Shown piece after piece: positions 1-64,000 of a stretch of DNA of 64,000 nucleotides. Below the pieces are notes generated by a model, which made no database searches, was not told the origin of the DNA, and was given only the letters and a program-made list of their open reading frames with translations. The translations under genes were made by a program, and so were the position numbers. How positions within the stretch are numbered: position 1 is the first letter of the stretch; each line of letters opens with the position of its first letter. This DNA comes from an uncultured Helicobacteraceae bacterium (GTDB lineage: Bacteria; Campylobacterota; Campylobacteria; Campylobacterales; Helicobacteraceae): the NCBI GenBank assembly GCA_934668765.1, contig CAKUOH010000011.1, positions 1-64,000 on the forward strand. The letters are read 5' to 3'.

Positions 1-33
1 ATTCCCCCTCCCTTGCGGAGAGTTTTGCATTTG
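1..33 (+). repeat. Type A palindromic repeat, partial copy
   Basis: The first bases (ATTCCCCCTCCCTTGCGGAG) match the left end of the full element at 62296-62418 exactly for 20 bases and then diverge. They are read in frame with the downstream barrel gene as SPSLAE. Confidence 0.7.
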
Positions 34-1196
34 ATTCCCCCTCTCTTGTGAGTGGGGACAAAGGGGGTGGGTTTAACACTCAAAATAACACACAATTTTC
101 AAATAACGAATCTATCCACCCACTGAGCTACCCTAGCGTAAATGAATGGGAATCTATCCTTTTGCTTAAACAAAATGAATCTTTTGCCTACAAAAGCAAT
201 TCATTATTACTAGCAGATTTACAAGAGCAAAGACAAAGGCGAATGCGAAATTCCACACAAAATCTAAATACAAGAAGCACAAATCAATCAAACAATAATT
301 CAAATTCAATAGATTTAACAAATCGCACTACAATCACAAATCAAACTATAAATCGCACAAACCAAAATGATAAATATTACTTTATTCTAACGCCCTTTGT
401 CCAGCATAATTATTTCTTTGAATCTGGGCATCGTAATCTATCAGGTTTAGAGTATGGATTCGTTACTGCTTTTAATGGCAAGGAAAATGATAGTAATTCA
501 TTAGGTGCGCATTTTATATTTAGCTATGCGAGTCTAAAAGATAGTAATGATACTATATTTAATATAACTACTATGAATCTAAATATGGGAGCAAATTATA
601 AGCTAGATTTGATTTGGGATATGTATGTGAAAGCTAGAATTGATGGATATTATTTTTTAAATGAAGTGCAATCAACAATGACAAAAGGGGATAAGATTAA
701 ACCAAATTCATTTGGCTTTGGTGTAAGTGTGAGTTATGGTAAGGAATGGGATTTTAGGAATGATGGATTGTTAGGATTAGAAGTGGGAATTGATTATAAA
801 GGATTATATGCAGATGAAATTACAATAAATGCTCTTAATTATGATGATATTTATAAATCTGCGCTTTATAATATGCTATATGTGGATTTGGGATTAAACT
901 ATGATAAATATTTTAATACAAACGCAGGACTTTGGGGACTAAATACTAGACTTGGAGTAAAAGCAAATGCCACTGCAAATAAATTAGCTAAATCTAAAAT
1001 CGCTGCATTTAATAACACTCGCAATGTCAATATGACACTTGATAATGACTTAATTTTAGCTTATTTAAATATAGCTGGAAGCTATATCTTACAATCAAAA
1101 GACTTTGATATGGAATTTTCACTTGCATTTTATGGAAACTATGGAAATAGAGTGATGAGTAATGGCGGTGGATTTGAGTGGAGAGTGGGGTGGTAG
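1..1196 (+). CDS. Outer-membrane autotransporter-type beta-barrel protein, 5' end missing
   Basis: The frame is open from base 3 to the stop at 1196, so the gene probably begins left of the window; a GTG at 48 is the first internal start (382 codons). Residues about 55-105 (counted from 48) are an Asn/Thr/Gln-rich linker. From about residue 110 onwards there are alternating aromatic and polar strands, as in an outer-membrane beta-barrel, and the protein ends in GGGFEWRVGW with a terminal aromatic residue as expected for barrel assembly. This resembles the C-terminal translocator of Helicobacter autotransporters (inference, no search run). The first 50 codons are made of the dispersed palindromic repeat described separately, read in frame. 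The passenger cannot be seen. Confidence 0.7.
   Translation, partial: SPSLAESFAFDSPSLVSGDKGGGFNTQNNTQFSNNESIHPLSYPSVNEWESILLLKQNESFAYKSNSLLLADLQEQRQRRMRNSTQNLNTRSTNQSNNNSNSIDLTNRTTITNQTINRTNQNDKYYFILTPFVQHNYFFESGHRNLSGLEYGFVTAFNGKENDSNSLGAHFIFSYASLKDSNDTIFNITTMNLNMGANYKLDLIWDMYVKARIDGYYFLNEVQSTMTKGDKIKPNSFGFGVSVSYGKEWDFRNDGLLGLEVGIDYKGLYADEITINALNYDDIYKSALYNMLYVDLGLNYDKYFNTNAGLWGLNTRLGVKANATANKLAKSKIAAFNNTRNVNMTLDNDLILAYLNIAGSYILQSKDFDMEFSLAFYGNYGNRVMSNGGGFEWRVGW
34..153 (+). repeat. Type A palindromic repeat, near full-length copy inside a reading frame
   Basis: This 120-bp stretch is collinear with the reverse complement of the 123-bp element in folD. It shares the outer ends, the GGGGACAAAGGGGGTGGGTT block, and the non-palindromic core (AACACTCAAAATAA and TTTTCAAATAACGAATCTA). 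It is in frame with the barrel gene, giving a peptide with [12 protein letters not shown] and FSNNES, both also present in FolD. The right arm is degraded. Confidence 0.8.
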
Positions 1197-1218
1197 AAGG
1201 CGCGATTGTCTATGCCAT

Positions 1219-2277
1219 TTACTCCCCGCTCATCGCTTCACTTTGGGCGTAGGTTATAAGTGGCTCAATAATCGCATCCAAATTGCCTGAGAGCATAATT
1301 TCTTCTAAACTATAAAGTGTCAAATTGATTCTATGGTCGGTTAGGCGATTTTGCGGGTAGTTGTAAGTGCGGATTCTCTCGCTCCTATCGCCACTGCCGA
1401 CTTGCTCTTTGCGGTTTGCGCCCTCTGCTTTTGCTTTGTTTTCTAGCTCCATTTCATAGATTCGCGCCTTTAAAATCTTTAATGCCTTATCTTTATTTTT
1501 ATGCTGGGATTTTTCATCTTGCATAGAGACGGAAATGCCCGTAGGAATGTGCGTAACGCGCACCGCTGAATCGGTAGTATTGACACTTTGCCCGCCGTGC
1601 CCACCACTACGAAACACATCGATTTTTAAGTCATTTGGGTTGATATTTACCTCCACATCATCGACTTCAGGCATTATGGCAATCGTTACAGCAGAAGTGT
1701 GAATGCGTCCTTGAGATTCTGTCTCTGGGACGCGTTGGACGCGGTGTGTCCCGCCCTCAAATTTTAGCCGCGAATACACGCCATCGCCTTTAATTAGCGC
1801 AATGACTTCTTTGTAGCCGCCGACATTGTTTTCGCTAGAGCTTATGATTTCGACTTTCCATTTGCGTAAATCCGCGTAGCGACAATACGCCTTAAACAAG
1901 TCGCCCACGAAGATTCCCGCTTCATCGCCTCCCGTGCCTGCGCGGATTTCTAAAAATACATTTTTATTGCCATTAGGATCTTTGGGGATTAGTAGGATAG
2001 TGATTTGGGATTCTAGCGTCTCTTTGGTGTTTTCAAGTGATTTTAATTCATCTTTTGCCAACTCACCTAATTCTTTATCATCCAAAAGTGCTTTGTTTTC
2101 GTCAATTTGCCTTAAAATATCTATATATTTTTTTGCGCTTAACGCAATTTCCTCTAAATCGCTTTGTTCTTTTGAGAGTTTGCCAAGCAATTTTGCATCA
2201 TTAAAAACTTCAGGTTTTGTGAGTTCGCAACTCAATTCATCATATCGCTTGATAAGTGGGAGTAATTTTTCAGTCAT
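1219..2277 (-). CDS. prfA: Peptide chain release factor 1
   Basis: At 352 aa this is normal length for RF1, which recognises UAA and UAG and triggers peptide release. The sequence shows the RF1-type tripeptide region in [15 protein letters not shown] and the catalytic GGQ loop in [11 protein letters not shown] near residue 228, whose Gln is the usual methylation target. The start is the ATG at 2277. It lies downstream of rpsT on the same strand with about 100 bp between them, and its 3' end converges on the barrel gene with only 22 bp between stops. No terminator hairpin is evident there. Confidence 0.97.
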
Positions 2278-2377
2278 TTATCTAAAATCTGCCCTTTGTG
2301 CCACGAATCTTAATATGATTCACGCAAAAATATACCCAAATCTAAAAGCGTGATTCGCACACAAAAAGGGGCGAATC

Positions 2378-2647
2378 TTATTTTTGGGTGAGTTTTTTTA
2401 CTCTAGCATTTAGCCTAGAAATCTTTCGCGCAGCTGTATTTTTGCTTAAAATCCCCTTGCTTACAAAGCTGTGAATGTCCTTATTTGCGACTTTTAACGC
2501 TTCTTGTGCTTTTGTTAAATCGCTTGAATCCACTGCTTCATTTAGCGCACGGGAGAGATTTTTAATCCTTGTGCGATAGTATTTATTGCGCTCTGTGCGC
2601 TTCAAAGTCTGACGAATCCTTTTTTCCGCTGATTTATGATTTGCCAT
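2378..2647 (-). CDS. rpsT: 30S ribosomal protein S20
   Basis: This 89-aa, Lys/Arg-rich helical protein begins [20 protein letters not shown], the typical S20 N-terminus that binds 16S rRNA. An AAGGA ribosome-binding site lies just upstream of the ATG at 2647. It is followed by prfA on the same strand, an arrangement I recall from related epsilonproteobacteria. Length and composition are standard. Confidence 0.97.
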
Positions 2648-2759
2648 AAAAATTCCTTGTAAATTAAAATTAAAAATGCGAATTGTGCCGTAGTTTTGAT
2701 TAAAAAAAATTTAAATTTGCAAAATTTAGGCGCGAATCTTAATAAATCTTGCTAAAACC

Positions 2760-3908
2760 CTACCAAATCGCCTTTACAAATGAAATCACAAAGTTGCGTT
2801 TGTCGCCTTTCACATTTGCCAAATCCACATATCCTGCGCCAAATTCCAAATGCTCAAAAATAGTAACGGACGCTAATACGGATAGCTCTTTATATCCGCC
2901 ACCTGCATATAAAATATCCACCTTAAAATTATTGTGCCTTGCGCCAGAAAATACATACCACACGCTTTGATTTTTCCCAAAATACTCGCCTCCAGCATAA
3001 TAATTGCTAGGCGCAATCACAGAGCCATAAAAGCGCGAACTATCGCCATACTGCGTCAAAACGCCCACACCATTATTGAAAGTCTTGTAATATCCTGCGC
3101 CAAAATAAAACCAATCATAGCCGAATTTTTGCTCTATCCAAAGCAAGTGCCCTAGCAAATCGCCCCCGCGCAAGTTATCTACAAATGTGTATTGAAAGCC
3201 CGTTTGTGAGTGGAATTTCTCAGAACTGCCAAAAACCATATCCGCGCTAAAACCTGTTGCGCCAAAATTGTTTGTAACAAAATAAGCGTAAGGCGATATT
3301 TTAAAATATTTTGCAAAGTAAAAGTCCGCGCCAAAGGCGATTAGATGCTCATCGCGCTTATCATCGATATTTGATTTGTGGCGTTTGAAATTCCAAAGTG
3401 CATTCATTTGTCCCGTAGTCTCGCGATTTAGCTTTTTAAATTGCAATGCTTGCTCAAACGAATACAGCACCCACACACGCATAAAATCTAGGATATTCAC
3501 AGCCACGCTCAAGCCCTCGTTTTGCCCACTAAACCATTCGTATTTGATATTATTCGTATCATATCGTCCAAGCGCGATTTGCACCACAGGGTGTGTGTAT
3601 GAAAAATAAAAATCGCTAATTATGCCATAAGTTTTATACGCGCCATTTGCTTTGTTTTCTTTGGGATAATTGCTATTATAAATCGTATATCCGCCCCAGC
3701 CGCCGATTCCAAAGGCTATGCCATTTTGCCACAAAGCATCAAATCCCACACTTGCGCTTAATCCGCCGTAGCTTTTTGTGTAACCTTTGTCTGCGAAGTC
3801 TATTTGCCACGATATTCCAGCGTGTCCCCAAACATCAATATCTCCCGCATTTACGCCTGAAATGCCTATCGCAACGCATAATAAGATTTTTTGTAGTAAC
3901 TTTTTCAC
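2760..3908 (-). CDS. Hof-type outer membrane protein (beta-barrel porin-like)
   Basis: The open frame extends back to 4040, but the GTG at 3908 is the better start. It is preceded by a GGTGG motif and opens directly into a signal peptide (KKLLQKILLCVAIGISGVNA), giving a 382-aa precursor. The mature part is rich in alternating aromatic/glycine strands and ends in FVKAIW, as expected for a barrel protein. The overall look matches the Helicobacter Hof / HP_OMP_2 family. Starting at 4040 would put the start inside the upstream radical SAM gene. That gene ends 31 bp upstream on the same strand, so the two may be cotranscribed. No homopolymer tract is visible here, unlike the related protein at 55826-57233. 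The transported substrate cannot be told. Confidence 0.8.
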   Translation of the reverse strand: MKKLLQKILLCVAIGISGVNAGDIDVWGHAGISWQIDFADKGYTKSYGGLSASVGFDALWQNGIAFGIGGWGGYTIYNSNYPKENKANGAYKTYGIISDFYFSYTHPVVQIALGRYDTNNIKYEWFSGQNEGLSVAVNILDFMRVWVLYSFEQALQFKKLNRETTGQMNALWNFKRHKSNIDDKRDEHLIAFGADFYFAKYFKISPYAYFVTNNFGATGFSADMVFGSSEKFHSQTGFQYTFVDNLRGGDLLGHLLWIEQKFGYDWFYFGAGYYKTFNNGVGVLTQYGDSSRFYGSVIAPSNYYAGGEYFGKNQSVWYVFSGARHNNFKVDILYAGGGYKELSVLASVTIFEHLEFGAGYVDLANVKGDKRNFVISFVKAIW

Positions 3909-3939
3909 TATCCACCCATTTATTTTAAAAAATGTGAAA

Positions 3940-4866
3940 TTATAGCGTAATTTCGGCAAATTTGGGTTTTGAATCAAATACTTTTCGATAATCGCAAACT
4001 TTGCAAAATGGCTCAATAATGCGATTTTGACGAAATCCATTAAGCATTTCTTGTGCCTTTTTGCTTTTAAGTGCTAAATCTAGCGTGGTATATTTGATAT
4101 TGCCAAGCGACAAAATCCCTTGTGAATCCATACAGCACGGCACGATTTCTCCATTTGCTAAAATGCCTATGTGAGTTTTTAGCGCAAGGCAAGTGCCGTG
4201 CGTAAATTCAGCGAAGGATTTGTCATTGCGAGGCGATTTATCGCCAAAACAATCCAAACCTTTTAGATTCCACGCAAAAACTTCCCTAAAATCAATAATA
4301 ATCTTTTTGCCTAATTTCACGCGTAATTCGCATTTTTTGCCTTGTAAATCGCATAAATATCGCTCCAAATTTTTCACACCAAAATCGCCAAATTCGCGCT
4401 CCAAAAACGCTACCAAATCCCTATTTCGCGCCCTTTTTTGGATTCGTAGATTTACAAAAATTTCGCTTTGAATCTGCCTTTTATATTTGCAAAAATCAAT
4501 AATTTGCGCTAATAAAAAATCCCTATTTTCTAGCTCATTTAGCGCGTCAAGCGAAAAATTTACCTGCTTTATGGGCGCATTTAAAAGCAAATCAAAATCG
4601 CCTAGATTTGCAAGATTTGCGCCACTTGTGGTAATTTCGACTTTTAGATGCGCATTCTTTGCCACCGCTAAATATTGCTCCAAATTTTCCACGCAAAGCG
4701 GGTCTCCCAAAATATGAAGTGTGATTAGATTCGTGTGGTGCGTAGATTCGGCTACTGCCTTTCTAAAAAGCTCCAAATTCATCACACCACGAATCCCTTT
4801 TGGCGCAGGACAAAACGAGCATTTAAGCCCACAAATATCGCTAATTTCAATATAAATCTTTTTCAT
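3940..4866 (-). CDS. Radical SAM / SPASM domain protein
   Basis: This 308-aa protein carries the radical SAM [4Fe-4S] motif CxxxCxxC at residues 12-19 (ICGLKCSFC), next to KKIYIEISD, the usual first strand. The C-terminal third has further cysteines (GTCLA, VPCCMDSQG, FCKVCDYR), which look like a SPASM auxiliary cluster region. Radical SAM/SPASM proteins modify peptides, sugars or nucleotides; the substrate here is not evident. Residues about 203-216 (LDCFGDKSPRNDKSF) are encoded by a dispersed CATTGC-type repeat, an apparent in-frame insertion between the domains. The gene is divergent from a GtrA-like gene, so a role in cell-surface glycan work is possible but unproven. Confidence 0.85.
   Translation of the reverse strand: MKKIYIEISDICGLKCSFCPAPKGIRGVMNLELFRKAVAESTHHTNLITLHILGDPLCVENLEQYLAVAKNAHLKVEITTSGANLANLGDFDLLLNAPIKQVNFSLDALNELENRDFLLAQIIDFCKYKRQIQSEIFVNLRIQKRARNRDLVAFLEREFGDFGVKNLERYLCDLQGKKCELRVKLGKKIIIDFREVFAWNLKGLDCFGDKSPRNDKSFAEFTHGTCLALKTHIGILANGEIVPCCMDSQGILSLGNIKYTTLDLALKSKKAQEMLNGFRQNRIIEPFCKVCDYRKVFDSKPKFAEITL
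4220..4258 (-). repeat. Type B (CATTGC...GCAATCC-like) repeat inside the radical SAM gene
   Basis: The + strand reads TGTCATTGCGAGGCGATTTA followed by TCGCC and AACAATCC. It is the same family as the copies at 10540, 12461, 16379, 18487, 19452 and 57521. Here it is translated on the minus strand without breaking the frame. Confidence 0.7.
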
Positions 4867-4881
4867 TTGCGATATTTTAGC

Positions 4882-4887
4882 TAGAAT
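4882..4887 (+). promoter_or_regulatory. Predicted -10 element (TAGAAT) for the GtrA-family gene
   Basis: AGCTAGAATCC lies 34 bp before the ATG at 4921. The same GCTAGAAT word precedes several other starts in the window (10693, 12669, 13203), which supports use as a sigma-70/80 type -10 box. Confidence 0.45.
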
Positions 4888-4920
4888 CCGCGTGAAATTT
4901 TCACAAAAATTAGGGACAAA

Positions 4921-5331
4921 ATGAAAAAGATTCGTGCGATTTTGCGTCCATTTTTTAGCAAATATTTTGGCAAATATTTATTTGTAGGCGTGATAAATAC
5001 GATTTTTGGCTTTTCTATCATCTTTTTTCTAATGTGGCTTGAAATCCCGCAAATTACGCCTCAAGTGGCAAATCTCATCGGTTATTTTTGCGGATTTATT
5101 TTGTCATATTTTTTAAACAAGCATTTTACTTTTGAGAGCAAAAACTCTCATAGGCGCGACTTTTCGCGCTTTGCGATTGTGATGATTTGCGCTTATCTTA
5201 TCAATCTAGCCGTGCTTGAAATTTGCCTAAATTACGGGCTAAATAAATATTTTGCCCAAATTGTCGCAGGGATTTTTTACACAATCAGCGGATTTATTTT
5301 TAATAGATTTTTTGCGTTTAAGAGTGTATAA
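4921..5331 (+). CDS. GtrA-family membrane protein (putative lipid-linked sugar flippase)
   Basis: This 136-aa protein has four hydrophobic segments (about residues 18-37, 44-66, 82-101, 108-130), the topology of the GtrA/DPMS family. Typical motifs are VGVINTIFGFSIIF near the N-terminus, GYFCGFILSYFLNKHFTF in the middle and GFIFNRFFAFK at the end. Family members flip polyprenyl-linked sugars for glycan or O-antigen modification. The ATG at 4921 has AGGGA upstream. The metQ promoter overlaps its 3' end. It is unlinked to the GtrII-like gene at 45894, so any joint action is only a guess. Confidence 0.88.
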   Translation: MKKIRAILRPFFSKYFGKYLFVGVINTIFGFSIIFFLMWLEIPQITPQVANLIGYFCGFILSYFLNKHFTFESKNSHRRDFSRFAIVMICAYLINLAVLEICLNYGLNKYFAQIVAGIFYTISGFIFNRFFAFKSV

Positions 5332-5332
5332 T
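5327..5332 (+). promoter_or_regulatory. Predicted -10 element (TATAAT) for metQ
   Basis: GTGTATAATTCG overlaps the stop codon of the GtrA gene and lies 34 bp before the metQ ATG at 5366, giving the lipoprotein gene its own probable start of transcription. Confidence 0.5.
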
Positions 5333-5365
5333 TCGCATTTTTAGATAAATTTGAAAGGATAGTTT

Positions 5366-6199
5366 ATGAAAAAGTTAGCATTGATTTTTGCGGCAGTGGC
5401 GGCGTTTGTGATAAGTGGCTGTGGCGATTCAGCTGAATCTAGCACGGATAAAAGTGCGGTAGATTCAAGCAATAAAGGCGATTTAGTCGTCCTAAAAGTC
5501 GGCGCGACACCCAATCCACACGCACGAATCTTGGAAAATATCAAGGACGATTTGAAAGCAGAAGGCATAGACTTGCAAATCGTGGAGTTTAGCGACTATG
5601 TGTTGCCAAATATTGCGCTAAATGACGGCGAGTTGGACGCGAATTTTCATCAGCACCAGCCGTATTTGGATAAACTTTCAGAGGATAGGAAATTAGATTT
5701 AAAATCGATTGCAAAGATTCATATCGAGCCTATCGGGTTTTACTCCAAAAAAATACAAGAAATTAGCGCGTTAAAAGATGGCGCAACGATTGCGATTCCA
5801 AATGACCCTAGCAATGGTGGCAGGGCGTTAATCTTGCTAAATGATAATGAAATTATCAAGCTAAAAGATGTGAGTAATTTATTTGCAACCGAAATGGACA
5901 TCGCTAAAAATCCCAAAAAACTCAAAATAAAATCCGTAGATGCGGCAATGCTCCCCAAAGTCATCAATGATGTCGATGCTGCGGTGATAAATGGCAACTA
6001 CGCACTTCAGGCAGGAATGAGTGCAAAAGAGGCGATTTTCTTAGAAGATTCGCGCTCACCTTATGCAAATATCTTGGTGGTGCGAAGCAAAGACATTGAA
6101 AATCCAAACTTGCTAAAACTAAAAAACGTGCTCACAAGCGAGAAAACAAAGAAGTTTTTAGAGGAAAATTATAAAGGCGAGGTTGTTCCAGCATTTTAA
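5366..6199 (+). CDS. metQ: MetQ/NlpA-family ABC transporter substrate-binding lipoprotein
   Basis: This 277-aa protein has a lipoprotein signal peptide with lipobox VISGC (Cys19). The mature part has the NlpA/MetQ features: LKVGATPNPHARIL, a YVLPNIALNDGELDANFHQHQPYLD block, and PNDPSNGGRAL in the ligand cleft. The family delivers methionine, usually D/L-Met, to a MetNI permease. No metN or metI gene is adjacent in this window, so the permease must be elsewhere. The ATG at 5366 follows GAAAGGATAG. It converges on the ThiE-like gene with about 50 bp between stops. Confidence 0.9.
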   Translation: MKKLALIFAAVAAFVISGCGDSAESSTDKSAVDSSNKGDLVVLKVGATPNPHARILENIKDDLKAEGIDLQIVEFSDYVLPNIALNDGELDANFHQHQPYLDKLSEDRKLDLKSIAKIHIEPIGFYSKKIQEISALKDGATIAIPNDPSNGGRALILLNDNEIIKLKDVSNLFATEMDIAKNPKKLKIKSVDAAMLPKVINDVDAAVINGNYALQAGMSAKEAIFLEDSRSPYANILVVRSKDIENPNLLKLKNVLTSEKTKKFLEENYKGEVVPAF

Positions 6200-6247
6200 C
6201 AATCAAAGCGCGTTTGGGCTATTTGCTTTGGATTTTGCGCTTAAATC

Positions 6248-6769
6248 CTACTCAAAGATTTTGCCAAATGCGCGAATCCCAGCCACTCCACGAATGCCTA
6301 GATTTTCAAAGTCTTTGATATTGTCCTCATTTATGCCCCCTAATGCAAAAATTTTGGGCTTTACTTCGCACGGGATTTGCGTAAAAATCTCTAATCCCAA
6401 AGGTGCGTTTTTGTCCGCTACTGCAAAAATGGGGCTAATGAAAATATAATCGATTTTAGATTCGTGTGCGCGTATAATATCCTCCAAACTATGCGCAGAA
6501 TAAGACAAAACTTTTATGCCTTTGAATCGCCCTGCCAAATGCAATTCATTACCTTTTAAATGGATATTTTTATGCGACAAAAGCTCGGGCGATTCGGTAT
6601 AATTCACAAAAATTTCGACATTTTTTAGCTCTAAAAACGCACGAAAAATTGTAGGCGATAGATTCCTATCACGCAGATAAATTTTAGTAATCTTATGCTC
6701 TCTTAACCGCGCAGGATTTGCCAAAATCGCATTATAATTATTATTTGTTATCAAAAATTTCTCTAGCAA
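6248..6769 (-). CDS. Thiamine phosphate synthase-like protein (ThiE/TenI family)
   Basis: The frame is open to a TTG at 6808, but a TTG at 6769 follows an AAAGGA box at a good distance and removes an unrelated leader, leaving about 173 aa. The fold signature is a TIM barrel with SYSAHSLEDI (family CSxH region), IDYIFISPIF, and a final phosphate loop FALGGINEDNI. ThiE joins HMP-PP and HET-P to make thiamine phosphate; TenI-type relatives act as regulators or tautomerases. It is shorter than typical ThiE (about 210 aa) and lies alone, so catalysis is uncertain. The real start is a judgement between two TTG codons. Confidence 0.75.
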   Translation of the reverse strand: MLEKFLITNNNYNAILANPARLREHKITKIYLRDRNLSPTIFRAFLELKNVEIFVNYTESPELLSHKNIHLKGNELHLAGRFKGIKVLSYSAHSLEDIIRAHESKIDYIFISPIFAVADKNAPLGLEIFTQIPCEVKPKIFALGGINEDNIKDFENLGIRGVAGIRAFGKIFE

Positions 6770-6913
6770 AATAGCTCCTTTATCGTTTTTTATCAAATCG
6801 CCTACCAAAATGAAATGGGCGTTTCATCAAAGCCGTGTTTTTGGCTGTGGTGGGCGGGACGATTTGCAAGGTGATTTATGATTTTTTTAACGCAATTTAG
6901 GGATTTTGCGTTA

Positions 6914-9127
6914 TTATTGCGAATCTTGTGGCACTTTGGCGTCATTTGGAATCACATATCCATTTTTATAAATCCACCAGCTTAAAGCTTTAGCGCGTTT
7001 TAGTTGCATAAAAAGCGCATCTGCAATGGCTTTGTCATCTGCGCCCTTTGTATCGCTAAAATACTCTACGCCAAAGCCGTCATAGATGAAATTTTCAGTG
7101 GCGATTGCGTTAAATCCTAGTGCAAATGGCGATTCTACCCACCCACTAGCCCCATCTGCAAGGGAGGGGAGATTTTTGGCATTGCTACTCAAAAGTGATT
7201 GTCCAAAACTTGCATATTTAAAACCGCTTGGTGCGACAAGTTCTATAATCGTGGGTGTTATATCAATATGAGAGCCGATTTTTGCGCGTGGGATAAAATT
7301 TAGCGATGGCGCATATACAATCAAAGGCACGGCATTAGTGATTTTCGCATTTGATTCAAATGGATATTCCCTATCATAATGGTCGCCTGTGATAATAAAA
7401 AGACTACGCGGGAATTTCGCACTCATCTCTTGCACAAATCCAGCTATGACTTTATCTTGCCACCAAATATGCGCCAAAATCTTCTCGCTCACGGCTTTGC
7501 GCTTAAAATTTGGCGCATTTTCTACGAAATCTTTTATCGCCTCCATTGGCGCACCAAAATCCGCCACAGGAGCGTCATAAGGCGGGTGATTGGAAGTTGT
7601 CATAATCATATTAAAAGTTTTAAGGTTTGGATTGAGAGTCGATTCGGCAGCGATTTTATCGCGCACAAAGGCAAAAAGATGATTATCATAAGCTCCCCAC
7701 GCATTTTGATAGGGCGCAGGATAGCCCTTATTTATGGCGTTTTCTACAATGTCAGTGCCAAAGAGAATGCGGACAAAGCCCTGCTTTGTTACAAAGCTAT
7801 CGAGTTTCTGCCACGAACCACTCCCGCCGTAAAAAAAGCTCCCTTCAAATCCCAAATCACGCATAATTACCGCAGGTGCAAACGCAATATTATCAAATCG
7901 CCCCGCAAGCAAACTCAAAGGAATATCTGTCTGTAATAAACCGCTTATTTGCACATCTAAGCTTTTTATCGTGCTACCCGCATTTTGTAAGAAAATATCT
8001 GCCTTAAATCCGCCCTTTTGCTTTGCTAACTTTTTTAGCTCACTGCTTAATTTGAGCTTATCAAAATTGCTATCAAAGTGCCATTCGCTCATTGATTCAG
8101 CGATAATGTAAAAAATGTGTTGAATTTGCGAATCACTTGAATCTTCGCGATTCACGCGCTTTTGAAGCAAATCTAGTAAATTTATATCGCTAGATTCGCC
8201 CAAAGATTTATCGCCACTAAAATTTCGCGCCGTAAATTTTTTTGCCACAATTTGGGGCGATTCGCCTTGTGCGTAGTCGCTAAATTTGGAGTGTGCGATT
8301 TTGCGATAACCCAAAAATACTATGTATAAGTCGCGGAATGCACCTGTGGTAATTTTGCGTAGGAATGTATTGCTAACGGGACGAATCTCTTTACCTAAAC
8401 TTATGCCATTAAAGCCAAAATGCCCATTTATTGCAAAGAGTGTGGCAAATCCAAATATTAAAAATAGTGCGATTGCGCTTATATTTGGGGCAAATCGCGT
8501 GAATTTTGTGCTTTTTGGATTCGCGGGATTTGCGCCTAGATTCGCCCATTTTGCCGAATCAATCTTGCGAAAAATCGCACTTATGGCAACCACAAGTGCC
8601 GCACTTATCGCAATCCACGCAAGAATTTTAAGCGTGAGATTGTATTGTCCGCCCATTGCGGTGCGAAAAATCGCGCCCCTATCATCAAAAATCAGTCCCA
8701 AAAGATTCGCATTAAAAGTATCGCCATAGATTTGATAAAAGCCCATATTTGCGATATTTACAAAGCAAATTAGCGTTAGCACAAGCGCGATAAAGCCAAA
8801 AGTAATCTTGCGAAAAATGCGATTTAGGCGGTTTGGCACACTTGATTTGCTAAAATCTACGCCTAAATCAATGCGGTGGCAAAAAAGTAACAAAATAAAT
8901 ACAATTAGACTCAAAACCCCGATTATTTGCCCAAAATAGCGACTTCCATTGATAAAAGTCTGATAAATTTGCGCGTTTGATTCTAATGTGCCTAGATTCC
9001 CGCCCAAAATGCCGATATATGCGATAAAAAACGCCCGAAAGCCAAAATCTACCGCATATAAAAACACAAAAAATACCAATGATTTTGCAAAGATTCGCGC
9101 AAAATAAACGCTCATTTTCTGCCCCAA
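6914..9127 (-). CDS. LTA synthase-like / sulfatase-family membrane phosphotransferase
   Basis: This 737-aa protein has five hydrophobic segments in its first 240 residues, followed by a large periplasmic sulfatase-type domain. Visible landmarks are IFYIIAESMSEWHF (metal-binding Glu region), the GSTIKSLD block with a candidate nucleophile Thr, and ITGDHYDREYP with the Asp-His metal ligands. This is the architecture of LtaS/phosphoglycerol or phosphoethanolamine transferases that decorate envelope glycans; the donor and acceptor are unknown. Residues about 652-665 (PSLADGASGWVES) correspond to a translated half copy of the type A repeat, lying near the end of the catalytic domain. Starts are possible at 9127 and 9115, and neither has a strong ribosome-binding site. 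Confidence 0.82.
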   Translation of the reverse strand: MGQKMSVYFARIFAKSLVFFVFLYAVDFGFRAFFIAYIGILGGNLGTLESNAQIYQTFINGSRYFGQIIGVLSLIVFILLLFCHRIDLGVDFSKSSVPNRLNRIFRKITFGFIALVLTLICFVNIANMGFYQIYGDTFNANLLGLIFDDRGAIFRTAMGGQYNLTLKILAWIAISAALVVAISAIFRKIDSAKWANLGANPANPKSTKFTRFAPNISAIALFLIFGFATLFAINGHFGFNGISLGKEIRPVSNTFLRKITTGAFRDLYIVFLGYRKIAHSKFSDYAQGESPQIVAKKFTARNFSGDKSLGESSDINLLDLLQKRVNREDSSDSQIQHIFYIIAESMSEWHFDSNFDKLKLSSELKKLAKQKGGFKADIFLQNAGSTIKSLDVQISGLLQTDIPLSLLAGRFDNIAFAPAVIMRDLGFEGSFFYGGSGSWQKLDSFVTKQGFVRILFGTDIVENAINKGYPAPYQNAWGAYDNHLFAFVRDKIAAESTLNPNLKTFNMIMTTSNHPPYDAPVADFGAPMEAIKDFVENAPNFKRKAVSEKILAHIWWQDKVIAGFVQEMSAKFPRSLFIITGDHYDREYPFESNAKITNAVPLIVYAPSLNFIPRAKIGSHIDITPTIIELVAPSGFKYASFGQSLLSSNAKNLPSLADGASGWVESPFALGFNAIATENFIYDGFGVEYFSDTKGADDKAIADALFMQLKRAKALSWWIYKNGYVIPNDAKVPQDSQ
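7132..7172 (-). repeat. Type A half element inside the sulfatase-family gene
   Basis: The + strand reads ATTCTACCCACCCACTAGCC then CCATCTGCAAGGGAGGGG, matching the arm of the 123-bp element. It encodes PSLADGASGWVES, almost the same peptide as [13 protein letters not shown] in TrpS. Confidence 0.75.
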
Positions 9128-9156
9128 AAATTGTGATTTTCAAAAACAAAGCGCGT

Positions 9157-9162
9157 ATTATA
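9157..9162 (-). promoter_or_regulatory. Predicted -10 element (TATAAT) for the sulfatase-family gene
   Basis: On the minus strand the sequence reads ATGCTATAATACGC, an extended -10 (TGCTATAAT) 30 bp before the ATG at 9127. Confidence 0.55.
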
Positions 9163-9204
9163 GCATTTTTAGAAAAATTTAAGTTTTAGATTAGTTTTAT
9201 TTGT

Positions 9205-9210
9205 TACAAT
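9205..9210 (+). promoter_or_regulatory. Predicted -10 element (TACAAT) for cysK
   Basis: TTGTTACAATTCG lies 44 bp before the cysK ATG at 9254 and about 45 bp from the oppositely directed promoter of the sulfatase-family gene. Confidence 0.4.
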
Positions 9211-9253
9211 TCGTTTTTTTAAAAATAAACTTCAAAAATTAAAGGAAAAAACA

Positions 9254-10174
9254 ATGAAAATCTATCAAAATATAACGGAAATCATCGGACATACACCACT
9301 TTTGCAAATCAATAATATCAAAACAGACGCAAATATCTTTGTCAAATGCGAGTTTATGAATCCTGTGCATTCTATAAAGGACAGAATCGCCTTTGCAATG
9401 ATAAATGACGCACTTCAAAGTGGCAAAATTACAAAAGAGACGACAATCATCGAGCCTACAAGTGGCAATACAGGCGTTGGATTAGCGAGTGTGTGCGCTG
9501 CGCTTGGCATAAAACTAATCATCGCAATGCCCGAATCAATGAGCATTGAGCGGCGAAAAGTAATGCAAATTTTTGGCGCAAAACTAGAGCTAACGCCCAA
9601 AGAAAAGGGAATGAAAGGCGCGGTAGAGAGAGCAAATGAGCTACAAAAAGAAATCCCAAATAGCGTGATTTTAAATCAATTTAGCAATCCTAGCAATCCT
9701 GCGATTCACAAAAGCACGACTGCAAGGGAGATTTTGGATGCACTTGGCAAAACAAAAATAGATATTTTTGCCGCAGGAGTAGGCACAGGTGGGAGTTTAA
9801 GCGGGATTGGCGAAATGCTAAAAGCGCAAAATAACCCAAATATCGAAATATATGCAATCGAGCCAAAAGATAGTCCTGTGCTAAGCGAGGGTAGAGCTGG
9901 AGCGCATAAGATTCAAGGCATAGGCGCGGGATTTGTGCCTGATAATCTCAATCAAAAGCTATATAAAGAAGTGATTTGCGTGGATTCAGATGATGCGATT
10001 GCAAGTGCGCGTGAGTTGGCACAAAAAGAGGGATTGTTAGTTGGAATCTCAAGTGGCGCGAACTTCTTTGTCGCAAAAGAATTGGCAAAAAAACACAAAG
10101 GCAAAAATATCCTAACGATTTTAAATGACACAGGTGAGCGATATTTAAGCACGGATTTATTTGCGGGGATTTAA
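9254..10174 (+). CDS. cysK: O-acetylserine sulfhydrylase (cysteine synthase)
   Basis: This 306-aa PLP enzyme makes cysteine from O-acetylserine and sulfide. Lys42 in NPVHSIKDRIA is the expected Schiff-base lysine. PTSGNTGVG (about 68-76) binds the substrate carboxylate, GVGTGGSLSG holds the PLP phosphate, and GISSGANFF is the C-terminal serine motif. AAAGGA lies upstream of the ATG. It stands alone with its own predicted promoter. A CysM or cystathionine synthase role cannot be excluded from sequence alone, but the motifs and length fit CysK best. Confidence 0.93.
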   Translation: MKIYQNITEIIGHTPLLQINNIKTDANIFVKCEFMNPVHSIKDRIAFAMINDALQSGKITKETTIIEPTSGNTGVGLASVCAALGIKLIIAMPESMSIERRKVMQIFGAKLELTPKEKGMKGAVERANELQKEIPNSVILNQFSNPSNPAIHKSTTAREILDALGKTKIDIFAAGVGTGGSLSGIGEMLKAQNNPNIEIYAIEPKDSPVLSEGRAGAHKIQGIGAGFVPDNLNQKLYKEVICVDSDDAIASARELAQKEGLLVGISSGANFFVAKELAKKHKGKNILTILNDTGERYLSTDLFAGI

Positions 10175-10216
10175 AATAAAATCCTATCTTTGCTAGAATC
10201 TGCGACTTTTGGATTT

Positions 10217-10255
10217 ACCAACCCCCTTAATCCACTCCGTAAAGGAGGGGGAAAG
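10217..10255 (+). repeat. Type A half element, intergenic
   Basis: ACCAACCCCCTTAATCCACT followed by CCGTAAAGGAGGGGGAA matches the right arm of the folD element with a few substitutions. Confidence 0.65.
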
Positions 10256-10290
10256 CGTGGCGTTACCACGCGCAAAGGAGTGGGACTTTT

Positions 10291-10470
10291 ATTATCATTG
10301 CGAGAAAAATGAGCGTAGCGAAGTATCCAAAATCGCTCGAATCTAAATTATGGGCGGAATCAATATCCCAAAAGCAAATCAACCATAAAGTTCAATCAAA
10401 GTGAGCGATTCGCCCTTGATTCACGATTCGCCAAAGTGGATACTTTGGGCTAAAGCCCTCAGTATGACAG
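10291..10470. repeat. Type C inverted repeat with GTCATACTGAG-like ends
   Basis: The left arm reads ATCATTGCGAG...GCGAAGTATCC. The right arm, reverse-complemented, reads TGTCATACTGAGGGC...AAAGTATCC. It is the same family as the copies at 48250 and 48391. Confidence 0.5.
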
Positions 10471-10539
10471 CGTGGGCGAATCCTTATAAAAGTTTTTGCT
10501 ACTTTTGCTTTTTCAACAAGTAGAGTCTCTTTACTCTCT

Positions 10540-10580
10540 CGTCATTGCAAGATTCGGAGTAGCCAAATCAAAGCAATCCA
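10540..10580 (+). repeat. Type B repeat, intergenic
   Basis: CGTCATTGCAAGATTCGGAG then AGCC...AAGCAATCC follows the same start and end words as the type B copies in purQ and in the outer-membrane gene at 18402. Confidence 0.65.
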
Positions 10581-10692
10581 AAAAGATAAAATATTACCAC
10601 CGATTCGCTATGGAATCAGCGAATCAAACAGCTATTTTTCACTTTTTTCTACAAAAATCCATAATTTATACACATTTTCATAAGATTTGTGC

Positions 10693-10698
10693 TAGAAT
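10693..10698 (+). promoter_or_regulatory. Predicted -10 element (TAGAAT) for the broken outer-membrane gene pair
   Basis: TTTGTGCTAGAATTG is an extended -10 match lying 51 bp before the ATG at 10749. Confidence 0.45.
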
Positions 10699-10748
10699 TG
10701 CTCCTTGCGTTTTACGCAAAATTTATCACAAAATAAAGGATAATCATA

Positions 10749-11549
10749 ATGATTTCACAGCACAATGCCATAAATTTTTGGCAAAGTATTCGGCGAGTTA
10801 TGGTTTCGCTTTTCGCGGTATCCATACTCTTTGGAACATTAGGCGCAGCACCCTGCAAAGGACGCAAAGAAAGATAGCAAATCCACAAAGACTACCACTA
10901 GAAATGCTTGGGGGGGGGCAAATTGAAGTTGCTGAAGGCTGGTGGGAAACTAGCTCAAAGGATAAGCAAGGCGGATTTATAGGCGCAGAGCTTGGATTTG
11001 GCGAAACTTCAGTATATCTACAAGGTGGTTTTTCAGGCACAGGCATTTCTCCAAATATCAATATATTTGGTGGCTATCAATGGTATTTTACAGATTATCC
11101 ATACTTTCATTTAGGACTACGAATTAGAGGATATTTAGGCTCATATCACGGCGCAGATGTTTCTTATTACTCTTGGAGCACTCCACATTCCGTTTCGGCA
11201 CACTCACTTCAAGGTGGTGTAGAACCAGCATTTATATGGGACTTTTTGGATTATAAAAAGCACACTTTGTAGGTGGTATTTTAAGCCCATAGGTTTTGAA
11301 ATCGCTGGATTTTTTGGTAGCGTAACTCCATCTGGTTCGGCAGAAAGTATTGATTTGACTTCTTATACAAAATTTATTTGGTTAGTTAGCTCAGGTGTGC
11401 ATTACTACTACAATAATAAACATTTGGTATTTTTGGGATATAGGTATCGCAGAGTATTTAGTGGCTACTCACAAAGCACTTCTACGACTGTGGGATTTGT
11501 AGTGCAACCTTGTCATAGCTTTGTTGTAGGCTACGCCTATAAATTTTAG
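10749..11549 (+). pseudogene. Outer-membrane beta-barrel protein broken by four homopolymer indels
   Basis: The ATG at 10749, behind AAAGGA, opens a signal peptide (MVSLFAVSILFGTLGAA), but the frame ends at 10877. Removing one C from CCC at 10851-10853 restores AAPAKDAKKDSKSTK. Shortening the G9 tract at 10910-10918 to G8 joins this to the barrel (QIEVAEGWWETSSKD). Adding a T near 11266 and a C near 11286 continues it as VGGILSPIGFEIAGFF to the natural end GYAYKF at 11549. The repaired protein would be about 265 aa. It is a paralog of the next gene, with shared IWDF/MWDF, KHT and YAYKF landmarks. The gene could be inactive, contingency-controlled at the G9 tract, or hit by sequencing errors. 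Confidence 0.7.
10910..10918 (+). repeat. G9 homopolymer tract, possible contingency locus
   Basis: Nine consecutive G residues lie between the linker and the barrel frame of the broken outer-membrane gene. Eight or eleven would join the two frames, provided the upstream C insertion is also corrected. Confidence 0.7.
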
Positions 11550-11566
11550 CTATTAAATAAGGATAA

Positions 11567-12359
11567 ATGATGAAAAATTTATTATTAGTAGCTTTAATGC
11601 TAATGTTATCCGCACGACAAAGGCGCAATCCGCCAAAGTCGAATTGAACGAATCTACCGAATCCACCGCGAATCCTAATGCTGAGCAAGGCAGTAGCCTT
11701 TGGTCTGTCAGTGCAGATGAAAAATCTGGTGGATTTTTGGGATTTGAAGTTGGCGTGGGCGTTGCTAAGATGAAGTTTGGCAATAATGATGGTGGCTTAA
11801 AGAAAAATTTGCTTACCATATATCCACAGCTAATCTTTGGCTATCAATATTATTTCTTAGATGTGCCTTGGGCGCATTTGGGATTTCGCTTTAGTATGAA
11901 TGTAGGCTATACTTTGGGTTATAATTATAAATTCGCCCATAAAACCGATGAAACCTTAAATGTAGAGTTTAGTGCGGGTGGCATTCGATATGAAGCAGAT
12001 TTTGGCTTTATGTGGGACTTTGTAGATTCAGCGAAACATACTTTTGGGATTTATATTGCGCCGTTAGGATTTGAGAGCGAGACAGTTTCAGGTAATTTTA
12101 CTAAATATTCACGCATTCAAATTGTTGATACAGTATTATTGCCCGATACAAATGGATTAGCCACAAATACACAAATCGCCTATAAACTTAGCGCAGGATT
12201 ACAGCTTATGTATAAGCACCACCATTTAACACTTTTTACATATAGATACCTGCATCAAAATGGCAAAATATCCAAAGGCACGGCAGATATTTATGATAAT
12301 CCCGGCGTAAGCACGAATATGAGCATAGCGGACTTTTTGCTTACGCATATAAATTCTAG
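11567..12359 (+). pseudogene. Second outer-membrane beta-barrel paralog, frameshifted at both ends
   Basis: The ATG at 11567, behind AAGGATAA, starts a signal peptide (KNLLLVALMLMLSA) that runs out of frame at 11647. The barrel lies in another frame (TTKAQSAKVELNESTEST onwards) and can be reached by restoring one base near 11620. The barrel frame then runs past its natural end. Adding one T to the T5 tract at 12334-12338 gives DFFAYAYKF and a stop at 12357-12359, the same ending as the paralog upstream. The open frame seen from 11644 to 12411 starts at an unsuitable TTG. Substrate and surface role are unknown. It is probably cotranscribed with the copy 18 bp upstream. Confidence 0.68.
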
Positions 12360-12420
12360 CAGATTGCGCATTTGCGTTAGCCATGAATGTGGGCGGTGGG
12401 AGGGATTATAAATTTATATT

Positions 12421-12456
12421 ACCTCCGCCCCTAGCCCATTATTAGGGCAGGGGAAA
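12421..12456 (+). repeat. Type A-like palindrome, intergenic, diverged
   Basis: CCTCCGCCCCTAGCCC, ATTATTA and GGGCAGGGGAA form an inverted repeat with the same base pattern as the type A half element. Confidence 0.5.
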
Positions 12457-12460
12457 TTTT

Positions 12461-12503
12461 GGATCGCTTCGTTGTGGCTATCGCCACTGCCTCGCAATGA
12501 CGA
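12461..12503 (-). repeat. Type B repeat, intergenic, inverted
   Basis: GGATCGCTTCGTTGTGGCTA followed by TCGCCACTGCCTCGCAATGACG is the reverse orientation of the type B unit. Confidence 0.65.
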
Positions 12504-12668
12504 ATGGAGGGGCTTTTGGAGTGCTTTTGCTTTTTCAAAGCATTGCAATGACAAGGTGGCGTAGTATTGTTTTGGCTTTGCATTGCAATGACAGGGCGAC
12601 AAATCACAAATGCGAATCGCATCTTTCTTTTATCCCACATTATCACTTGATATTTCATATAATTACGC

Positions 12669-12674
12669 TAGAAT
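12669..12674 (+). promoter_or_regulatory. Predicted -10 element (TAGAAT) for the secreted basic protein gene
   Basis: TTACGCTAGAATTTC lies 36 bp before the ATG at 12710. Confidence 0.45.
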
Positions 12675-12709
12675 TTCACTTTTAAAATTTTAGCGGATAA
12701 GGATTTGTT

Positions 12710-13183
12710 ATGAGAGGGCTTATTTTAGGCGTTTTGGTAATTTGTGGTGCGGTGGTTTGCGCTAGTGCTGGGCATTTGAGCAATAATGAAGTGAAAAAAT
12801 ACAAGCATTATATGAAAAGATGGTCGATTCTAAAAAACGACAACGAGGATTTTTATAATGGTTGCAAACAAGGCGGAGTGCAAAAAGGTTGCGAGGAGCG
12901 CAGGGAAATCGTCCGCCGCTTAATATGGCTACAATACGCCGATAAGCACGGCAAGGCAAAGGCAAATGAAATGCTTACAGAAAAGTGGGGCGAGTGGTTT
13001 AACATAGCGTGGGCGACTGAGGGCAATGACAGGGGCAATGTGTTTGTGGTGTTGGAGCAGGATTTAAAGCTAGAGGAGATTCGCCGTGGCAAAAATGACG
13101 CTGCAAAAGCACACTATAAAGCCAAAGATGAAAGAGTGAAAAAATCCACAAAAAAGCCAAAAAATAAGCAAAATTTTAATTAA
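12710..13183 (+). CDS. Secreted basic protein of unknown function
   Basis: This 157-aa protein has a clear signal peptide (RGLILGVLVICGAVVCASAG) and a mature part of about 135 aa that is highly charged and predicted helical. Two cysteines (NGCKQGG and KGCEER) could form a disulfide in the periplasm. The C-terminus is a Lys-rich tail (KKSTKKPKNKQ) that may contact nucleic acid, peptidoglycan or acidic surfaces. I recognise no family. It has its own predicted promoter and AAGGA before the ATG, and is followed by ctpA with its own promoter. Compositional features point to a real expressed gene. Confidence 0.7.
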   Translation: MRGLILGVLVICGAVVCASAGHLSNNEVKKYKHYMKRWSILKNDNEDFYNGCKQGGVQKGCEERREIVRRLIWLQYADKHGKAKANEMLTEKWGEWFNIAWATEGNDRGNVFVVLEQDLKLEEIRRGKNDAAKAHYKAKDERVKKSTKKPKNKQNFN

Positions 13184-13202
13184 ATTTAAACTTTATTTTT
13201 GC

Positions 13203-13208
13203 TAGAAT
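13203..13208 (+). promoter_or_regulatory. Predicted -10 element (TAGAAT) for ctpA and the pur genes
   Basis: TTTTTGCTAGAATTCCGCG is an extended -10 match 65 bp before the preferred ctpA ATG at 13274. Confidence 0.45.
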
Positions 13209-13273
13209 TCCGCGTTTAAATCTAATTTTATGGACGAGCGATGGCTCTCAAATCACACACATTAGGGATTAAA

Positions 13274-14620
13274 ATGAAATATTACAGATTCTTACTTGCA
13301 GGTTTTGGCTCTGCTTTAATTATAAGTGCGGTTTTGTTTGGCAACCTTTTTGCTAAAAGCAACTCTAATCAGTCGCGCCTTGATGGATATAGCAAGATTC
13401 GCACGGTAATTTCAAATATCGAAAATTACTATGTCGATGACATTCCTATGAATGAGATTGTCAATAAGGCAATCAGCGGACTTTTGACGAATTTAGACGC
13501 GCATTCGGCATATCTAACACCCAAAGAATACACGGATTTAAAGGTGCAGACTAGTGGGCATTTCGATGGCATAGGGATTCAAATCTCTATGAAAGATTCG
13601 GCACTTACCATCATTTCGCCTATTGAAGGCACACCGGGCGATAAAGCAGGACTAAAAGCAGGTGATGTGATTTTAAAGATTAATGACCAAAGCACACTAA
13701 ATATGACGATTGATGATGCTGTGAATCTAATGCGTGGCAAGAAAAAAACGAGTGTGAAACTTACCATTATCCGCAAAGGAGAATCAAAACCGCTCATTTT
13801 TGATATACAGCGCGACACCATTGAGATTAACTCTACTTATGCCAAAAAGATAGAAAATACAAATTATCTTTACTTGCGCGTGAATACCTTTGATGAAAAA
13901 GTAACCAAAAATGTCGAATCGCTAATCAAAAATAGTAAGGCAAGTGGGATAATTTTAGATTTGCGCAATAATCCGGGGGGGCTTTTGGAGCAAGCGGTAG
14001 GACTTGGGAATCTTTTCATAAAAGAGGGCATAATCGTCTCACAAAAAGGCAAGATTAAAAGCAACAATGAGGATTTTAACGCAAATGGCAAAGCTCCGTT
14101 TGCCAAAATCCCCCTTGTGGTGTTAGTAAATGGCGGTAGTGCGAGTGCAAGTGAGATTGTGGCAGGCAGTTTGCAAGACCATAAACGAGCGATAGTCGTG
14201 GGCGAAAATACATTTGGCAAAGGTAGCGTTCAAATCGTCCTGCCACTTGATAATAGCGATAATGGCGATGCTCTGCGCCTAACAACTGCGCGGTATTATC
14301 TGCCTAGTGGGCGGACGATTCAAGCTGTGGGCATTACGCCAGATATTGTCGTATATCCCGGTCCTGTGCCAAAAGATGGCGATGATTTTTCGATAAAGGA
14401 AGCGGATTTAAAAAAGCACTTACAAAACGAGCTAGAAAAGTTGGATAGCGGGGCGCAAACTGCTTCGCAACAAAGCGCAAAATCGCCCAAAGATAACAAA
14501 AGCAAGGTTATCACAAGCGAGGATATTTACCGCGACATTCAGCTAAAAAGTGCGATTGACGCGCTAAAAGTGCTAACGGTTGTAGGAATCTCAGGCAGAA
14601 TCAGCGTGGCGACAAAATAA
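13274..14620 (+). CDS. ctpA: C-terminal processing peptidase (S41 family)
   Basis: The ATG at 13274 is preceded by TTAGGGA and opens into a membrane/signal segment (YYRFLLAGFGSALIISAVLF). An upstream ATG at 13241 would add 11 residues without a better site. The 448-aa protein then shows a PDZ domain (IGIQISMKDSALTIISPIEG...GDVILKIN) and the S41 catalytic core. NGGSASASEIVAGSLQDHKR holds the Ser nucleophile and GENTFGKGSVQ holds the Lys of the Ser/Lys dyad. CtpA/Prc proteases trim periplasmic proteins at their C-termini. In H. pylori the ortholog (HP1350 from memory) is likewise followed, more or less directly, by an SH3-like protein and plsC; here purCSQ is interposed. Confidence 0.92.
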   Translation: MKYYRFLLAGFGSALIISAVLFGNLFAKSNSNQSRLDGYSKIRTVISNIENYYVDDIPMNEIVNKAISGLLTNLDAHSAYLTPKEYTDLKVQTSGHFDGIGIQISMKDSALTIISPIEGTPGDKAGLKAGDVILKINDQSTLNMTIDDAVNLMRGKKKTSVKLTIIRKGESKPLIFDIQRDTIEINSTYAKKIENTNYLYLRVNTFDEKVTKNVESLIKNSKASGIILDLRNNPGGLLEQAVGLGNLFIKEGIIVSQKGKIKSNNEDFNANGKAPFAKIPLVVLVNGGSASASEIVAGSLQDHKRAIVVGENTFGKGSVQIVLPLDNSDNGDALRLTTARYYLPSGRTIQAVGITPDIVVYPGPVPKDGDDFSIKEADLKKHLQNELEKLDSGAQTASQQSAKSPKDNKSKVITSEDIYRDIQLKSAIDALKVLTVVGISGRISVATK

Positions 14621-14641
14621 TTTTTTATAGGGAGATTTATA

Positions 14642-15358
14642 ATGAAAAAATTAGAATTATTATACGAAGGCAAGGGCAAAAAGCTATATGCGACAGACAA
14701 TGATTTGCAAATTATCTCCGAGTTTAAGGACGATTTGACAGCGTTTAATGCACAAAAAAAAGGCAATGAAAAAGGCAAAGGTAGCCTAAATTGTCAAATT
14801 AGCACGATTGCCTTTAAACTTTTGGAGCAAAATGGCATAAAAACGCATTTTATTGAATCGCTTGATGAAAATAGTATGTTGTGTAAAAAAGTGAAAATTA
14901 TCCCACTTGAAGTTGTCGTGCGCAATGTCGCCACAGGTTCGCTTACCAAGCGACTAGGCATTGACGAGGGCAAAAAGCTAGATTTTCCCATAGTTGAGTT
15001 TTACTACAAAAATGATGAGCTAAATGACCCGCTTGTGAATGATGAGCATTGCAAAATAATGGGGATTATCGATAGCGATGAGATGGCTGATTTCCTTAAA
15101 AAAACGGCGCGAAAAATAAATAGCGTTTTGGTGGAGTTTTTTGCAAAGGCGAATCTACGCCTTATTGATTTTAAAGTTGAGTTTGGGCGAGATGAAAATG
15201 GAGAGATTTTACTAGCTGATGAGATTAGCCCTGATGGTTGCAGACTTTGGGATAAAAATAGCAATAAAAAAATGGATAAAGATATTTTCCGTCAAAGTTT
15301 AGGTAGCGTTAGCGAAGCGTATAAAGAAGTCCTATCACGAATCCAAAGCGTGAAATAG
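14642..15358 (+). CDS. purC: SAICAR synthetase (purine biosynthesis)
   Basis: This 238-aa enzyme joins CAIR and aspartate using ATP, step 7 of de novo IMP synthesis. The signatures are [14 protein letters not shown] at the N-terminus, [15 protein letters not shown] in the centre, [16 protein letters not shown], and [14 protein letters not shown], all typical of PurC. The ATG at 14642 follows a GGGAG box and lies 21 bp after ctpA, so it is probably cotranscribed. purS and purQ follow directly. Confidence 0.96.
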
Positions 15359-15393
15359 CACACTAGATTTCGTAGCGATTTTAAAGGCATTTT

Positions 15394-15636
15394 ATGAAAG
15401 CAGAGATTGAGATTTCGCTAAAAGATGGCATTTTAGACCCACAGGCAAAGACGATTTTTAATGCACTGCAAACGCTTGGATTTGATTGTGTGAAAGATTT
15501 GAAAATTACCAAAAAAATGATTTTGGATTTGGATTTAAATGACGCGAATCTTGCGCAAGAGAAGTTAGAATCAATGGCAAAAGATTTGTTAGCAAATCCC
15601 GTGATTGAAAACTACAAAATAAAGATTTTGGCATAA
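15394..15636 (+). CDS. purS: Phosphoribosylformylglycinamidine synthase subunit PurS
   Basis: This 80-aa small subunit of the three-part FGAM synthase bridges PurL and PurQ. It starts KAEIEISLKDGILDPQAKTI and includes LQTLGFDCVKDLKITKK, the standard PurS pattern. It lies 35 bp after purC and 10 bp before purQ. Presence of PurS means that PurL is the small separate form, which must be encoded elsewhere. Confidence 0.94.
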   Translation: MKAEIEISLKDGILDPQAKTIFNALQTLGFDCVKDLKITKKMILDLDLNDANLAQEKLESMAKDLLANPVIENYKIKILA

Positions 15637-15646
15637 GAGTGATTTA

Positions 15647-16522
15647 GTGATAGTAATACTGCGATTTTTAGGCACAAACTGCGAGTTTGACATAGCGCAT
15701 TCTGCGCAAGTTTTAGGTGCAGAATGTGCCATTGTATGGCACAAAGAAACTGCCCTGCCACAAGGCACGAATCTAGTCATAGTGCCCGGGGGCTTTAGCT
15801 ATGGGGATTATTTGCGTTGCGGTGGAATCGCAAAGTTTGCGCCCATTATGAAAGCAGTGCGCGAATTTGCGGACAATGGCGGATTTGTCTTTGGGATTTG
15901 CAATGGTTTTCAAATACTTTGCGAGGCAAAAATGCTCCCCGGTGCGCTTATGCGAAATAAGGATATTGTATATAAAAGCATTCTTGGCGAGTTTGAGATT
16001 TGCAATAATAACAACGCCCTGCTAAAAAGCTATGCAATGCGTGAGAAAATAAGGCTTCCTATCGCTCACGCAGAGGGTAATTATTATATTGATAGTGCGG
16101 GATTTGAAGCATTGCTCGTAAAAAATCAAATCTTGCTAAAATATACTAGCGATATAAATGGCTCTGTGGCGCAAATCGCAGGGATTTGCAATGAAAATAA
16201 AAATGTCTTTGGTATGATGCCACACCCCGAACGCGCTGTGGAGTGCATTTTGGGTAGCGATGATGGGGCAAAAATGCTAAAAGATATTTTTAGTGTAAAT
16301 GCGCCAAACGCGGCGAATCTATCAAATGAATCGCATTTGGAATTGCGTGAATCCAACGAAATAGATTCGCACACCATTTCGTCATTGCAAGTCGATTTAT
16401 TGCCGAAGCAATCCATAGATTCGCAAGATTCACGCGAATCTAACGAGGCAAATTTTCACAATTCAAAGCACGATTCACACGAATCCCTAAAACTCTCCGC
16501 AAATTATAAATTCAACGATTAA
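15647..16522 (+). CDS. purQ: FGAM synthase glutaminase subunit PurQ with long C-terminal tail
   Basis: The class I glutamine amidotransferase subunit supplies ammonia to PurL. Cys85 lies in FVFGICNGFQILCEA and the His/Glu partners in MMPHPERAVE. The start is a GTG at 15647, 10 bp after purS. The catalytic domain ends near residue 222 (AKMLKDIF), as in normal PurQ (about 220-225 aa), but 69 more residues follow. This tail is hydrophilic and Ser/Glu/Asn/His-rich (ESNE, DSQDSRESNE). It is encoded by GATTC boxes and a type B repeat at 16379-16418, so it looks like a late addition and not a functional domain. Confidence 0.93.
   Translation: MIVILRFLGTNCEFDIAHSAQVLGAECAIVWHKETALPQGTNLVIVPGGFSYGDYLRCGGIAKFAPIMKAVREFADNGGFVFGICNGFQILCEAKMLPGALMRNKDIVYKSILGEFEICNNNNALLKSYAMREKIRLPIAHAEGNYYIDSAGFEALLVKNQILLKYTSDINGSVAQIAGICNENKNVFGMMPHPERAVECILGSDDGAKMLKDIFSVNAPNAANLSNESHLELRESNEIDSHTISSLQVDLLPKQSIDSQDSRESNEANFHNSKHDSHESLKLSANYKFND
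16379..16418 (+). repeat. Type B repeat inside the purQ tail
   Basis: CGTCATTGCAAGTCGATTTA and TTGCCGAAGCAATCC are read as SSLQVDLLPKQS. The same DNA unit is read in a different frame in the gene at 18402 and in the opposite direction at 4220. Confidence 0.75.
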
Positions 16523-16527
16523 AGAGA

Positions 16528-17667
16528 ATGCCAATGCGACACATTTTTGCACTACGATTTTTTTTAGCCAAACTGCCAAATCTTGCCCCACAAATCTTAC
16601 TTGCCATTTTCGCGCTTTTTGCGCCATACAGCACAATCCATAGCGAAGAGATTCAAAGCAAACTTGTTTATGTCAAAAGCGAAGTGCTTGAACCCAAAGA
16701 GTTGCGTTATATCGGCGAAATTGTGGGCGTGAAATACAGCGTCCTTGTGCTTGAGGACGCCAAGATTCGCTCTATGGGCTTTTTGGATAGCAATGGCATT
16801 CTTATAAAAAACGCAGATTCATCGTGGGAGCAAACAGAGGACGGCTCACTGCAAAATACGATTTATTTTAAGATTGTGGATAAAAAGTTTGCGTTTCCGC
16901 AAATCGAAGTGATTGTGGATAGCGAGGATTCAAGCGACAGCGCGGTAAGTAGCGAAACTCTTGGCGAGGCGATAGATTTACGCGCGAATCATAAAGCATT
17001 TAATGGCGTTGTCGCGCAAAATCTAAAAGTCAATAATCACAGCGTGAAGCAATTTGATGAGAAAAATAATATTATCATTTTGGATTTAAGCGCGGAGTGG
17101 GCGAATTTAGAGGATTTTAAAATCGCAGGTTTTAAAAAGCAGGGCTTTGAGAGCATAAATGAGGGCATTTCGCGCAGTAGCGGGATTTATTATGTGGTGT
17201 TGCCAAATCAAGTAGCCACGGTTAATTTTGAGTATTTTGATTTGAACTCGCAGACTTACAAGCAAGAGCATATCAAAAATGCCATAAACAAGGCGCAAAT
17301 TAGCATTAACCCAGAAATCGCGCCAATAAATAAGGTGCTGATTTTTAAAAATATCGTTATTTTGGTATTGAGTTTTGTGCTATTTGTGGCGTTTTTGATT
17401 CGCAAAATCCCATTTAAGATTCGCGTATCTTTGCTTGTGGTGGGCGTTTTGCTGCTACTTTTTGTAGTGATTTCTGTTAATATTAACGAAAAAAGTTTGA
17501 TGAAAAATGATAGTTATTTGCGAATCTTGCCTACGACAAATTCTACAATAATCGCCAAAATCCCCGCAAATACGGAAGTGCAAATCATTAGTCGGCATAA
17601 TGATTATATAAAGATTCTCACGCCTGAAAACAAAACAGGTTGGGTTGAAAAGGCAAGTGTAAAGTAA
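16528..17667 (+). CDS. Membrane-anchored SH3-like domain protein of unknown function
   Basis: This 379-aa protein begins with a signal or anchor segment (FFLAKLPNLAPQILLAIFAL) and a periplasmic beta-rich region of about 250 residues. Two close hydrophobic segments follow (VLIFKNIVILVLSFVLFVAF and VSLLVVGVLLLLFVVISV). The last 50 residues look like a bacterial SH3 (SH3b) fold: YLRILPTTNSTIIAKIPANT, VQIISRHNDYIKIL, GWVEKASV. Such domains often bind peptidoglycan or peptides. Its position beside ctpA and plsC matches H. pylori HP1349 as I recall. It starts 5 bp after purQ. Two ATG starts (16528, 16534) are equally possible. Confidence 0.8.
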   Translation: MPMRHIFALRFFLAKLPNLAPQILLAIFALFAPYSTIHSEEIQSKLVYVKSEVLEPKELRYIGEIVGVKYSVLVLEDAKIRSMGFLDSNGILIKNADSSWEQTEDGSLQNTIYFKIVDKKFAFPQIEVIVDSEDSSDSAVSSETLGEAIDLRANHKAFNGVVAQNLKVNNHSVKQFDEKNNIIILDLSAEWANLEDFKIAGFKKQGFESINEGISRSSGIYYVVLPNQVATVNFEYFDLNSQTYKQEHIKNAINKAQISINPEIAPINKVLIFKNIVILVLSFVLFVAFLIRKIPFKIRVSLLVVGVLLLLFVVISVNINEKSLMKNDSYLRILPTTNSTIIAKIPANTEVQIISRHNDYIKILTPENKTGWVEKASVK

Positions 17668-17699
17668 AGGGCATAAATGCGTAAAATAAAAGGCAGAAA

Positions 17700-18392
17700 A
17701 TGAACCGTGTGCGTGGAATCTGGGCGGCTTTTAGCACGGCAATCATTTTGCCAATAATTATACTAAATATTTACATTTTTCGCTTTTGTAATCGCCCCGT
17801 GCGCAAGACTAGTCGCATATTTTTTTGGCTAAATGGCTTTAAGATGGAGCGCATCGGCGACTTTGATAAAAGCGCACAGATTTTGGTGCTAAATCATCAA
17901 GGCATTATGGATATAGGCTATTTGGAGGCTTACTATCCGTGGGATATTTGCTGGGTGGCAAAAAAAGAGTTAGGTGAAGTCCTACTTTATGGGCACGCAC
18001 TAAAAGCACCAAAGATGATTTTAATCGATAGAGAGGACAAAAAGTCGCTGATTTATCTTATCAAAGAAGCGAAAAACAAGCTAAATGAGGGGCGAATCCT
18101 AGCCATTTTCCCAGAAGGCACACGAAGCAAGGGTGGGCGTGAGTTTTTACCTTTTAAAAATGGCGCGAAATTACTCATCGAAAAATACAAGTTAAAAATT
18201 CAGCCCATAGTGGTGGTAAATACGCGCAATCTTTTTGATACATCAACGCTAGAAGTGCGCTCACGGAGTGCTAGGGCGATTTGCCTAGAAGCTTATACGC
18301 CAGATTTTAGCAATCCAAAATGGTATGATGATTTGCGCGATAAAATGCAAGAAATTTACCATAAACATTATGATGAAATCAATGGCAGTTAG
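17700..18392 (+). CDS. plsC: 1-acyl-sn-glycerol-3-phosphate acyltransferase
   Basis: This 230-aa inner-membrane enzyme makes phosphatidic acid from lysophosphatidate. The N-terminal membrane segment (AFSTAIILPIIILNIYIF) is followed by the catalytic NHQGIMD motif (H66...D71) and by FPEGTRSKGG near residue 138, which binds the glycerol phosphate. Both fit the PlsC family. The ATG lies 32 bp after the SH3 protein stop, on the same strand. Confidence 0.93.
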   Translation: MNRVRGIWAAFSTAIILPIIILNIYIFRFCNRPVRKTSRIFFWLNGFKMERIGDFDKSAQILVLNHQGIMDIGYLEAYYPWDICWVAKKELGEVLLYGHALKAPKMILIDREDKKSLIYLIKEAKNKLNEGRILAIFPEGTRSKGGREFLPFKNGAKLLIEKYKLKIQPIVVVNTRNLFDTSTLEVRSRSARAICLEAYTPDFSNPKWYDDLRDKMQEIYHKHYDEINGS

Positions 18393-18401
18393 GATTTGAG
18401 T

Positions 18402-19082
18402 GTGAATCTAAAAATCATAGTGTGTGCGCTTATGTGTGGATTGCTTTATGCAAATAGCGCAAATATAGCCGAATCTACCACCGATTCGTCATTGCTAGGG
18501 CGAATGCCAGAAGCAATCCAATCGCCCCAAGATTCGCAAGATTCGTCCGAATCTACCACAAATCTAACCAAAGATTCAAAGCAAGATTCGCGCTCCATTT
18601 TCGCCCCCGCACCCATTTTAGGCGATACATTCGGCGCATTTGCGGTGGGCTATCAAATGCTATCCAAACGCCACTCTTTAAGCGCGAAATACCTAAATCA
18701 CGGCGCATTTTTCGCACTTGATAGAGGGTGGAGTTTTGTGGATAATGCCTTGCTTTTTGGACTTGCTTTAGATGGCAGTGCAGGGGAATTTTATAGTATC
18801 AATATCGGCGTAAAGCTAGGCTATCGCGCACTTTCTGGGCGTATTATCCCAAGTGTTGCGGTAAGCTATGGATTGCTAAATCACAAAGATGGCGATTCGC
18901 AGCATAATTTTCACGGCGCAAATGCTACTTTGTCGCTTTTTACGGATATAGCGCAGGGTTTGGGGCTTGAAGTGGCGTATCGTGTGGGATTGCATACATT
19001 TCACACGATTAAAAAGAGTGATTTTAGGACGAATCTGCATAGTTTTATGATAAATTTTAGATTTATGGATTTTGGGATATGA
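18402..19082 (+). CDS. Small outer-membrane beta-barrel protein paired with a tetraheme cytochrome
   Basis: The frame opens at a TTG at 18396, but a GTG at 18402 starts directly at the signal peptide (NLKIIVCALMCGLLYANS). The 226-aa product has a Ser/Thr/Asp linker (residues about 25-65) that contains a type B repeat and GATTC boxes. A barrel-like domain follows (FGAFAVGYQMLSKRHSLSAKY...) and ends in FMINFRFMDFGI. Its stop overlaps the ATG of the cytochrome gene (ATGA), so translation is probably coupled. I do not recognise the family; the length suits an 8-stranded barrel. Confidence 0.75.
   Translation: MNLKIIVCALMCGLLYANSANIAESTTDSSLLGRMPEAIQSPQDSQDSSESTTNLTKDSKQDSRSIFAPAPILGDTFGAFAVGYQMLSKRHSLSAKYLNHGAFFALDRGWSFVDNALLFGLALDGSAGEFYSINIGVKLGYRALSGRIIPSVAVSYGLLNHKDGDSQHNFHGANATLSLFTDIAQGLGLEVAYRVGLHTFHTIKKSDFRTNLHSFMINFRFMDFGI
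18487..18520 (+). repeat. Type B repeat inside the small outer-membrane protein gene
   Basis: CGTCATTGCTAGGGCGAATG followed by CCAGAAGCAATCC is translated as SSLLGRMPEAIQS in the signal-proximal linker. Confidence 0.7.
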
Positions 19083-19444
19083 AGCAATTTATGCTATTTT
19101 TCGCGCTCTTTTTTAGCGCGGCAAGTGCTGATTGTGGCGGAGATTGCGCGAGCTGTCATTTTAGCATTGATTATAAAGATGAGCGACATAAAATTATGCT
19201 TGATTGCAAAATCTGCCACACGCCTGAAAAGTTAAAATCGCAAATGACTACAAATGGCTGTGGGCGCGACTGCTTTGAGTGCCATAGCGTAAATAAAATC
19301 AACTCTATCGCAATCAAAGAGCATACCGCGCTAAACACCTGCATAAGTTGCCACACACGCCTTAATAACAAGCTTTCGCCAAATATAAACCCACTATTTA
19401 ATAATAAATTGCTAAATAAAAAGCTAACAAAGCCGAAAGATTGA
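19079..19444 (+). CDS. Periplasmic tetraheme cytochrome c
   Basis: This 121-aa protein has a signal peptide (KQFMLFFALFFSAASA) and four CxxCH heme-binding motifs: CASCH (23-27), CKICH (43-47), CFECH (65-69) and CISCH (88-92). Free His residues before the second and fourth motifs (ERHKIM, KEHTAL) could give bis-His coordination, as in multiheme electron carriers. The C-terminal 25 residues are basic and Asn/Lys-rich. It overlaps the upstream outer-membrane protein by 4 bp. It should carry electrons in the periplasm; the partner is unknown. The pairing with a barrel protein suggests electron transfer near the outer membrane, which is speculative. Confidence 0.88.
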   Translation: MKQFMLFFALFFSAASADCGGDCASCHFSIDYKDERHKIMLDCKICHTPEKLKSQMTTNGCGRDCFECHSVNKINSIAIKEHTALNTCISCHTRLNNKLSPNINPLFNNKLLNKKLTKPKD

Positions 19445-19451
19445 GTTTTAG

Positions 19452-19507
19452 ATTGCCACGAAAATCCTGCGGATTTGCAGGGTCCGTAAGCGAATCTCGC
19501 AATGACG
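19452..19507 (-). repeat. Type B repeat, intergenic
   Basis: GATTGCCACGAAAATCC at the left and CGAATCTCGCAATGACG at the right are the outer words of the type B unit, in inverted orientation and with a longer centre. Confidence 0.6.
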
Positions 19508-19713
19508 GGGCGATTCTCCTCAATTTTGTAAAATACATACCTAAATATCTGTAAGATTATAAATCATTAAGATTTGCATTAAAAAACGCAAAAAATTGTT
19601 AGATTTGTAACATTTAGTTATGGATAGTTGTGGGTTGGCAAAAAATTTGCGAATCTATCCTAAAAAAAAGGAAATAAATTTTTATAAATTTGCGGTTTTT
19701 GCTTGATTTGATA

Positions 19714-19743
19714 TTGACATTTGCAATAAATTTTTACTAGAAT
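19714..19743 (+). promoter_or_regulatory. Predicted promoter of the S10-spc-alpha cluster
   Basis: TTGACA at 19714-19719 and TAGAAT at 19738-19743 are separated by 18 bp. The rpsJ ATG at 19790 is 46 bp further. This is the only good -35/-10 pair before 29 collinear genes. Confidence 0.65.
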
Positions 19744-19789
19744 TTCGCCTTTTTTAAAAACTAGGCTTTGCCGTAAGGATATTAAAATT

Positions 19790-20098
19790 ATGGAAAAAAT
19801 GCGACTAAAACTAAAGGCTTACGACCATAGAGTGCTTGATAGGTCGGTTGGCTCGATTGTAGAGACTGCAAAACGCACGGGTTCTGAAATCATCGGTCCT
19901 ATCCCGCTCCCTACAAGGAAGCGAAAATACACCGTCTTGCGCTCTCCGCATATCAATAAAGATTCGCGTGAGCAATTTGAAATGCGAATTCACAGCAGAA
20001 TCATAGACATAATGTCTGCCACGCCAGATACAGTCGATAGCCTTATGGGGCTTGATTTGGCACCTGAAGTGGAAGTCGAAGTAACCTTTATAAATTAA
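19790..20098 (+). CDS. rpsJ: 30S ribosomal protein S10
   Basis: At 102 aa it matches S10, which lies in the 30S head and doubles as NusE in antitermination. [13 protein letters not shown] at the N-terminus and [20 protein letters not shown] in the centre are diagnostic. It is the first gene of the ribosomal cluster, with AAGGAT upstream of the ATG. Confidence 0.98.
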
Positions 20099-20109
20099 GG
20101 ATTTGAAAA

Positions 20110-20688
20110 ATGGAATTTGTTGTAGAAAAAATCGGTATGAGTAGGACGCTAGGCGAAAAAAGTCAAGCGGTTACGCTACTAAAAATCGTAGATTCAAAAG
20201 TATGTGAATTGCTAGAAAATGGCAAGGCAATCGTGGCATATAAAAAAGGCAAGGCGTTCAATAAGCCACTAGCAGGGCAACAAAAGAAATATAATATCAC
20301 CAAAGAATTTAATCGATTCGCAACTTTGAGTGTGGCAAATAAAGAAGTCGGCAATTTGGATTTGAGTGTTTTAGAATCCGCAAAGCGCGTGAAAGTATCA
20401 TTCAAAACCAAAGGGCGCGGATATAGCGGAGTGATGAGACGGTGGAATTTTCAAGGTGGTCCTGCAGCGCACGGTTCGCGCTTTCATCGCGCTCCCGGTT
20501 CTATTGGAAATAGAGAGTGGCCCGGACGCGTCCAAAAGGGCAAAAAAATGGCTGGACATTACGGCGATGAGCTAGTAAGTGTGCAAAGTGAGATTTTGTC
20601 ATTTGATAAAGACAGTGCGATTATAGTGCTAAAAGGCTCAACTTCGGGCTATGATGGCGCATTTGGGCGAATCCGAATCATAAAATGA
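20110..20688 (+). CDS. rplC: 50S ribosomal protein L3
   Basis: At 192 aa it is slightly shorter than E. coli L3. It has the conserved [20 protein letters not shown] extension reaching toward the peptidyl transferase centre, and [20 protein letters not shown]. It follows rpsJ by 11 bp. Confidence 0.97.
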
Positions 20689-20737
20689 TTTTAGATTGTA
20701 GATTCAAGTTAGATTCTAAATAAAAAGGGATTAAAAA

Positions 20738-21355
20738 ATGAGTAAAGCAATAATTTTAGACAAAGATTTTAAAAAATCCGCTGATATTGCGTTGCCTACT
20801 GAATATGCGGAAATTAAAGAGCATAATTTATATTTGTATGTAAAGTCTTATTTGGCGTCTTTGCGCCTAAATAGCGCGAAAGCAAAGACACGGGGCGAAG
20901 TTAGTGGCGGTGGCAAAAAGCCGTGGAGTCAAAAAGGTGGCGGACGCGCTAGGGCTGGGAGCATTACTTCGCCTGTATTTGTCGGCGGTGGTGTAGCACA
21001 CGGACCAAGCAATAATCGCAACTATGACATTAAGATAAACAAAAAACAAAAGCGACTTGCGCTAAATTACGCACTTTATCAAAAGGCAGTGGAGAATAAG
21101 CTCTTTGTGGTGGATTCGCTTGATGTAAAGAGTGGTAAGACAAAGGACGCCTTTAAGATTTTCAAAAGTCTAAATGAACGAAACGCACTCTTTGTAACGG
21201 CAAGTAATAGCGATGAGACTTTTTTGGCGTTTAGGAATTTACAGGATTGCTATTTGGTGGATTTAGATGAAGTCAATGCCTATCTAATCGCGGTTTTTAA
21301 ATGCGTAGTCATCGAAAAAGCGGCGTTTGATGAGCTTATAAAAGGTGGTAAATAA
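20738..21355 (+). CDS. rplD: 50S ribosomal protein L4
   Basis: At 205 aa it has the tunnel-lining loop [20 protein letters not shown] followed by [12 protein letters not shown], typical of L4, where macrolide resistance changes are known in the family. Its stop overlaps the start region of rplW. Whether L4 autoregulates this operon as in enterobacteria cannot be seen. Confidence 0.97.
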
Positions 21356-21636
21356 TGGCAGATATAACAGATATTAAATCAATAATGTATACCGAAAAAT
21401 CCCTAAGTCAGCAAGAGAGTGGCATTATCGTAGTGCAAACTGCTACAAATGTCAGCAAAAATCAACTGCGTGCGATTTTTAATGAATATTTTGGATTTAA
21501 TCCTTTGCGAATCAATTCATTGCGACAGAGTGGTAAAGTGAAGCGATTTCGTGGCGTGAAAGGCGCAAGAGCGGATTTTAAGAAATTCTATATCAAAGTG
21601 CCAGAGGGCGCGAAAATAGAATCGCTTAAAGTGTGA
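21355..21636 (+). CDS. rplW: 50S ribosomal protein L23
   Basis: This 93-aa protein lies at the tunnel exit, where it docks trigger factor and SRP. It shows [15 protein letters not shown] and [20 protein letters not shown] in the expected order. The ATG overlaps the rplD stop, implying coupled translation. Confidence 0.96.
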
Positions 21637-21666
21637 ATCGATAAAGTTTAAGAAAGGACAAAATAA

Positions 21667-22494
21667 ATGGCTATCAAAACCTATAAACCAACAACACCAA
21701 GTAGGCGTTTTATGACAAGCCTTAGTTCTAGCAATATTACCGCTAAAGCGAGTGTGCGCTCTTTGCTTAAAAAGCTAAAAGTAACCGCAGGACGCAATAA
21801 TAACGGACGGATTACTTCGCGCCACAAAGAGGGTGGAGCAAAAAAGCTATATCGAATCATTGACTTTAAGCGCAATAAACTAAATATTGAGGGCATTGTA
21901 AAAGCAATCGAATATGACCCATTTAGAAATTGTCGAATCGCGCTTATTTACTATGCAGACGGCGAAAAGCGATATATTTTGCAACCAAATGGACTAAAAG
22001 TCGGTGATAAGATTTTAGCGGCAAATGAAGGCATTGATGTCAAAGTCGGCTATTCGATGAAATTAAAGGCAATTCCGCTAGGGAGTATTATCCATAATAT
22101 TGAGATTTATCCGGGTGCTGGTGGGCAGATTGCTAGAAGTGCGGGAGCAAGTGCGCAACTTATGGGACGCGAGGGCAAATACTCCATCATCAAAATGCCT
22201 AGTGGCGAGATGAGATATATTTTAGAAGAATGTCGCGCAACTATCGGTAGCATAGGCAATGAGGATTATATCAATATTTCGCTAGGTAAAGCGGGTAGGG
22301 CGAGACATTTGGGAATTCGCCCACAAACGCGTGGTAGCGCGATGAACCCAATCGACCACCCACACGGCGGTGGTGAGGGCAAAACAGGACCAAGCGGACA
22401 CCCTGTTTCGCCTTGGGGAACTCCAGCAAAAGGCTATAAGACAAGGCGTAAAAAAGCTAGTGATAGACTAATAATTTCAAGAAGGAAAAAATAA
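21667..22494 (+). CDS. rplB: 50S ribosomal protein L2
   Basis: At 275 aa it is full length. Landmarks are [32 protein letters not shown], and the C-terminal [16 protein letters not shown] loop with the conserved His residues needed for peptidyl transfer. AAAGGA lies before the ATG. It overlaps the rpsS start by one base. Confidence 0.98.
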
Positions 22495-22775
22495 TGGCAA
22501 GGTCAGTTAAAAAAGGTCCATTTGTTGATGATTATTTGGTAAAAAAAGTAGCCAAAGCAAAAGAAAGTAAGGATAATAAGCCCATTAAAACTTGGTCGCG
22601 TAGAAGCACAATCACGCCTGAAATGATAGGGCTAACCTTTAATGTTCATAACGGCAGGGCTTTTGTGCCTGTGTATATTACCGAATCGCATATCGGCTAC
22701 AAGCTTGGCGAGTTCGTGCTTACACGGACTTTCAAGGGGCATAAAGGCACCGTGCAAAAGAAAATAGGCAAATAG
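22494..22775 (+). CDS. rpsS: 30S ribosomal protein S19
   Basis: This 93-aa protein opens with [18 protein letters not shown] and contains [20 protein letters not shown] and [12 protein letters not shown], all standard for S19 in the 30S head. It directly follows rplB. Confidence 0.98.
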
Positions 22776-22785
22776 GGGAGCAAAA

Positions 22786-23409
22786 ATGAGCAAAGCATTA
22801 TTAAAATACATTAGATTATCACCCATTAAAGCGCGGCTTATCGCAAGGGAGATTCAAGGAATGAATGCGGAGTTAGCATTAGCGACTTTGGAATTTGCCC
22901 CAAATAAAGCAGCAAGAGTTATTTACAAAGTCCTAGCGTCTGCGATTGCTAATGGTAACTATGATGCACAAAGTGTGATTGTAAAATCTTGCAGAATTGA
23001 TAGCGGTCCCGTGCTTCGTAGAATGTCGCCACGCGCTAGGGGCAGGGCAAATATGATTCGTAAGCCCACGGCGCACATTTTAGTAGAGGTTGCCACTGAA
23101 AGTGAGATTGCCAAAGCTAAGGAAATTGCCAAAACAAAGGCGACTAAAAAAGAGATAGTAAACAAAGAAAGTAAAAAAGTAAGCACAAAAGTTGCAAGTG
23201 CTAAATCTAGTAGTAAATCTACAAAAGCCATAATTAAAGCACCTAAAAAAGAAATTATGAAAGTAGAAAAGGCAGAAAACGCAAAAACTACCAAAGATTC
23301 AAAGGCTACAAAGCCCAAAGCACCAAAAGTATCAAGCGTAGAAAAAGCGACCAAAAAACCAAGCACAACTAAAACAAAAGCAACTAAAAATAAAGATGAG
23401 GACAAGTAA
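22786..23409 (+). CDS. rplV: 50S ribosomal protein L22 with long basic C-terminal tail
   Basis: Residues 1-105 are a normal L22: [19 protein letters not shown], then [18 protein letters not shown] with the loop that lines the exit tunnel. L22 is normally about 110-122 aa. This protein has 207 aa, with about 97 extra residues made almost only of Lys, Ala, Thr, Ser and Glu and no aromatic residue, likely disordered and solvent-exposed or RNA-binding. The tail is in frame, has no stop, and ends one base before the rpsC start, so it is not a fusion with another gene. Its function is unknown. Confidence 0.95.
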
Positions 23410-24105
23410 ATGGGACAAAAAGTCAATCCAATCGGTCTTAGATTAGGCATCAATAGAAATTGGACATCACGATGGTTTCCATCGCAAAAGGTTGCGCCTT
23501 TTAATATTGGCGAGGATCATAAGATTCGCAAGTTTATCAAAAAAGAGCTTTACTATGCGGGGATTAGCGAGATTATCATCGAGCGCACCACAAAAAAAAT
23601 CAAAATCACCGTAATTGCAGCGCGTCCGGGGCTAATCATAGGCAAAAAAGGTGCGGATATTGAAAAAATCAAAGAATCACTTAAAAAATTAGTCCAAAAA
23701 GATGTTGCCATAAATATCAAAGAAGTCAAAAAACCGCAATCAAACGCACAATTAGCCGCTGAAAATGTCGCTATGCAGTTAGGGCGTAGGGTTGCATTTA
23801 GACGCGCAATGAAAAAAGTAATGCAAAGCGCGATGAAGTCTGGCGCGAAAGGTATTAAAGTTAAAGTCGCTGGGCGTTTGGCGGGAGCTGAAATGGCTAG
23901 GACGGAGTGGTATATGGAGGGCAGAGTGCCACTTCATACGCTCCGTGCGAAAATCGACTATGGATTCGCAGAGGCGATGACGACTTTTGGGATTATCGGC
24001 GTGAAAGTGTGGATTTTCAAAGGCGAGATTTTGCAAAAAGGCATTCAAGTAGAGAAAAAAGACTCCGAAGTTGAAGTCCGCAAAAAACGAGCAAGAGATA
24101 AGTAA
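23410..24105 (+). CDS. rpsC: 30S ribosomal protein S3
   Basis: At 231 aa it has [20 protein letters not shown], the KH domain with [17 protein letters not shown], and [20 protein letters not shown]3 contributes to mRNA entry and helicase activity of the 30S. The ATG immediately follows the rplV stop. Confidence 0.98.
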
Positions 24106-24125
24106 AATAAAGAGAGGATTAAGCT

Positions 24126-24551
24126 ATGTTAATGCCTAAAAAGACAAAATATAGAAAGCAAATGAAAGGGCGCAATCGTGGCAAAGCTACTCGTGGCAAT
24201 AAAATTGCGTTTGGCGATATTGCCATCAAAGCTGTGGAGGCGGGGCGCATTGATTCGCGTCAAATTGAGGCAGCTAGGATTGCGATGACAAGGCATATCA
24301 AAAGGACAGGAAAAATTTGGATTCGCGTTTTCCCTGATAAGCCTATCACTGCAAAGCCACTTGAAACGCGTATGGGTAAAGGTAAGGGTGCTGTTGAAAA
24401 ATGGGTTATGAATATCAAGCCGGGACGAATCATCTATGAAATGGTGGGCGTTGAGGAAAATTTGGCTAGAGCGGCTTTGGCACTAGCGCAAAGCAAACTC
24501 CCATTTAAGACAAAAATCATAACAAGCGAGAGTGAAAATGAAATCTACTGA
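24126..24551 (+). CDS. rplP: 50S ribosomal protein L16
   Basis: This 141-aa protein begins [19 protein letters not shown] and includes [17 protein letters not shown] [13 protein letters not shown] and [14 protein letters not shown] [13 protein letters not shown], as expected for L16 near the A-site tRNA. Its end overlaps rpmC by 14 bp. Confidence 0.97.
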
Positions 24552-24753
24552 TGTATTGAAATTTAAAGATATAAAAGACAAAGATATTAAAGAATTGCAG
24601 TCGCTTTTAAAAGAAAAAAAGCTCAAACTTTTTGAATTGCGATTGCAGTTAAAAACTATGCAGCTGACGGATTTCGCACAGATTTCTGTGGTTCGCAAAG
24701 AGATTGCACGAATCAATACGGCGATTTCGGCTAAAAGCGCAAGTGCAAGTTGA
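24538..24753 (+). CDS. rpmC: 50S ribosomal protein L29
   Basis: The ATG at 24538 gives 71 aa ([20 protein letters not shown]...). A GTG six bases earlier is also open but less likely. It is a small two-helix protein at the tunnel exit; [12 protein letters not shown] and [12 protein letters not shown] match the family. It starts inside the rplP 3' end. Confidence 0.94.
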
Positions 24754-24767
24754 AAAAGGAAGTAAAA

Positions 24768-25031
24768 ATGAGCGAGAAAAAATCTTTCAAACGGCTAATT
24801 CAAGGCAAAGTCATAAAGAAAAGTGGCGATAAGAGTTTTAGCGTATTGGTTGAGCGAAAAGTGCTTCACCCAAAATATCGCAAGATTGTCAAGCGATTCA
24901 AAAAATACATTATCCACGATGAGAATAATTCGTGCAAAGTGGGCGATGTGATTGAGGCAATCGAATGCAAACCCATTTCTAAAAACAAAGCATTCAAGCT
25001 AAATAAAACCATAAGCGCGGGAGTTGAGTGA
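24768..25031 (+). CDS. rpsQ: 30S ribosomal protein S17
   Basis: The ATG at 24768, preceded by AAAGGAAG, gives 87 aa. The frame is open from a TTG at 24750, but that overlaps rpmC and lacks a site. [20 protein letters not shown] and [17 protein letters not shown] are S17 signatures. Its stop overlaps the rplN ATG. Confidence 0.96.
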
Positions 25032-25399
25032 TGATTCAAAGTTTTACTAGAATGAATGTAGCCGATAATAGTGGCGCAAAAGAATTGATGTGTATTAAGG
25101 TTTTGGGCGGTAGTCATAGGCGATATGCGTCTCTTGGCGATGTGATTGTAGCAAGCGTAAAAAAGGCGATACCAAATGGCAAAGTCAAAAAAGGCGATGT
25201 TGTAAAAGCCGTGATTGTCCGCACAAAAAAAGAGATTCATAGGGATAATGGTTCATCGGTGCGATTTGATGATAATGCCGCTGTGATTTTGGATGCTAAA
25301 AAAGAGCCAATCGGCACACGAATCTTTGGTCCTGTGGGTAGAGAAGTGCGCTATGCAAACTTTATGAAAATCGTTTCATTAGCACCAGAAGTGCTGTAA
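25031..25399 (+). CDS. rplN: 50S ribosomal protein L14
   Basis: The ATG at 25031, inside the rpsQ stop (TGATG), gives 122 aa starting [20 protein letters not shown], the usual L14 N-terminus. [23 protein letters not shown] ends the protein in the usual way. It contacts 16S rRNA in an intersubunit bridge. Confidence 0.97.
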
Positions 25400-25411
25400 G
25401 TGAGGTAAGAG

Positions 25412-25636
25412 ATGATTAAATTTGCTATCAAAAAAAATGATATGGTAAAGATTATCACAGGCGATGACAAGGGCAAGGAAGCGAAAGTTTTGCAGGTTTT
25501 GCCTAAAAAATCGCAAGTGATAGTTGAGGGTTGCAATGTCGTCAAAAAGGCGATTAAACCCACCGATGACAATCCAAAAGGTGGATTTATCACAAAAGAA
25601 AAGCCCATTCATATATCAAATGTTAAAAAGCTGTAA
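25412..25636 (+). CDS. rplX: 50S ribosomal protein L24
   Basis: At 74 aa it is a short KOW-domain L24 ([20 protein letters not shown]) that starts 50S assembly. It ends HISNVKKL, somewhat shorter than the 103 aa of E. coli but usual for this phylum as I recall. Confidence 0.95.
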
Positions 25637-25645
25637 GGAAGTAAA

Positions 25646-26191
25646 ATGTATCAATTAAAAGAGCTTTATGCAACAGAAATTAAATCAAAATTGATGAAAG
25701 AATTTGACTTTAAAAATCCTATGCTTGTCCCCAAAATCGAAAAGATTGTGATAAGCGTGGGTGCAGGAGATTATGCCAAAGATGCGAAAATTATCCAAAA
25801 TATCGCCGATACGATTTCACTAATCGCAGGGCAGAAGGCAATCATTACTCACGCCAAAAAATCTGTGGCGGGATTTAAAATGCGTGAGGGAATGCCAATG
25901 GGCGTGAAAGTAACGCTTCGAGGCAAAAAAATGTTCAATTTTTTAGAAAAGCTAATTGTCATTTCTTTGCCACGAGTGAAAGATTTTCGCGGGATTCCAC
26001 GCAATGGATTTGATGGCAGGGGCAATTATAACTTTGGGATTAAAGAGCAACTCATTTTCCCTGAAGTGGTGTATGATGACATTATGGTTACGCACGGAAT
26101 GAATATTACGATTGTAACTTCGGCAAATAACGACAAAGAGGCATTTAAGTTACTTGAATCATTCGGTATGCCTTTTGCAAAAGGGAGATAA
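25646..26191 (+). CDS. rplE: 50S ribosomal protein L5
   Basis: At 181 aa it contains [40 protein letters not shown] and RDFRGI-type [20 protein letters not shown]. It binds 5S rRNA and the P-site tRNA. TAAGGAAG precedes the ATG. Confidence 0.98.
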
Positions 26192-26193
26192 AT

Positions 26194-26379
26194 ATGGCAA
26201 AAAAATCAATGATTGCAAAAAATGGACGCAAGGCGAAATTTAGCGCACGAGCTTATAGTAGGTGTCAAATCTGCGGACGCCCAAAGTCTGTGTATAGAGA
26301 CTTCAAGTTATGCAGGGTTTGTTTGCGAAAAATGGGGAGCGAGGGCTTAATCCCCGGACTTCGCAAGTCTAGCTGGTAA
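26194..26379 (+). CDS. rpsN: 30S ribosomal protein S14, zinc-binding short form
   Basis: At 61 aa it is the short S14 type with four zinc cysteines (CQIC and CRVC) in the order seen in C+ paralogs. [20 protein letters not shown] and [11 protein letters not shown] are diagnostic. It lies 2 bp after rplE. Confidence 0.97.
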
Positions 26380-26402
26380 GCAAAAAGCAAAAAGGAAAAA
26401 AT

Positions 26403-26798
26403 ATGGTAAATGATATAATTGCAGATTCAATCACTAGGATTAGAAATGCGTCTATGAGGCGATTAGAGCATACGAATCTATATTATGCCAAAATTGTCGT
26501 CTCTATTTTGGAAGTATTTAAAAGCAAGGGATTTATTAAGGATTACCGCGTGAATAATAAGGACGGCAAACAAGATATTACCGTGATTTTGGGCTATGAT
26601 GAAAATGGCAAGTCGCTAATTAGCGAGTTAAGGCGCATTAGCAAACCTGGACGCCGAATCTATAAGTCGCGCGATGAGTTAAAACGCTTTAAAAACGGCT
26701 ATGGCACGATTGTGGTTAGCACAAGCAAAGGCGTGATTGCAAATGACGAAGCCTACAAAAATAATGTCGGCGGCGAAGCACTTTGCAGTATTTGGTAG
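26403..26798 (+). CDS. rpsH: 30S ribosomal protein S8
   Basis: At 131 aa it has [18 protein letters not shown] and [20 protein letters not shown] with a final [10 protein letters not shown]8 organises the central domain of 16S rRNA. AAAGGAAA precedes the ATG. Confidence 0.98.
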
Positions 26799-26807
26799 GA
26801 GGAAATT

Positions 26808-27353
26808 ATGTCAAGAATTGGTAAGCAGTCAATCACTATCCCAAAGGGTTTAGAAGTCGCTGTGCAAGGCTCTAAAATCATTTTCAAAAGTCCAAAATCG
26901 CAAAAAGAGTTAGAGACGCACAATCGCGTAAATATCTCTTTAAAAGATGGTGTTTTAAGCTTTGGGCTAAAAGAAGATTCAAGCGAAGGTTTGAATCTAA
27001 ACGCATTTTGGGGGACTTATCGCGCTTTGGCAAATAATATCGTTATCGGGCTAACAAGTGGCTTTAGCAAACAGCTTGAAATTAACGGCGTGGGCTACAA
27101 AGCAGCGGTAAAAGGCAAGATTTTGGAGCTAAGTTTAGGCTTTTCGCACCCGATAAATTATGAGATTCCAGATGGTGTAGAGGTAAATATTGACAAAAAT
27201 ATCATCACACTAAAAGGCAATGACAAGCAACAAATCGGGCAGATTGCTTCCGAGATTCGCGCATTTCGTCCGCCAGAGCCTTACAAAGGCAAAGGCGTGA
27301 AATATGTCGAAGAAACGATTTTACGCAAAGCAGGAAAAACAGCCAAAAAGTAA
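26808..27353 (+). CDS. rplF: 50S ribosomal protein L6
   Basis: At 181 aa it has [36 protein letters not shown] and the C-terminal [21 protein letters not shown]6 lies near the factor-binding site. GGAGG precedes the ATG. Confidence 0.98.
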
Positions 27354-27384
27354 AAGTGGCTAAAAAATTAAGTGAGGTTATAAA

Positions 27385-27741
27385 ATGCTAGAAACAGATT
27401 TGAGACTTAAAAAACGATTGACACTAAAACGCAAAGCACGAGTTCGTGGGCGAATCACAGGCGATTCGCAAGTGCCTAGAGTAAGCATATTTCGCTCAAA
27501 CAAATACTTTTACGCGCAAGCCATTGATGATACAAAGGGATTCACACTTGCAAGTGTCGATGGCAAAAAAATGGGCTTAAAAAATAATAAAGAAGATGTG
27601 AAAAAAATCGCGCAAGTCTTTGCCAAAAGCCTAAAAGACGCAGGGATTCAAAAAATCGTATTTGATAGAAACGGATATTTATATCACGGCGTTGTGGCGG
27701 GATTCGCGGATAGCTTACGCGAAAATGGCATAGTTTTTTAA
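27385..27741 (+). CDS. rplR: 50S ribosomal protein L18
   Basis: At 118 aa it has [20 protein letters not shown] and [20 protein letters not shown], the usual L18 pattern for binding 5S rRNA. It is 31 bp after rplF. Confidence 0.97.
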
Positions 27742-27754
27742 AAGGATTTAGGCA

Positions 27755-28195
27755 ATGGAAATAAATAAAGAAGAATTCAAAGAAGTAGTCGTAAATATTG
27801 GGCGCGTTACAAAGGTTGTAAAAGGCGGACGCAGATTCCGCTTTAACGCTCTTGTAGTTGTGGGGAATGAAAAAGGGCTTGTAGGCTTTGGACTAGGAAA
27901 GTCAAAAGAAGTCCCCGATGCGATTCGCAAGGCAATCGATGATGCGTTTAAAAATATCATTAAAGTAAATATCAAAGGCACGACAATCGCTCACGATATT
28001 GAGCATAAATATAATGCAAGTCGCATTCTGCTTCGCCCCGCTAGTGAGGGGACAGGCGTGATTGCGGGTGGCTCGGCGCGTCCTGTGATTGAGCTTGCTG
28101 GAATTAGGGATATTTTGACAAAATCGCTTGGCTCAAGCAATCCTTACAATGTCGTTCGTGCAACTATTGATGCTTTAAGTAGAATCAAAGCATAA
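27755..28195 (+). CDS. rpsE: 30S ribosomal protein S5
   Basis: At 146 aa it contains [40 protein letters not shown] and [21 protein letters not shown]5 affects fidelity and mRNA unwinding. rplO follows directly, with no rpmD (L30) gene between them. Confidence 0.98.
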
Positions 28196-28216
28196 ATAAA
28201 TTTTAAGGACAGAGAA

Positions 28217-28630
28217 ATGTTAGAGAGAATTAAACCAGCTAAAAACAGCACTAAATCCATCAAAAGAGTAGGGCGCGGACAAGGTAGCGGTATGGGCAAA
28301 ACTGCTACGCGCGGTGGCAAAGGACAAACTGCAAGGACAGGCTATAAACAAAAAATCGGATTTGAGGGCGGACAGCAACCATTGCAAAGGCGACTGCCAA
28401 AAGTGGGATTCAAAAGTCGCGTAGAAAAGCCATTGGTAATCAATGTCGATAAATCAAGCAAGATTGAATCTTTAAGCGAAATCACACTTGAATCGCTAAA
28501 AAACGCTTATGGCTTTTCGGCGCAAGTTAAAAAAGTCAAACTAATTGGCAAAAAAGCAAAAGATTTGGCAAATAAAATCAAAGATGAAAAGATTACCACT
28601 AGCGGACAAAAAGCTGAAGCGACAAAATAA
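28217..28630 (+). CDS. rplO: 50S ribosomal protein L15
   Basis: At 137 aa it has [38 protein letters not shown] and [16 protein letters not shown]15 is a late assembly protein. The ATG is preceded by AAGGACAG and secY follows 9 bp later. Confidence 0.97.
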
Positions 28631-28639
28631 GAGCAAAGA

Positions 28640-29899
28640 ATGAATAAAACCATAATAAATAAAATTCTAATCACACTTGCATTTTTGTTTGCATATAGGG
28701 TTTTGGCTTATGTAACCATACCCGGCGTTGATGCAGATGTGCTAAAACAATTTTTTGATAGCAATAAAAACAATGCACTTGGGCTATTTAATATGTTTAG
28801 CGGACAAGCGGTTGAGCGATTTAGCATTATTTCACTTGGTATTATGCCCTACATTACGGCGTCAATCGTTATGGAGTTGCTTGCTGCTACTTTTCCAAAT
28901 TTAGGCAAATTAAAAAAAGAGCGCGATGGTATGCAAAAATATATGCAAATCATTCGCTACGCCACCATTGCAATCACACTAGTTCAAGCCGTGAGTGTCT
29001 CTATTGGGCTAAAAGCATTGGAGGGCAATTATGGCAATGCGATTTTGATTGATAGTAATATGTTTGTGCTGATTTCTGCGGTATCTATGTTAGCAGGGAC
29101 GATGATGCTTATGTGGATTGGAGAGCAAATTACGCAAAGAGGCATAGGAAATGGCATAAGTCTTATTATCTTTGCGGGGATTGTCGTTGGGATTCCTTCA
29201 GCCATTGGGCAGACATTTGATTCTATTAGCAAGGGCGAGATAAATATTATCGTCTCAATTTTGATGTTAGCCATAGTGCTTGGGACGATTTTTATTATTG
29301 TATATGTTGAGCTTACCGAGCGGCGAATCCCTGTTAGCTACGCTAGAAAAATCATTATGCAAAACCAAAACAAACGCATTATGAATTACATTCCTATTAA
29401 GATGAATTTAAGTGGTGTGATTCCGCCTATTTTTGCCTCTGCGGTGCTGATTTTCCCATCTACGATTTTGCAAGCTTCTAGCAATAAGACAATGCTTGCC
29501 ATTTCAGATTTTTTAAGCCCGAATGGCTATGCTTATAATGTGCTAATGTTTATTTTGGTGGTGTTTTTTGCATTTTTCTACTCATCGATTGTATTTAACG
29601 CCAAAGATATTTCCGAAAATCTCAAACGGCAGGGCGGATTTATCCCTGGTCTTCGTCCGGGCGAGGGAACGGCAAATTTTCTAAACACTACGGCAAGTAA
29701 TCTTACCTTTTGGGGTGCGATTTATTTGGCGTGTATTTCGACTATTCCTTGGATGGTGCTAAAAAGTGCTGGGATTCCCTTTGTCTTTGGTGGGACTGCG
29801 GTGCTTATTGTCGTGCAAGTGGCAATCGATACGATGCGCCGAATCGAAGCGCAGATTTATATGAATAAATACAAAATGTTAAGTGCGACAGGACTATAA
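28640..29899 (+). CDS. secY: Preprotein translocase channel subunit SecY
   Basis: This 419-aa inner-membrane protein has about ten membrane segments. Family landmarks are ALGLFNMFSGQAVERFSIIS, LGIMPYITASIVMELL, GIGNGISLIIFAGIV, the cytoplasmic loop ERRIPVSYARKI, and the C-terminal loop GGFIPGLRPGEGTA. It forms the Sec channel with SecE and SecG. map overlaps its stop by one base. Confidence 0.98.
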   Translation: MNKTIINKILITLAFLFAYRVLAYVTIPGVDADVLKQFFDSNKNNALGLFNMFSGQAVERFSIISLGIMPYITASIVMELLAATFPNLGKLKKERDGMQKYMQIIRYATIAITLVQAVSVSIGLKALEGNYGNAILIDSNMFVLISAVSMLAGTMMLMWIGEQITQRGIGNGISLIIFAGIVVGIPSAIGQTFDSISKGEINIIVSILMLAIVLGTIFIIVYVELTERRIPVSYARKIIMQNQNKRIMNYIPIKMNLSGVIPPIFASAVLIFPSTILQASSNKTMLAISDFLSPNGYAYNVLMFILVVFFAFFYSSIVFNAKDISENLKRQGGFIPGLRPGEGTANFLNTTASNLTFWGAIYLACISTIPWMVLKSAGIPFVFGGTAVLIVVQVAIDTMRRIEAQIYMNKYKMLSATGL

Positions 29900-30654
29900 T
29901 GGCTATTGCAATACGAAATAAAAAAGAGATTGATTTAATGAGAAAGCCTAGTCAAATCGTAGCTGGTGCGCTAAATGTCGTGCGTGAAAATGCTAAAAAA
30001 GGCGTTAGCTTAGAAGAGCTAAATAATCTTGCCGATGACTTTATACAATCAAAGGGCGCAAGAGCGTCATTTAAGGGGCTTTATGGATTCCCAAAAGCCA
30101 TTTGTCTATCTGTAAATGAAGTTATAATTCACGGAATCCCTGATTCATATAAACTAAAAGATGGCGATATTTTGGGCGTGGATATTGGCGTGGAATGTGG
30201 CGGGTGGTTTGGCGATGGCGCGATTACCTTTGGTGTAGGTGCGATTAAGGATAGTGATGAAAAAGTCATTGATTGTTCGCATTCCGTGCTTTTAAGTGCG
30301 ATTGATAACTTAAAAGTCGGTATGCGATTTAAAGAATTAAGCAAATTACTTGAAGATTTGATTATTGCGCGGGGATTCGTGCCACTGCGCGGATTTTGCG
30401 GACACGGAATCGGCACTCGCCCACACGAAGAGCCAGAGATTCCAAATTTCCTTGAGTTTGAGGCGAATCAAGGTCCCAAAATCAAAAATGGTATGGTTTT
30501 TTGCATTGAGCCTATGGTTTGCCAAAAAAATGGCAATCCAAAGATTTTGGATGATAAATGGTCGGTTATCTCAGAGGACGGGCTAAATGGCGCACATTAC
30601 GAGCATACAATCGCAATGATAGATTCAAAGCCTGTGATTTTGACAGAGATTTGA
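29899..30654 (+). CDS. map: Methionine aminopeptidase
   Basis: At 251 aa it removes the initiator Met. Metal ligands are visible as Asp in GVDIGVECGGWFGDGA, His in GHGIGTRPHEEPEIPN, Glu in FCIEPMV and Glu in HYEHTIAM. It follows secY in translational overlap, occupying the place that adk holds in many other bacteria. Confidence 0.97.
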   Translation: MAIAIRNKKEIDLMRKPSQIVAGALNVVRENAKKGVSLEELNNLADDFIQSKGARASFKGLYGFPKAICLSVNEVIIHGIPDSYKLKDGDILGVDIGVECGGWFGDGAITFGVGAIKDSDEKVIDCSHSVLLSAIDNLKVGMRFKELSKLLEDLIIARGFVPLRGFCGHGIGTRPHEEPEIPNFLEFEANQGPKIKNGMVFCIEPMVCQKNGNPKILDDKWSVISEDGLNGAHYEHTIAMIDSKPVILTEI

Positions 30655-30686
30655 GTTACGAATCTACATTTTAAGGGAGGTTTTAT

Positions 30687-31007
30687 TTGGCTGTAAAGCG
30701 CGATGATAAAGAGAGAAAGAAAAAGGCAAAGGACGATGTGATTGAGCTTTATGGCAAAGTCATTGAGGTTTTGCCCAATGCGACTTTTCGCGTAGGGCTA
30801 GAAAATGATTATGTCGTTTTGTGCCACATTGCAGGGAAGCTTAGAATGCACTATATACGAATCCTAACAGGCGATATTGTGAAATTAGAGCTTACGCCAT
30901 ATAGCATTGATAAGGGGCGAATCACTTTGCGCTACAAAAATGAGGACATTCAAAAAGAGCCAGAGTTAGTTGAGATTCAAAAACGATTAGATGAAAAATA
31001 TAAGTAG
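30687..31007 (+). CDS. infA: Translation initiation factor IF-1, extended at both ends
   Basis: The TTG at 30687 is chosen because AGGGAGG lies 7 bp upstream and no ATG or GTG gives a complete S1 domain. The core is typical: [40 protein letters not shown] and [12 protein letters not shown]-1 is normally 71-73 aa. This one has 106, with a charged N-terminal extension ([12 protein letters not shown], about 14 residues) and about 20 extra residues at the C-terminus ([18 protein letters not shown]). It binds the 30S A site during initiation. Confidence 0.93.
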
Positions 31008-31026
31008 AATTTAAACTATGAAATTA

Positions 31027-31032
31027 TATAAT
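31027..31032 (+). promoter_or_regulatory. Predicted internal promoter -10 (TATAAT) before rpmJ
   Basis: AATTATATAATTCGCG lies 43 bp before the rpmJ ATG, in the only sizeable gap (67 bp) of this part of the cluster. It would allow separate transcription of rpmJ-rpsM-rpsK-rpsD-rpoA-rplQ. Confidence 0.5.
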
Positions 31033-31074
31033 TCGCGTTTTTGATTCGCGGGAATTTAAATTAAAGGAGAGAAA

Positions 31075-31188
31075 ATGAAAGTTAGACCGTCGGTAAAGAA
31101 AATGTGTGATAAATGCAAGATTATCAAACGCAATGGCGTGATTCGCGTAATTTGCGTAACACCCAAACATAAACAAAGACAAGGATAG
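31075..31188 (+). CDS. rpmJ: 50S ribosomal protein L36, zinc-binding
   Basis: This 37-aa gene is found by reading the sequence directly. It begins [20 protein letters not shown] and ends KHKQRQG. The zinc ligands are Cys11, Cys14, Cys27 and His32 (the C+ form). AAAGGAGAG precedes the ATG. It stands between infA and rpsM as usual. Confidence 0.97.
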
Positions 31189-31191
31189 AAA

Positions 31192-31554
31192 ATGGCTAGG
31201 ATTGCTGGTGTAGATTTGCCAAAGAAAAAACGCGTGGAATACGCACTGACTTATATTTATGGCATTGGTTTGAAAAGTTCGCGGGATATTTTGAATGCAG
31301 TGGGATTGTCCTTTGATAAGCGCGTGAGTGATTTAAGTGAAGATGAGGTTTCTAAAATTGCCAAAAAGATTCAAGAGGGCTACATTGTAGAGGGCGATTT
31401 GCGTAAGAAAGTTACGATGGATATTAAGTCGCTTATGGAGATTGGGAGCTATCGCGGGATTCGCCATAGAAAAGGGCTTCCTGTGCGCGGACAAACAACT
31501 AAAAACAACGCTAGAACCCGCAAGGGCAAACGCAAAACCATAGGTAGCAAATAA
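31192..31554 (+). CDS. rpsM: 30S ribosomal protein S13
   Basis: At 120 aa it has [32 protein letters not shown] and the C-terminal [20 protein letters not shown] motif ([20 protein letters not shown]). It bridges to the 50S and contacts P-site tRNA. It lies 3 bp after rpmJ. Confidence 0.98.
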
Positions 31555-31569
31555 TGAAAGGAAGTAATA

Positions 31570-31983
31570 ATGGCAAAAACGACAAATAAAGCGACAAACG
31601 CAAAAGCGACAAAGCGAAAATCCGCTAAAAAAAGCATTGCAAAGGGCATTATCCATATTGCAGCGACTTTTAATAATACGGTTGTAACCATTAGCGATGA
31701 AATGGGCAATGTGCTTTGCTGGAGCACGGCTGGTGCGCTAGGATTCAAAGGCAGTAAAAAATCCACGCCCTATGCCGCACAGCAATCAGTCGAATCCGCG
31801 CTAATGAAAGCAAAGGAATTTGGCATTAAAGAAGTCGGCATTAAGATTCAAGGACCGGGCAGTGGGCGCGAGACTGCGGTAAAAAGCGTGGGCGCAGTTG
31901 AGGGCATAAAAGTGCTTTGGCTAAAAGATGTTACGCCACTGCCACATAATGGTTGCAGACCACCAAAACGAAGACGCGTATAA
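31570..31983 (+). CDS. rpsK: 30S ribosomal protein S11
   Basis: At 137 aa it has [34 protein letters not shown] and [20 protein letters not shown]. The first 25 residues are Lys/Ala/Thr-rich and slightly longer than usual. It forms the mRNA exit region with S7 and S18. Confidence 0.98.
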
Positions 31984-31992
31984 GGAGCATTT

Positions 31993-32619
31993 ATGGCACG
32001 ATATTTAGGACCTGTGGAAAAATTAGAGCGAAGATTCGGCGTGAATCTTGATATGAAAGGCGAGAGACGATTAGCAGGAAAATGCGCCATAAACAAGCGC
32101 AAATACGGACCCGGACAGCACGGACAAAGTGGCGGGAAAATTAGCGATTACGGATTGCAGTTGCGTGAGAAACAAAAAGCAAAGATTATGTATGGAATCT
32201 CTGAGCGACAATTTAGGCTTATTTTCAATGAAGCCAATCGAATCGAGGGCAATACAGGGGAAAATCTCATCACTTTGTTAGAGCGTAGATTGGATAATGT
32301 CGTATTTCGTATGGGATTTGCTACTACGCGTAGATTCGCGCGTCAGCTTGTAACGCACGGGCATATTTTAGTCGATGGCAAACGCGTAAATATCCCGTCC
32401 TTTGTGGTAAAAGCGGGGCAGAAAATTAGCGTCAAAGAAAAAAGCACAAATAACGCACAAATCAAGCGTTCTTTGGAACTTACCAAGCAAACAGGCATTG
32501 TCCCTTGGGTGGATGTCGATGAAGGCAAATGCTTTGGCATTTTCACGCGCTTACCGCAAAGAGAAGAGGTTGTGATTCCTATCGAAGAGAGACTAATTGT
32601 CGAGTTGTATTCTAAATAA
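31993..32619 (+). CDS. rpsD: 30S ribosomal protein S4
   Basis: At 208 aa it has [40 protein letters not shown] and the S4 RNA-binding domain [21 protein letters not shown] primary 16S rRNA binder. The N-terminal zinc cysteines found in some S4 proteins are absent. Confidence 0.98.
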
Positions 32620-32641
32620 TAAGATTTTTTAAGGTGGTGTT

Positions 32642-33640
32642 ATGAAAACTATTAAAACTTTTCCTTTTGTGCCTACAAATATCGATGTAGAGCCAATTTC
32701 GCAAAATCGCGCTAAAATCTCCGCATATCCATTTGAAACAGGATATGGCATAACCATAGCCCACCCGATTCGCAGACTGCTTATGACTAGCTCTGTGGGC
32801 TATGCGATTATCGGCATTAAGATTGAGGGCGTTTCGCACGAGTTTGATTCGATTCGTGGGATTACCGAAGATGTGTCGCTTTTTATTATAAATTTGCGTA
32901 AATTGCAATTTGTGATTAAGAATCCAGACAGCAATCAAGTCGTGGTAAATTACTCATTTTCAGGCGAAAAAGTTTTGCTTGGCAATGATTTGAAAAATGA
33001 CGAAGTGGATATTATTAACAGCGATGTCTATCTTGCCACCATTAACGATGATGCGAAAATCGACTTTTCGCTTATCATAAATCGTGGGATTGGCTATGTC
33101 GCAAGTGAGGATATTCGTGGGATGATTTTGGAGAATTTTATCCCCATAGATGCGTATTTCACGCCTGTGAAAAATGTCGTCTATGAGATTGAAAATGTGC
33201 TTGTAAAAGATGATCCGACTTTTGAAAAAGTCGTCTTTGATATTGAGACTGATGGCAGGTTGAGTGCGATTGACGCGTTTAAAAATGCAATGGAGATTAT
33301 GGATAAGCAGCTTAATATTTTTAGAAGTGAGCTTAAAATTTCTAGTGGCACGACCAGAGAAGCCGAGCCTGAATCAAATGAAAATAAGATTTTATTTCAA
33401 AAAATCGATACGCTTAATTTTAGCGCGAGATGCTCAAACTGTCTTGATAAAAAGGGATTAAGATATATTGGTGAGCTTGTTTTAATGAAAGAGAGCGAGT
33501 TAAAAGATATTAAAAATCTAGGCAAACGGTCTTATGATGAGATTGTCGATAAATTAAAAGAAATCGGCTATCAAGTCGGCGCGAATCTCCCAAATAGCGT
33601 TAAAGAAATGATTATGAAAAAACTAAACAAAGGAAACTAA
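32642..33640 (+). CDS. rpoA: RNA polymerase alpha subunit
   Basis: At 332 aa it is full length. The N-terminal dimerisation domain includes [20 protein letters not shown] and [15 protein letters not shown]. The C-terminal domain, which binds UP elements and activators, includes [17 protein letters not shown] and [20 protein letters not shown]. It starts 23 bp after rpsD and rplQ follows directly. Confidence 0.98.
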
Positions 33641-33641
33641 A

Positions 33642-34004
33642 ATGAGACATTTAAATGATTACAGAAAATTAGGGCGCACCAGCTCGCATAGAAAGGCATT
33701 GCTAAAAAACCTATCTATTTCGTTAATCACACACGAGAAAATTACCACAGGGCTATTTAAAGCAAAGGAATTGCAAAGCTATATTGAGCGCATTATTACC
33801 ACAGCAAAGGGCGATGATAAAAGTAACGCACATAGGCAGATTTTTGCGAAATTGCAAGATAAAAGCGCGACTAAAAAAGTCATCACCGAAATTGCACCCA
33901 AATTTGCAAATCGTAATGGTGGCTATACAAGCATTCATAGGGTGCAAAATAGACGCGGAGACGCCGCACCGATGGCAATCATAGAGTTTGTCCAAGAGCG
34001 ATAA
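33642..34004 (+). CDS. rplQ: 50S ribosomal protein L17
   Basis: At 120 aa it starts [20 protein letters not shown] and ends [15 protein letters not shown], the full L17 pattern. It is the last gene of the ribosomal cluster and begins one base after the rpoA stop. Confidence 0.98.
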
Positions 34005-34043
34005 TTAAAAAAGAACAGTAATTAAAAATGTGGAGGGTTATCA

Positions 34044-34181
34044 ATGAAAAATAGTAAAAATAGCATAATTAAAGGTATCGCTTTGCTAATGGCGGTGCTA
34101 TCATTTGCATTATTTTTAAGTGCGTGTGAGAAAACGGACTATCAGCATCCGCTTTATCGTAATTCACAACAAAATAAATAG
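34044..34181 (+). CDS. Small lipoprotein, possibly LptM/YifL-like
   Basis: A 45-codon gene with a good GGAGG site before the ATG at 34044. The signal peptide is hydrophobic (KGIALLMAVLSFALFLSAC) and ends in the lipobox LSAC (Cys27). The mature part is 18 residues and contains HPLYR. Proteins of the LptM/YifL family, which assist LptD maturation, are equally small and carry a GPLYxP motif soon after the lipidated Cys, so the resemblance is suggestive only. It lies 39 bp after rplQ on the same strand and converges on fdhD. Confidence 0.65.
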   Translation: MKNSKNSIIKGIALLMAVLSFALFLSACEKTDYQHPLYRNSQQNK

Positions 34182-34248
34182 TGATTTTGTATTGACTCCA
34201 AAGTTTAATTTTTTGATTCCTTTGGCATTTTTATTAAAAACACCTACA

Positions 34249-34272
34249 AGATTCTTATTAAAAATCTTGCGT
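34249..34272. terminator. Possible weak bidirectional terminator hairpin
   Basis: CAAGATT, CTTATTAAA and AATCTTG form a 7-bp stem in AT-rich DNA between the converging lipoprotein and fdhD genes. The stem is weak and lacks a long T run on either side. Confidence 0.3.
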
Positions 34273-34277
34273 AGAAT

Positions 34278-35189
34278 CTAAATCAAAATCCTGCCTTTAT
34301 GTGTATAAATATTCATTTTGCCATTTCTTGCAAAGCCTATCAAGGTTATGCCTAATTTTAGTGCGGATTTTATGCCTAGCGCGGTGGTGGCAGCGCGTGA
34401 GATGACTAGCGGAATGCCACTCATAGCGCATTTGATTACCATCTCCATTGAGAGCCTCCCGCTTACAATTAGCACCGCACTACTTAAATCAGCACCAGCC
34501 ATAATCGCCTTGCCGATTGCCTTATCAAGCGCGTTGTGTCGCCCTATATCTTCACTCACAAAGGCACAATTTTCACAAAAAATCATCACTTTATGAACAC
34601 AACCTGTGAGATTAAAAAGCTCACTATCCCTCTCAAACTCGGCGATTTTTTGACTTAAAGATTCAAGGCTAAATCGTGCTTTGGAGCTGACAAATTTTTG
34701 CAAAATCCGCCCCTCAAAATTCGCACTAACTCCCACGCAACAGCCAGAAGTAAGCGTTTTTTCGTGGTATAGATTTGTGATATTTGCTTCATTTATCTTT
34801 GCCTCCATAAAGACGCACAGTCCGTCATTTGCGATTTTTATGCTTTTGACATCGCTATATTTTTCAATCACGCCTTCATTAAACAAAAATCCCAAAATAT
34901 GCGCATCTTGGTCGTTTGGCAAACACATCGTAGAGATAATTTTCACACCATTTAGATAAAAGCTAACGCGCTCTTCTTTGATGATAAAATCGCTTTCATT
35001 TGTGAAGTTTGCGCTAAAACTTGCATTTTTTGATTTTGCGCAAATCATCGGCACTTGAATGACAAAATCACTAGATTCGATGAAATTATCCGAATCTAAA
35101 ATGCACTTTGATTCAAGGCTAGATTCACACAAAGATTCGCGTGATTTAGATTCGCACAAATCTTGCGATAAATCTCTTATACATTCCAT
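34278..35189 (-). CDS. fdhD: Formate dehydrogenase accessory sulfurtransferase FdhD
   Basis: FdhD passes sulfur to the molybdenum cofactor, which formate dehydrogenase requires. The ATG at 35189 lies just after the fdhC stop; a GTG at 35207 would overlap it. The family regions are visible: LNGVKIISTMCLPNDQDAHI, TSGCCVGVS (adjacent cysteines where E. coli FdhD has CxxC), TGCVHKVMIF, EDIGRHNALDKAIG, and VSGRLSMEMVIKCAMSGIP. The first 45 residues are a Ser/Glu/Asp/Cys-rich leader (ESKSRESLCESSLESK) encoded by GATTC boxes and not found in the family. It is the last gene of the fdh operon. Confidence 0.92.
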   Translation of the reverse strand: MECIRDLSQDLCESKSRESLCESSLESKCILDSDNFIESSDFVIQVPMICAKSKNASFSANFTNESDFIIKEERVSFYLNGVKIISTMCLPNDQDAHILGFLFNEGVIEKYSDVKSIKIANDGLCVFMEAKINEANITNLYHEKTLTSGCCVGVSANFEGRILQKFVSSKARFSLESLSQKIAEFERDSELFNLTGCVHKVMIFCENCAFVSEDIGRHNALDKAIGKAIMAGADLSSAVLIVSGRLSMEMVIKCAMSGIPLVISRAATTALGIKSALKLGITLIGFARNGKMNIYTHKGRILI

Positions 35190-35190
35190 A

Positions 35191-36234
35191 CTAATGCCCT
35201 GCCACACGAATTAGCTCCAACTTGCCACTTTTTTTCAAATCTTCATAATACAAACTATGCAGCATTGAGACTTCCTCTTCGCCCATATTGCCATTGAGTA
35301 TAGATTCTATTGCACCTTCAATGGCAAATGCCGCCATATAAATGTGTGTGATTAGCATAGCCCAAAACGCAAAGCCCATCACATTGTGAATCATCGCTGT
35401 TAGGCGCAGTGCGTTAATGTTGGCGCATTGAAAAAACATAATCGCCCCTGTGATTATCATAACCGCACCGCCCATTGTCGCTATCCAAAACCATATCTTT
35501 TGTCCAGCGTTGAATTTATGCGCGGGGATTACGCGATTTGCTTTATCCAAATATCCGCCCATTATCGCAAACCACTTTATATCGTGCATTTTTGGCAGAC
35601 AATCTTTTACCCACATAGCAAACATAAGCGTCCCAAATACCGCAAAAATGGGTGTGCAAAGCCCGTGCAAATCTCTTGCGAATCGCACTAGCGCACCACC
35701 GCCCAAATACGCGCCAAAAACCATCATAAGCCCCGTTACACAAATAACGATACAAGGCACAGCGGCAAACCAATGCACCAAAATATTATACTTGCTAAAA
35801 ACGCGCAATTTTGAGTTGTGATTATAATGCCTAGCACCGATGGCTTTGTAATGCCCAAAAAATGCGAGTGGCACAAACAAAATCACACATAGAAAAATAA
35901 TCGCAAAATATTTGCCTTGCAAAATTGTGAAAAGTTCGCCAAGTCCATTTATCGCGCGAATCCCCGTGATAGATTCGCCACTTGTAAGTCGCTCTGCACT
36001 TAATCCCTCACCAAGCAAAACCGAGCTACTTACTATGCCCGAAGTCTGCGTATTTAAGCCCCAATTTTTAATCGCTTCAATTTGCCTAACACCATAAATA
36101 TTTTTGTTATAGCCCAAATCAATCGTGTGAAAATCGCTATTTTCCGCATCTGCCAAAGCAAGATTAGGGCATAGCAACAATGCGAAAATCATACACGCAA
36201 GATTCGCGCTAAAAATTTTTGTAGCTTTTTTCAT
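35191..36234 (-). CDS. fdhC: Formate dehydrogenase cytochrome b subunit (gamma)
   Basis: The ATG at 36234 follows GAGG; a GTG at 36243 is less likely. The 347-aa protein has an N-terminal signal-like segment and a periplasmic stretch, then four main membrane helices with candidate heme-b His residues (YNILVHWFAAVP, FARDLHGLC, MIHNVMGFAFWAMLITHIYM). It takes electrons from FdhB and reduces menaquinone. It is longer than E. coli FdnI, as usual for epsilonproteobacterial homologs. It lies between fdhB (18 bp) and fdhD. Confidence 0.92.
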   Translation of the reverse strand: MKKATKIFSANLACMIFALLLCPNLALADAENSDFHTIDLGYNKNIYGVRQIEAIKNWGLNTQTSGIVSSSVLLGEGLSAERLTSGESITGIRAINGLGELFTILQGKYFAIIFLCVILFVPLAFFGHYKAIGARHYNHNSKLRVFSKYNILVHWFAAVPCIVICVTGLMMVFGAYLGGGALVRFARDLHGLCTPIFAVFGTLMFAMWVKDCLPKMHDIKWFAIMGGYLDKANRVIPAHKFNAGQKIWFWIATMGGAVMIITGAIMFFQCANINALRLTAMIHNVMGFAFWAMLITHIYMAAFAIEGAIESILNGNMGEEEVSMLHSLYYEDLKKSGKLELIRVAGH

Positions 36235-36252
36235 TGCCAACACCTCGCAAAT

Positions 36253-36882
36253 CTAGTCATTATACGCTTTTTGCCACGAATATGGGATTACAGGTGCGCC
36301 ACTGCCTTTGTATGAGACGCGCTCACGGATTATTGCACTTACCGCTTCGCTCCCACCTGCAAGCAATGCTTTTGTGCTACACATAGCCGCACACGCGGGG
36401 ACTCTGCCCTCTGCAATGCGATTTTGCCCATAAAGTCGCATTTCCTCATCGCTATGCGTTTCCTCTGGTCCTCCCGCGCAAAATGTGCATTTATCCATCG
36501 CACCGCGTGAGCCAAAGACATCGCTTTTTGGGAATTGTGGCGCACCAAAAGGACAAGCATAAAGGCAATATCCGCAACCAATACAAGTTTTTTTATCGTG
36601 TAACACAATGCCATCAGCGCGGATATAAAAGCAATCCACAGGGCAGACTTTCGCGCAAGGTGCGTCTGCGCAGTGCATACACGCGATTGAAATCGCCTTT
36701 TCTGCGCCCACAATGCCTTCATTTAGCACGACAACGCGCCTACGATTCACGCCCACAGGCAAATGATGCGCTTCTTTACACGCCACATCGCAACCGTGGC
36801 AATCAATACAGCGATTTTCATCGCAGTAAAATTTTACCCGCGTATGCGGAGATTCGTTTAACCCAAACATTTCTTCATTCAT
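36253..36882 (-). CDS. fdhB: Formate dehydrogenase iron-sulfur subunit (beta)
   Basis: This 209-aa ferredoxin-like subunit holds four [4Fe-4S] clusters, judged from cysteine groups CIDCHGCDVACKEAH, CMHCADAPCAKVCPVDC, CIGCGYCLYACPFGAP and CTFC...CAAMC. It wires electrons from FdhA to FdhC. The ATG at 36882 has AAGGGGGA upstream; a second ATG four codons later is possible. It lies 15 bp after fdhA. Confidence 0.95.
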   Translation of the reverse strand: MNEEMFGLNESPHTRVKFYCDENRCIDCHGCDVACKEAHHLPVGVNRRRVVVLNEGIVGAEKAISIACMHCADAPCAKVCPVDCFYIRADGIVLHDKKTCIGCGYCLYACPFGAPQFPKSDVFGSRGAMDKCTFCAGGPEETHSDEEMRLYGQNRIAEGRVPACAAMCSTKALLAGGSEAVSAIIRERVSYKGSGAPVIPYSWQKAYND

Positions 36883-36897
36883 TTTATCCCCCTTAAA

Positions 36898-39714
36898 TTA
36901 TGCTTTTTCGATTCTACACAAACCGCATTTAGATTCAGGGCACGCGGTATTGTAATCAAATCCATAGCTACTAACCATACTTGCCGATTCGCCTATCGCA
37001 TAAGGCTCTGTGCCTTTTGGATACAAATCTAGGCGCGATTTGCCTTGGTCTAATCCAGAAAAGTTTTGCGGTAGCCAAACACTATTATAATCCACACGGC
37101 GCGAGATTTTTACAGGGACTAAAATTTTTGTATCCATCGTGCCATAAAGCCATACCAAATCGCCGTTTTTGACATTTAGCTCCGCAGCCTTATCAGGGTG
37201 AATCTCCACAAACATATCGCCCTCCACTTCTGCTAAATATTTCGCACTTCTAGTTTCAGCACCTGTGCCCATATGTGCTACCATTCGCCCAGATAGCATA
37301 TTGATAGGATATTCTTTTACCCAATCTTTTTCTTTTTGCCTTGAGCGATATTTGATATTTGCCCTAAAATGGTCTTTTTTGTCAGGGAAATTAGGATATT
37401 TATCCACCAAATCGCCCCTAACTGAATGCAATGGCTCGCGGTGCAATGGAATCTTATCGTAATAATTCCACGCCACTGCCCTTGCCTTGCCATTGCCATA
37501 GGGGCAAAGTCCAGCTTCAAGTGCCTTTTCTGCCAAAATATTATTGCCAAAGCCGATTGTGGCGGTATGCCCTTTTATCGCTTCTTTTTGTGCAGGTGTG
37601 AGTTTTGCGCCCAAAGATTCGATATTTTCAGCACTCACAGGCGGATGCCCAGCGACTTTTGCATTTGGCAATTTATGCGGGGAAAGCATAGATTTGCCTG
37701 TGGCTTGACTTTTCTCTCCCCAATTCACGCGGAATCCCATTCCACCCCGCATTACAGGCTTGCTATCATCATAAAATACAGGCGTCCCTGGGTGTTTATC
37801 ACTCCAACAAGGCCAAGGCAATCCATAATATTCGCCCTTAAATGCTCCCCTGCCTTCAAGCGTTACCTTATCAAACAAATGCCAATTTTCTTGATGCGCT
37901 TTTAGCCGTTTCGCACTCATTCCTTGCAAACCTATCGAGCGAATCGACTGCGCCATTTCGGTTGTCGCATCATCTGGCCATATAAATTTATCGCGTCCAT
38001 CTTTTTTAGCATTTTCATAAAGTGCGCGTTGAAATTCCTCCAAAAAGCCCATTCTTTTTGCAAAATCAAAGAGTATCTCTTCATCGGGGCGACATTCAAA
38101 CATCGGCTCAATGACTTTGCTTCGCCATTGATAGCTACGATTTGTCGCCGCTAGACAGCCACTAGTCTCCATTTGACTTGCCGCAGGCAAACAGAAAACG
38201 CCATCAGGCTTATCTGTATAAACCGCAAAATCATTCACATAGGGGTCGATAAATACCACAAGTTCCATTTCATTTAGTGCTTGTTGGTGCAAATGCAAGA
38301 GCGAAGCGGTAGTCATTCCCGTGCCAATCACAATTAGTGCGCGAATCTTTGCATTGCCGTTGTTTGCGATATTTTCCTCATCAGTTATATTAAATTTCCA
38401 AGTCGTAATCGCATATCCCGTCTTTTCCATCATCTCTTTGCTTTTAAATCGCCCTTTAAGCCACTCATAATCCACATACCAATGCTTTGCAAAATGTCGC
38501 CAATTTGCCTCTGTTAGCGCGTAATATCCGGGCAAAATGTCTGGATTTGCGCCCATATCAGAGCTTCCTTGCACATTGTCGTGTCCGCGCAAGATATTTA
38601 CGCCTCCGCCGTTTTTGCCAATATTGCCTAAAAACATTTGCAAAATAGGCATAATGCGCGTATTTGAGCTACCAACAGTGTGCTGTGTAAGCCCTTGATT
38701 CCAAATAATACAAGCAGGTTTTGCCTTTGCCATTTCTTCTGCTATATGGCGAATCGTATCCGCGTCAATGCCCGTAATGTCCGCCACTTCTTCAGGTGGG
38801 AATTTCATCGCTTCTTTGATGATTTCCTCATAGCCATCTACGCGCTCACGCAAATATTTTTCATCATAGAGTTTGCGTTTGATGATATGGTGCAAAAGCC
38901 CATAAGCAAAGGCTATGTCTGTGCCACTGCGGATTCGATGAAATTCATTGCATTTTGCAGCCGTCTTTGTGAATCGCGGGTCTACACACACAAGCTTACA
39001 GCCTCTCTCTTTGGAGCGCAAAATATGCACCATTGAAACGGGGTGATTTACCGCTGGATTCGCGCCGATGATTAGAATGTATTTTGAAAACATCATATCA
39101 GCGATATGATTTGTCATACCGCCATAGCCAAAGACATTTGCCACACCTGCCACGGTTGGCGAGTGGCAGACGCGATTGCAGTGGTCTAAATTGTTCGTCC
39201 CAAAAAATGCTAAAAACTTACGAATATAATAAATCTGCTCATTTGAGCACTTCGCACTTCCTATCCACATAACCGCATCAGGTCCGCTCTCTTCGCGAAT
39301 CTGCATTAGCTTTTTGCTAATCTTATCCATAGAATCTTCCCAGCTAACGCGTTGCCATTCTCCGCCCTTTTTTTCCACAGGATAGCGCAAACGCGTCTCA
39401 CTTCGCGCCCTATCTATTAAATCCGCGCCCTTACAGCAATGTCCGCCCAAAGAAATGGGGTGGTCTTGTGCGGGTTCTTGTCGCACCCACACGCCATCTT
39501 TGACTTCGGCGATGATTCCACAGCCCACCGAGCAGTGTGTGCAAATCGTTTTCACGCGCTTAATGTCGGTGTATTTTTGCTTTAACTCACTCTCTTTTGC
39601 CTCTCTAATCACGCGTTTGCTATCATCGCCAAAAGCTCCGCTAATGCCAGCTACACCAGCTAATGCAGAGAATTTTAGAAATGAACGGCGTGAATTTGTT
39701 TTAATCTCACTCAT
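36898..39714 (-). CDS. fdhA: Formate dehydrogenase catalytic subunit, cysteine type
   Basis: This 938-aa periplasmic molybdopterin enzyme oxidises formate to CO2. It has a twin-arginine signal (SRRSFLKFSALAG), a [4Fe-4S] motif (Cys58, Cys61, Cys65 and Cys93 or 94) and the family block RVCHSPTVAG. Position 183 there is Cys, where E. coli FdnG and many relatives have selenocysteine followed by His. No in-frame UGA interrupts the gene, so no selenocysteine insertion is needed. Later landmarks are GANPAVNHPVSMVHIL, MFLGNIGKNGGGVNILRGHD, and the C-terminal cofactor-binding domain starting at NMLSGRMVAHMGTGAETR. AGGGAGAG precedes the ATG. Confidence 0.96.
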   Translation of the reverse strand: MSEIKTNSRRSFLKFSALAGVAGISGAFGDDSKRVIREAKESELKQKYTDIKRVKTICTHCSVGCGIIAEVKDGVWVRQEPAQDHPISLGGHCCKGADLIDRARSETRLRYPVEKKGGEWQRVSWEDSMDKISKKLMQIREESGPDAVMWIGSAKCSNEQIYYIRKFLAFFGTNNLDHCNRVCHSPTVAGVANVFGYGGMTNHIADMMFSKYILIIGANPAVNHPVSMVHILRSKERGCKLVCVDPRFTKTAAKCNEFHRIRSGTDIAFAYGLLHHIIKRKLYDEKYLRERVDGYEEIIKEAMKFPPEEVADITGIDADTIRHIAEEMAKAKPACIIWNQGLTQHTVGSSNTRIMPILQMFLGNIGKNGGGVNILRGHDNVQGSSDMGANPDILPGYYALTEANWRHFAKHWYVDYEWLKGRFKSKEMMEKTGYAITTWKFNITDEENIANNGNAKIRALIVIGTGMTTASLLHLHQQALNEMELVVFIDPYVNDFAVYTDKPDGVFCLPAASQMETSGCLAATNRSYQWRSKVIEPMFECRPDEEILFDFAKRMGFLEEFQRALYENAKKDGRDKFIWPDDATTEMAQSIRSIGLQGMSAKRLKAHQENWHLFDKVTLEGRGAFKGEYYGLPWPCWSDKHPGTPVFYDDSKPVMRGGMGFRVNWGEKSQATGKSMLSPHKLPNAKVAGHPPVSAENIESLGAKLTPAQKEAIKGHTATIGFGNNILAEKALEAGLCPYGNGKARAVAWNYYDKIPLHREPLHSVRGDLVDKYPNFPDKKDHFRANIKYRSRQKEKDWVKEYPINMLSGRMVAHMGTGAETRSAKYLAEVEGDMFVEIHPDKAAELNVKNGDLVWLYGTMDTKILVPVKISRRVDYNSVWLPQNFSGLDQGKSRLDLYPKGTEPYAIGESASMVSSYGFDYNTACPESKCGLCRIEKA

Positions 39715-39744
39715 TTTTTCTCTCCCTTAATTTTACTTGCGAAT

Positions 39745-39954
39745 TTACTTTGCCACTTCAAAATACGCTTGCCAATGTTGCGTATCTCCCCGATACAAAA
39801 TCTCACTCTTTTTGCTCTTTCCTTTGATAACTGCGCTTTGCGCCTTGCTTTTGTTAGAGCAACCTGTCATCGTTCCTGCCACCACAACCGCTCCACCAAG
39901 AGCCGCAGCCTTTATGAAGTGCCTACGAGAAGCGACTTTGCTTTGATTTGACAT
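39745..39954 (-). CDS. Small twin-arginine protein of the formate dehydrogenase region
   Basis: This 69-aa protein begins with a twin-arginine signal (ASRRHFIKAAALGGAVVVAG) and then a Cys (MTGC), a possible lipobox. A short basic mature part ending QHWQAYFEVAK follows. It matches the small protein family I know as the formate dehydrogenase region Tat target (TIGR02811), found upstream of fdhA in epsilonproteobacteria and probably a minor subunit or assembly aid. AAAGGAGA precedes the ATG, and fdhA starts 30 bp further. Confidence 0.88.
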   Translation of the reverse strand: MSNQSKVASRRHFIKAAALGGAVVVAGTMTGCSNKSKAQSAVIKGKSKKSEILYRGDTQHWQAYFEVAK

Positions 39955-39976
39955 TCCATCTCCTTTAATGAAAATT

Positions 39977-39996
39977 TAAGAGTTTTGATACTCTTA
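39977..39996 (-). promoter_or_regulatory. Short hairpin upstream of the fdh structural genes
   Basis: TAAGAGT, TTTGAT and ACTCTTA form a perfect 7-bp stem 23 bp before the small Tat gene. It may be an operator or leader structure; nothing more can be shown. Confidence 0.3.
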
Positions 39997-40049
39997 CGCA
40001 AACTTTTAGCTACAAAAATTTGAGTAAAAATATCAATTACGATTCGCGC

Positions 40050-40850
40050 CTAGCTACATATTTCCTCCTCTAATGCAATAAAATGCGCCAAAATCACGCC
40101 TATGTGATAATAGCAAGGCAAATCATCGCGCTTTGTAAGCAAAGTAGCGATTATGGATGCCATTGGACGCAGACATTCGTTGAAAAAATCATTTGGATTG
40201 ATTTTAGATTCGCGTGAATCTTGCGCCGAATCTTGCAGTAAATATCGCATAAAAAGTAGCAAAAATCCAAAATGCTCCTCACTCTCTTTGAATCCATCGC
40301 TATTTAGGCGAAATGGCGTTTGCTTGACTAATTGCTTTGCTTTTAGCAAACTGCTCCCATTTAAGCAACCCTCGACATAATGCGACAAATACAGAAAAAT
40401 CTGCCCTTTTGGGAGGGCGTTTAGCGTTTTGTGAAGTCGCTCAAACTCGGCGGATTCATCGCTTATGGCAGATTCGTTGTCATATTTATCCAAATTTGCG
40501 CTAGATTCGCGTAAATCTTGCGAATCGTGCTTTTTAGATTCGTCCCTTTTGTCGCCTTTTGCGCCAAATGGTATGTCAAAAGTCTGTGAATATTCGCGCT
40601 TTAAATCGCTTGGATTTGCCTTTGCAATGTAGCTTTTTAGTGCTGCGAAATGCGCCAAATCCGCGTTATCAAGTGGCGAACTCACCAAAATATCGATTTG
40701 CTTTTGAAATAAATTAAAGCGCGAATCTAACAATTCAAAGAGAAAAAATCCTGCAAAAAAGTCATAATAAAGCGCACGGGCTTGATTTAGAGCAAAAATT
40801 GCGACTGAATCCACTTGTGCGTGATTTTTTGACTTTAAAACGCGCTTCAA
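40050..40850 (-). CDS. TorD/DmsD-family chaperone for the formate dehydrogenase
   Basis: This 266-aa helical protein matches the TorD-like chaperones that guard molybdoenzyme Tat signals before export: ARALYYDFFAGFFLFE near the N-terminus, and NDFFNECLRPMASIIATLL and YYHIGVILAHFIALEEEI at the end. Two Ser/Asp/Glu-rich inserts (around residues 100-140 and near SAQDSRESK) are encoded by GATTC boxes and interrupt the helical fold. The start is a TTG at 40850 overlapping the stop of the Fe-S protein gene by 4 bp, so translation is coupled. Its client is most likely FdhA, from position. Confidence 0.85.
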   Translation of the reverse strand: MKRVLKSKNHAQVDSVAIFALNQARALYYDFFAGFFLFELLDSRFNLFQKQIDILVSSPLDNADLAHFAALKSYIAKANPSDLKREYSQTFDIPFGAKGDKRDESKKHDSQDLRESSANLDKYDNESAISDESAEFERLHKTLNALPKGQIFLYLSHYVEGCLNGSSLLKAKQLVKQTPFRLNSDGFKESEEHFGFLLLFMRYLLQDSAQDSRESKINPNDFFNECLRPMASIIATLLTKRDDLPCYYHIGVILAHFIALEEEICS

Positions 40851-42415
40851 TTCGCACCACCCACGAAATTGCTTGACTTTTCAAACATAATTTTAACCTT
40901 GCATTTTTCGCAACATTCTAGCGATTTTAATTTGATTGAATCGCCCATAAATGCAGGGCTTAAAATGCTTTTGACTTTATTTATCGATTTATTTGTCGCA
41001 AAGATTGTCCCGCACTCCACGCAACAAAATGGCTCATCTTGCGCTAAAACTCTGTAATTTAGGAAAGATTCGTTTAAAGCATAGCCATTTAAACTCATTT
41101 CAAGGCAGTTTTCCGCACAAGTATCCACGCAATATCCGCACGCCGTGCAAAGCGATGGATTTAATAGAAGCGTAAAGCTGTCTTTTGCGTTTATTAGGGC
41201 TTTTGCATTGCAAGATTCTACACAGGCATTGCATAAAGTGCATTTGTCTGCATCAATTTTCAAATTCGTATAGATAAGATTCGCGCTATTTTCAAGCACT
41301 CCAAAATCACGCTCTTTGGTTAAGAATCGCACACGATTCGCAAGAATCTGGCGCAAAAATTCATCATCACTAATTTCATAGTGATAATATGGCAGTTGCG
41401 TTTTTTCTATGCTACTAAAATCCTGCAAATCTAGCGCACTTATAAAAACCGCCTTTTGTCCCACCGCACGCTTATATAGCTCATTTATAAAATCCGCACA
41501 TTCTTTTAGGCGCGAATCTATCTCGCCTAAAATCACACAGATTCGCCCACTCTCTTGCAAAATTGACAGCAAGGACGCTTCATTTAGCATATTTACACTT
41601 GGTAAAATTAACGGCGCAAAGGACACAAATTCATCTTGTGGCGATAAATTCTGCGAATCTTGCGCTAGATTTGTATTGTTTAGATTTGCGCTAAATGTTT
41701 CAAAATCGCCCTTATTCTCGCATACAACGGCGATTTTGCCTTTGTAAAATTTTAGGGCTTTATTAAGATTTGGCAATGTCGCATTTGCCTTATTCATTGC
41801 GCCACTAGGGCAAACTGCCACGCATTTACCACACAAAATACAATCAATCTGCGAAAAAACCAACTCACGCGCATTGTCATTTGTGCTAATTGCCATCGTA
41901 GGACAAACCGCCACACACTCCGCGCAGTAGGAAAATTCCGTCTTATCTCTATGAAAATATTGACATTTTTTCTCATTAAACAAAATCGTTTTTTCAAAAC
42001 TAAAATCGCCGATAAGCGCGTCAATTTCATCGCATAACGCTTCATTATTTTCATAATCATCTATAAAATGAACGCCTAATTGTGGCTTTTTGGCTTTGTC
42101 AAATGCGCTAAAAAATGCGATTTGCGCGAAAGTTTGATTTTTGGATTCGCTAGATTCGTGCGAATCTGCGTTAGATTCACCCTGAGATTTGCGTGAATCC
42201 ACACTAGATTCGTCAAAACTTACACGAAAATGCCCCAAACTCCCGCTGTAATGCTCTATAAATGGAGTGATTGTAATTTCAAATTTATCGCGATTTAATA
42301 TTGCAAATTCCTGCACCAAATCACCGCTTCCCACAACAAGCAGGGATTTATCCACCGCTATATCGTGCGGGCGATTCGTGCCTAAAATATTTGAAACCTG
42401 CTCCAAAAAATCCAT
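40847..42415 (-). CDS. Multi-cluster ferredoxin-like protein of the formate dehydrogenase locus
   Basis: The ATG at 42415, 7 bp after GGGGA, gives 522 aa; a TTG at 42427 is also open. There are four [4Fe-4S] motifs in two pairs: CAECVAVCPT and CILCGKCVAVCPSGA near residues 165-210, and CTLCNACVESC and CTACGYCVDTC near 400-440. The C-terminus adds FCCVECGTIF and LECCEKCKVKI, resembling a rubredoxin-like or zinc site. No NAD or flavin motif is clear. A GATTC-box segment encodes a Ser/Glu/Asp linker near residues 75-95. Homologs accompany fdh genes in Campylobacter and Helicobacter as I recall; the role may be cytoplasmic electron supply or maturation. First gene of the operon. Confidence 0.85.
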   Translation of the reverse strand: MDFLEQVSNILGTNRPHDIAVDKSLLVVGSGDLVQEFAILNRDKFEITITPFIEHYSGSLGHFRVSFDESSVDSRKSQGESNADSHESSESKNQTFAQIAFFSAFDKAKKPQLGVHFIDDYENNEALCDEIDALIGDFSFEKTILFNEKKCQYFHRDKTEFSYCAECVAVCPTMAISTNDNARELVFSQIDCILCGKCVAVCPSGAMNKANATLPNLNKALKFYKGKIAVVCENKGDFETFSANLNNTNLAQDSQNLSPQDEFVSFAPLILPSVNMLNEASLLSILQESGRICVILGEIDSRLKECADFINELYKRAVGQKAVFISALDLQDFSSIEKTQLPYYHYEISDDEFLRQILANRVRFLTKERDFGVLENSANLIYTNLKIDADKCTLCNACVESCNAKALINAKDSFTLLLNPSLCTACGYCVDTCAENCLEMSLNGYALNESFLNYRVLAQDEPFCCVECGTIFATNKSINKVKSILSPAFMGDSIKLKSLECCEKCKVKIMFEKSSNFVGGAN

Positions 42416-42555
42416 ATATTTCCCCAAAATCTTTGAATCACAAGTCGAATTTTAGGCATAAAATGATATTTTAAATCTTAAAAAGCCCTATATTAGCTAT
42501 ATATAAAATTATATATCACAAAAAGTAACAGCACAAATTTCCTAATAAAACCTGC

Positions 42556-42561
42556 ATTATA
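42556..42561 (-). promoter_or_regulatory. Predicted -10 element (TATAAT) for the fdh operon
   Basis: The minus strand reads CCACTATAATGCAGG, a -10 match 141 bp before the ATG at 42415. It mirrors the dnaG promoter on the other strand. Confidence 0.4.
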
Positions 42562-42614
42562 GTGGCGGATTTGGCTAGATTCGCAAGATTTAAAACTCTT
42601 AAATCAAATTCCGC

Positions 42615-42620
42615 TATAAT
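42615..42620 (+). promoter_or_regulatory. Predicted -10 element (TATAAT) for dnaG
   Basis: TTCCGCTATAATGCGC lies 42 bp before the dnaG ATG at 42662. Confidence 0.5.
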
Positions 42621-42661
42621 GCGCTTTTTTAAAATCTTTACAAAAAGGCAAAATTTTAGCG

Positions 42662-44311
42662 ATGATTGAGCGCGAATCGATTGAACAATTAAAACAAAGA
42701 GCGGATATTTATGAGATTGCAAGCCACTATGTGGAGCTTCGTCGCTCTGGTGCAAATTACACGGCGTGTTGCCCATTTCACGATGAAAAAACGCCTAGCT
42801 TTGTGGTAAATCCTGCGCGAAATATTTTTAAATGCTTTGGCTGTGGCGAGGGCGGAGATAGTATTAGCTTTATAATGAAAATTGAAAATTTGACTTACGC
42901 CGAAGCGGTTGAAAAACTTGCATATTTGTGTAATTTCACGCTAACTTATACTGACAAAAAACCGCTTGATTTTGGGCTAGATGAGAGTCTAGCAAAGATT
43001 GTTAGCTATTATCAAAATCTCTTACGACAAAATTCAAATATCTTGCAATATTTGCATAATCGTGGCATTAGCAATGAATCTATTGCAAAATTTAAACTTG
43101 GTTTTAGTGGTGTGAGTGCGGATTTTATCGCGTTTTTGACACGCAATCAAATGCCGTTAGATAAATTGCTAGAAATTGGCGTGATTGGGCGAGATTCAAG
43201 TAATGCGAATCGATTTTTTGCAAGATTTAGTGGGCGCATTATATTTCCCATATATGCGACAAATGGCAAGGCTGTGGGCTTTGGCGGACGAATCTTGGGC
43301 AATGAAAAAACTGCAAAATATATCAATTCTCAACAAAGCAAGATTTTTAATAAATCACGCCTACTTTATGGCTACAATCTTGCGCGAGATGGCATTTTTA
43401 AAAAACGGCAAATTATCATTACAGAGGGCTATATTGATGTGATTATGCTTCATCAAGCGGGATTTAACAACGCTGTGGCTACGCTAGGCACTGCGCTCAC
43501 GCAATCGCATATTCCGCTTGTTAGTCGTGGCGAAGTGGATATTTTGCTCTGCTATGATGGCGATAATGCGGGGATAAATGCGGCGTTTAAGGCATCTTTG
43601 CTTTTAGCAAATAAAAATGGTGGTGTGGTGATTTTTGAAAATGGCAAAGACCCTGCGGATATGGTAGCGGATGGCAAAATCGCGGATTTAGAAAAGCTAT
43701 TTTCTACGCCTATCCCATTTATCAAATTTGTCATTCAAACCATTGCAAATCGCTTTGATTTAGGCAATCCACTGCAAAAAGAGAAAGCATTAAATGAGAT
43801 TTTGGACTTTATGAAAAATCTCTCCCCGCTTTTGCGCGATGAATACAAGGACTTTGTGGCAAATACACTGCAAATCGCGCCACGATTGCTAAATTTGCGC
43901 AATAAATCTATAAATTCAAATGCGTCCAATTATAGATTCGCAAATACCTCAAACGCAGAGGAAATCCTACTAAAATCTATTTTGGAGGATAATGCGTTGC
44001 TTGAAGTTGCATTAGAATATTTAAATGAGGGTATTTTTACACATAAAGAGGCGTTTTTAGCCCTAAAACACGGGGAATTAGAGCATAAAGATTTGCTAGG
44101 AATCGCCATTGATGAGCATATAAAGGCACTAAATTACGCAGATTTTAAAGAACAAATGCGACTTTTTTTAATCAATGCCTACGCAAAAATGCTAGAAAAA
44201 GTCAAAAAACATAGCGATTCAAGCGATAAAATCAATCGCATATTTGCGATAAATGGCAAAATCAATTTACTTAAAAACGGCACTTTGGTGCGATATGAAG
44301 AAAATTTATAA
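42662..44311 (+). CDS. dnaG: DNA primase
   Basis: This 549-aa protein makes RNA primers at replication forks. The N-terminal zinc finger is CCPFHDEKTPSF...FKCFGCGEGGD. The RNA polymerase domain includes FARFSGRIIFPIYATNGKAV and GFGGRILG. The Toprim core is IITEGYIDVIMLHQAG and LLCYDGDNAG with the metal-binding Glu and Asp residues. The C-terminal helicase-binding region (from about residue 430) is short. The ATG follows a weak site. The PAP2 gene starts inside its last six codons. Confidence 0.96.
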   Translation: MIERESIEQLKQRADIYEIASHYVELRRSGANYTACCPFHDEKTPSFVVNPARNIFKCFGCGEGGDSISFIMKIENLTYAEAVEKLAYLCNFTLTYTDKKPLDFGLDESLAKIVSYYQNLLRQNSNILQYLHNRGISNESIAKFKLGFSGVSADFIAFLTRNQMPLDKLLEIGVIGRDSSNANRFFARFSGRIIFPIYATNGKAVGFGGRILGNEKTAKYINSQQSKIFNKSRLLYGYNLARDGIFKKRQIIITEGYIDVIMLHQAGFNNAVATLGTALTQSHIPLVSRGEVDILLCYDGDNAGINAAFKASLLLANKNGGVVIFENGKDPADMVADGKIADLEKLFSTPIPFIKFVIQTIANRFDLGNPLQKEKALNEILDFMKNLSPLLRDEYKDFVANTLQIAPRLLNLRNKSINSNASNYRFANTSNAEEILLKSILEDNALLEVALEYLNEGIFTHKEAFLALKHGELEHKDLLGIAIDEHIKALNYADFKEQMRLFLINAYAKMLEKVKKHSDSSDKINRIFAINGKINLLKNGTLVRYEENL

Positions 44312-44903
44312 AAAAATCCTTTGTGTTGCGCTTTTGTGCGGTGCGATAAACTCTGCAAACGCCATAAATCACGCCAAAAATTTTGAGATTTATGGCGATA
44401 TTATGCAGTTTCTCCCCGCATTTGTGGCAATCTATCCGCTTGCTACGCAGGACTTTGAGGGGCTGGGATGGCTTGCAGTAAGCACGGCAAGTGCTTTGGG
44501 AGCGATATTTATCATCAAATATAGTTTTTATGGCATCGCAAAGAAAAATCCAAATGCCGCGCGAATCTCACAACGCCCAAATAACGGAGCTTTCGAGGGT
44601 TTCCCTAGTGGACATACCGCAAGTGCATTTGTCGCAGCGGGTTTTGCGCAGAAGCGATATGGCAATGCGCTTGGGATTCCTTGTCTAATCCTTGCTTCGC
44701 TTACAGGGGCTTCGCGCGTGGTCGCCGAAAAGCATACCATTTTGCAAGTGCTTGGCGGGGCGATTTTGGGTTACGCTTTGGGATATTTTATCACGCAAAG
44801 GGATTTAAGCGTAAATCTAATTATAGGCGAATCAAGCGCAAAACCTATAAATTCGCAACAAGATTTAAGCAATTATCGCATTCAAATAACTTATAGATTC
44901 TAG
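44295..44903 (+). CDS. PAP2-family membrane phosphatase
   Basis: The ATG at 44295 opens into a signal or first membrane segment (KKIYKKILCVALLCGAINSANA) and gives 202 aa. The frame is open from 44253, but that start lies deeper in dnaG. The three phosphatase motifs are present: KKNPNAARISQRPN, FPSGHTASA and SRVVAEKHTILQVLGG with the catalytic His. PAP2 enzymes remove phosphate from lipids; in Helicobacter, LpxE and LpxF act on lipid A phosphates and undecaprenyl-PP. Which substrate applies here is open. It overlaps dnaG by 17 bp. Confidence 0.87.
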   Translation: MKKIYKKILCVALLCGAINSANAINHAKNFEIYGDIMQFLPAFVAIYPLATQDFEGLGWLAVSTASALGAIFIIKYSFYGIAKKNPNAARISQRPNNGAFEGFPSGHTASAFVAAGFAQKRYGNALGIPCLILASLTGASRVVAEKHTILQVLGGAILGYALGYFITQRDLSVNLIIGESSAKPINSQQDLSNYRIQITYRF

Positions 44904-44917
44904 TGAAAGGACAAACT

Positions 44918-45385
44918 ATGCTAACACATATCAACAAACACAAAAATCCTACAATGGTAGATGTCTCCGCCAAAAATATCACGGCGCGCGAAGCCATAGC
45001 AGAGGGGCAAATCACTATGAATAAGGACGCTTTTTCCGCGCTTAAAAATAACACAAATGCCAAAGGTTCAGTCATTGATACGGCGATTGTGGCAGCGATT
45101 ATGGGAGCGAAAAAAACTAGTGATTTTATACCTATGTGCCACCCACTTTTTTTAAGCAAAGTGGATTGCGAAACAGTGCTAGATGAGGCGAATCACACCG
45201 TGATTTTTAGCGCGAAAGTCAAATGCGAGGGCAAAACAGGCGTGGAAATGGAGGCGTTAAGTGCCGTAAGCATCGGACTTCTTACAATCTATGATATGCT
45301 AAAAGCAGTGGATAAAAAAATGGTGATTTCAAATATCCGTCTAATAAGTAAAAGTGGTGGCAAAAGTGGGGAATTTAGGGTGTGA
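44918..45385 (+). CDS. moaC: Cyclic pyranopterin monophosphate synthase
   Basis: The ATG at 44918, after AAAGGAC, gives 155 aa. MoaC makes cyclic pyranopterin in molybdenum cofactor synthesis. Signatures are PTMVDVSAKNITAREAIAEG, the active-site stretch DFIPMCHPLFL, and GVEMEALSAVSIGLLTIYDM. It feeds the formate dehydrogenase and the TMAO/DMSO-type reductase in this window, though it is not clustered with them. It follows PAP2 by 14 bp. Confidence 0.97.
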   Translation: MLTHINKHKNPTMVDVSAKNITAREAIAEGQITMNKDAFSALKNNTNAKGSVIDTAIVAAIMGAKKTSDFIPMCHPLFLSKVDCETVLDEANHTVIFSAKVKCEGKTGVEMEALSAVSIGLLTIYDMLKAVDKKMVISNIRLISKSGGKSGEFRV

Positions 45386-45428
45386 AAATTTTAAGATTCG
45401 CGTATGGCAATCACTGCGATTTTTATGC

Positions 45429-45434
45429 TATAAT
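45429..45434 (+). promoter_or_regulatory. Predicted -10 element (TATAAT) before the coiled-coil gene
   Basis: TTATGCTATAATGTT is an extended -10 match 45 bp before the ATG at 45479. A near repeat (AATATAATGTTAA) follows 10 bp later. Confidence 0.5.
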
Positions 45435-45478
45435 GTTAATATAATGTTAAATTATAGTTTTATCGCAAAAGATTTAAA

Positions 45479-45856
45479 ATGATAGCATTAAATAAAAGCA
45501 CTAAAATTTTGATTGACAATTTTATCAGCACGAATTTTTCTAGCATTCCTAGCGAAAATCGTGCAAAAATTAAAAATGATTTTGTGGAAATTGCAGATTC
45601 TATCCTAGAGCAGAGCAATAAGGATTTGGATAGATTGGCTACAAAAGGCGATATTGTGATTGTTAAAGAGGATATTGTGGCAATGAAAAGCGATATTGTG
45701 GCTTTGAAAAATGATGTCGTGGCACTAAAAGGCGATGTAAATAAGAAGTTTGATGAGCTAAAATATGATTTGCTAAAGTGGATTATCACGACACAAATAG
45801 CTATTGGTGGCTTTTTGTTTGGTGCAATCACTCTTGCATTATATCTTTTGAGATAA
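45479..45856 (+). CDS. Membrane-anchored coiled-coil protein (DUF1640-like)
   Basis: This 125-aa protein has an N-terminal helical part, then a heptad-type repeat (KGDIVIVKEDIVAMKSDIVA, LKNDVVALKGDVNKKFDELK), and a C-terminal membrane helix (WIITTQIAIGGFLFGAITLA). Many small bacterial proteins of this layout are grouped under DUF1640 or CCDC90. The repeat units differ by 7 residues, and the DNA is also repeated (GATATTGTGG recurs), so the number of heptads may vary between strains. No function is assigned. Confidence 0.78.
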   Translation: MIALNKSTKILIDNFISTNFSSIPSENRAKIKNDFVEIADSILEQSNKDLDRLATKGDIVIVKEDIVAMKSDIVALKNDVVALKGDVNKKFDELKYDLLKWIITTQIAIGGFLFGAITLALYLLR

Positions 45857-45893
45857 TTTCAATAAATTTTTTAGATATGAAAGGATAAATCAA

Positions 45894-48194
45894 ATGAAAA
45901 ATCTAAATTTTGGTAATATTTTCCCCAAATGGGCGAAAATTGCGTTGTTTGTTTTAAGTGGCATTGCGATTGTGCTTTTAAGTGCGACTTTTGCATTGCA
46001 AAAGTGGGCAGATTCGCAGGTAGAGAGCGCGAATCTAACGCTAACAAAATTCGATAAATCTAAAAGCATAGAGTTAAATTTAGATTTGAGTAGCGAATCT
46101 AAAAGCAAATCTAATGCCAAATCGCAAATTTACGCTTACGAAGCGTGGGTGCATTTTTCGCGCCTTGATTTTTTGCTTCGCTCACGGACTATTTCGCATA
46201 TCGACATAAAAGACATTGCGTGGGCAAGTGGCATTGATTCAAGTGCGATTAAAAGCATAGAAAGCCACAATCGCCGTTTAAATTTCACCACCACGCAAAA
46301 ACTTGCGCTTGATTTGGGTGCGAATCTAGGAGCGATGAGTTTTAAAATGGATTTTGCTCCATTGCCAAAAGGCATCATCAAATATTATCTCATAATTATG
46401 ATTTTATTCACACTAATGCTATTTTGTTGCAAAATATTTCAAAATGAAATTGCTAGATTTTTCTACTTGATAAAAACCGAATCTTTACCACAAATCCTTT
46501 ATCAAAGCTACAAAAACATAAATCCGCTTTATCGTCATACATTTTGGATTGTGTTTATCGCGTGTAATGTGGTGTTTGGGTTTGATACGGCGCAATTTTT
46601 ATGGGGTAAGGAGTCTTGGGATGCGACATTTGGCGGCACAATGGGAACTTGGATGGTAAGACAAGGGCGATACACGCAAAATGCCATTGCGGTATATCTC
46701 ACGCAAGGTTTGGTGCTACCTATCTTAAACAATGTCCTTGCCTTTGCGGCTCTTAGCGTAACTAGCATTTTGCTTTGTGTTTATCTTAATATCACGCGCA
46801 AAGTATGGATTTGGGTACTTGTGGGTTGCGTGCTGACACTTTCGCCATTTACCCTTGCTAGAATGTATTTTACCTATCAAGTTGTAGGGCTTTTCATCGC
46901 TGTGGCAATCGGCATTTTAGGCTTTGTTTTAGCTAAAAAAGCAGGCGAATTTAGCATAAATTCCGCTCAAAATGGGGGGGGGGGGCGACTTTTGCCACTC
47001 ACTTAACGCGCAAAAAAGCCACAATTCACTAAGCATTTTACCAAATTTAAACAAACCTTACCACAAATTCAAACCCTACTCCCTTTGCCTTTTGTCAGTC
47101 CTTTGCATTCATTGGGGCATAGCAAGCTATCAGCCATTTATTGATACCGCGCTTATCTTGCTTTGTGGTGGAATCATCGCCATTATCATTGACAATAAAG
47201 GCGATTTAAAACTTTCACTTCATAAATCGCGCTTTCTTATCATCTCCGTAGCCTTTGCGGCACTTTCTTATAAAATCGTGCTTGATATACTCAAAAAATT
47301 TGACATTGCCCAAAATGAATACAACAATCAAATGATAGCTTTAAGCGACTTGCCCGAGCGCATTATCTTTGCCATTAAGTTAGCTTTTGAGCATTTATTT
47401 GCTTACAATGTCGCCTTTATGCCTGAATTTATAGCTATTTTGTTTGGTGTGTTTGTGGCGATATTGTTGTTTTTGCTTTTTGGCTCAAAGCTACACAAAG
47501 GCGCAAAATTAAGCATTTTGATTGTGCTTTGTGGAATGATTATAGCAAGTCAAACCATATCATACTTTCTAAAACTTTAAGCATAAGTATCGTAACTGAA
47601 TTTTATGGCTTACTCTTTTTGCGTGTGCTTATAATCGCCCTTGTCTTTAAGCTGGTAGCACAAGTTGCCCGCGCACAAACTCTATGGCAAAACCTATGCT
47701 TTATGTTACCGTGCGTTATCATTTGGGCTTGTGTGATTCAGTCGCTAAATGCGCAAAAAATGCAAAAACTTTCTATGGAAAAAGATTTTCGTTTTATCAA
47801 CCGTGTTATTGATAGGATAGAACAGCTTGATGAATTTAGCTACAATAAGCAGTATTGTGGGATAATGTTTGGCACAGTAGAAACACCTAGCGATTTCTTG
47901 GGTTTTAATCTATTTCCTAGATGGGATATGCAAAGTGTATTTGGCTACACAATGCAAAAAGATATTTTCAAAGTATGCGGATTTTACTTTAATGATGAAT
48001 TTAAAGAAAAACAAATAACAAAAGTTCTCATCTTCCGTCTCCACAAAGCAGGCATTTTAGATAAATTACAACCATTTCCGCACAAAGATTCAGTAGTGGT
48101 ATTTGAAGACATTATCGTCTTTGTCGCTAGCAAGGGCAATTTAGACGAAATTCGCCAAATGGCAAAGGCGCAAGACAATGGAGCAGCAAGATGA
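45894..48194 (+). pseudogene. GtrII-like membrane glycosyltransferase gene, frame broken at G12 and again near 47560
   Basis: Three open segments in two frames form one protein. 45894-46985 has the start (GAAAGGATAAATC before ATG), one membrane helix, a soluble part, then helices with the catalytic-looking FGFDTAQFLWGKESWDATFG. 46972-47580 continues the helices in the +1 frame. 47529-48194 returns to the first frame (LSKTLSISIVTEFYGLLFLR...) and ends with a soluble domain. The first break is the G12 tract, where G11 would join the frames. The second is a one-base shift near 47545-47575 with no long homopolymer. The repaired protein would be about 765 aa, resembling GtrII-type glucosyltransferases that modify O-antigen. 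OFF at present. Confidence 0.7.
46974..46985 (+). repeat. G12 homopolymer tract, likely phase-variation switch
   Basis: Twelve consecutive G residues inside the glycosyltransferase gene. With 12 the upstream frame stops 8 codons later (RLLPLT); 11 or 14 would continue it into the next segment. Confidence 0.85.
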
Positions 48195-48249
48195 AAAAAG
48201 AAATGGATTGCCACGACTTGCAAGCAAGTCTCACAAAGACAAAGTGGCT

Positions 48250-48343
48250 TGTCATACTGAGATTTCGCAAGAAAGCGAAGTATCTCAAAAGAACAGCGAT
48301 AGAGATATTTCGCTTTGTGCTGCGCACTCCGCTCAATATGACA
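48250..48343. repeat. Type C inverted repeat
   Basis: The left arm TGTCATACTGAGATTTCGC...GAAGTATCTC pairs with a right arm that reads, reverse-complemented, TGTCATATTGAGCGGAG...GAAATATCTC. The arms are about 40 bp each. Confidence 0.65.
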
Positions 48344-48390
48344 ATATGGATTTGACGGCTTTTTCAAAGCCTTAATATGACAAAAACCTA

Positions 48391-48425
48391 GCTTGTCATA
48401 CTGATCTTTCGCAAGAAAGCGATTG
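48391..48425 (+). repeat. Type C repeat, second partial copy
   Basis: GCTTGTCATACTGATCTTTC and GCAAGAAAGCGA repeat the left arm of the copy 140 bp upstream almost exactly. Confidence 0.6.
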
Positions 48426-48529
48426 CGACAAAACAAGCAATAGCGCAGTTTCTTCAATCACTCTCCCCGATTTATCACAAAAAGACAAACGCACCTAATT
48501 GCACACCCAAAAACGAATTGTCCGCACAC

Positions 48530-50092
48530 CTAATGCAAAAAGTGCCTTTTGCCACTGAAATATAGCGCGATTTTGTGCTCATCTGCAGCTTGGATTACTT
48601 CGCTGTCCCTTATGCTTCCGCCCGGCTCGATAATCGCGCTAACTCCACAAGGCGCAAGTAAATCAATGCTATCACGGAATGGGAAAAACGCCTCACTTGC
48701 CACGCTAGCACCACTTAAATCCAAATCCATTTTTTCTGCCTTTGAAATGGCTAGATTTACCGCATCTACGCGACTTGTAAGCCCCATTCCTATGCCTAGT
48801 AAAACGCTATCTTTGACAAAGGCAATGCCATTTGACTTCGTCCAAGCGGCGATTTTGTGTGCGATTAGCAAGTCTTGCATTTGCGAATCATTTGCCTTGC
48901 ACTCGCCCATTTGCCTTGCCTCTAAAACCTCGCGTTCATCAATAAAATCCTGCGTTTGTAGCAAAAATCCACCCATTAGTTTGCGAAAATCCATATTGCG
49001 ACTTTGAATCACGCTTGAATTGCTATCCCAAAAATCTCCGCTCATCGTAAAGATTCGCACTCGCTTTTTATCGCTAAAAATCTCCAAAGCCGCCGAATCC
49101 ACCTCTCGCGCCACAATAACTTCAAAAAAGACTTCTTTCATAGTTTCTGCCAAAAGTGCATCTAGTCGCCCATTTATCGCTACCACGCCACCATACGCAC
49201 TCAAACTATCGCAAGATAAAGCGCATTTGTAAGATTGCACCAAATCATCTTTAATCGCAAAACCACAGGGATTGCCGTGCTTTACGATACAAATGGCATT
49301 TTTATCAAACGCGCTGACAATCTTAAGCGCGTTATTTATATCAAGGAAATTATTGAAACTTGCCTCGCCTTTTAGGACGACAAAATCCTTGCTCCACGCA
49401 TTTTCAAACTCATAGAGTGCGCCGCGCTGATGCGGATTTTCCCCATAGCGCGTGGTGGCAAATTTCTTGCCGACAATGAAATGCGATTCGCCAAAACCGC
49501 CATTAAACCGCGCATTCATATAATTTGCGATAAAGCTATCATACTCCGCTGTGTGCGAAAATGCCTTTATCATAAGATTGCGCCGAAATTCAAGCGATTC
49601 TTGTGGATTTACTAAATCGCACTTTAATACCTCCAAGATTCGCCCATAGTCCGCGCTATCTACTACAACGATGACGCTTTCATAGTTTTTTGCCGCAGCG
49701 CGAATAAGACTAGGACCGCCTATGTCGATATTTTCGATAATTTCATCAAAGTCATTTGTGCGATTTGTAGTCTGCTTAAATGGATATAGATTCACACATA
49801 CCAAATCAATGGGATAAATATCGTTTTGCTTTGCAGACTGCGTGTGAGCGGTATTATCGCGTTTATATAAAATGCCCCCGTGAATCTTTGGGTGAAGCGT
49901 TTTTACACGCCCATCAAAAAGCTCATTTTGCCCTGTATATGCGCTCAAATCAGTTGCGCTAATACCATTTTCACGCAAATGCGCCAAAGTTCCGCCCGTG
50001 CTTAAAATCTCAAATCCCAGCTCCACAAGTCCTTTTGCAAAGTCCGCCACACCACTTTTATCGCTTACGCTTAAAATCGCTCTTTTTTGCAT
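48530..50092 (-). CDS. purH: Bifunctional AICAR transformylase / IMP cyclohydrolase
   Basis: This 520-aa enzyme does the last two steps of IMP synthesis. The N-terminal cyclohydrolase domain shows [49 protein letters not shown] and [16 protein letters not shown]. The C-terminal transformylase domain shows [27 protein letters not shown] and [20 protein letters not shown]. Length is normal. It stands apart from purCSQ, consistent with a scattered pur pathway. The ATG at 50092 follows AAAGGATT. Confidence 0.96.
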
Positions 50093-50171
50093 AAAAATCC
50101 TTTATGTTGAAGTTTTGTTAAAATCCGCATTTTGCGCTTTTTTTAGATTCGCGCTAAATTAAGATTTGTCC

Positions 50172-50663
50172 CTATAAATACAAATCACAGATTCGCTTTG
50201 AGATTTGCGTAATCGAATCAAGCGCATTTAGCGTAAAATCCGCTTGTTTTTCGTAGTGATGAATGCGCCGTTTGTATAGTTCCTCTGCTAACTCAAAGCG
50301 ACTAAATAGTGGGCGCACATTGCTTTTATCTTCTAAAATACGCTCTTTTAGTGCTTCGATAGGTGATTGCAAATAAAACACGCTACCGATTTCGCGCAAA
50401 TCATAATTCACAGGAATCCCGCCACCTGTGGCAATCACAGCATTGTGGACATTTTTGCGGATAAATTCGCAAAGACTAACTTCCATCTCCCTAAAATGCG
50501 CTTCTCCAAACTTGCTAAAAATCTCATTTACGCTCATTCCCGCATTTACCTCAAGAATACTATCGGTATCAAGTAAAATAGTTTGTTTTAGCCTTGCAAC
50601 TTCCCTGCCTATCGTGGTTTTCCCAGAGCCCATAAAGCCGATTAGCACGATATTATTTGACAT
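50172..50663 (-). CDS. aroK: Shikimate kinase
   Basis: The ATG at 50663 gives 163 aa starting SNNIVLIGFMGSGKTTIGRE, with the Walker A loop GSGKT at residues 12-16. The frame is open to 50678, further into the upstream gene. LDTDSILEVNAGMSVNEIF and the RExE-type region FREMEVSLCEF bind shikimate; TGGGIPVNY is the third motif and RPLF starts the lid. It phosphorylates shikimate in aromatic amino acid synthesis. It overlaps the AMIN gene by 11 bp, in the same order as H. pylori HP0157/HP0156 from memory. Confidence 0.95.
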   Translation of the reverse strand: MSNNIVLIGFMGSGKTTIGREVARLKQTILLDTDSILEVNAGMSVNEIFSKFGEAHFREMEVSLCEFIRKNVHNAVIATGGGIPVNYDLREIGSVFYLQSPIEALKERILEDKSNVRPLFSRFELAEELYKRRIHHYEKQADFTLNALDSITQISKRICDLYL

Positions 50664-51585
50664 TGATTTTAACCCCATCTGCGCGTTTTTCTAGCTCATA
50701 GACATAGTTTCCATCTAATTCTAACACGATTCGCAAAAAGCTCGTGTGAAGCCCATAACGCAGGCGTTTAAAGTAGGGCTGATTGATTATATAGCGATTT
50801 TTCTTATAATATTTTTTGTTGATTTCAAAATCAAGGACGATTCGATATGGATTTTGCATAATGTAATGTCGCTTTAAATTACCCTGATATGCGATAAAAA
50901 TGCTGTTTCCATTAACGGAGTAGGGCGCGGATTTACTTTGGCGCGAATCTTGCGTATTTTGCGCCTTTCTAGTCGAATCTTGCACAGAATCTGTCCTTAT
51001 TTGGTGTGGTTTGCTGGTTTCTTGTGTGGAATCTTGCTTTGTTTTAGTTGAATTATCGCTTGAATCTTGCGCTATAATCATCACATTTTCTTGTTTTAAA
51101 TCCTTTGAATTCCCCGCCACCAAATCCACCGCTCCACCAGAAATCCTCATATCCCTAGCCGAATCTTCGCTTTCGCGCACAATCGTTTCTTTAGAATCCA
51201 CAGGAATATCCACTGCTTTTACCATAGTCTTTGTGGGTTTATGGCTTGGCGGGGGCGTTTTGTTGTCGATAGTTTTCACTTTGGCGATCTGATTTTTGTT
51301 TAGCACTTGGGAGATTAAAAGTGGCATTCGCCAATCGATTCGCCCGCGCGCTGCGACACTTCTAGTCTGAATAGAGCCGTCAATATTTTGAAAAGTTACC
51401 TCGATTTTTTTAATCAAACGCGCTGAGCTAGGAAACTCAATTTGCGCAGTATCAAACACGCTAGTTTCGCCATAATATGGACGAATCGAATCTTTTGGCA
51501 CAACCACAGGCGTAAATGGGTCTTCCCTTGCGCTTAAAACGCTACAAAATCCCAAAATCGCCACAATCAATATAATTTGTTTCAA
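50653..51585 (-). CDS. AMIN-domain periplasmic protein
   Basis: This 310-aa protein has a signal peptide (QIILIVAILGFCSVLSA). Two regions fit AMIN-type strands: after residue 45 (DTAQIEFPSSARLIKKIEVT) and at the C-terminus (IFIAYQGNLKRHYIMQNPYR, IVLDFEINKKYY, FLRIVLELDGNYVYELEK). AMIN domains bind peptidoglycan or target proteins to it. Between them, residues 115-225 are a low-complexity Asp/Ser/Thr/Gln linker (DSTQETSKP, DSTRKAQNTQDSRQ) encoded by GATTC boxes. The gene starts 26 bp after the DivIC-like gene and overlaps aroK. Confidence 0.82.
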   Translation of the reverse strand: MKQIILIVAILGFCSVLSAREDPFTPVVVPKDSIRPYYGETSVFDTAQIEFPSSARLIKKIEVTFQNIDGSIQTRSVAARGRIDWRMPLLISQVLNKNQIAKVKTIDNKTPPPSHKPTKTMVKAVDIPVDSKETIVRESEDSARDMRISGGAVDLVAGNSKDLKQENVMIIAQDSSDNSTKTKQDSTQETSKPHQIRTDSVQDSTRKAQNTQDSRQSKSAPYSVNGNSIFIAYQGNLKRHYIMQNPYRIVLDFEINKKYYKKNRYIINQPYFKRLRYGLHTSFLRIVLELDGNYVYELEKRADGVKINVK

Positions 51586-51611
51586 ACTCTATCCTTAATT
51601 TTGCTTTAAAA

Positions 51612-51872
51612 TTACCCGCCGATAAGCTCGAAAATCTCTTTTTGCAAATAGGCATTTTGCCTTTGATAAAACTTAATGCTACTTTTAAGCGCGTCCTCTT
51701 GCTCTTGCAGTTCAAGCAAAACAATTAGACTTTTATTGCCAATTAGCAAGTCAAAAATATGCCACAAAAGCAAACTAAGCAAGATTCCCATAATGATATA
51801 GGGCAGATATAGGCGCAATCGCTGTTTGAATCGCCACCAAAATTTATTATCATCTAGCAAAATGTCTTGCAT
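51612..51872 (-). CDS. FtsB/DivIC-like small membrane coiled-coil protein
   Basis: This 86-aa protein has a basic N-terminus, one membrane helix (YLPYIIMGILLSLLLWHIFD), then a coiled coil (LLELQEQEDALKSSIKFYQR, QNAYLQKEIFELIGG). This is the layout of FtsB/DivIC septum proteins that join FtsL and FtsQ at the division site. Short length and low complexity limit the call. It is the first gene of the unit with the AMIN protein and aroK. Confidence 0.7.
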   Translation of the reverse strand: MQDILLDDNKFWWRFKQRLRLYLPYIIMGILLSLLLWHIFDLLIGNKSLIVLLELQEQEDALKSSIKFYQRQNAYLQKEIFELIGG

Positions 51873-52056
51873 TTTTTATCCCCTGCATTTTTTGTTCCGT
51901 GCAAACAAAATATATAAAATTTCAAAATCCGCATTTTAACAAAAAAATCATTTAATTTGATATTTTTGCGTGGATTTTTTGGGTTTGCTTTGGATTTTGG
52001 TTATATCAAGTGAGAATTTTTCAAATTTCATTAAAAGCGTCAAATATATAACGCGC

Positions 52057-52626
52057 CTAAATTTTTACGCGACTTTCTATCGCCCTTTGCAATGACAACT
52101 TATCAATATTATCTAACCCCACGCCCGTAGGGACGCCCTGTGCGATTTTAGAAAACACAAGATTTTCGCCACTTAACTTATCCTCAATGTATAAAATCAT
52201 CGCCTCGCTACTCAAACTAGGCGAAAACGCAAAAATAATCTCTTGTTTATTATAAGTGCGAATCTTGGCGCGAATATCTGCGAAATCCACCTCTTTCACG
52301 CTACTAATCACAAAGTAGCTCCCACCAAAAACGCCTATTTCTTCTAATGTCAAAATATCCTTTGGATTTTGCACGATGCAAAGGCTTTGGTGATACAAAC
52401 GCGCCGAATCCTCGCAAATATCGCAAATCTTGCCCTCCGACATACCGCCGCAAATCTCACAAGAGCGCACATTCTGAATCGCGCTTTCAATGCAGTGCGC
52501 GATATTTAGGGCTAGGATTTTATTTTCAATAGCAAGTGTGTAGGCGATTTTGAGTGCAGATTTACGCCCGATGCTTGGGATTTGCTCAAGTTGCTCGACT
52601 AAAAGATTAAAAGATTTCATTTTCAT
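52057..52626 (-). CDS. recR: Recombination protein RecR
   Basis: At 189 aa it is close to the usual 200. The N-terminal helix-hairpin-helix is LVEQLEQIPSIGRKSALKIA. The four zinc cysteines are in CEICGGMSEGKICDIC. A Toprim-type region follows (LCIVQNPKDILTLEEIGVFG, FAFSPSLSSEAMILYIEDKL) and the Walker-B-like end is IAQGVPTGVGLDNIDKLSLQ. RecR loads RecA in gap repair with RecO. Two ATGs (52626 and 52620) are possible. Confidence 0.94.
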   Translation of the reverse strand: MKMKSFNLLVEQLEQIPSIGRKSALKIAYTLAIENKILALNIAHCIESAIQNVRSCEICGGMSEGKICDICEDSARLYHQSLCIVQNPKDILTLEEIGVFGGSYFVISSVKEVDFADIRAKIRTYNKQEIIFAFSPSLSSEAMILYIEDKLSGENLVFSKIAQGVPTGVGLDNIDKLSLQRAIESRVKI

Positions 52627-52732
52627 AAATCTTTTTAATGCAAAAATAATTCCATTATTTTTGATTCGTAGTAGATTTGCATAAAATTAAATTTGCACGA
52701 TTCGCGCCTAAAAAGCGCGAATCTATGCTATT

Positions 52733-55210
52733 TTACACACCTTTGCTTGTGTATTTTGGTGCTTTAAATACCTCAACCGCTTCTGCTTTGCCCTTATATT
52801 TTTCAATATTGACTAGCGCGGTGTGGGCGATATTGCCATTTGCTAATTTGGAGGTAGGAATGTCAAGCGTTAGCACATTTGCGCTACCATTGCGACATAG
52901 CCCTTTGCTATTTGGGTCATACCACGCACCTTCTGGCAATCGCACTACGCCCTCTTTTATGTCATTTGTGATGACAGCCCCTGCCAAAACTTCGCCCCTT
53001 TTGTTAAACACACGCACAATGTCGCCTTTTTTGATGCCTTTTCGTTTGGCATCTTTTGTGTTTATCCAAATGGGTTCGCGCCCATTGACAGCGTATTTTT
53101 TGCGCAAACTTGTATTGTTTAGCTGTGAGTGCAATCTATCCACAGGGTGAGTGCTTATTAAATGAAATTCCGCGCTTTTTTCTTTCATCAAAAGCCACTC
53201 AGCAGGTTCAAACCACGCAGGGTGTGCGTGGCAATCATCGTATTTCATTTTCTCAATGGTAGTTGAGTAAATCTCAATTTTGCCTGATGGCGTCCCTAGC
53301 GGGTTTAGAATCGGGTCATCTCTAAAATCTTTAAAGCGCACAAACTCCGTATTTTCATAAGGCACTTCAAAATTTATGACTTTATTTGCACTCCAAAATT
53401 CCTTAAAGCTCGCAGGCAAAGGGATATTTTGTGATTTTGCTTGTTTTAGTGCGACATTGTAAAATTCCTCTAACCACGCCATTTCACTTTTGCCCTCGCT
53501 GTATTTATCCAAAATGTCAAATTCCTCTGCCAAGTCGCAGAAAATTTGATAGTCATCTCTGCTTTCCCCTTGTTTTTCTACGGCTTGTTTCATAGGGACT
53601 AAATTTAGGTTTGAATAATCGCCCGTCATTGCAATGTCATTGCGCTCATAAGTGCTAGTCGCTGGTAAAACAATATCTGCCATTCTAGCTGTTGGCGTCC
53701 AATAAATCTCATTTACCACAAATGTGCGTGGTTTTTGGAATGCTTTTTTTAGTGTGTTTGTATCTTGATGATGGACAAATGGATTGCCACCGCACCAATA
53801 CACGAAATCAATGTCAGTATAAGTTACCTTTTTGCCGTTGTTGTCGATGATTTTGCCCGGATTTAGCAATGCGTCTGCGATTCGCGCCACAGGGATATTG
53901 AATTTCGCAGAAGTCGCAAGCCACTCAGAGCCTCTACTCTCATCAGTTGTCGCACTAGCAGTCATACCGCTAGGAATCGCAGCTTTTGCAGTCGCTACGC
54001 CACCGCCAGAGTAGTGATATGATAGCCCGAATCCTCCACCGGGAAGCCCGATTTGCCCAATCATACTTGCCAAAGTTACTAGCATCCAATGCGGTTGCTC
54101 TCCGTGGTGAGCGCGCTGCATTCCCCAGCCAGACATTAGCATTGTGCGATTATTAAAGAAATCTTTTGCAAGTTGTTTAATGGTTTTTTCACTTACGCCA
54201 CTGATTTTTGATGCCCATTTTGCGTCTTTTGCAACGCCGTCTTTTTTGCCTGTGAGATATTCAGCAAATTTATCAAAGCCCTCTGTGTAGGTTTCTACAA
54301 AGTCTTTGTCGTATTTGCCTGTGGTGTGCATTGTGTGCGCGATTCCTAACATAAGTGCCACATCGGTATTTGGGCGTGGTGCAATCCACTCAGCTTTTAG
54401 TCCTTTTGCGCTCTCATTGAAAATCGGGTCAATGTGAATGATTCGTTTGCCCTTTGCTTTTGCTAGTTTTTTGAAGTATTCGATACCTTCGCCATCAGGG
54501 ATTCCCCACGCTACGCGAAGCGTTGCAAATGGATTCATCCCCCAAAGCACGATGATTTTGCTCTCACTTAATACATATTCCCAAGAAGTTTGCTGGTCAT
54601 AAACCTCCAAAGTCCCTACGATGTGTGGCATAATGACTTGTGAAGCACCTGTGGAGTAGTCCCCTGTCGAGCCGACATAGCCACCAGCCATTCCCAAAAA
54701 TCTTTGCAATAAGATTCGCGCATTGTGCATTCTGCCCGGGCTATACCACCCATAGCTTCCACCAAATACGGCACTTGCACCCTTGTCTTTGTAGGTCTTT
54801 TTAAGTTCATTTGCCACAAGTTTGATTGCGTCCTCATATTTCACGCGCACCCATTCATCTTTGCCACGCAATTCAGGTTTAGGCGAATTGGGATTTTCCA
54901 AATAGCTTTTTCGCACCATTGGATAAAGCACCCGAGAATCCGCATAAATCAAATCGCCCGTAACGGTTTGCAAAGGATTTAGCGTCTTTTTAGGAATCGC
55001 ATTTTGGCTTGAAATTATCTTGCCATTTTTAATGCCAAGTTTCAAAATCCCCCAATGCGCTCCCGTAATCACTTCGCCATTTTTGACTAATTCAGTGTTA
55101 AAGCCACCTTTTAGTCCTTTTGCTATTAGATGTCCGCGTCCTACTACATTATCAATTAGTGGCAAACTTGCAAACAATGCACTTGCCTTTAAAAATCCTC
55201 TTCTTTCCAT
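52733..55210 (-). CDS. Periplasmic TMAO/DMSO/biotin-sulfoxide-type molybdopterin reductase
   Basis: This 825-aa protein has a twin-arginine signal (MERRGFLKASALFASLPL). It lacks the N-terminal [4Fe-4S] cysteines, as in TorA, BisC and DorA. Family blocks are GGSYGWYSPGRMHNARILLQ and TGDYSTGAS, where Ser186 is the predicted Mo ligand; VLWGMNPFATLRVAWGIPDG, GWGMQRAHHGEQPHWMLVTL and the C-terminal STHPVDRLHSQLNNTSLR follow. It reduces TMAO, DMSO or another S- or N-oxide as an anaerobic electron sink; the C. jejuni counterpart is, from memory, Cj0264. AAGGAGA precedes the ATG. The cytochrome partner lies 10 bp upstream. Confidence 0.93.
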   Translation of the reverse strand: MERRGFLKASALFASLPLIDNVVGRGHLIAKGLKGGFNTELVKNGEVITGAHWGILKLGIKNGKIISSQNAIPKKTLNPLQTVTGDLIYADSRVLYPMVRKSYLENPNSPKPELRGKDEWVRVKYEDAIKLVANELKKTYKDKGASAVFGGSYGWYSPGRMHNARILLQRFLGMAGGYVGSTGDYSTGASQVIMPHIVGTLEVYDQQTSWEYVLSESKIIVLWGMNPFATLRVAWGIPDGEGIEYFKKLAKAKGKRIIHIDPIFNESAKGLKAEWIAPRPNTDVALMLGIAHTMHTTGKYDKDFVETYTEGFDKFAEYLTGKKDGVAKDAKWASKISGVSEKTIKQLAKDFFNNRTMLMSGWGMQRAHHGEQPHWMLVTLASMIGQIGLPGGGFGLSYHYSGGGVATAKAAIPSGMTASATTDESRGSEWLATSAKFNIPVARIADALLNPGKIIDNNGKKVTYTDIDFVYWCGGNPFVHHQDTNTLKKAFQKPRTFVVNEIYWTPTARMADIVLPATSTYERNDIAMTGDYSNLNLVPMKQAVEKQGESRDDYQIFCDLAEEFDILDKYSEGKSEMAWLEEFYNVALKQAKSQNIPLPASFKEFWSANKVINFEVPYENTEFVRFKDFRDDPILNPLGTPSGKIEIYSTTIEKMKYDDCHAHPAWFEPAEWLLMKEKSAEFHLISTHPVDRLHSQLNNTSLRKKYAVNGREPIWINTKDAKRKGIKKGDIVRVFNKRGEVLAGAVITNDIKEGVVRLPEGAWYDPNSKGLCRNGSANVLTLDIPTSKLANGNIAHTALVNIEKYKGKAEAVEVFKAPKYTSKGV

Positions 55211-55220
55211 TTTTTTCTCC

Positions 55221-55814
55221 TTATTTTTTATATGGCATATCTTTTGCGTTTTTTTGCAAATACTGAATCAAAAGATAGCTATCTTCTTTTGAAATCGCCG
55301 TCCTGCTAAGCATAGAATTTACCATACTAGGCCACTGATTTGCGTTAAATTCCTTTGGATTGTGGAGTTTGTGGCAAATCGCGCAGTTTGTATTAAACAT
55401 TTCCTCCGCGCTTTTATACATTGAATCCAAATCATCGCTAAATCCGTCCTTATCGGTTAAGAATTTTGCTTTGATTAAAATCCACTTTTTCCTGCCGTCC
55501 TCGACACTTTTGCCACTATCAAAGTCATAAGTAGCTTTTTTGTCAATCCCTGCGACTAAGATTCGCCGATTTGGCACGAAATAGATGGCACTTGGGACAC
55601 CATCTTCTATCCACCCGCTAATCTCAACTTCTACTTTGCCGTCCTTTTCGCCTAGCATTTTGACTTCCACGCTTGGTAAAAGTCGCCCTACGGCTTTAGG
55701 ATTGTTTGGCAAATAAAGCGATTTGACTTTAGCGGAGTATGATTCACCCCAAAGTGTACATATAAAAAATAGCGCAAAAATCGCTATGAATCGCATTCCA
55801 TTTTTAATACTCAA
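55221..55814 (-). CDS. Monoheme cytochrome c partner of the molybdopterin reductase
   Basis: The start is a TTG at 55814, 5 bp after a strong AAGGAGGT that directly follows the stop of the outer-membrane protein gene; the next ATG (55796) is too far from it. The 197-aa product has a signal peptide (RFIAIFALFFICTLWGE), a beta-rich domain of about 110 residues and a C-terminal heme domain with CAICH and distal candidates (Met in NQWPSMVNSMLSRT). It resembles the C-terminal part of TorC and Campylobacter Cj0265, which pass electrons to the reductase. Translational coupling to the phase-variable gene upstream is likely. Confidence 0.88.
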   Translation of the reverse strand: MSIKNGMRFIAIFALFFICTLWGESYSAKVKSLYLPNNPKAVGRLLPSVEVKMLGEKDGKVEVEISGWIEDGVPSAIYFVPNRRILVAGIDKKATYDFDSGKSVEDGRKKWILIKAKFLTDKDGFSDDLDSMYKSAEEMFNTNCAICHKLHNPKEFNANQWPSMVNSMLSRTAISKEDSYLLIQYLQKNAKDMPYKK

Positions 55815-55825
55815 AATTTACCTCC

Positions 55826-57233
55826 TTAAAAATTGTAATCCAGCGTTACAAACGCGTGGCTTCTATCATCGGTGCGGTTTTTGGTAAGCGCAGTATTGCC
55901 ATAGATAGTATATCCCGCTTTTGTTGTATCGCTAAACCATTCTAGTTTCAATCCAAGTGCGAATCCATTGTTAAATCTTTGATTTAAAAATAGTGCCACA
56001 CTTGCTTCATCGCTTCTAGGTGCGGTTGTATATCGACCTAAAATTTCCCAGCTAAATGTCCCTACTTCATTGCCGTGCGCTCCACCTCCTGATAGCCATA
56101 CGCTAAAAGCATTGCGTGAAGTAATGTCATTTAGGCTAGGTCCTTTGTCATAGACGCTTGCAGTCCATTGGTCAATCCCTAGCGGATTACCATAAGTGCC
56201 GATATGCGAGTTTGCAGAACCGAAATTCTTATAGATTCCTAAACGCACATTATAATCAAACATATATGCTTTTAAAATGGCATTTAGATTTCCACTAAGT
56301 TTATCGATTCGATTGCCACTTAAACCTGTTTTAACGACATTTTTATTGCCGATTAGATTTAACGCATAGCCTTGAATCGTTAGTCCCACGCCATAGCCAT
56401 TGCCAAAGTAGTGTTGATAGTCTAGCTTTCCACCCGCAGCGTTAAATAGCGAAGCATAGAATTGCGTCCAAGGGCGAAATAAAATGCTCATTCCATCTTT
56501 TACGCCGTTATTTGTGGCAATCGAATTATGCACATAATCAATCCCGCCTGAGTGAATGCCTTTGTTAGTTTCTTTGTCAAGTATAATTGGCGCATAAAAG
56601 TCCAAAAACCATTGCGAGTAAGCAAATGCCCTTCCCCACGAGCTAAACCACCAAAATTTTAGCTCATCATTTGGTGCGACTTTGAAATGCACATCAGCAT
56701 TGAATCCTTGTGTATAGCCTGAAAAATAATCCATTGCCGATTCGTATCTACCGCCTTTTAGGTTAAAATACGCGCTTTGGAAGTCTAAATATGTGTTATG
56801 TAAAATATAATTGCGCACACCGCCACCACTACCGCCTACTTTGCCATTGCCATACCACGCACCGACATAAGCAGAGTTTAATCCGCTACCTCTGCGTGAG
56901 TTGCCATAGCCCCAATCGTCAAGCCCATCTTTTGAAGTTGAATCATAGATTACCCCCCCCCCCAGCGATACCTACGCCGATTTTAAGCGAGTCAATCGCA
57001 TTGCTATCCATCAACGTCTTAAAATTATAAGTCGTATCGATTCGCCCAAATAGCGTGGTAAAGCTCTCTGTGGGATATTTGCCATTAGTCGTATCGATTT
57101 TGGCATTATTAAAACCAAACTTGCTAAAAGTCCCTACGCCACCGCTATAACCGAAAAATTCATCTTTGTTTTCATCGGCTATCGCGTTAGTTAGAGCAAA
57201 TGAAATCGCAACAAGTCCTATAAATCGCTTCAT
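55826..57233 (-). CDS. Hof-type outer membrane protein, phase-OFF at a G11 tract
   Basis: The ATG at 57233, after AAGGAGGT, begins a signal peptide (RFIGLVAISFALTNAIAD) and 90 residues of barrel, then meets G11 (minus strand of 56953-56963) and stops at 56943 (GGGGNL). With G10 the frame continues as VIYDSTSKDGLDDWGYGNSR and stays open to 55826, for a 468-aa porin-like protein ending YAF-type in VTLDYNF. The separate frame from 56818 is the rest of the same gene. The family looks like Helicobacter HP_OMP_2/Hof. It stands first in a unit with the cytochrome c and molybdopterin reductase, suggesting a pore for the oxide substrate. Confidence 0.85.
56953..56963 (-). repeat. G11 homopolymer tract (C11 on the + strand), phase-variation switch
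   Basis: Eleven C residues on the + strand inside the outer-membrane protein gene. 10 or 13 would be in frame; 11 is out of frame. Confidence 0.88.
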
Positions 57234-57275
57234 AATTTACCTCCTTTTTATGAATTCGCTTTTTGTTGCGCGTGA

Positions 57276-57281
57276 ATTATA
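57276..57281 (-). promoter_or_regulatory. Predicted -10 element (TATAAT) for the outer-membrane protein / reductase unit
   Basis: The minus strand reads TTTAGACTATAATTCACG, 43 bp before the ATG at 57233. Confidence 0.5.
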
Positions 57282-57410
57282 GTCTAAATTTTGACATTTG
57301 CGTAATATATAATTTTTGATATAATCACGCAGGGTAGGGCAGATTCGGCTCTCTTTAATAAAATAAAAGTTAGTTCTTTTGTCGCAAAATAGGGCAAATT
57401 ACGCGCATAT

Positions 57411-57463
<53 letters not shown>

Positions 57464-57520
57464 ATTTTTTAAATTTTTTAGTAAAAATGTGTAGATTCGT
57501 AGCAAAAATGTAAGAAATTA

Positions 57521-57562
57521 TGTCATTGCCACGAATCTACCATCGCGATTCTCGCAATGACA
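57521..57562. repeat. Type B repeat, intergenic, with perfect terminal inverted words
   Basis: TGTCATTGCCACGAATC at the left and GATTCTCGCAATGACA at the right are near-perfect inverted ends of a 42-bp unit. Confidence 0.7.
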
Positions 57563-57600
57563 ACCCACCCCCTGCGCCACCCTAGCGCAAGAGATGGGAA
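57562..57600 (+). repeat. Type A half element, intergenic, diverged
   Basis: AACCCACCCCCTGCGCCACC then CTAGCGCAAGAGATGGGAA follows the type A arm and abuts the type B copy. Confidence 0.6.
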
Positions 57601-57772
57601 CAAATCCAAGTGCGGAAGTATCGTGAGCGGATTTCGTGGTTTGTGCAGTTGCGAACAAAGAAATAAGACTTTTGGGGTCTATGGCTGCTTCGCTACGCTC
57701 ACAAATCTTGTGGATTGACAAAGTGAGCAATAAATCTCCCGCGAAAGCCACTCACGAGACAAACGCGCATTT

Positions 57773-58861
57773 TTAAAATAATCCTACTAATTTTTTTGCT
57801 CTTTCATAAGTCTCTCTTGCTATCGGCTCTACATTTTCGCGCCCCTTTTTTAGCACACTCATCACAAAATCCCTATTTTTTTGCAAATCATTGTATTTTT
57901 CGCGGATTGGCGTAAGTTCGGCGATTAGCAATTCAGCAAGTGCGCTTTTTAGCGCACCATAGCCCTTTCCGCTAAATTCGCTCTCAATTTCGCCGCGACT
58001 TTTGCCACTTAAAATCTCCATCATACAAAGCAGATTATAAAGCCCTGCGCGAGATTCATCAAATATTATTTCGCTTTGCGAATCCGTTACTGCGCGTTTG
58101 ATTTTACGCGTAATATCATCGGGTGAATCTAGCAAAAATATAGCGTGATTTGGGGATTTTACACTTTTACTCATCTTAATATTTGGATTATCAAGCCCCA
58201 TAATGCGCGCCACTTCACGCACTATTAGCGCGTCAGGGATTTTAAAACATTCCCCAAAGTCCCTATTAAATTTCTCCGCCACATTGCGTGTCAGCTCAAT
58301 ATGCTGCTTTTGGTCGCTCCCCACAGGCACTAAATCCGCGTTATATAGCAAAATATCTGATGCCATAAGCGCAGGATAATTAAAAAGCCCGACATTGATA
58401 TTTTTGGCATTTTTCGCGCTTTTATCCTTAAACTGTGTCATTCTACTCATATCGCCCATAAAAATATTGCAATCCAAAATCCACGCTAGGGCAGGGTGAT
58501 AGTCAATTTCGCTTTGGATAAAAAGATTTGATTTTTCAGGCACAATGCCACAAGATAGTAGCATAGCCACAAGATTTATCGTCTCATTTTGTAGCGTGGC
58601 AGGGTCTTGGCGCACGGTTATGGCGTGAGAATTTGCCACGCAAAAGATATTTTCATAAATATCTTGATTTGCCACCCACGATTTGATTGCACCAAAATAA
58701 TTGCCTATATGAATGCTCCCTGTGGGCTGAATCCCCGAAAATACGATTTTTTTTTGGGTAGATTCTGTGGATTTGTTAGATTTTGTGCTTTTTTCGGTGG
58801 AATCTACCCGCCCCCTAACCCCCTCCGCAAGGGAGGGGGTATTTTTAAATTTTGCGCTCAT
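57773..58861 (-). CDS. trpS: Tryptophanyl-tRNA synthetase with repeat-derived N-terminal leader
   Basis: The ATG at 58861 is chosen because GGAGGT lies directly before it; an ATG at 58873 would include that site. The 362-aa enzyme has the class I motifs: [16 protein letters not shown] (HIGH type) and [11 protein letters not shown] (KMSKS), plus [20 protein letters not shown]. TrpS normally starts almost directly at the VFSGIQPTG strand. Here about 35 residues precede it, made of a type A half element ([15 protein letters not shown]) and a Ser/Thr/Lys stretch ([17 protein letters not shown]). It follows bioC with its start next to the bioC stop. Confidence 0.95.
58802..58841 (-). repeat. Type A half element inside trpS
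   Basis: ATCTACCCGCCCCCTAACCC then CCTCCGCAAGGGAGGGGGTA is nearly identical to one arm of the folD element and encodes [13 protein letters not shown] at the TrpS N-terminus. Confidence 0.85.
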
Positions 58862-58872
58862 TGTTACCTCCA

Positions 58873-59598
58873 TTAATTTTTAATAAATAGCACTTCAAAA
58901 TTTAGTGCTGTGTGTGGAAAAGCACATTTAAGGCGTTTTTTGTCCCTAAATGCAAGATTCCCACCGCCAAGCAAAGCAGAATTTTTAAGATATGCTAAAA
59001 GCTCATCGCGTGTGGAAAATTCGCGCTTAAAATGCTGGATTTTAGATTCGATGCAAAAATATTTTTGTGCGATTGCTAAAATCTCACTGCTTGATTTTAG
59101 TGGCGAAGCCGTGTCTAAAAATGCGTGTAATTCGCGCAATGATTCGCTAGTAAAAATGGCAAAGGCAAATTTTTTGTGGCTAGATTCAATCGAATCTTTA
59201 AGTCTTTTAAATAATAAATCCAAGTTTTTTGCCCACTGCAATGATGAGCTAGATAAAATCAAATCAAAGTCATCGCTAAAATCATAGCTTTCAAAATCGC
59301 TCACTATCAAGCGAATCTGCGCGATATGTGATAGTTTTCGTGGGTGCAAGGCTAACATATTTGGCGCGTTATCAATGCCAAGCAAAAAATCCACGCTATG
59401 CGCTAGATTCAAAGCCACATTGCCACTTCCTGCGCCCAAATCAATGATTTTTTTATAGTGCCAAGATTCGCAAAAATCTAGTAATATTTTTGCGACTTCA
59501 TTTTGCAAAGAGCAGTTTTTAGCGTAAGATAGCGATTTTTTGTCAAATGAATGGCGAATCGTGCCCTTTGTCGCCATATTTACATTATTTGCACTCAC
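58873..59598 (-). CDS. bioC: Malonyl-ACP O-methyltransferase-like protein
   Basis: This 241-aa SAM-dependent methyltransferase has motif I as [13 protein letters not shown] near residue 50. BioC features are the N-terminal [40 protein letters not shown] after motif [19 protein letters not shown], and [15 protein letters not shown]. BioC methylates malonyl-ACP to start pimelate synthesis for biotin. No other bio gene is nearby, so the name rests on these motifs. The start could be at 59598 or at ATG 59577 ([11 protein letters not shown]). Confidence 0.82.
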
Positions 59599-59620
59599 AA
59601 AGATTCGCCCCCTAGCGCGT

Positions 59621-60070
59621 TTATTCTTGCATTAAATTTATTTTTTCCACACGAATCTTATGTCGTCCGCCTTCAAATTCCGTGCTTAAAAATTTATCCA
59701 CAATTTCAAGTGCCACGCCATTTCCCACTACGCGCTCTCCCAAACATAGCACATTTGCGTTATTATGTGCCCTTGCGTAATGCGCCATATATTCATTTAT
59801 GCAAAGCGCGGCGCGAATGCCTTTAATCTTATTTGCTGCTACACTCATTCCAATCCCGCTCCCGCATACCAAAATACCAAAGGCGTTTTTATTTTGCGCG
59901 CTTTCGCTCAAAACTTCCTTGCAGACAAGATTTGCATAGTCTGGGTAATCCACTCTCACGCCATCTTGCGGGAAAATGTGGATAATTTTTGATGCGCTAC
60001 CCTGCAAATGCTCCAAAATCTCATTTGCGAGTTTTAGCCCCGCGTGGTCGCAACCTATAATACAAGTCAT
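59621..60070 (-). CDS. rpiB: Ribose-5-phosphate isomerase B
   Basis: The ATG at 60070 follows GGAGGAC and gives 149 aa; a TTG at 60082 overlaps that site. The RpiB/LacAB fold shows CIIGCDHAGLKLANEILEHL at the start, YPDYANLVCKEVL, and the active-site turn FGILVCGSGIGMSVAANKIK with its Cys, then YMAHYARAHNNANVLCLGER. It interconverts ribose- and ribulose-5-phosphate. It lies 14 bp after the M50 protease gene. Confidence 0.96.
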   Translation of the reverse strand: MTCIIGCDHAGLKLANEILEHLQGSASKIIHIFPQDGVRVDYPDYANLVCKEVLSESAQNKNAFGILVCGSGIGMSVAANKIKGIRAALCINEYMAHYARAHNNANVLCLGERVVGNGVALEIVDKFLSTEFEGGRHKIRVEKINLMQE

Positions 60071-60084
60071 TTTGTCCTCCAAAT

Positions 60085-60732
60085 TTAGCCTAAAAATAGA
60101 TTTATTAGCGCGTTTATGGGGATTGCCAAAAATTTCGCACCAAAAAATAGCACTGCCATTACGATAAGTATCCCAAATCGCTCTATTTTATTGAAAAACA
60201 GCGGAATTTTGTCGCTCCCAAATTTTAGGCTCAAATATCCCACTACTTGTGAGCCATCAAGTGGCGGAATCGGCAGTAGATTAAAAACGGCTAGGACTAC
60301 ATTATAGATTATGCAAAGCATTAAGAAATATGCCACAATCACGCTAAATCCCTGCAACTCGCCACTAAAAAATGTCCTTAATAAAATCGTAGCAATAAGG
60401 GCTAGGCAGAGATTATAGGCGATTCCAGCCAAAGAGACGGCTATCGCGCCGTTATAATCGCCATTTTCAATCACTTTGCGAATATCCACAGGCACGGGCT
60501 TTGCCCAGCCAAACAAAAATGGCGCATTTAGCAAAAATAATCCCAAAGGCAGTAAAATAGAGCCAAAAATATCAATGTGCTTTATGGGATTTATGCTTAA
60601 TCGTCCTGCGATTTTTGCTGTGGTATCGCCGTATTTTAGTGCGACTAATCCGTGCATAATCTCGTGCCCAATGATTGCGATAAGCAAAACGGCAATTTTT
60701 ATAACTAAATCTAGCGGGTTAAAGTCGGGCAT
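60085..60732 (-). CDS. Site-2 protease family (M50) membrane metalloprotease
   Basis: This 215-aa protein has about six membrane helices. The zinc motif HExxH is at His23-Glu24...His27 (IIGHEIMHGLVAL) and the second metal region is LLPIPPLDGSQ. M50 proteases cut membrane proteins; this short form, without PDZ domains, resembles the group seen next to rpiB and lepB in H. pylori (HP0575 from memory). Its substrate is unknown. It starts 2 bp after the lepB stop. Confidence 0.88.
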   Translation of the reverse strand: MPDFNPLDLVIKIAVLLIAIIGHEIMHGLVALKYGDTTAKIAGRLSINPIKHIDIFGSILLPLGLFLLNAPFLFGWAKPVPVDIRKVIENGDYNGAIAVSLAGIAYNLCLALIATILLRTFFSGELQGFSVIVAYFLMLCIIYNVVLAVFNLLPIPPLDGSQVVGYLSLKFGSDKIPLFFNKIERFGILIVMAVLFFGAKFLAIPINALINLFLG

Positions 60733-60734
60733 TT

Positions 60735-61661
60735 TTAATCTTTCGCGCCTTTAGATTCGCGTGAATCTTTAGATTCCCATTCCCTTGTGGATGGGGAAGT
60801 TTCTGCGATTTTATCACTATTTACAGAATCTACCTTTTTTTCAGCTAATCTTTCTAATCCCTCCACACCTTTAAACATTCGCTCCCAGCGGATTTTGTAA
60901 GTGTATTTTGCACCAAGTTTGGATTCATCGCTATTTGCTAGATTTAGACTAAAATAAATAAACCACGGAGTGCCGATAATGTCGCGGTATGGCACACTGC
61001 CCCAAAAGCGCGAATCCTCGCTCCCATCGCGATTATCCCCCACCATAAAAAAATGGTCGCTTTCGACTTTGTGGTAAAAATAAATCTCGCCATTGCTCGC
61101 TTGATATGGCTTCATCGCACCACCGCGAATAAGAAGCATATTATAAGAAATCGTATCGGTGGGATTGTAATGAATGCCCTTAAATTCGCGCATAAAAGGA
61201 TTTTTTACAAATGCTTTGCCCATAAATTCGCGCTTTTCAAAGTCGGCGTATTTGTCATTTATCAGTGAATCGCCTTCAACGGGGCGCAAATATAGCCCGT
61301 CCTTTGCCATTACCACTTCATCGCCACCTATCGCAAAAGTGCGCTTGACAAAATAAGTCTTTTCCAAATGTGGCGGGATAAAAATCACAATCTCCCCGCG
61401 TGTGGGGCGTTTGCCCTCCATAATATGTCCATTGCCACGAAAATCTGGTAAAACAGGGACTTCAATCCACGGGATTCGCGGAATGGGAATGCCGTAGGAA
61501 AATTTTTTCACAAAGAGCAAATCGCCCTCATATAGCGTATTTACCATTGAGCGCGATGGGATTATAAAGGCTTGTGCTACAAAAAAGATAAGAAATAGCA
61601 CGATGATAATTGTGCCTATCCAAGTGGTAGAAAATGCGTAGAGTTTTTTAAGAAAGTTCAT
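60735..61661 (-). CDS. lepB: Signal peptidase I
   Basis: The ATG at 61661, after AAAGGACA and overlapping the folD stop, gives 308 aa; the longer frame to 61817 lies inside folD. One membrane anchor ([20 protein letters not shown]) is followed by the catalytic Ser38 in [11 protein letters not shown] and Lys106 in [28 protein letters not shown] is the third box. It removes signal peptides of exported proteins. The C-terminus has about 35 extra hydrophilic residues ([20 protein letters not shown]) encoded by a type A fragment and a GATTC box. Confidence 0.95.
60774..60799 (-). repeat. Type A fragment inside the lepB 3' end
   Basis: TTCCCATTCCCTTGTGGATG and GGGAAG match the outer end of the type A element with substitutions and encode SPSTREWES. 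The gene at the left edge has the similar YPSVNEWES. Confidence 0.55.
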
Positions 61662-62821
61662 TGTTGTCCTTTTGAAGTAGATTCTGCGTTTTTGGCAGAT
61701 TTTTCGTTGCAAACAATCGAAGTATTTGCGGTAGTGCTTGTGGAGTTTTTGCAAAATTTTGGGGATGAGACTAGACTTGAAGTCTGCGAAGCCCCGAAAT
61801 TTTGCAAATCTACGCAATGATTACCAAAAGACAAATTGCTAGAATTTGTCAAAATTTCTGCACAAAGCAAAGTATTTTTAAGTAGCATTGCAATCGTCAT
61901 TGGTCCCACACCCCCCGGCACAGGCGTGATAAAACTAGATTTTTGCGCCACGCGCTCAAAATCCACATCGCCTTTGATTTTGCCATCAATCTTATTTATG
62001 CCTATATCTATCACAATCGCGCCCTCTTTTATCATATCTGCTGTGATTAGATTTACCTTGCCAACGCCCACGCACACAATATCCGCAGTTTTGGTAAAAA
62101 TGCTAATGTCCTTTGTCAAAATGTGGCACACGCTAATAGTCGCCCCTGCATTTAGCATAAGCACGGAGAGTGGCTTTCCTACGATATTACTAGCACCTAT
62201 TATGGCGACATTTTTGCCACTAACTTCAATGTGGTAGGCTTTGAGTAGTTCCATAACGCCCAAAGGCGTGGCGGGAGCAAGAATAGGGATATTATATTCC
62301 CCCTCCCTTGCGGAGGGGGTTAGGGGGTGGGTAGATTCGTTATTTGAAAATTTTGTGCTACTATTATTTTGAGTGTTAAACCCACCCCCTTTGTCCCCCT
62401 CCGCAAGGGAGGGGGAATTTTTACAATCCGAAAAAAGTCGTCCCACATTATACGGGTGAAACCCATCTACATCTTTTTTTACCCAAATCGCTTCCAAAAT
62501 TGCATCTGTATTTATATGCTTTGGCAGGGGCAGTTGCACCAAAATCCCGCTTACGCTTTTATCGGCATTTAACCTTGCAATCTCGCCAAGCAAAAAATCT
62601 TGCGAAATATTTTCATCAAACTTTATGATTTGCGATTCAATGCCTGTGCGCTCACAAGCCTTATGCTTCATATTGACATAGCTTAAAGACGCGGGATTTT
62701 CGCCTACCAAAATCACGCAGAGTTTAGGGAAAATGCCTTGTGCTTTTAGATTTGCGACTTCAAGGGCGACTTCGCTTTGAATCTTGTCGCTTAACGCCCT
62801 GCCGTCTAAAATAACGCCCAT
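61658..62821 (-). CDS. folD: Methylenetetrahydrofolate dehydrogenase/cyclohydrolase with 41-codon repeat insert
   Basis: FolD interconverts one-carbon units on tetrahydrofolate. Its landmarks are present: [20 protein letters not shown] with the catalytic Lys, [54 protein letters not shown] and [16 protein letters not shown]. Typical FolD is about 285 aa and this one has 387. Two additions explain it. One is a 41-codon in-frame type A element (residues 135-175) just before the PATPLG substrate loop. The other is a C-terminal tail of about 60 residues ([20 protein letters not shown]...) that also holds an inverted repeat. All catalytic motifs are intact. It lies between serA and lepB, overlapping lepB. 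Confidence 0.94.
61750..61806. repeat. Inverted repeat inside the folD C-terminal tail
   Basis: TTTGCAAAATTTTGGGG and CCCCGAAATTTTGCAAA are 17-base arms with one mismatch, enclosing the smaller palindrome AGACTTGAAGTCT. It is translated as part of the FolD tail. Confidence 0.7.
62296..62418. repeat. Type A palindromic element, full copy inside folD (123 bp)
   Basis: The outer arms are inverted: left 62296-62332 and right 62380-62418 agree at the outer 24 bases and again at the inner GGGGGTGGGT. Each arm is itself a hairpin (CCCCCTCC, CTTGC, GGAGGGGG). The 47-bp centre is not palindromic and is shared with the copy at 34-153. Length is a multiple of three and there is no stop in the folD frame. 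Confidence 0.9.
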
Positions 62822-62825
62822 AGAT

Positions 62826-64000
62826 TTAAATCACCACATAGCTGACAGAAAGCGCAGCTTTGATTTTACGAAGTTCGCCAAGTGTAGAATCTGAAATATC
62901 ATCATCTACAATTATCATTGCCAACGCCTCGCCCTTGTCATTGCGCCCAAGTCGAAAGTCAGCGATATTGATATTATTTTGCTCCATAATCTTGCCTATA
63001 TTGCCGATGACGCCGGGCACATCGGTATTTTTGAAAAGCACGATTTTGCCTTGTGGCGGAATGTCCATCGCAAAGCCGTTGATTTCTACGATGCGCAATT
63101 TGTCTTCATCAAACACGCACCCACTCACTGCAATTTCCTCGCCTTTTGCGCTAGTGATTTTTATGGTTAGCAGATTTTTATAAATGCTTGAATCGCTCTC
63201 TTTTGTGGCGACTTCGACATTTATACCGCGCTCTTTTGCCACAAATGCCGTATTTACATAATTCACACTATCGCCAAGCGAGTGCTTTAAGATTCCAAGT
63301 GTAGCAAACGCGCTCAAAGATTCAGCGTAAGGCGCGATTGTGCCACTTGTAGTGATTTTTAATAAACGAATCGCGTCCTTTGCGATTTGTGAGACAAAAA
63401 AGCCAAGTTTTTGCGCCAACTCTAAATATGGATTCATAAAATGCGGCAATTCACTTTCTTTGATAGGCAAGTTTAGCGCGTTTGGATAGCTAGAACCACG
63501 CGCAGATTCGACAGCGGCACTTGCAGCTTCAAGGGCGATTTTCTCTTGTGATTCCAAAGTATTTGCGCCAATGTGGGGCGTTACATAGATATTTGGCAAA
63601 TCTAGCAAGGGATTATCCACCGCAGGTTCTTTATTAAACACATCTACGCCAAGCCACCGAATCTTGCCACTCTTTGCCGCAGATATTAAATCATCTTCGT
63701 TATAAAGCCCACCACGCGCGACATTTATAAGAATTACGCCATCTTTCATCTTATCAATTTGCGCTTTTGTGATGATATTTTTCGTCTCATTATTTTTGGG
63801 CGTGTGAATGGTGATAATGTCGCATTTTAGGATTTCATCTAAACTTTTGGTGCATTTCACACCTGCATCAATCATCACAGATTCCTTTATATAAGGGTCA
63901 TAAGCTATTATATCCATCTCAAATGCCTTTGCGCGTTTAGCAACGCGTGAGCCGATATTGCCAAAGCCGATTACGCCTAGCTTTTTATCTTTTAGCTCTG
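62826..64000 (-). CDS. serA: D-3-phosphoglycerate dehydrogenase, 5' end beyond the window
   Basis: The frame is open to the right edge, so the start is missing; 391 codons are visible. It begins with the NAD-binding turn [20 protein letters not shown], then [33 protein letters not shown] and the catalytic His in [20 protein letters not shown]. The regulatory part follows, with an ACT domain at the C-terminus ([31 protein letters not shown]). It is the long SerA type, the first step of serine synthesis. It is the gene before folD with 4 bp between them. Confidence 0.95.

Follow-up and report, generated by a model that had tools for sequence, protein, structure and literature searches.

The folD locus and its nested palindrome

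The window analysed herein is a stretch of 64,000 nucleotides from an uncultured Helicobacteraceae bacterium. Within it, the minus-strand gene folD is interrupted in frame by a nested palindrome of 123 bp (62296-62418), as delimited by the open reading frames (ORFs) of the window and a repeat analysis. The features of this locus are the following.

61658..62821, minus strand: folD host gene, 387 aa (ORF, Pfam, AlphaFold model)
62296..62418, minus strand: full element, an inverted half-unit pair with AT-rich core, in frame in folD and encoding a 40-residue segment
62296..62319, plus strand: left arm, 24 nt, itself a hairpin (inverted-repeat analysis)
62395..62418, minus strand: right arm, 24 nt, itself a hairpin (inverted-repeat analysis)
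62322..62332, plus strand: left inner arm, with the AGGGGGTGGGT tail, partner of 62380-62390 (inverted-repeat analysis)
62380..62390, minus strand: right inner arm (inverted-repeat analysis)

The outer arms (24 nt each, 100% complementary) are spaced by 75 nt, and the inner arms (11 nt each, also 100% complementary) have 47 nt between them. With these perfect arms and an uninterrupted ORF, the 123-bp nested palindrome in frame in folD that an earlier note on this DNA had described was confirmed. The same note held that each arm contains its own hairpin and that the arms pair with each other; in the sequence, either outer arm is able to form a hairpin (CCCCCTCC/GGAGGGGG). The computed fold of the coding strand (-77.3 kcal/mol vs -36.5 in shuffles, sd 3.9; z -10.4) has a stability matched by 0 of 200 shuffles. 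Only one of the six frames of the element is free of stops, and it is the frame used by folD. No Rfam family matched anywhere in the window at gathering thresholds.

In the protein, the element lies in a loop directly N-terminal of the PATPLG motif region. Both Pfam domains of FolD score far above cut-off, and the AlphaFold model reaches a pLDDT of at least 70 in 276 of 387 residues, 206 of these at 90 or above; the solved structures closest to it in fold are the FolD proteins of Campylobacter jejuni and H. pylori. Values below 50 are found in residues 135-176, which form the insert, and in the tail (residues 330-387). FolD carries an extra peptide that is probably floppy.

A repeat unit of about 37 nt and its copies in the window

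Comparison of the copies resolved a repeat unit of about 37 nt, ATTCCCCCTCCCTTGCGGAGGGGG-TTA-GGGGGTGGGT, in which a hairpin is followed by a variable linker of 3 nt and a G-rich GGGGGTGGG tail. The folD element consists of two such half-units, inverted around an AT-rich core, the right one having a linker of 5 nt. Further copies in the window were located by BLAST.

34..153, plus strand: another copy of the full type with one degenerate hairpin, in frame within ORF 3-1196
1..20, plus strand: further half-unit, a fragment at the window edge, within ORF 3-1196
58755..58842, minus strand: half-unit and core, in frame, trpS N-terminus (ORF 57773-58873)
7123..7173, minus strand: diverged half-unit, in frame in an LTA-synthase/sulfatase-like gene (ORF 6914-9127)
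10213..10254, minus strand: diverged half-unit, intergenic (E 1e-5)
57562..57598, plus strand: weak, tentative half-unit, intergenic (E 0.02)
60773..60797, minus strand: tentative remnant of a hairpin, a weak match (E 0.02), lepB-like gene 60735-61817, C-terminal tail

The copy at 34-153, which the earlier note had singled out as a relative with a common core, is 86% identical to the folD element over 97 nt, core included. Its far hairpin is degenerate, and the same element strand and frame are open in both copies; its host, ORF 3-1196, is autotransporter-like with a Pfam score of 25 bits, slightly under the cut-off of 26. The AT-rich core is common to separate sites, namely the folD loop, ORF 3-1196 and the C-terminal tail of the FolD homologue P0008. 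Of the view that a defined unit has been dispersed, the dispersal therefore stands, with the core at more than one site, but what is repeated is the half-unit of about 37 nt and not the 123-bp whole.

Two intergenic stretches beside the weak units (10285-10320 and 57520-57566) include segments that resemble CATTGCGAG and perhaps belong to another repeat family. A prophage in the window was considered and dropped, the PHROGs matches, in 2 of 10 ORFs, being molybdopterin oxidoreductase-like and DnaG-like primase proteins.

Orthologues with and without the insert

The window FolD was aligned with 35 of 120 listed homologues, the comparison that the earlier note had proposed, and both empty orthologues and one shorter same-species form were found. 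The insert is present in P0001-P0006, six full-length protein clusters of the same species (97-99% identity). The site is empty in P0019, P0028, P0031, P0050, P0074 and P0112 and nearly empty in P0034, so that the insert is not shared by all FolD proteins; its presence throughout the genus at this position, with ordinary divergence, is what the note had named as contrary to its reading. Relative to P0019, the net gain is 41 codons (44 vs 3 residues from DCK to PILAP), exactly the length claimed. In the same-species protein P0007, 32 of the 41 insert codons are lacking. Removal by script of the 96 nt between two GGAGGGGG copies, which are 8-bp direct repeats, reproduced both its length (355 residues) and its junction, and P0007 could also be an older form rather than a deletion product.

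In P0008, the folD element is found in the C-terminal tail, and the loop holds other inserts; the loop of P0011 contains a half-unit. The FolD loop is an insertion hot spot, as most of the remaining close relatives have different inserts at this place. Many different repeat peptides, such as SIVSEKSGLCSCERGNKT and NDSSLRG, stand before PATPLG in P0008-P0024. In addition, a further palindrome is read in frame in the region encoding the FolD C-terminal tail (61658-61850). Its arms, 61748-61764 and 61792-61808, are 94% complementary, and its 24-residue peptide is found again in the loop inserts of P0010 and, in a looser form, P0012; a second translated repeat family therefore seems to be present.

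The trpS copy lies, as read from the sequence, downstream of GGAGG and of the ATG of MSAKFKN (ATG at 58861), and no other in-frame ATG, GTG or TTG was seen ahead of the conserved body. Among the 16 of 120 TrpS proteins compared, the insert is present in P0121 (99%), short N-termini with no insert occur in P0127, P0128 and P0130 (88-89%), and other Ser-rich extensions without the unit are found in P0122-P0126 and P0129; P0131, from Helicobacter sp. 23-1045, is 89% identical to the window TrpS. For the LTA-synthase-like protein, 13 aligned homologues of 64 listed were compared: the unit is present in P0241 and P0242 and absent in 9 of the 13, while P0249 and P0251 do not cover the site. Given the unrelated extensions in sister FolD loops and TrpS N-termini, part of this variability could be local accretion.

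Distribution among genomes

The earlier note had asked for a search of other genomes with the 123-bp sequence and had named a lack of other genomic copies as speaking against its reading. Such copies exist: the 123-nt query matched in 11 of 121 genomes of the family, copy numbers being lower bounds, as up to 7 candidates were scored per genome. A 32-base half-unit pattern, allowing at most 2 mismatches, occurred in 9 of 397 genomes of the phylum, its reversed control in none; one of these nine, G378, is not among the genomes matched by the 123-nt query. G047 and G119 contain units with 100% identity to those of the window over 37-38 nt, and units are also present in G064 and G089, whose contigs are as long as the genome. 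In all 11 carrier genomes the FolD site is empty.

The 123-bp element had no match in any of nine Helicobacter genomes to which FolD loci gave access. Neither it nor a 43-nt extended half-unit matched phage or plasmid collections, and the 32-base half-unit pattern had no exact match in viral contigs. A pan-bacterial repeat of exactly this sequence was dropped as an explanation, the pattern with up to 2 mismatches being absent from all 5 mixed-phyla genomes and from all 395 genomes belonging to the same phylum as an Alistipes locus.

Gene context and open frames

Units were counted in 59 stretches fetched around matches (L169-L227) and in the window, and a bit-score limit of 42 yielded 105 units. 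In genome G047, all 26 examined units lie wholly in open frames of at least 200 aa, and five of the six frames are used. All four counted units of the window, two in folD and one each in trpS and the LTA-synthase-like gene, are likewise in long frames; the copy at 34-153 and those between genes score below the limit and are left out of this count. In the other 11 genomes, 31 of 75 units are wholly within open frames of at least 200 aa; G047 is therefore exceptional, most counted units elsewhere lying outside such frames. The 26 units of G047 are spread over 17 ORFs, 15 of which have a Pfam family above cut-off. The hosts include methionyl- and another class I tRNA synthetase, DnaX, a penicillin-binding protein, a TPP enzyme and LysA, as well as a P-type ATPase, ResB, two AcrB-type pumps and UvrD-type helicases. 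In LysA, the unit lies within residues 132-167, between the two stretches that align to diaminopimelate decarboxylase 2qgh.

Selection for readability in at least one frame, as suggested in the earlier note, was not supported by shuffle controls. At least one open frame was retained in 1333 of 2000 shuffles of the folD element, so its single open frame is by itself no evidence of selection. The 105 units have on average 4.68 open frames of six, vs 4.84 in shuffles; 101 of them are open in at least four frames, and 35 are open in all six, with 31.3 expected. Since shuffles are equally open, it is their shortness and GC-rich composition that make units tolerable in genes, and the idea that the unit is designed for openness was rejected. 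This control is without bearing on dispersal or in-frame residence.

Origin and spread

The element is dispersed, its host genes are kept in frame, it is absent from some orthologues, and its folD copy varies in length within one species. The likely explanation is a REP-like palindromic repeat that exists as single units of about 37 nt and as inverted pairs, in genes and between them, and that spreads by a copy-and-insert process and decays by deletion. Among 25 neighbouring unit pairs at most 250 nt apart, 19 are inverted (14 '+-' and 5 '-+'), five are '--' and one is '++'. Insertion would occur with little regard to genes, and the survivors would be those insertions that leave an open frame in a protein loop, linker or terminus, the encoded peptide being tolerated rather than used. 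Copying might be achieved by a transposase in trans or by hairpin-seeded strand switching at replication forks, travel between species may take place inside restriction-modification genes, and deletion between direct repeats within the arms would bring about decay.

As to the mobilising agent, PF01797 (Y1_Tnp) was detected in 2 of 11 carriers (G116 and G119), in 2 of 9 element-free genomes and in 5 of 14 control genomes; it was not detected in G064 and G089. A RAYT is therefore unlikely as the general agent and was rejected as a general mobilising mechanism. Movement by a transposase in trans, as the earlier note had envisaged, gained no support from this distribution, and no target duplication was read; the palindromic ends make the border of the element ambiguous.

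A rather unlikely account dispenses with transposition: tolerant loops and tails would lengthen by slippage, template switching and recombination between existing repeats, and shared units would reflect gene conversion or natural transformation. It draws on the unrelated low-complexity inserts that abound in the FolD loop, FolD tail and TrpS N-terminus of sister species, on the G047 stretches saturated with AGATTCTA words, and on P0007, which is compatible with recombinational deletion. Against it stand the core-bearing unit at unrelated sites and the perfect 37-38-nt matches in G047 and G119, for which slippage alone is insufficient.

Retention of the insert for a function, either of the FolD peptide or of an mRNA hairpin tuning expression, would agree with its preservation in the six full-length same-species clusters and with the very stable RNA fold. 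This is very improbable, however, as one cluster of the same species is shorter by 32 of 41 codons, the insert is modelled at low confidence, as expected of disorder, and related peptides occupy unrelated positions of unrelated proteins. Just as improbable is a canonical, GTAG-tagged REP family mobilised by a RAYT. The size, hairpin and inverted dimers of the units fit the definitions given in PMC3733652, and GTAG follows the tail in several window copies and in L102 of another genome, but this GTAG is located 3' of the hairpin, most units of other genomes end in GGGT followed by varied sequence, and among the 11 carriers the transposase family was found in the two named above. An assembly or binning artefact, to which palindromes are prone through mis-assembly, can practically be dismissed in view of six other protein clusters that carry the insert at 97-99% identity and of the units on the genome-length contigs of G064 and G089.

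Relation to known repeats

Rickettsia palindromic elements (RPE-1 and others) are palindromes of similar size to the present element. As in these elements, a palindrome resides in frame in genes and orthologues without the insert exist, and the parallel drawn in the earlier note holds in both respects, with insert-free orthologues of folD, trpS and the LTA-synthase-like gene. Unlike them, compared here by description only, the present element belongs to another phylum and splits into half-units that also stand alone. MITEs are 70-300 bp long and have terminal inverted repeats. Such repeats are also found here (24 nt and perfect in the folD copy, degenerate at 34-153), whereas a parent transposon and a target duplication were not found, and the present arms are hairpins that serve as separate repeats. 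The MITE class is described in PMC3733652.

GTAG-tagged REPs are hairpin repeats of 20-40 nt, multicopy and often in inverted dimers, which the present unit resembles in its length of about 37 nt and its prevalence of inverted pairs (19/25). According to PMC3733652, GTAG and CGTC REPs are short palindromes that occur singly or as dimers, for the most part with 20-100 bp between them, and some are wholly intragenic, as here. In contrast, the present units, inspected by eye, lack a conserved terminal GTAG and show CGTC at neither end; they combine a hairpin with a G-rich tail, and a Y1 transposase was undetected in 9 of 11 carriers. The family is untagged and is therefore placed as a variant of the REP kind, not as a GTAG or CGTC REP. 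Di Nocera et al. (2013; PMC3733652) report that REPs and their dimers lie within many genes, among them those for tRNA synthetases and repair, in several phyla; they name Rickettsia RPEs as the known in-frame case, and note untagged REP-like families in other genera. A literature search, judged by titles, gave no description of a Helicobacter equivalent; a term search of the text of PMC3733652 gave no mention of Helicobacter, and a RepRanger table in PMC12306157 contains an H. pylori row. In-frame intragenic REPs and REP dimers are thus already known, and what is new is an untagged family in relatives of Helicobacter.

Rickettsia and a few other genomes are the best-known sources of in-frame palindromic elements (PMC3733652). 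A group near named Helicobacter, with elements in core enzymes that vary in length within species and are absent from some orthologues, would offer a test of whether repeats give rise to new segments of proteins and of what this costs.

Restriction-modification genes as hosts

Outside G047 and the window, 15 complete unit-bearing ORFs of at least 400 aa were available. By Pfam, 11 of them are restriction-modification genes (Type ISP, Eco57I/TaqI_C, HsdR, N6_N4 methylases and Type I S), and the remaining four comprise two saccharopine dehydrogenases, one terminase with the unit at its very start, and one ORF with DUF559 only. Among random unit-free ORFs from the same stretches (20 of 111), classed by reading their Pfam matches, four were restriction genes (GmrSD, two ResIII and one Methylase_S), one further helicase being left uncounted. 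The excess (11/15 vs 4/20) is significant by a one-sided Fisher test (p = 0.002), in a comparison where unit-bearing ORFs are longer than controls, the stretches were picked around units, and several of the 11 hosts share one type (Type ISP) and are maybe not independent. Two restriction-modification gene pieces used as DNA queries gave, in the match tables, homologues aligned over parts of the query, none close enough to reveal a target duplication.

It is conceivable, albeit doubtful, that restriction-modification genes act as both shuttle and nursery: units in linkers around the target-recognition domain would promote specificity-domain exchange and carry the element between species, followed in some lineages (the window clade and G047) by bursts into essential genes that would load the proteome with disordered inserts. 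The restriction-modification link suggests a route of spread that is checkable in existing genomes.

Neighbouring repeats and short words

The density of AGATTCTA in G047 is similar to or above that of DNA uptake sequences: in L169-L179, 215 kb of stretches chosen around units, this 8-mer occurs 1285 times on both strands, 88 times as often as base composition predicts and 16 times as often as a third-order Markov model does. Within long ORFs of G047, 846 of 958 copies are in two phases, reading Asp-Ser or Glu-Ser. The window word GATTCGC is weaker, with 125 occurrences in 64 kb (22-fold over composition, 2.8-fold over the Markov model). When the cores of seven G047 inverted pairs were compared, 12 of 21 comparisons outscored 198 or more of 200 shuffles, and the other 9 fell short of this; the common AGATTCTA words may contribute to this similarity. 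Finally, several units in L082, L093, L104, L105 and L107 are directly followed by GGGTCATTGCGAG or GGGTTGTCATGTTGA, perhaps the starts of other repeat families, and different repeats therefore appear to abut.
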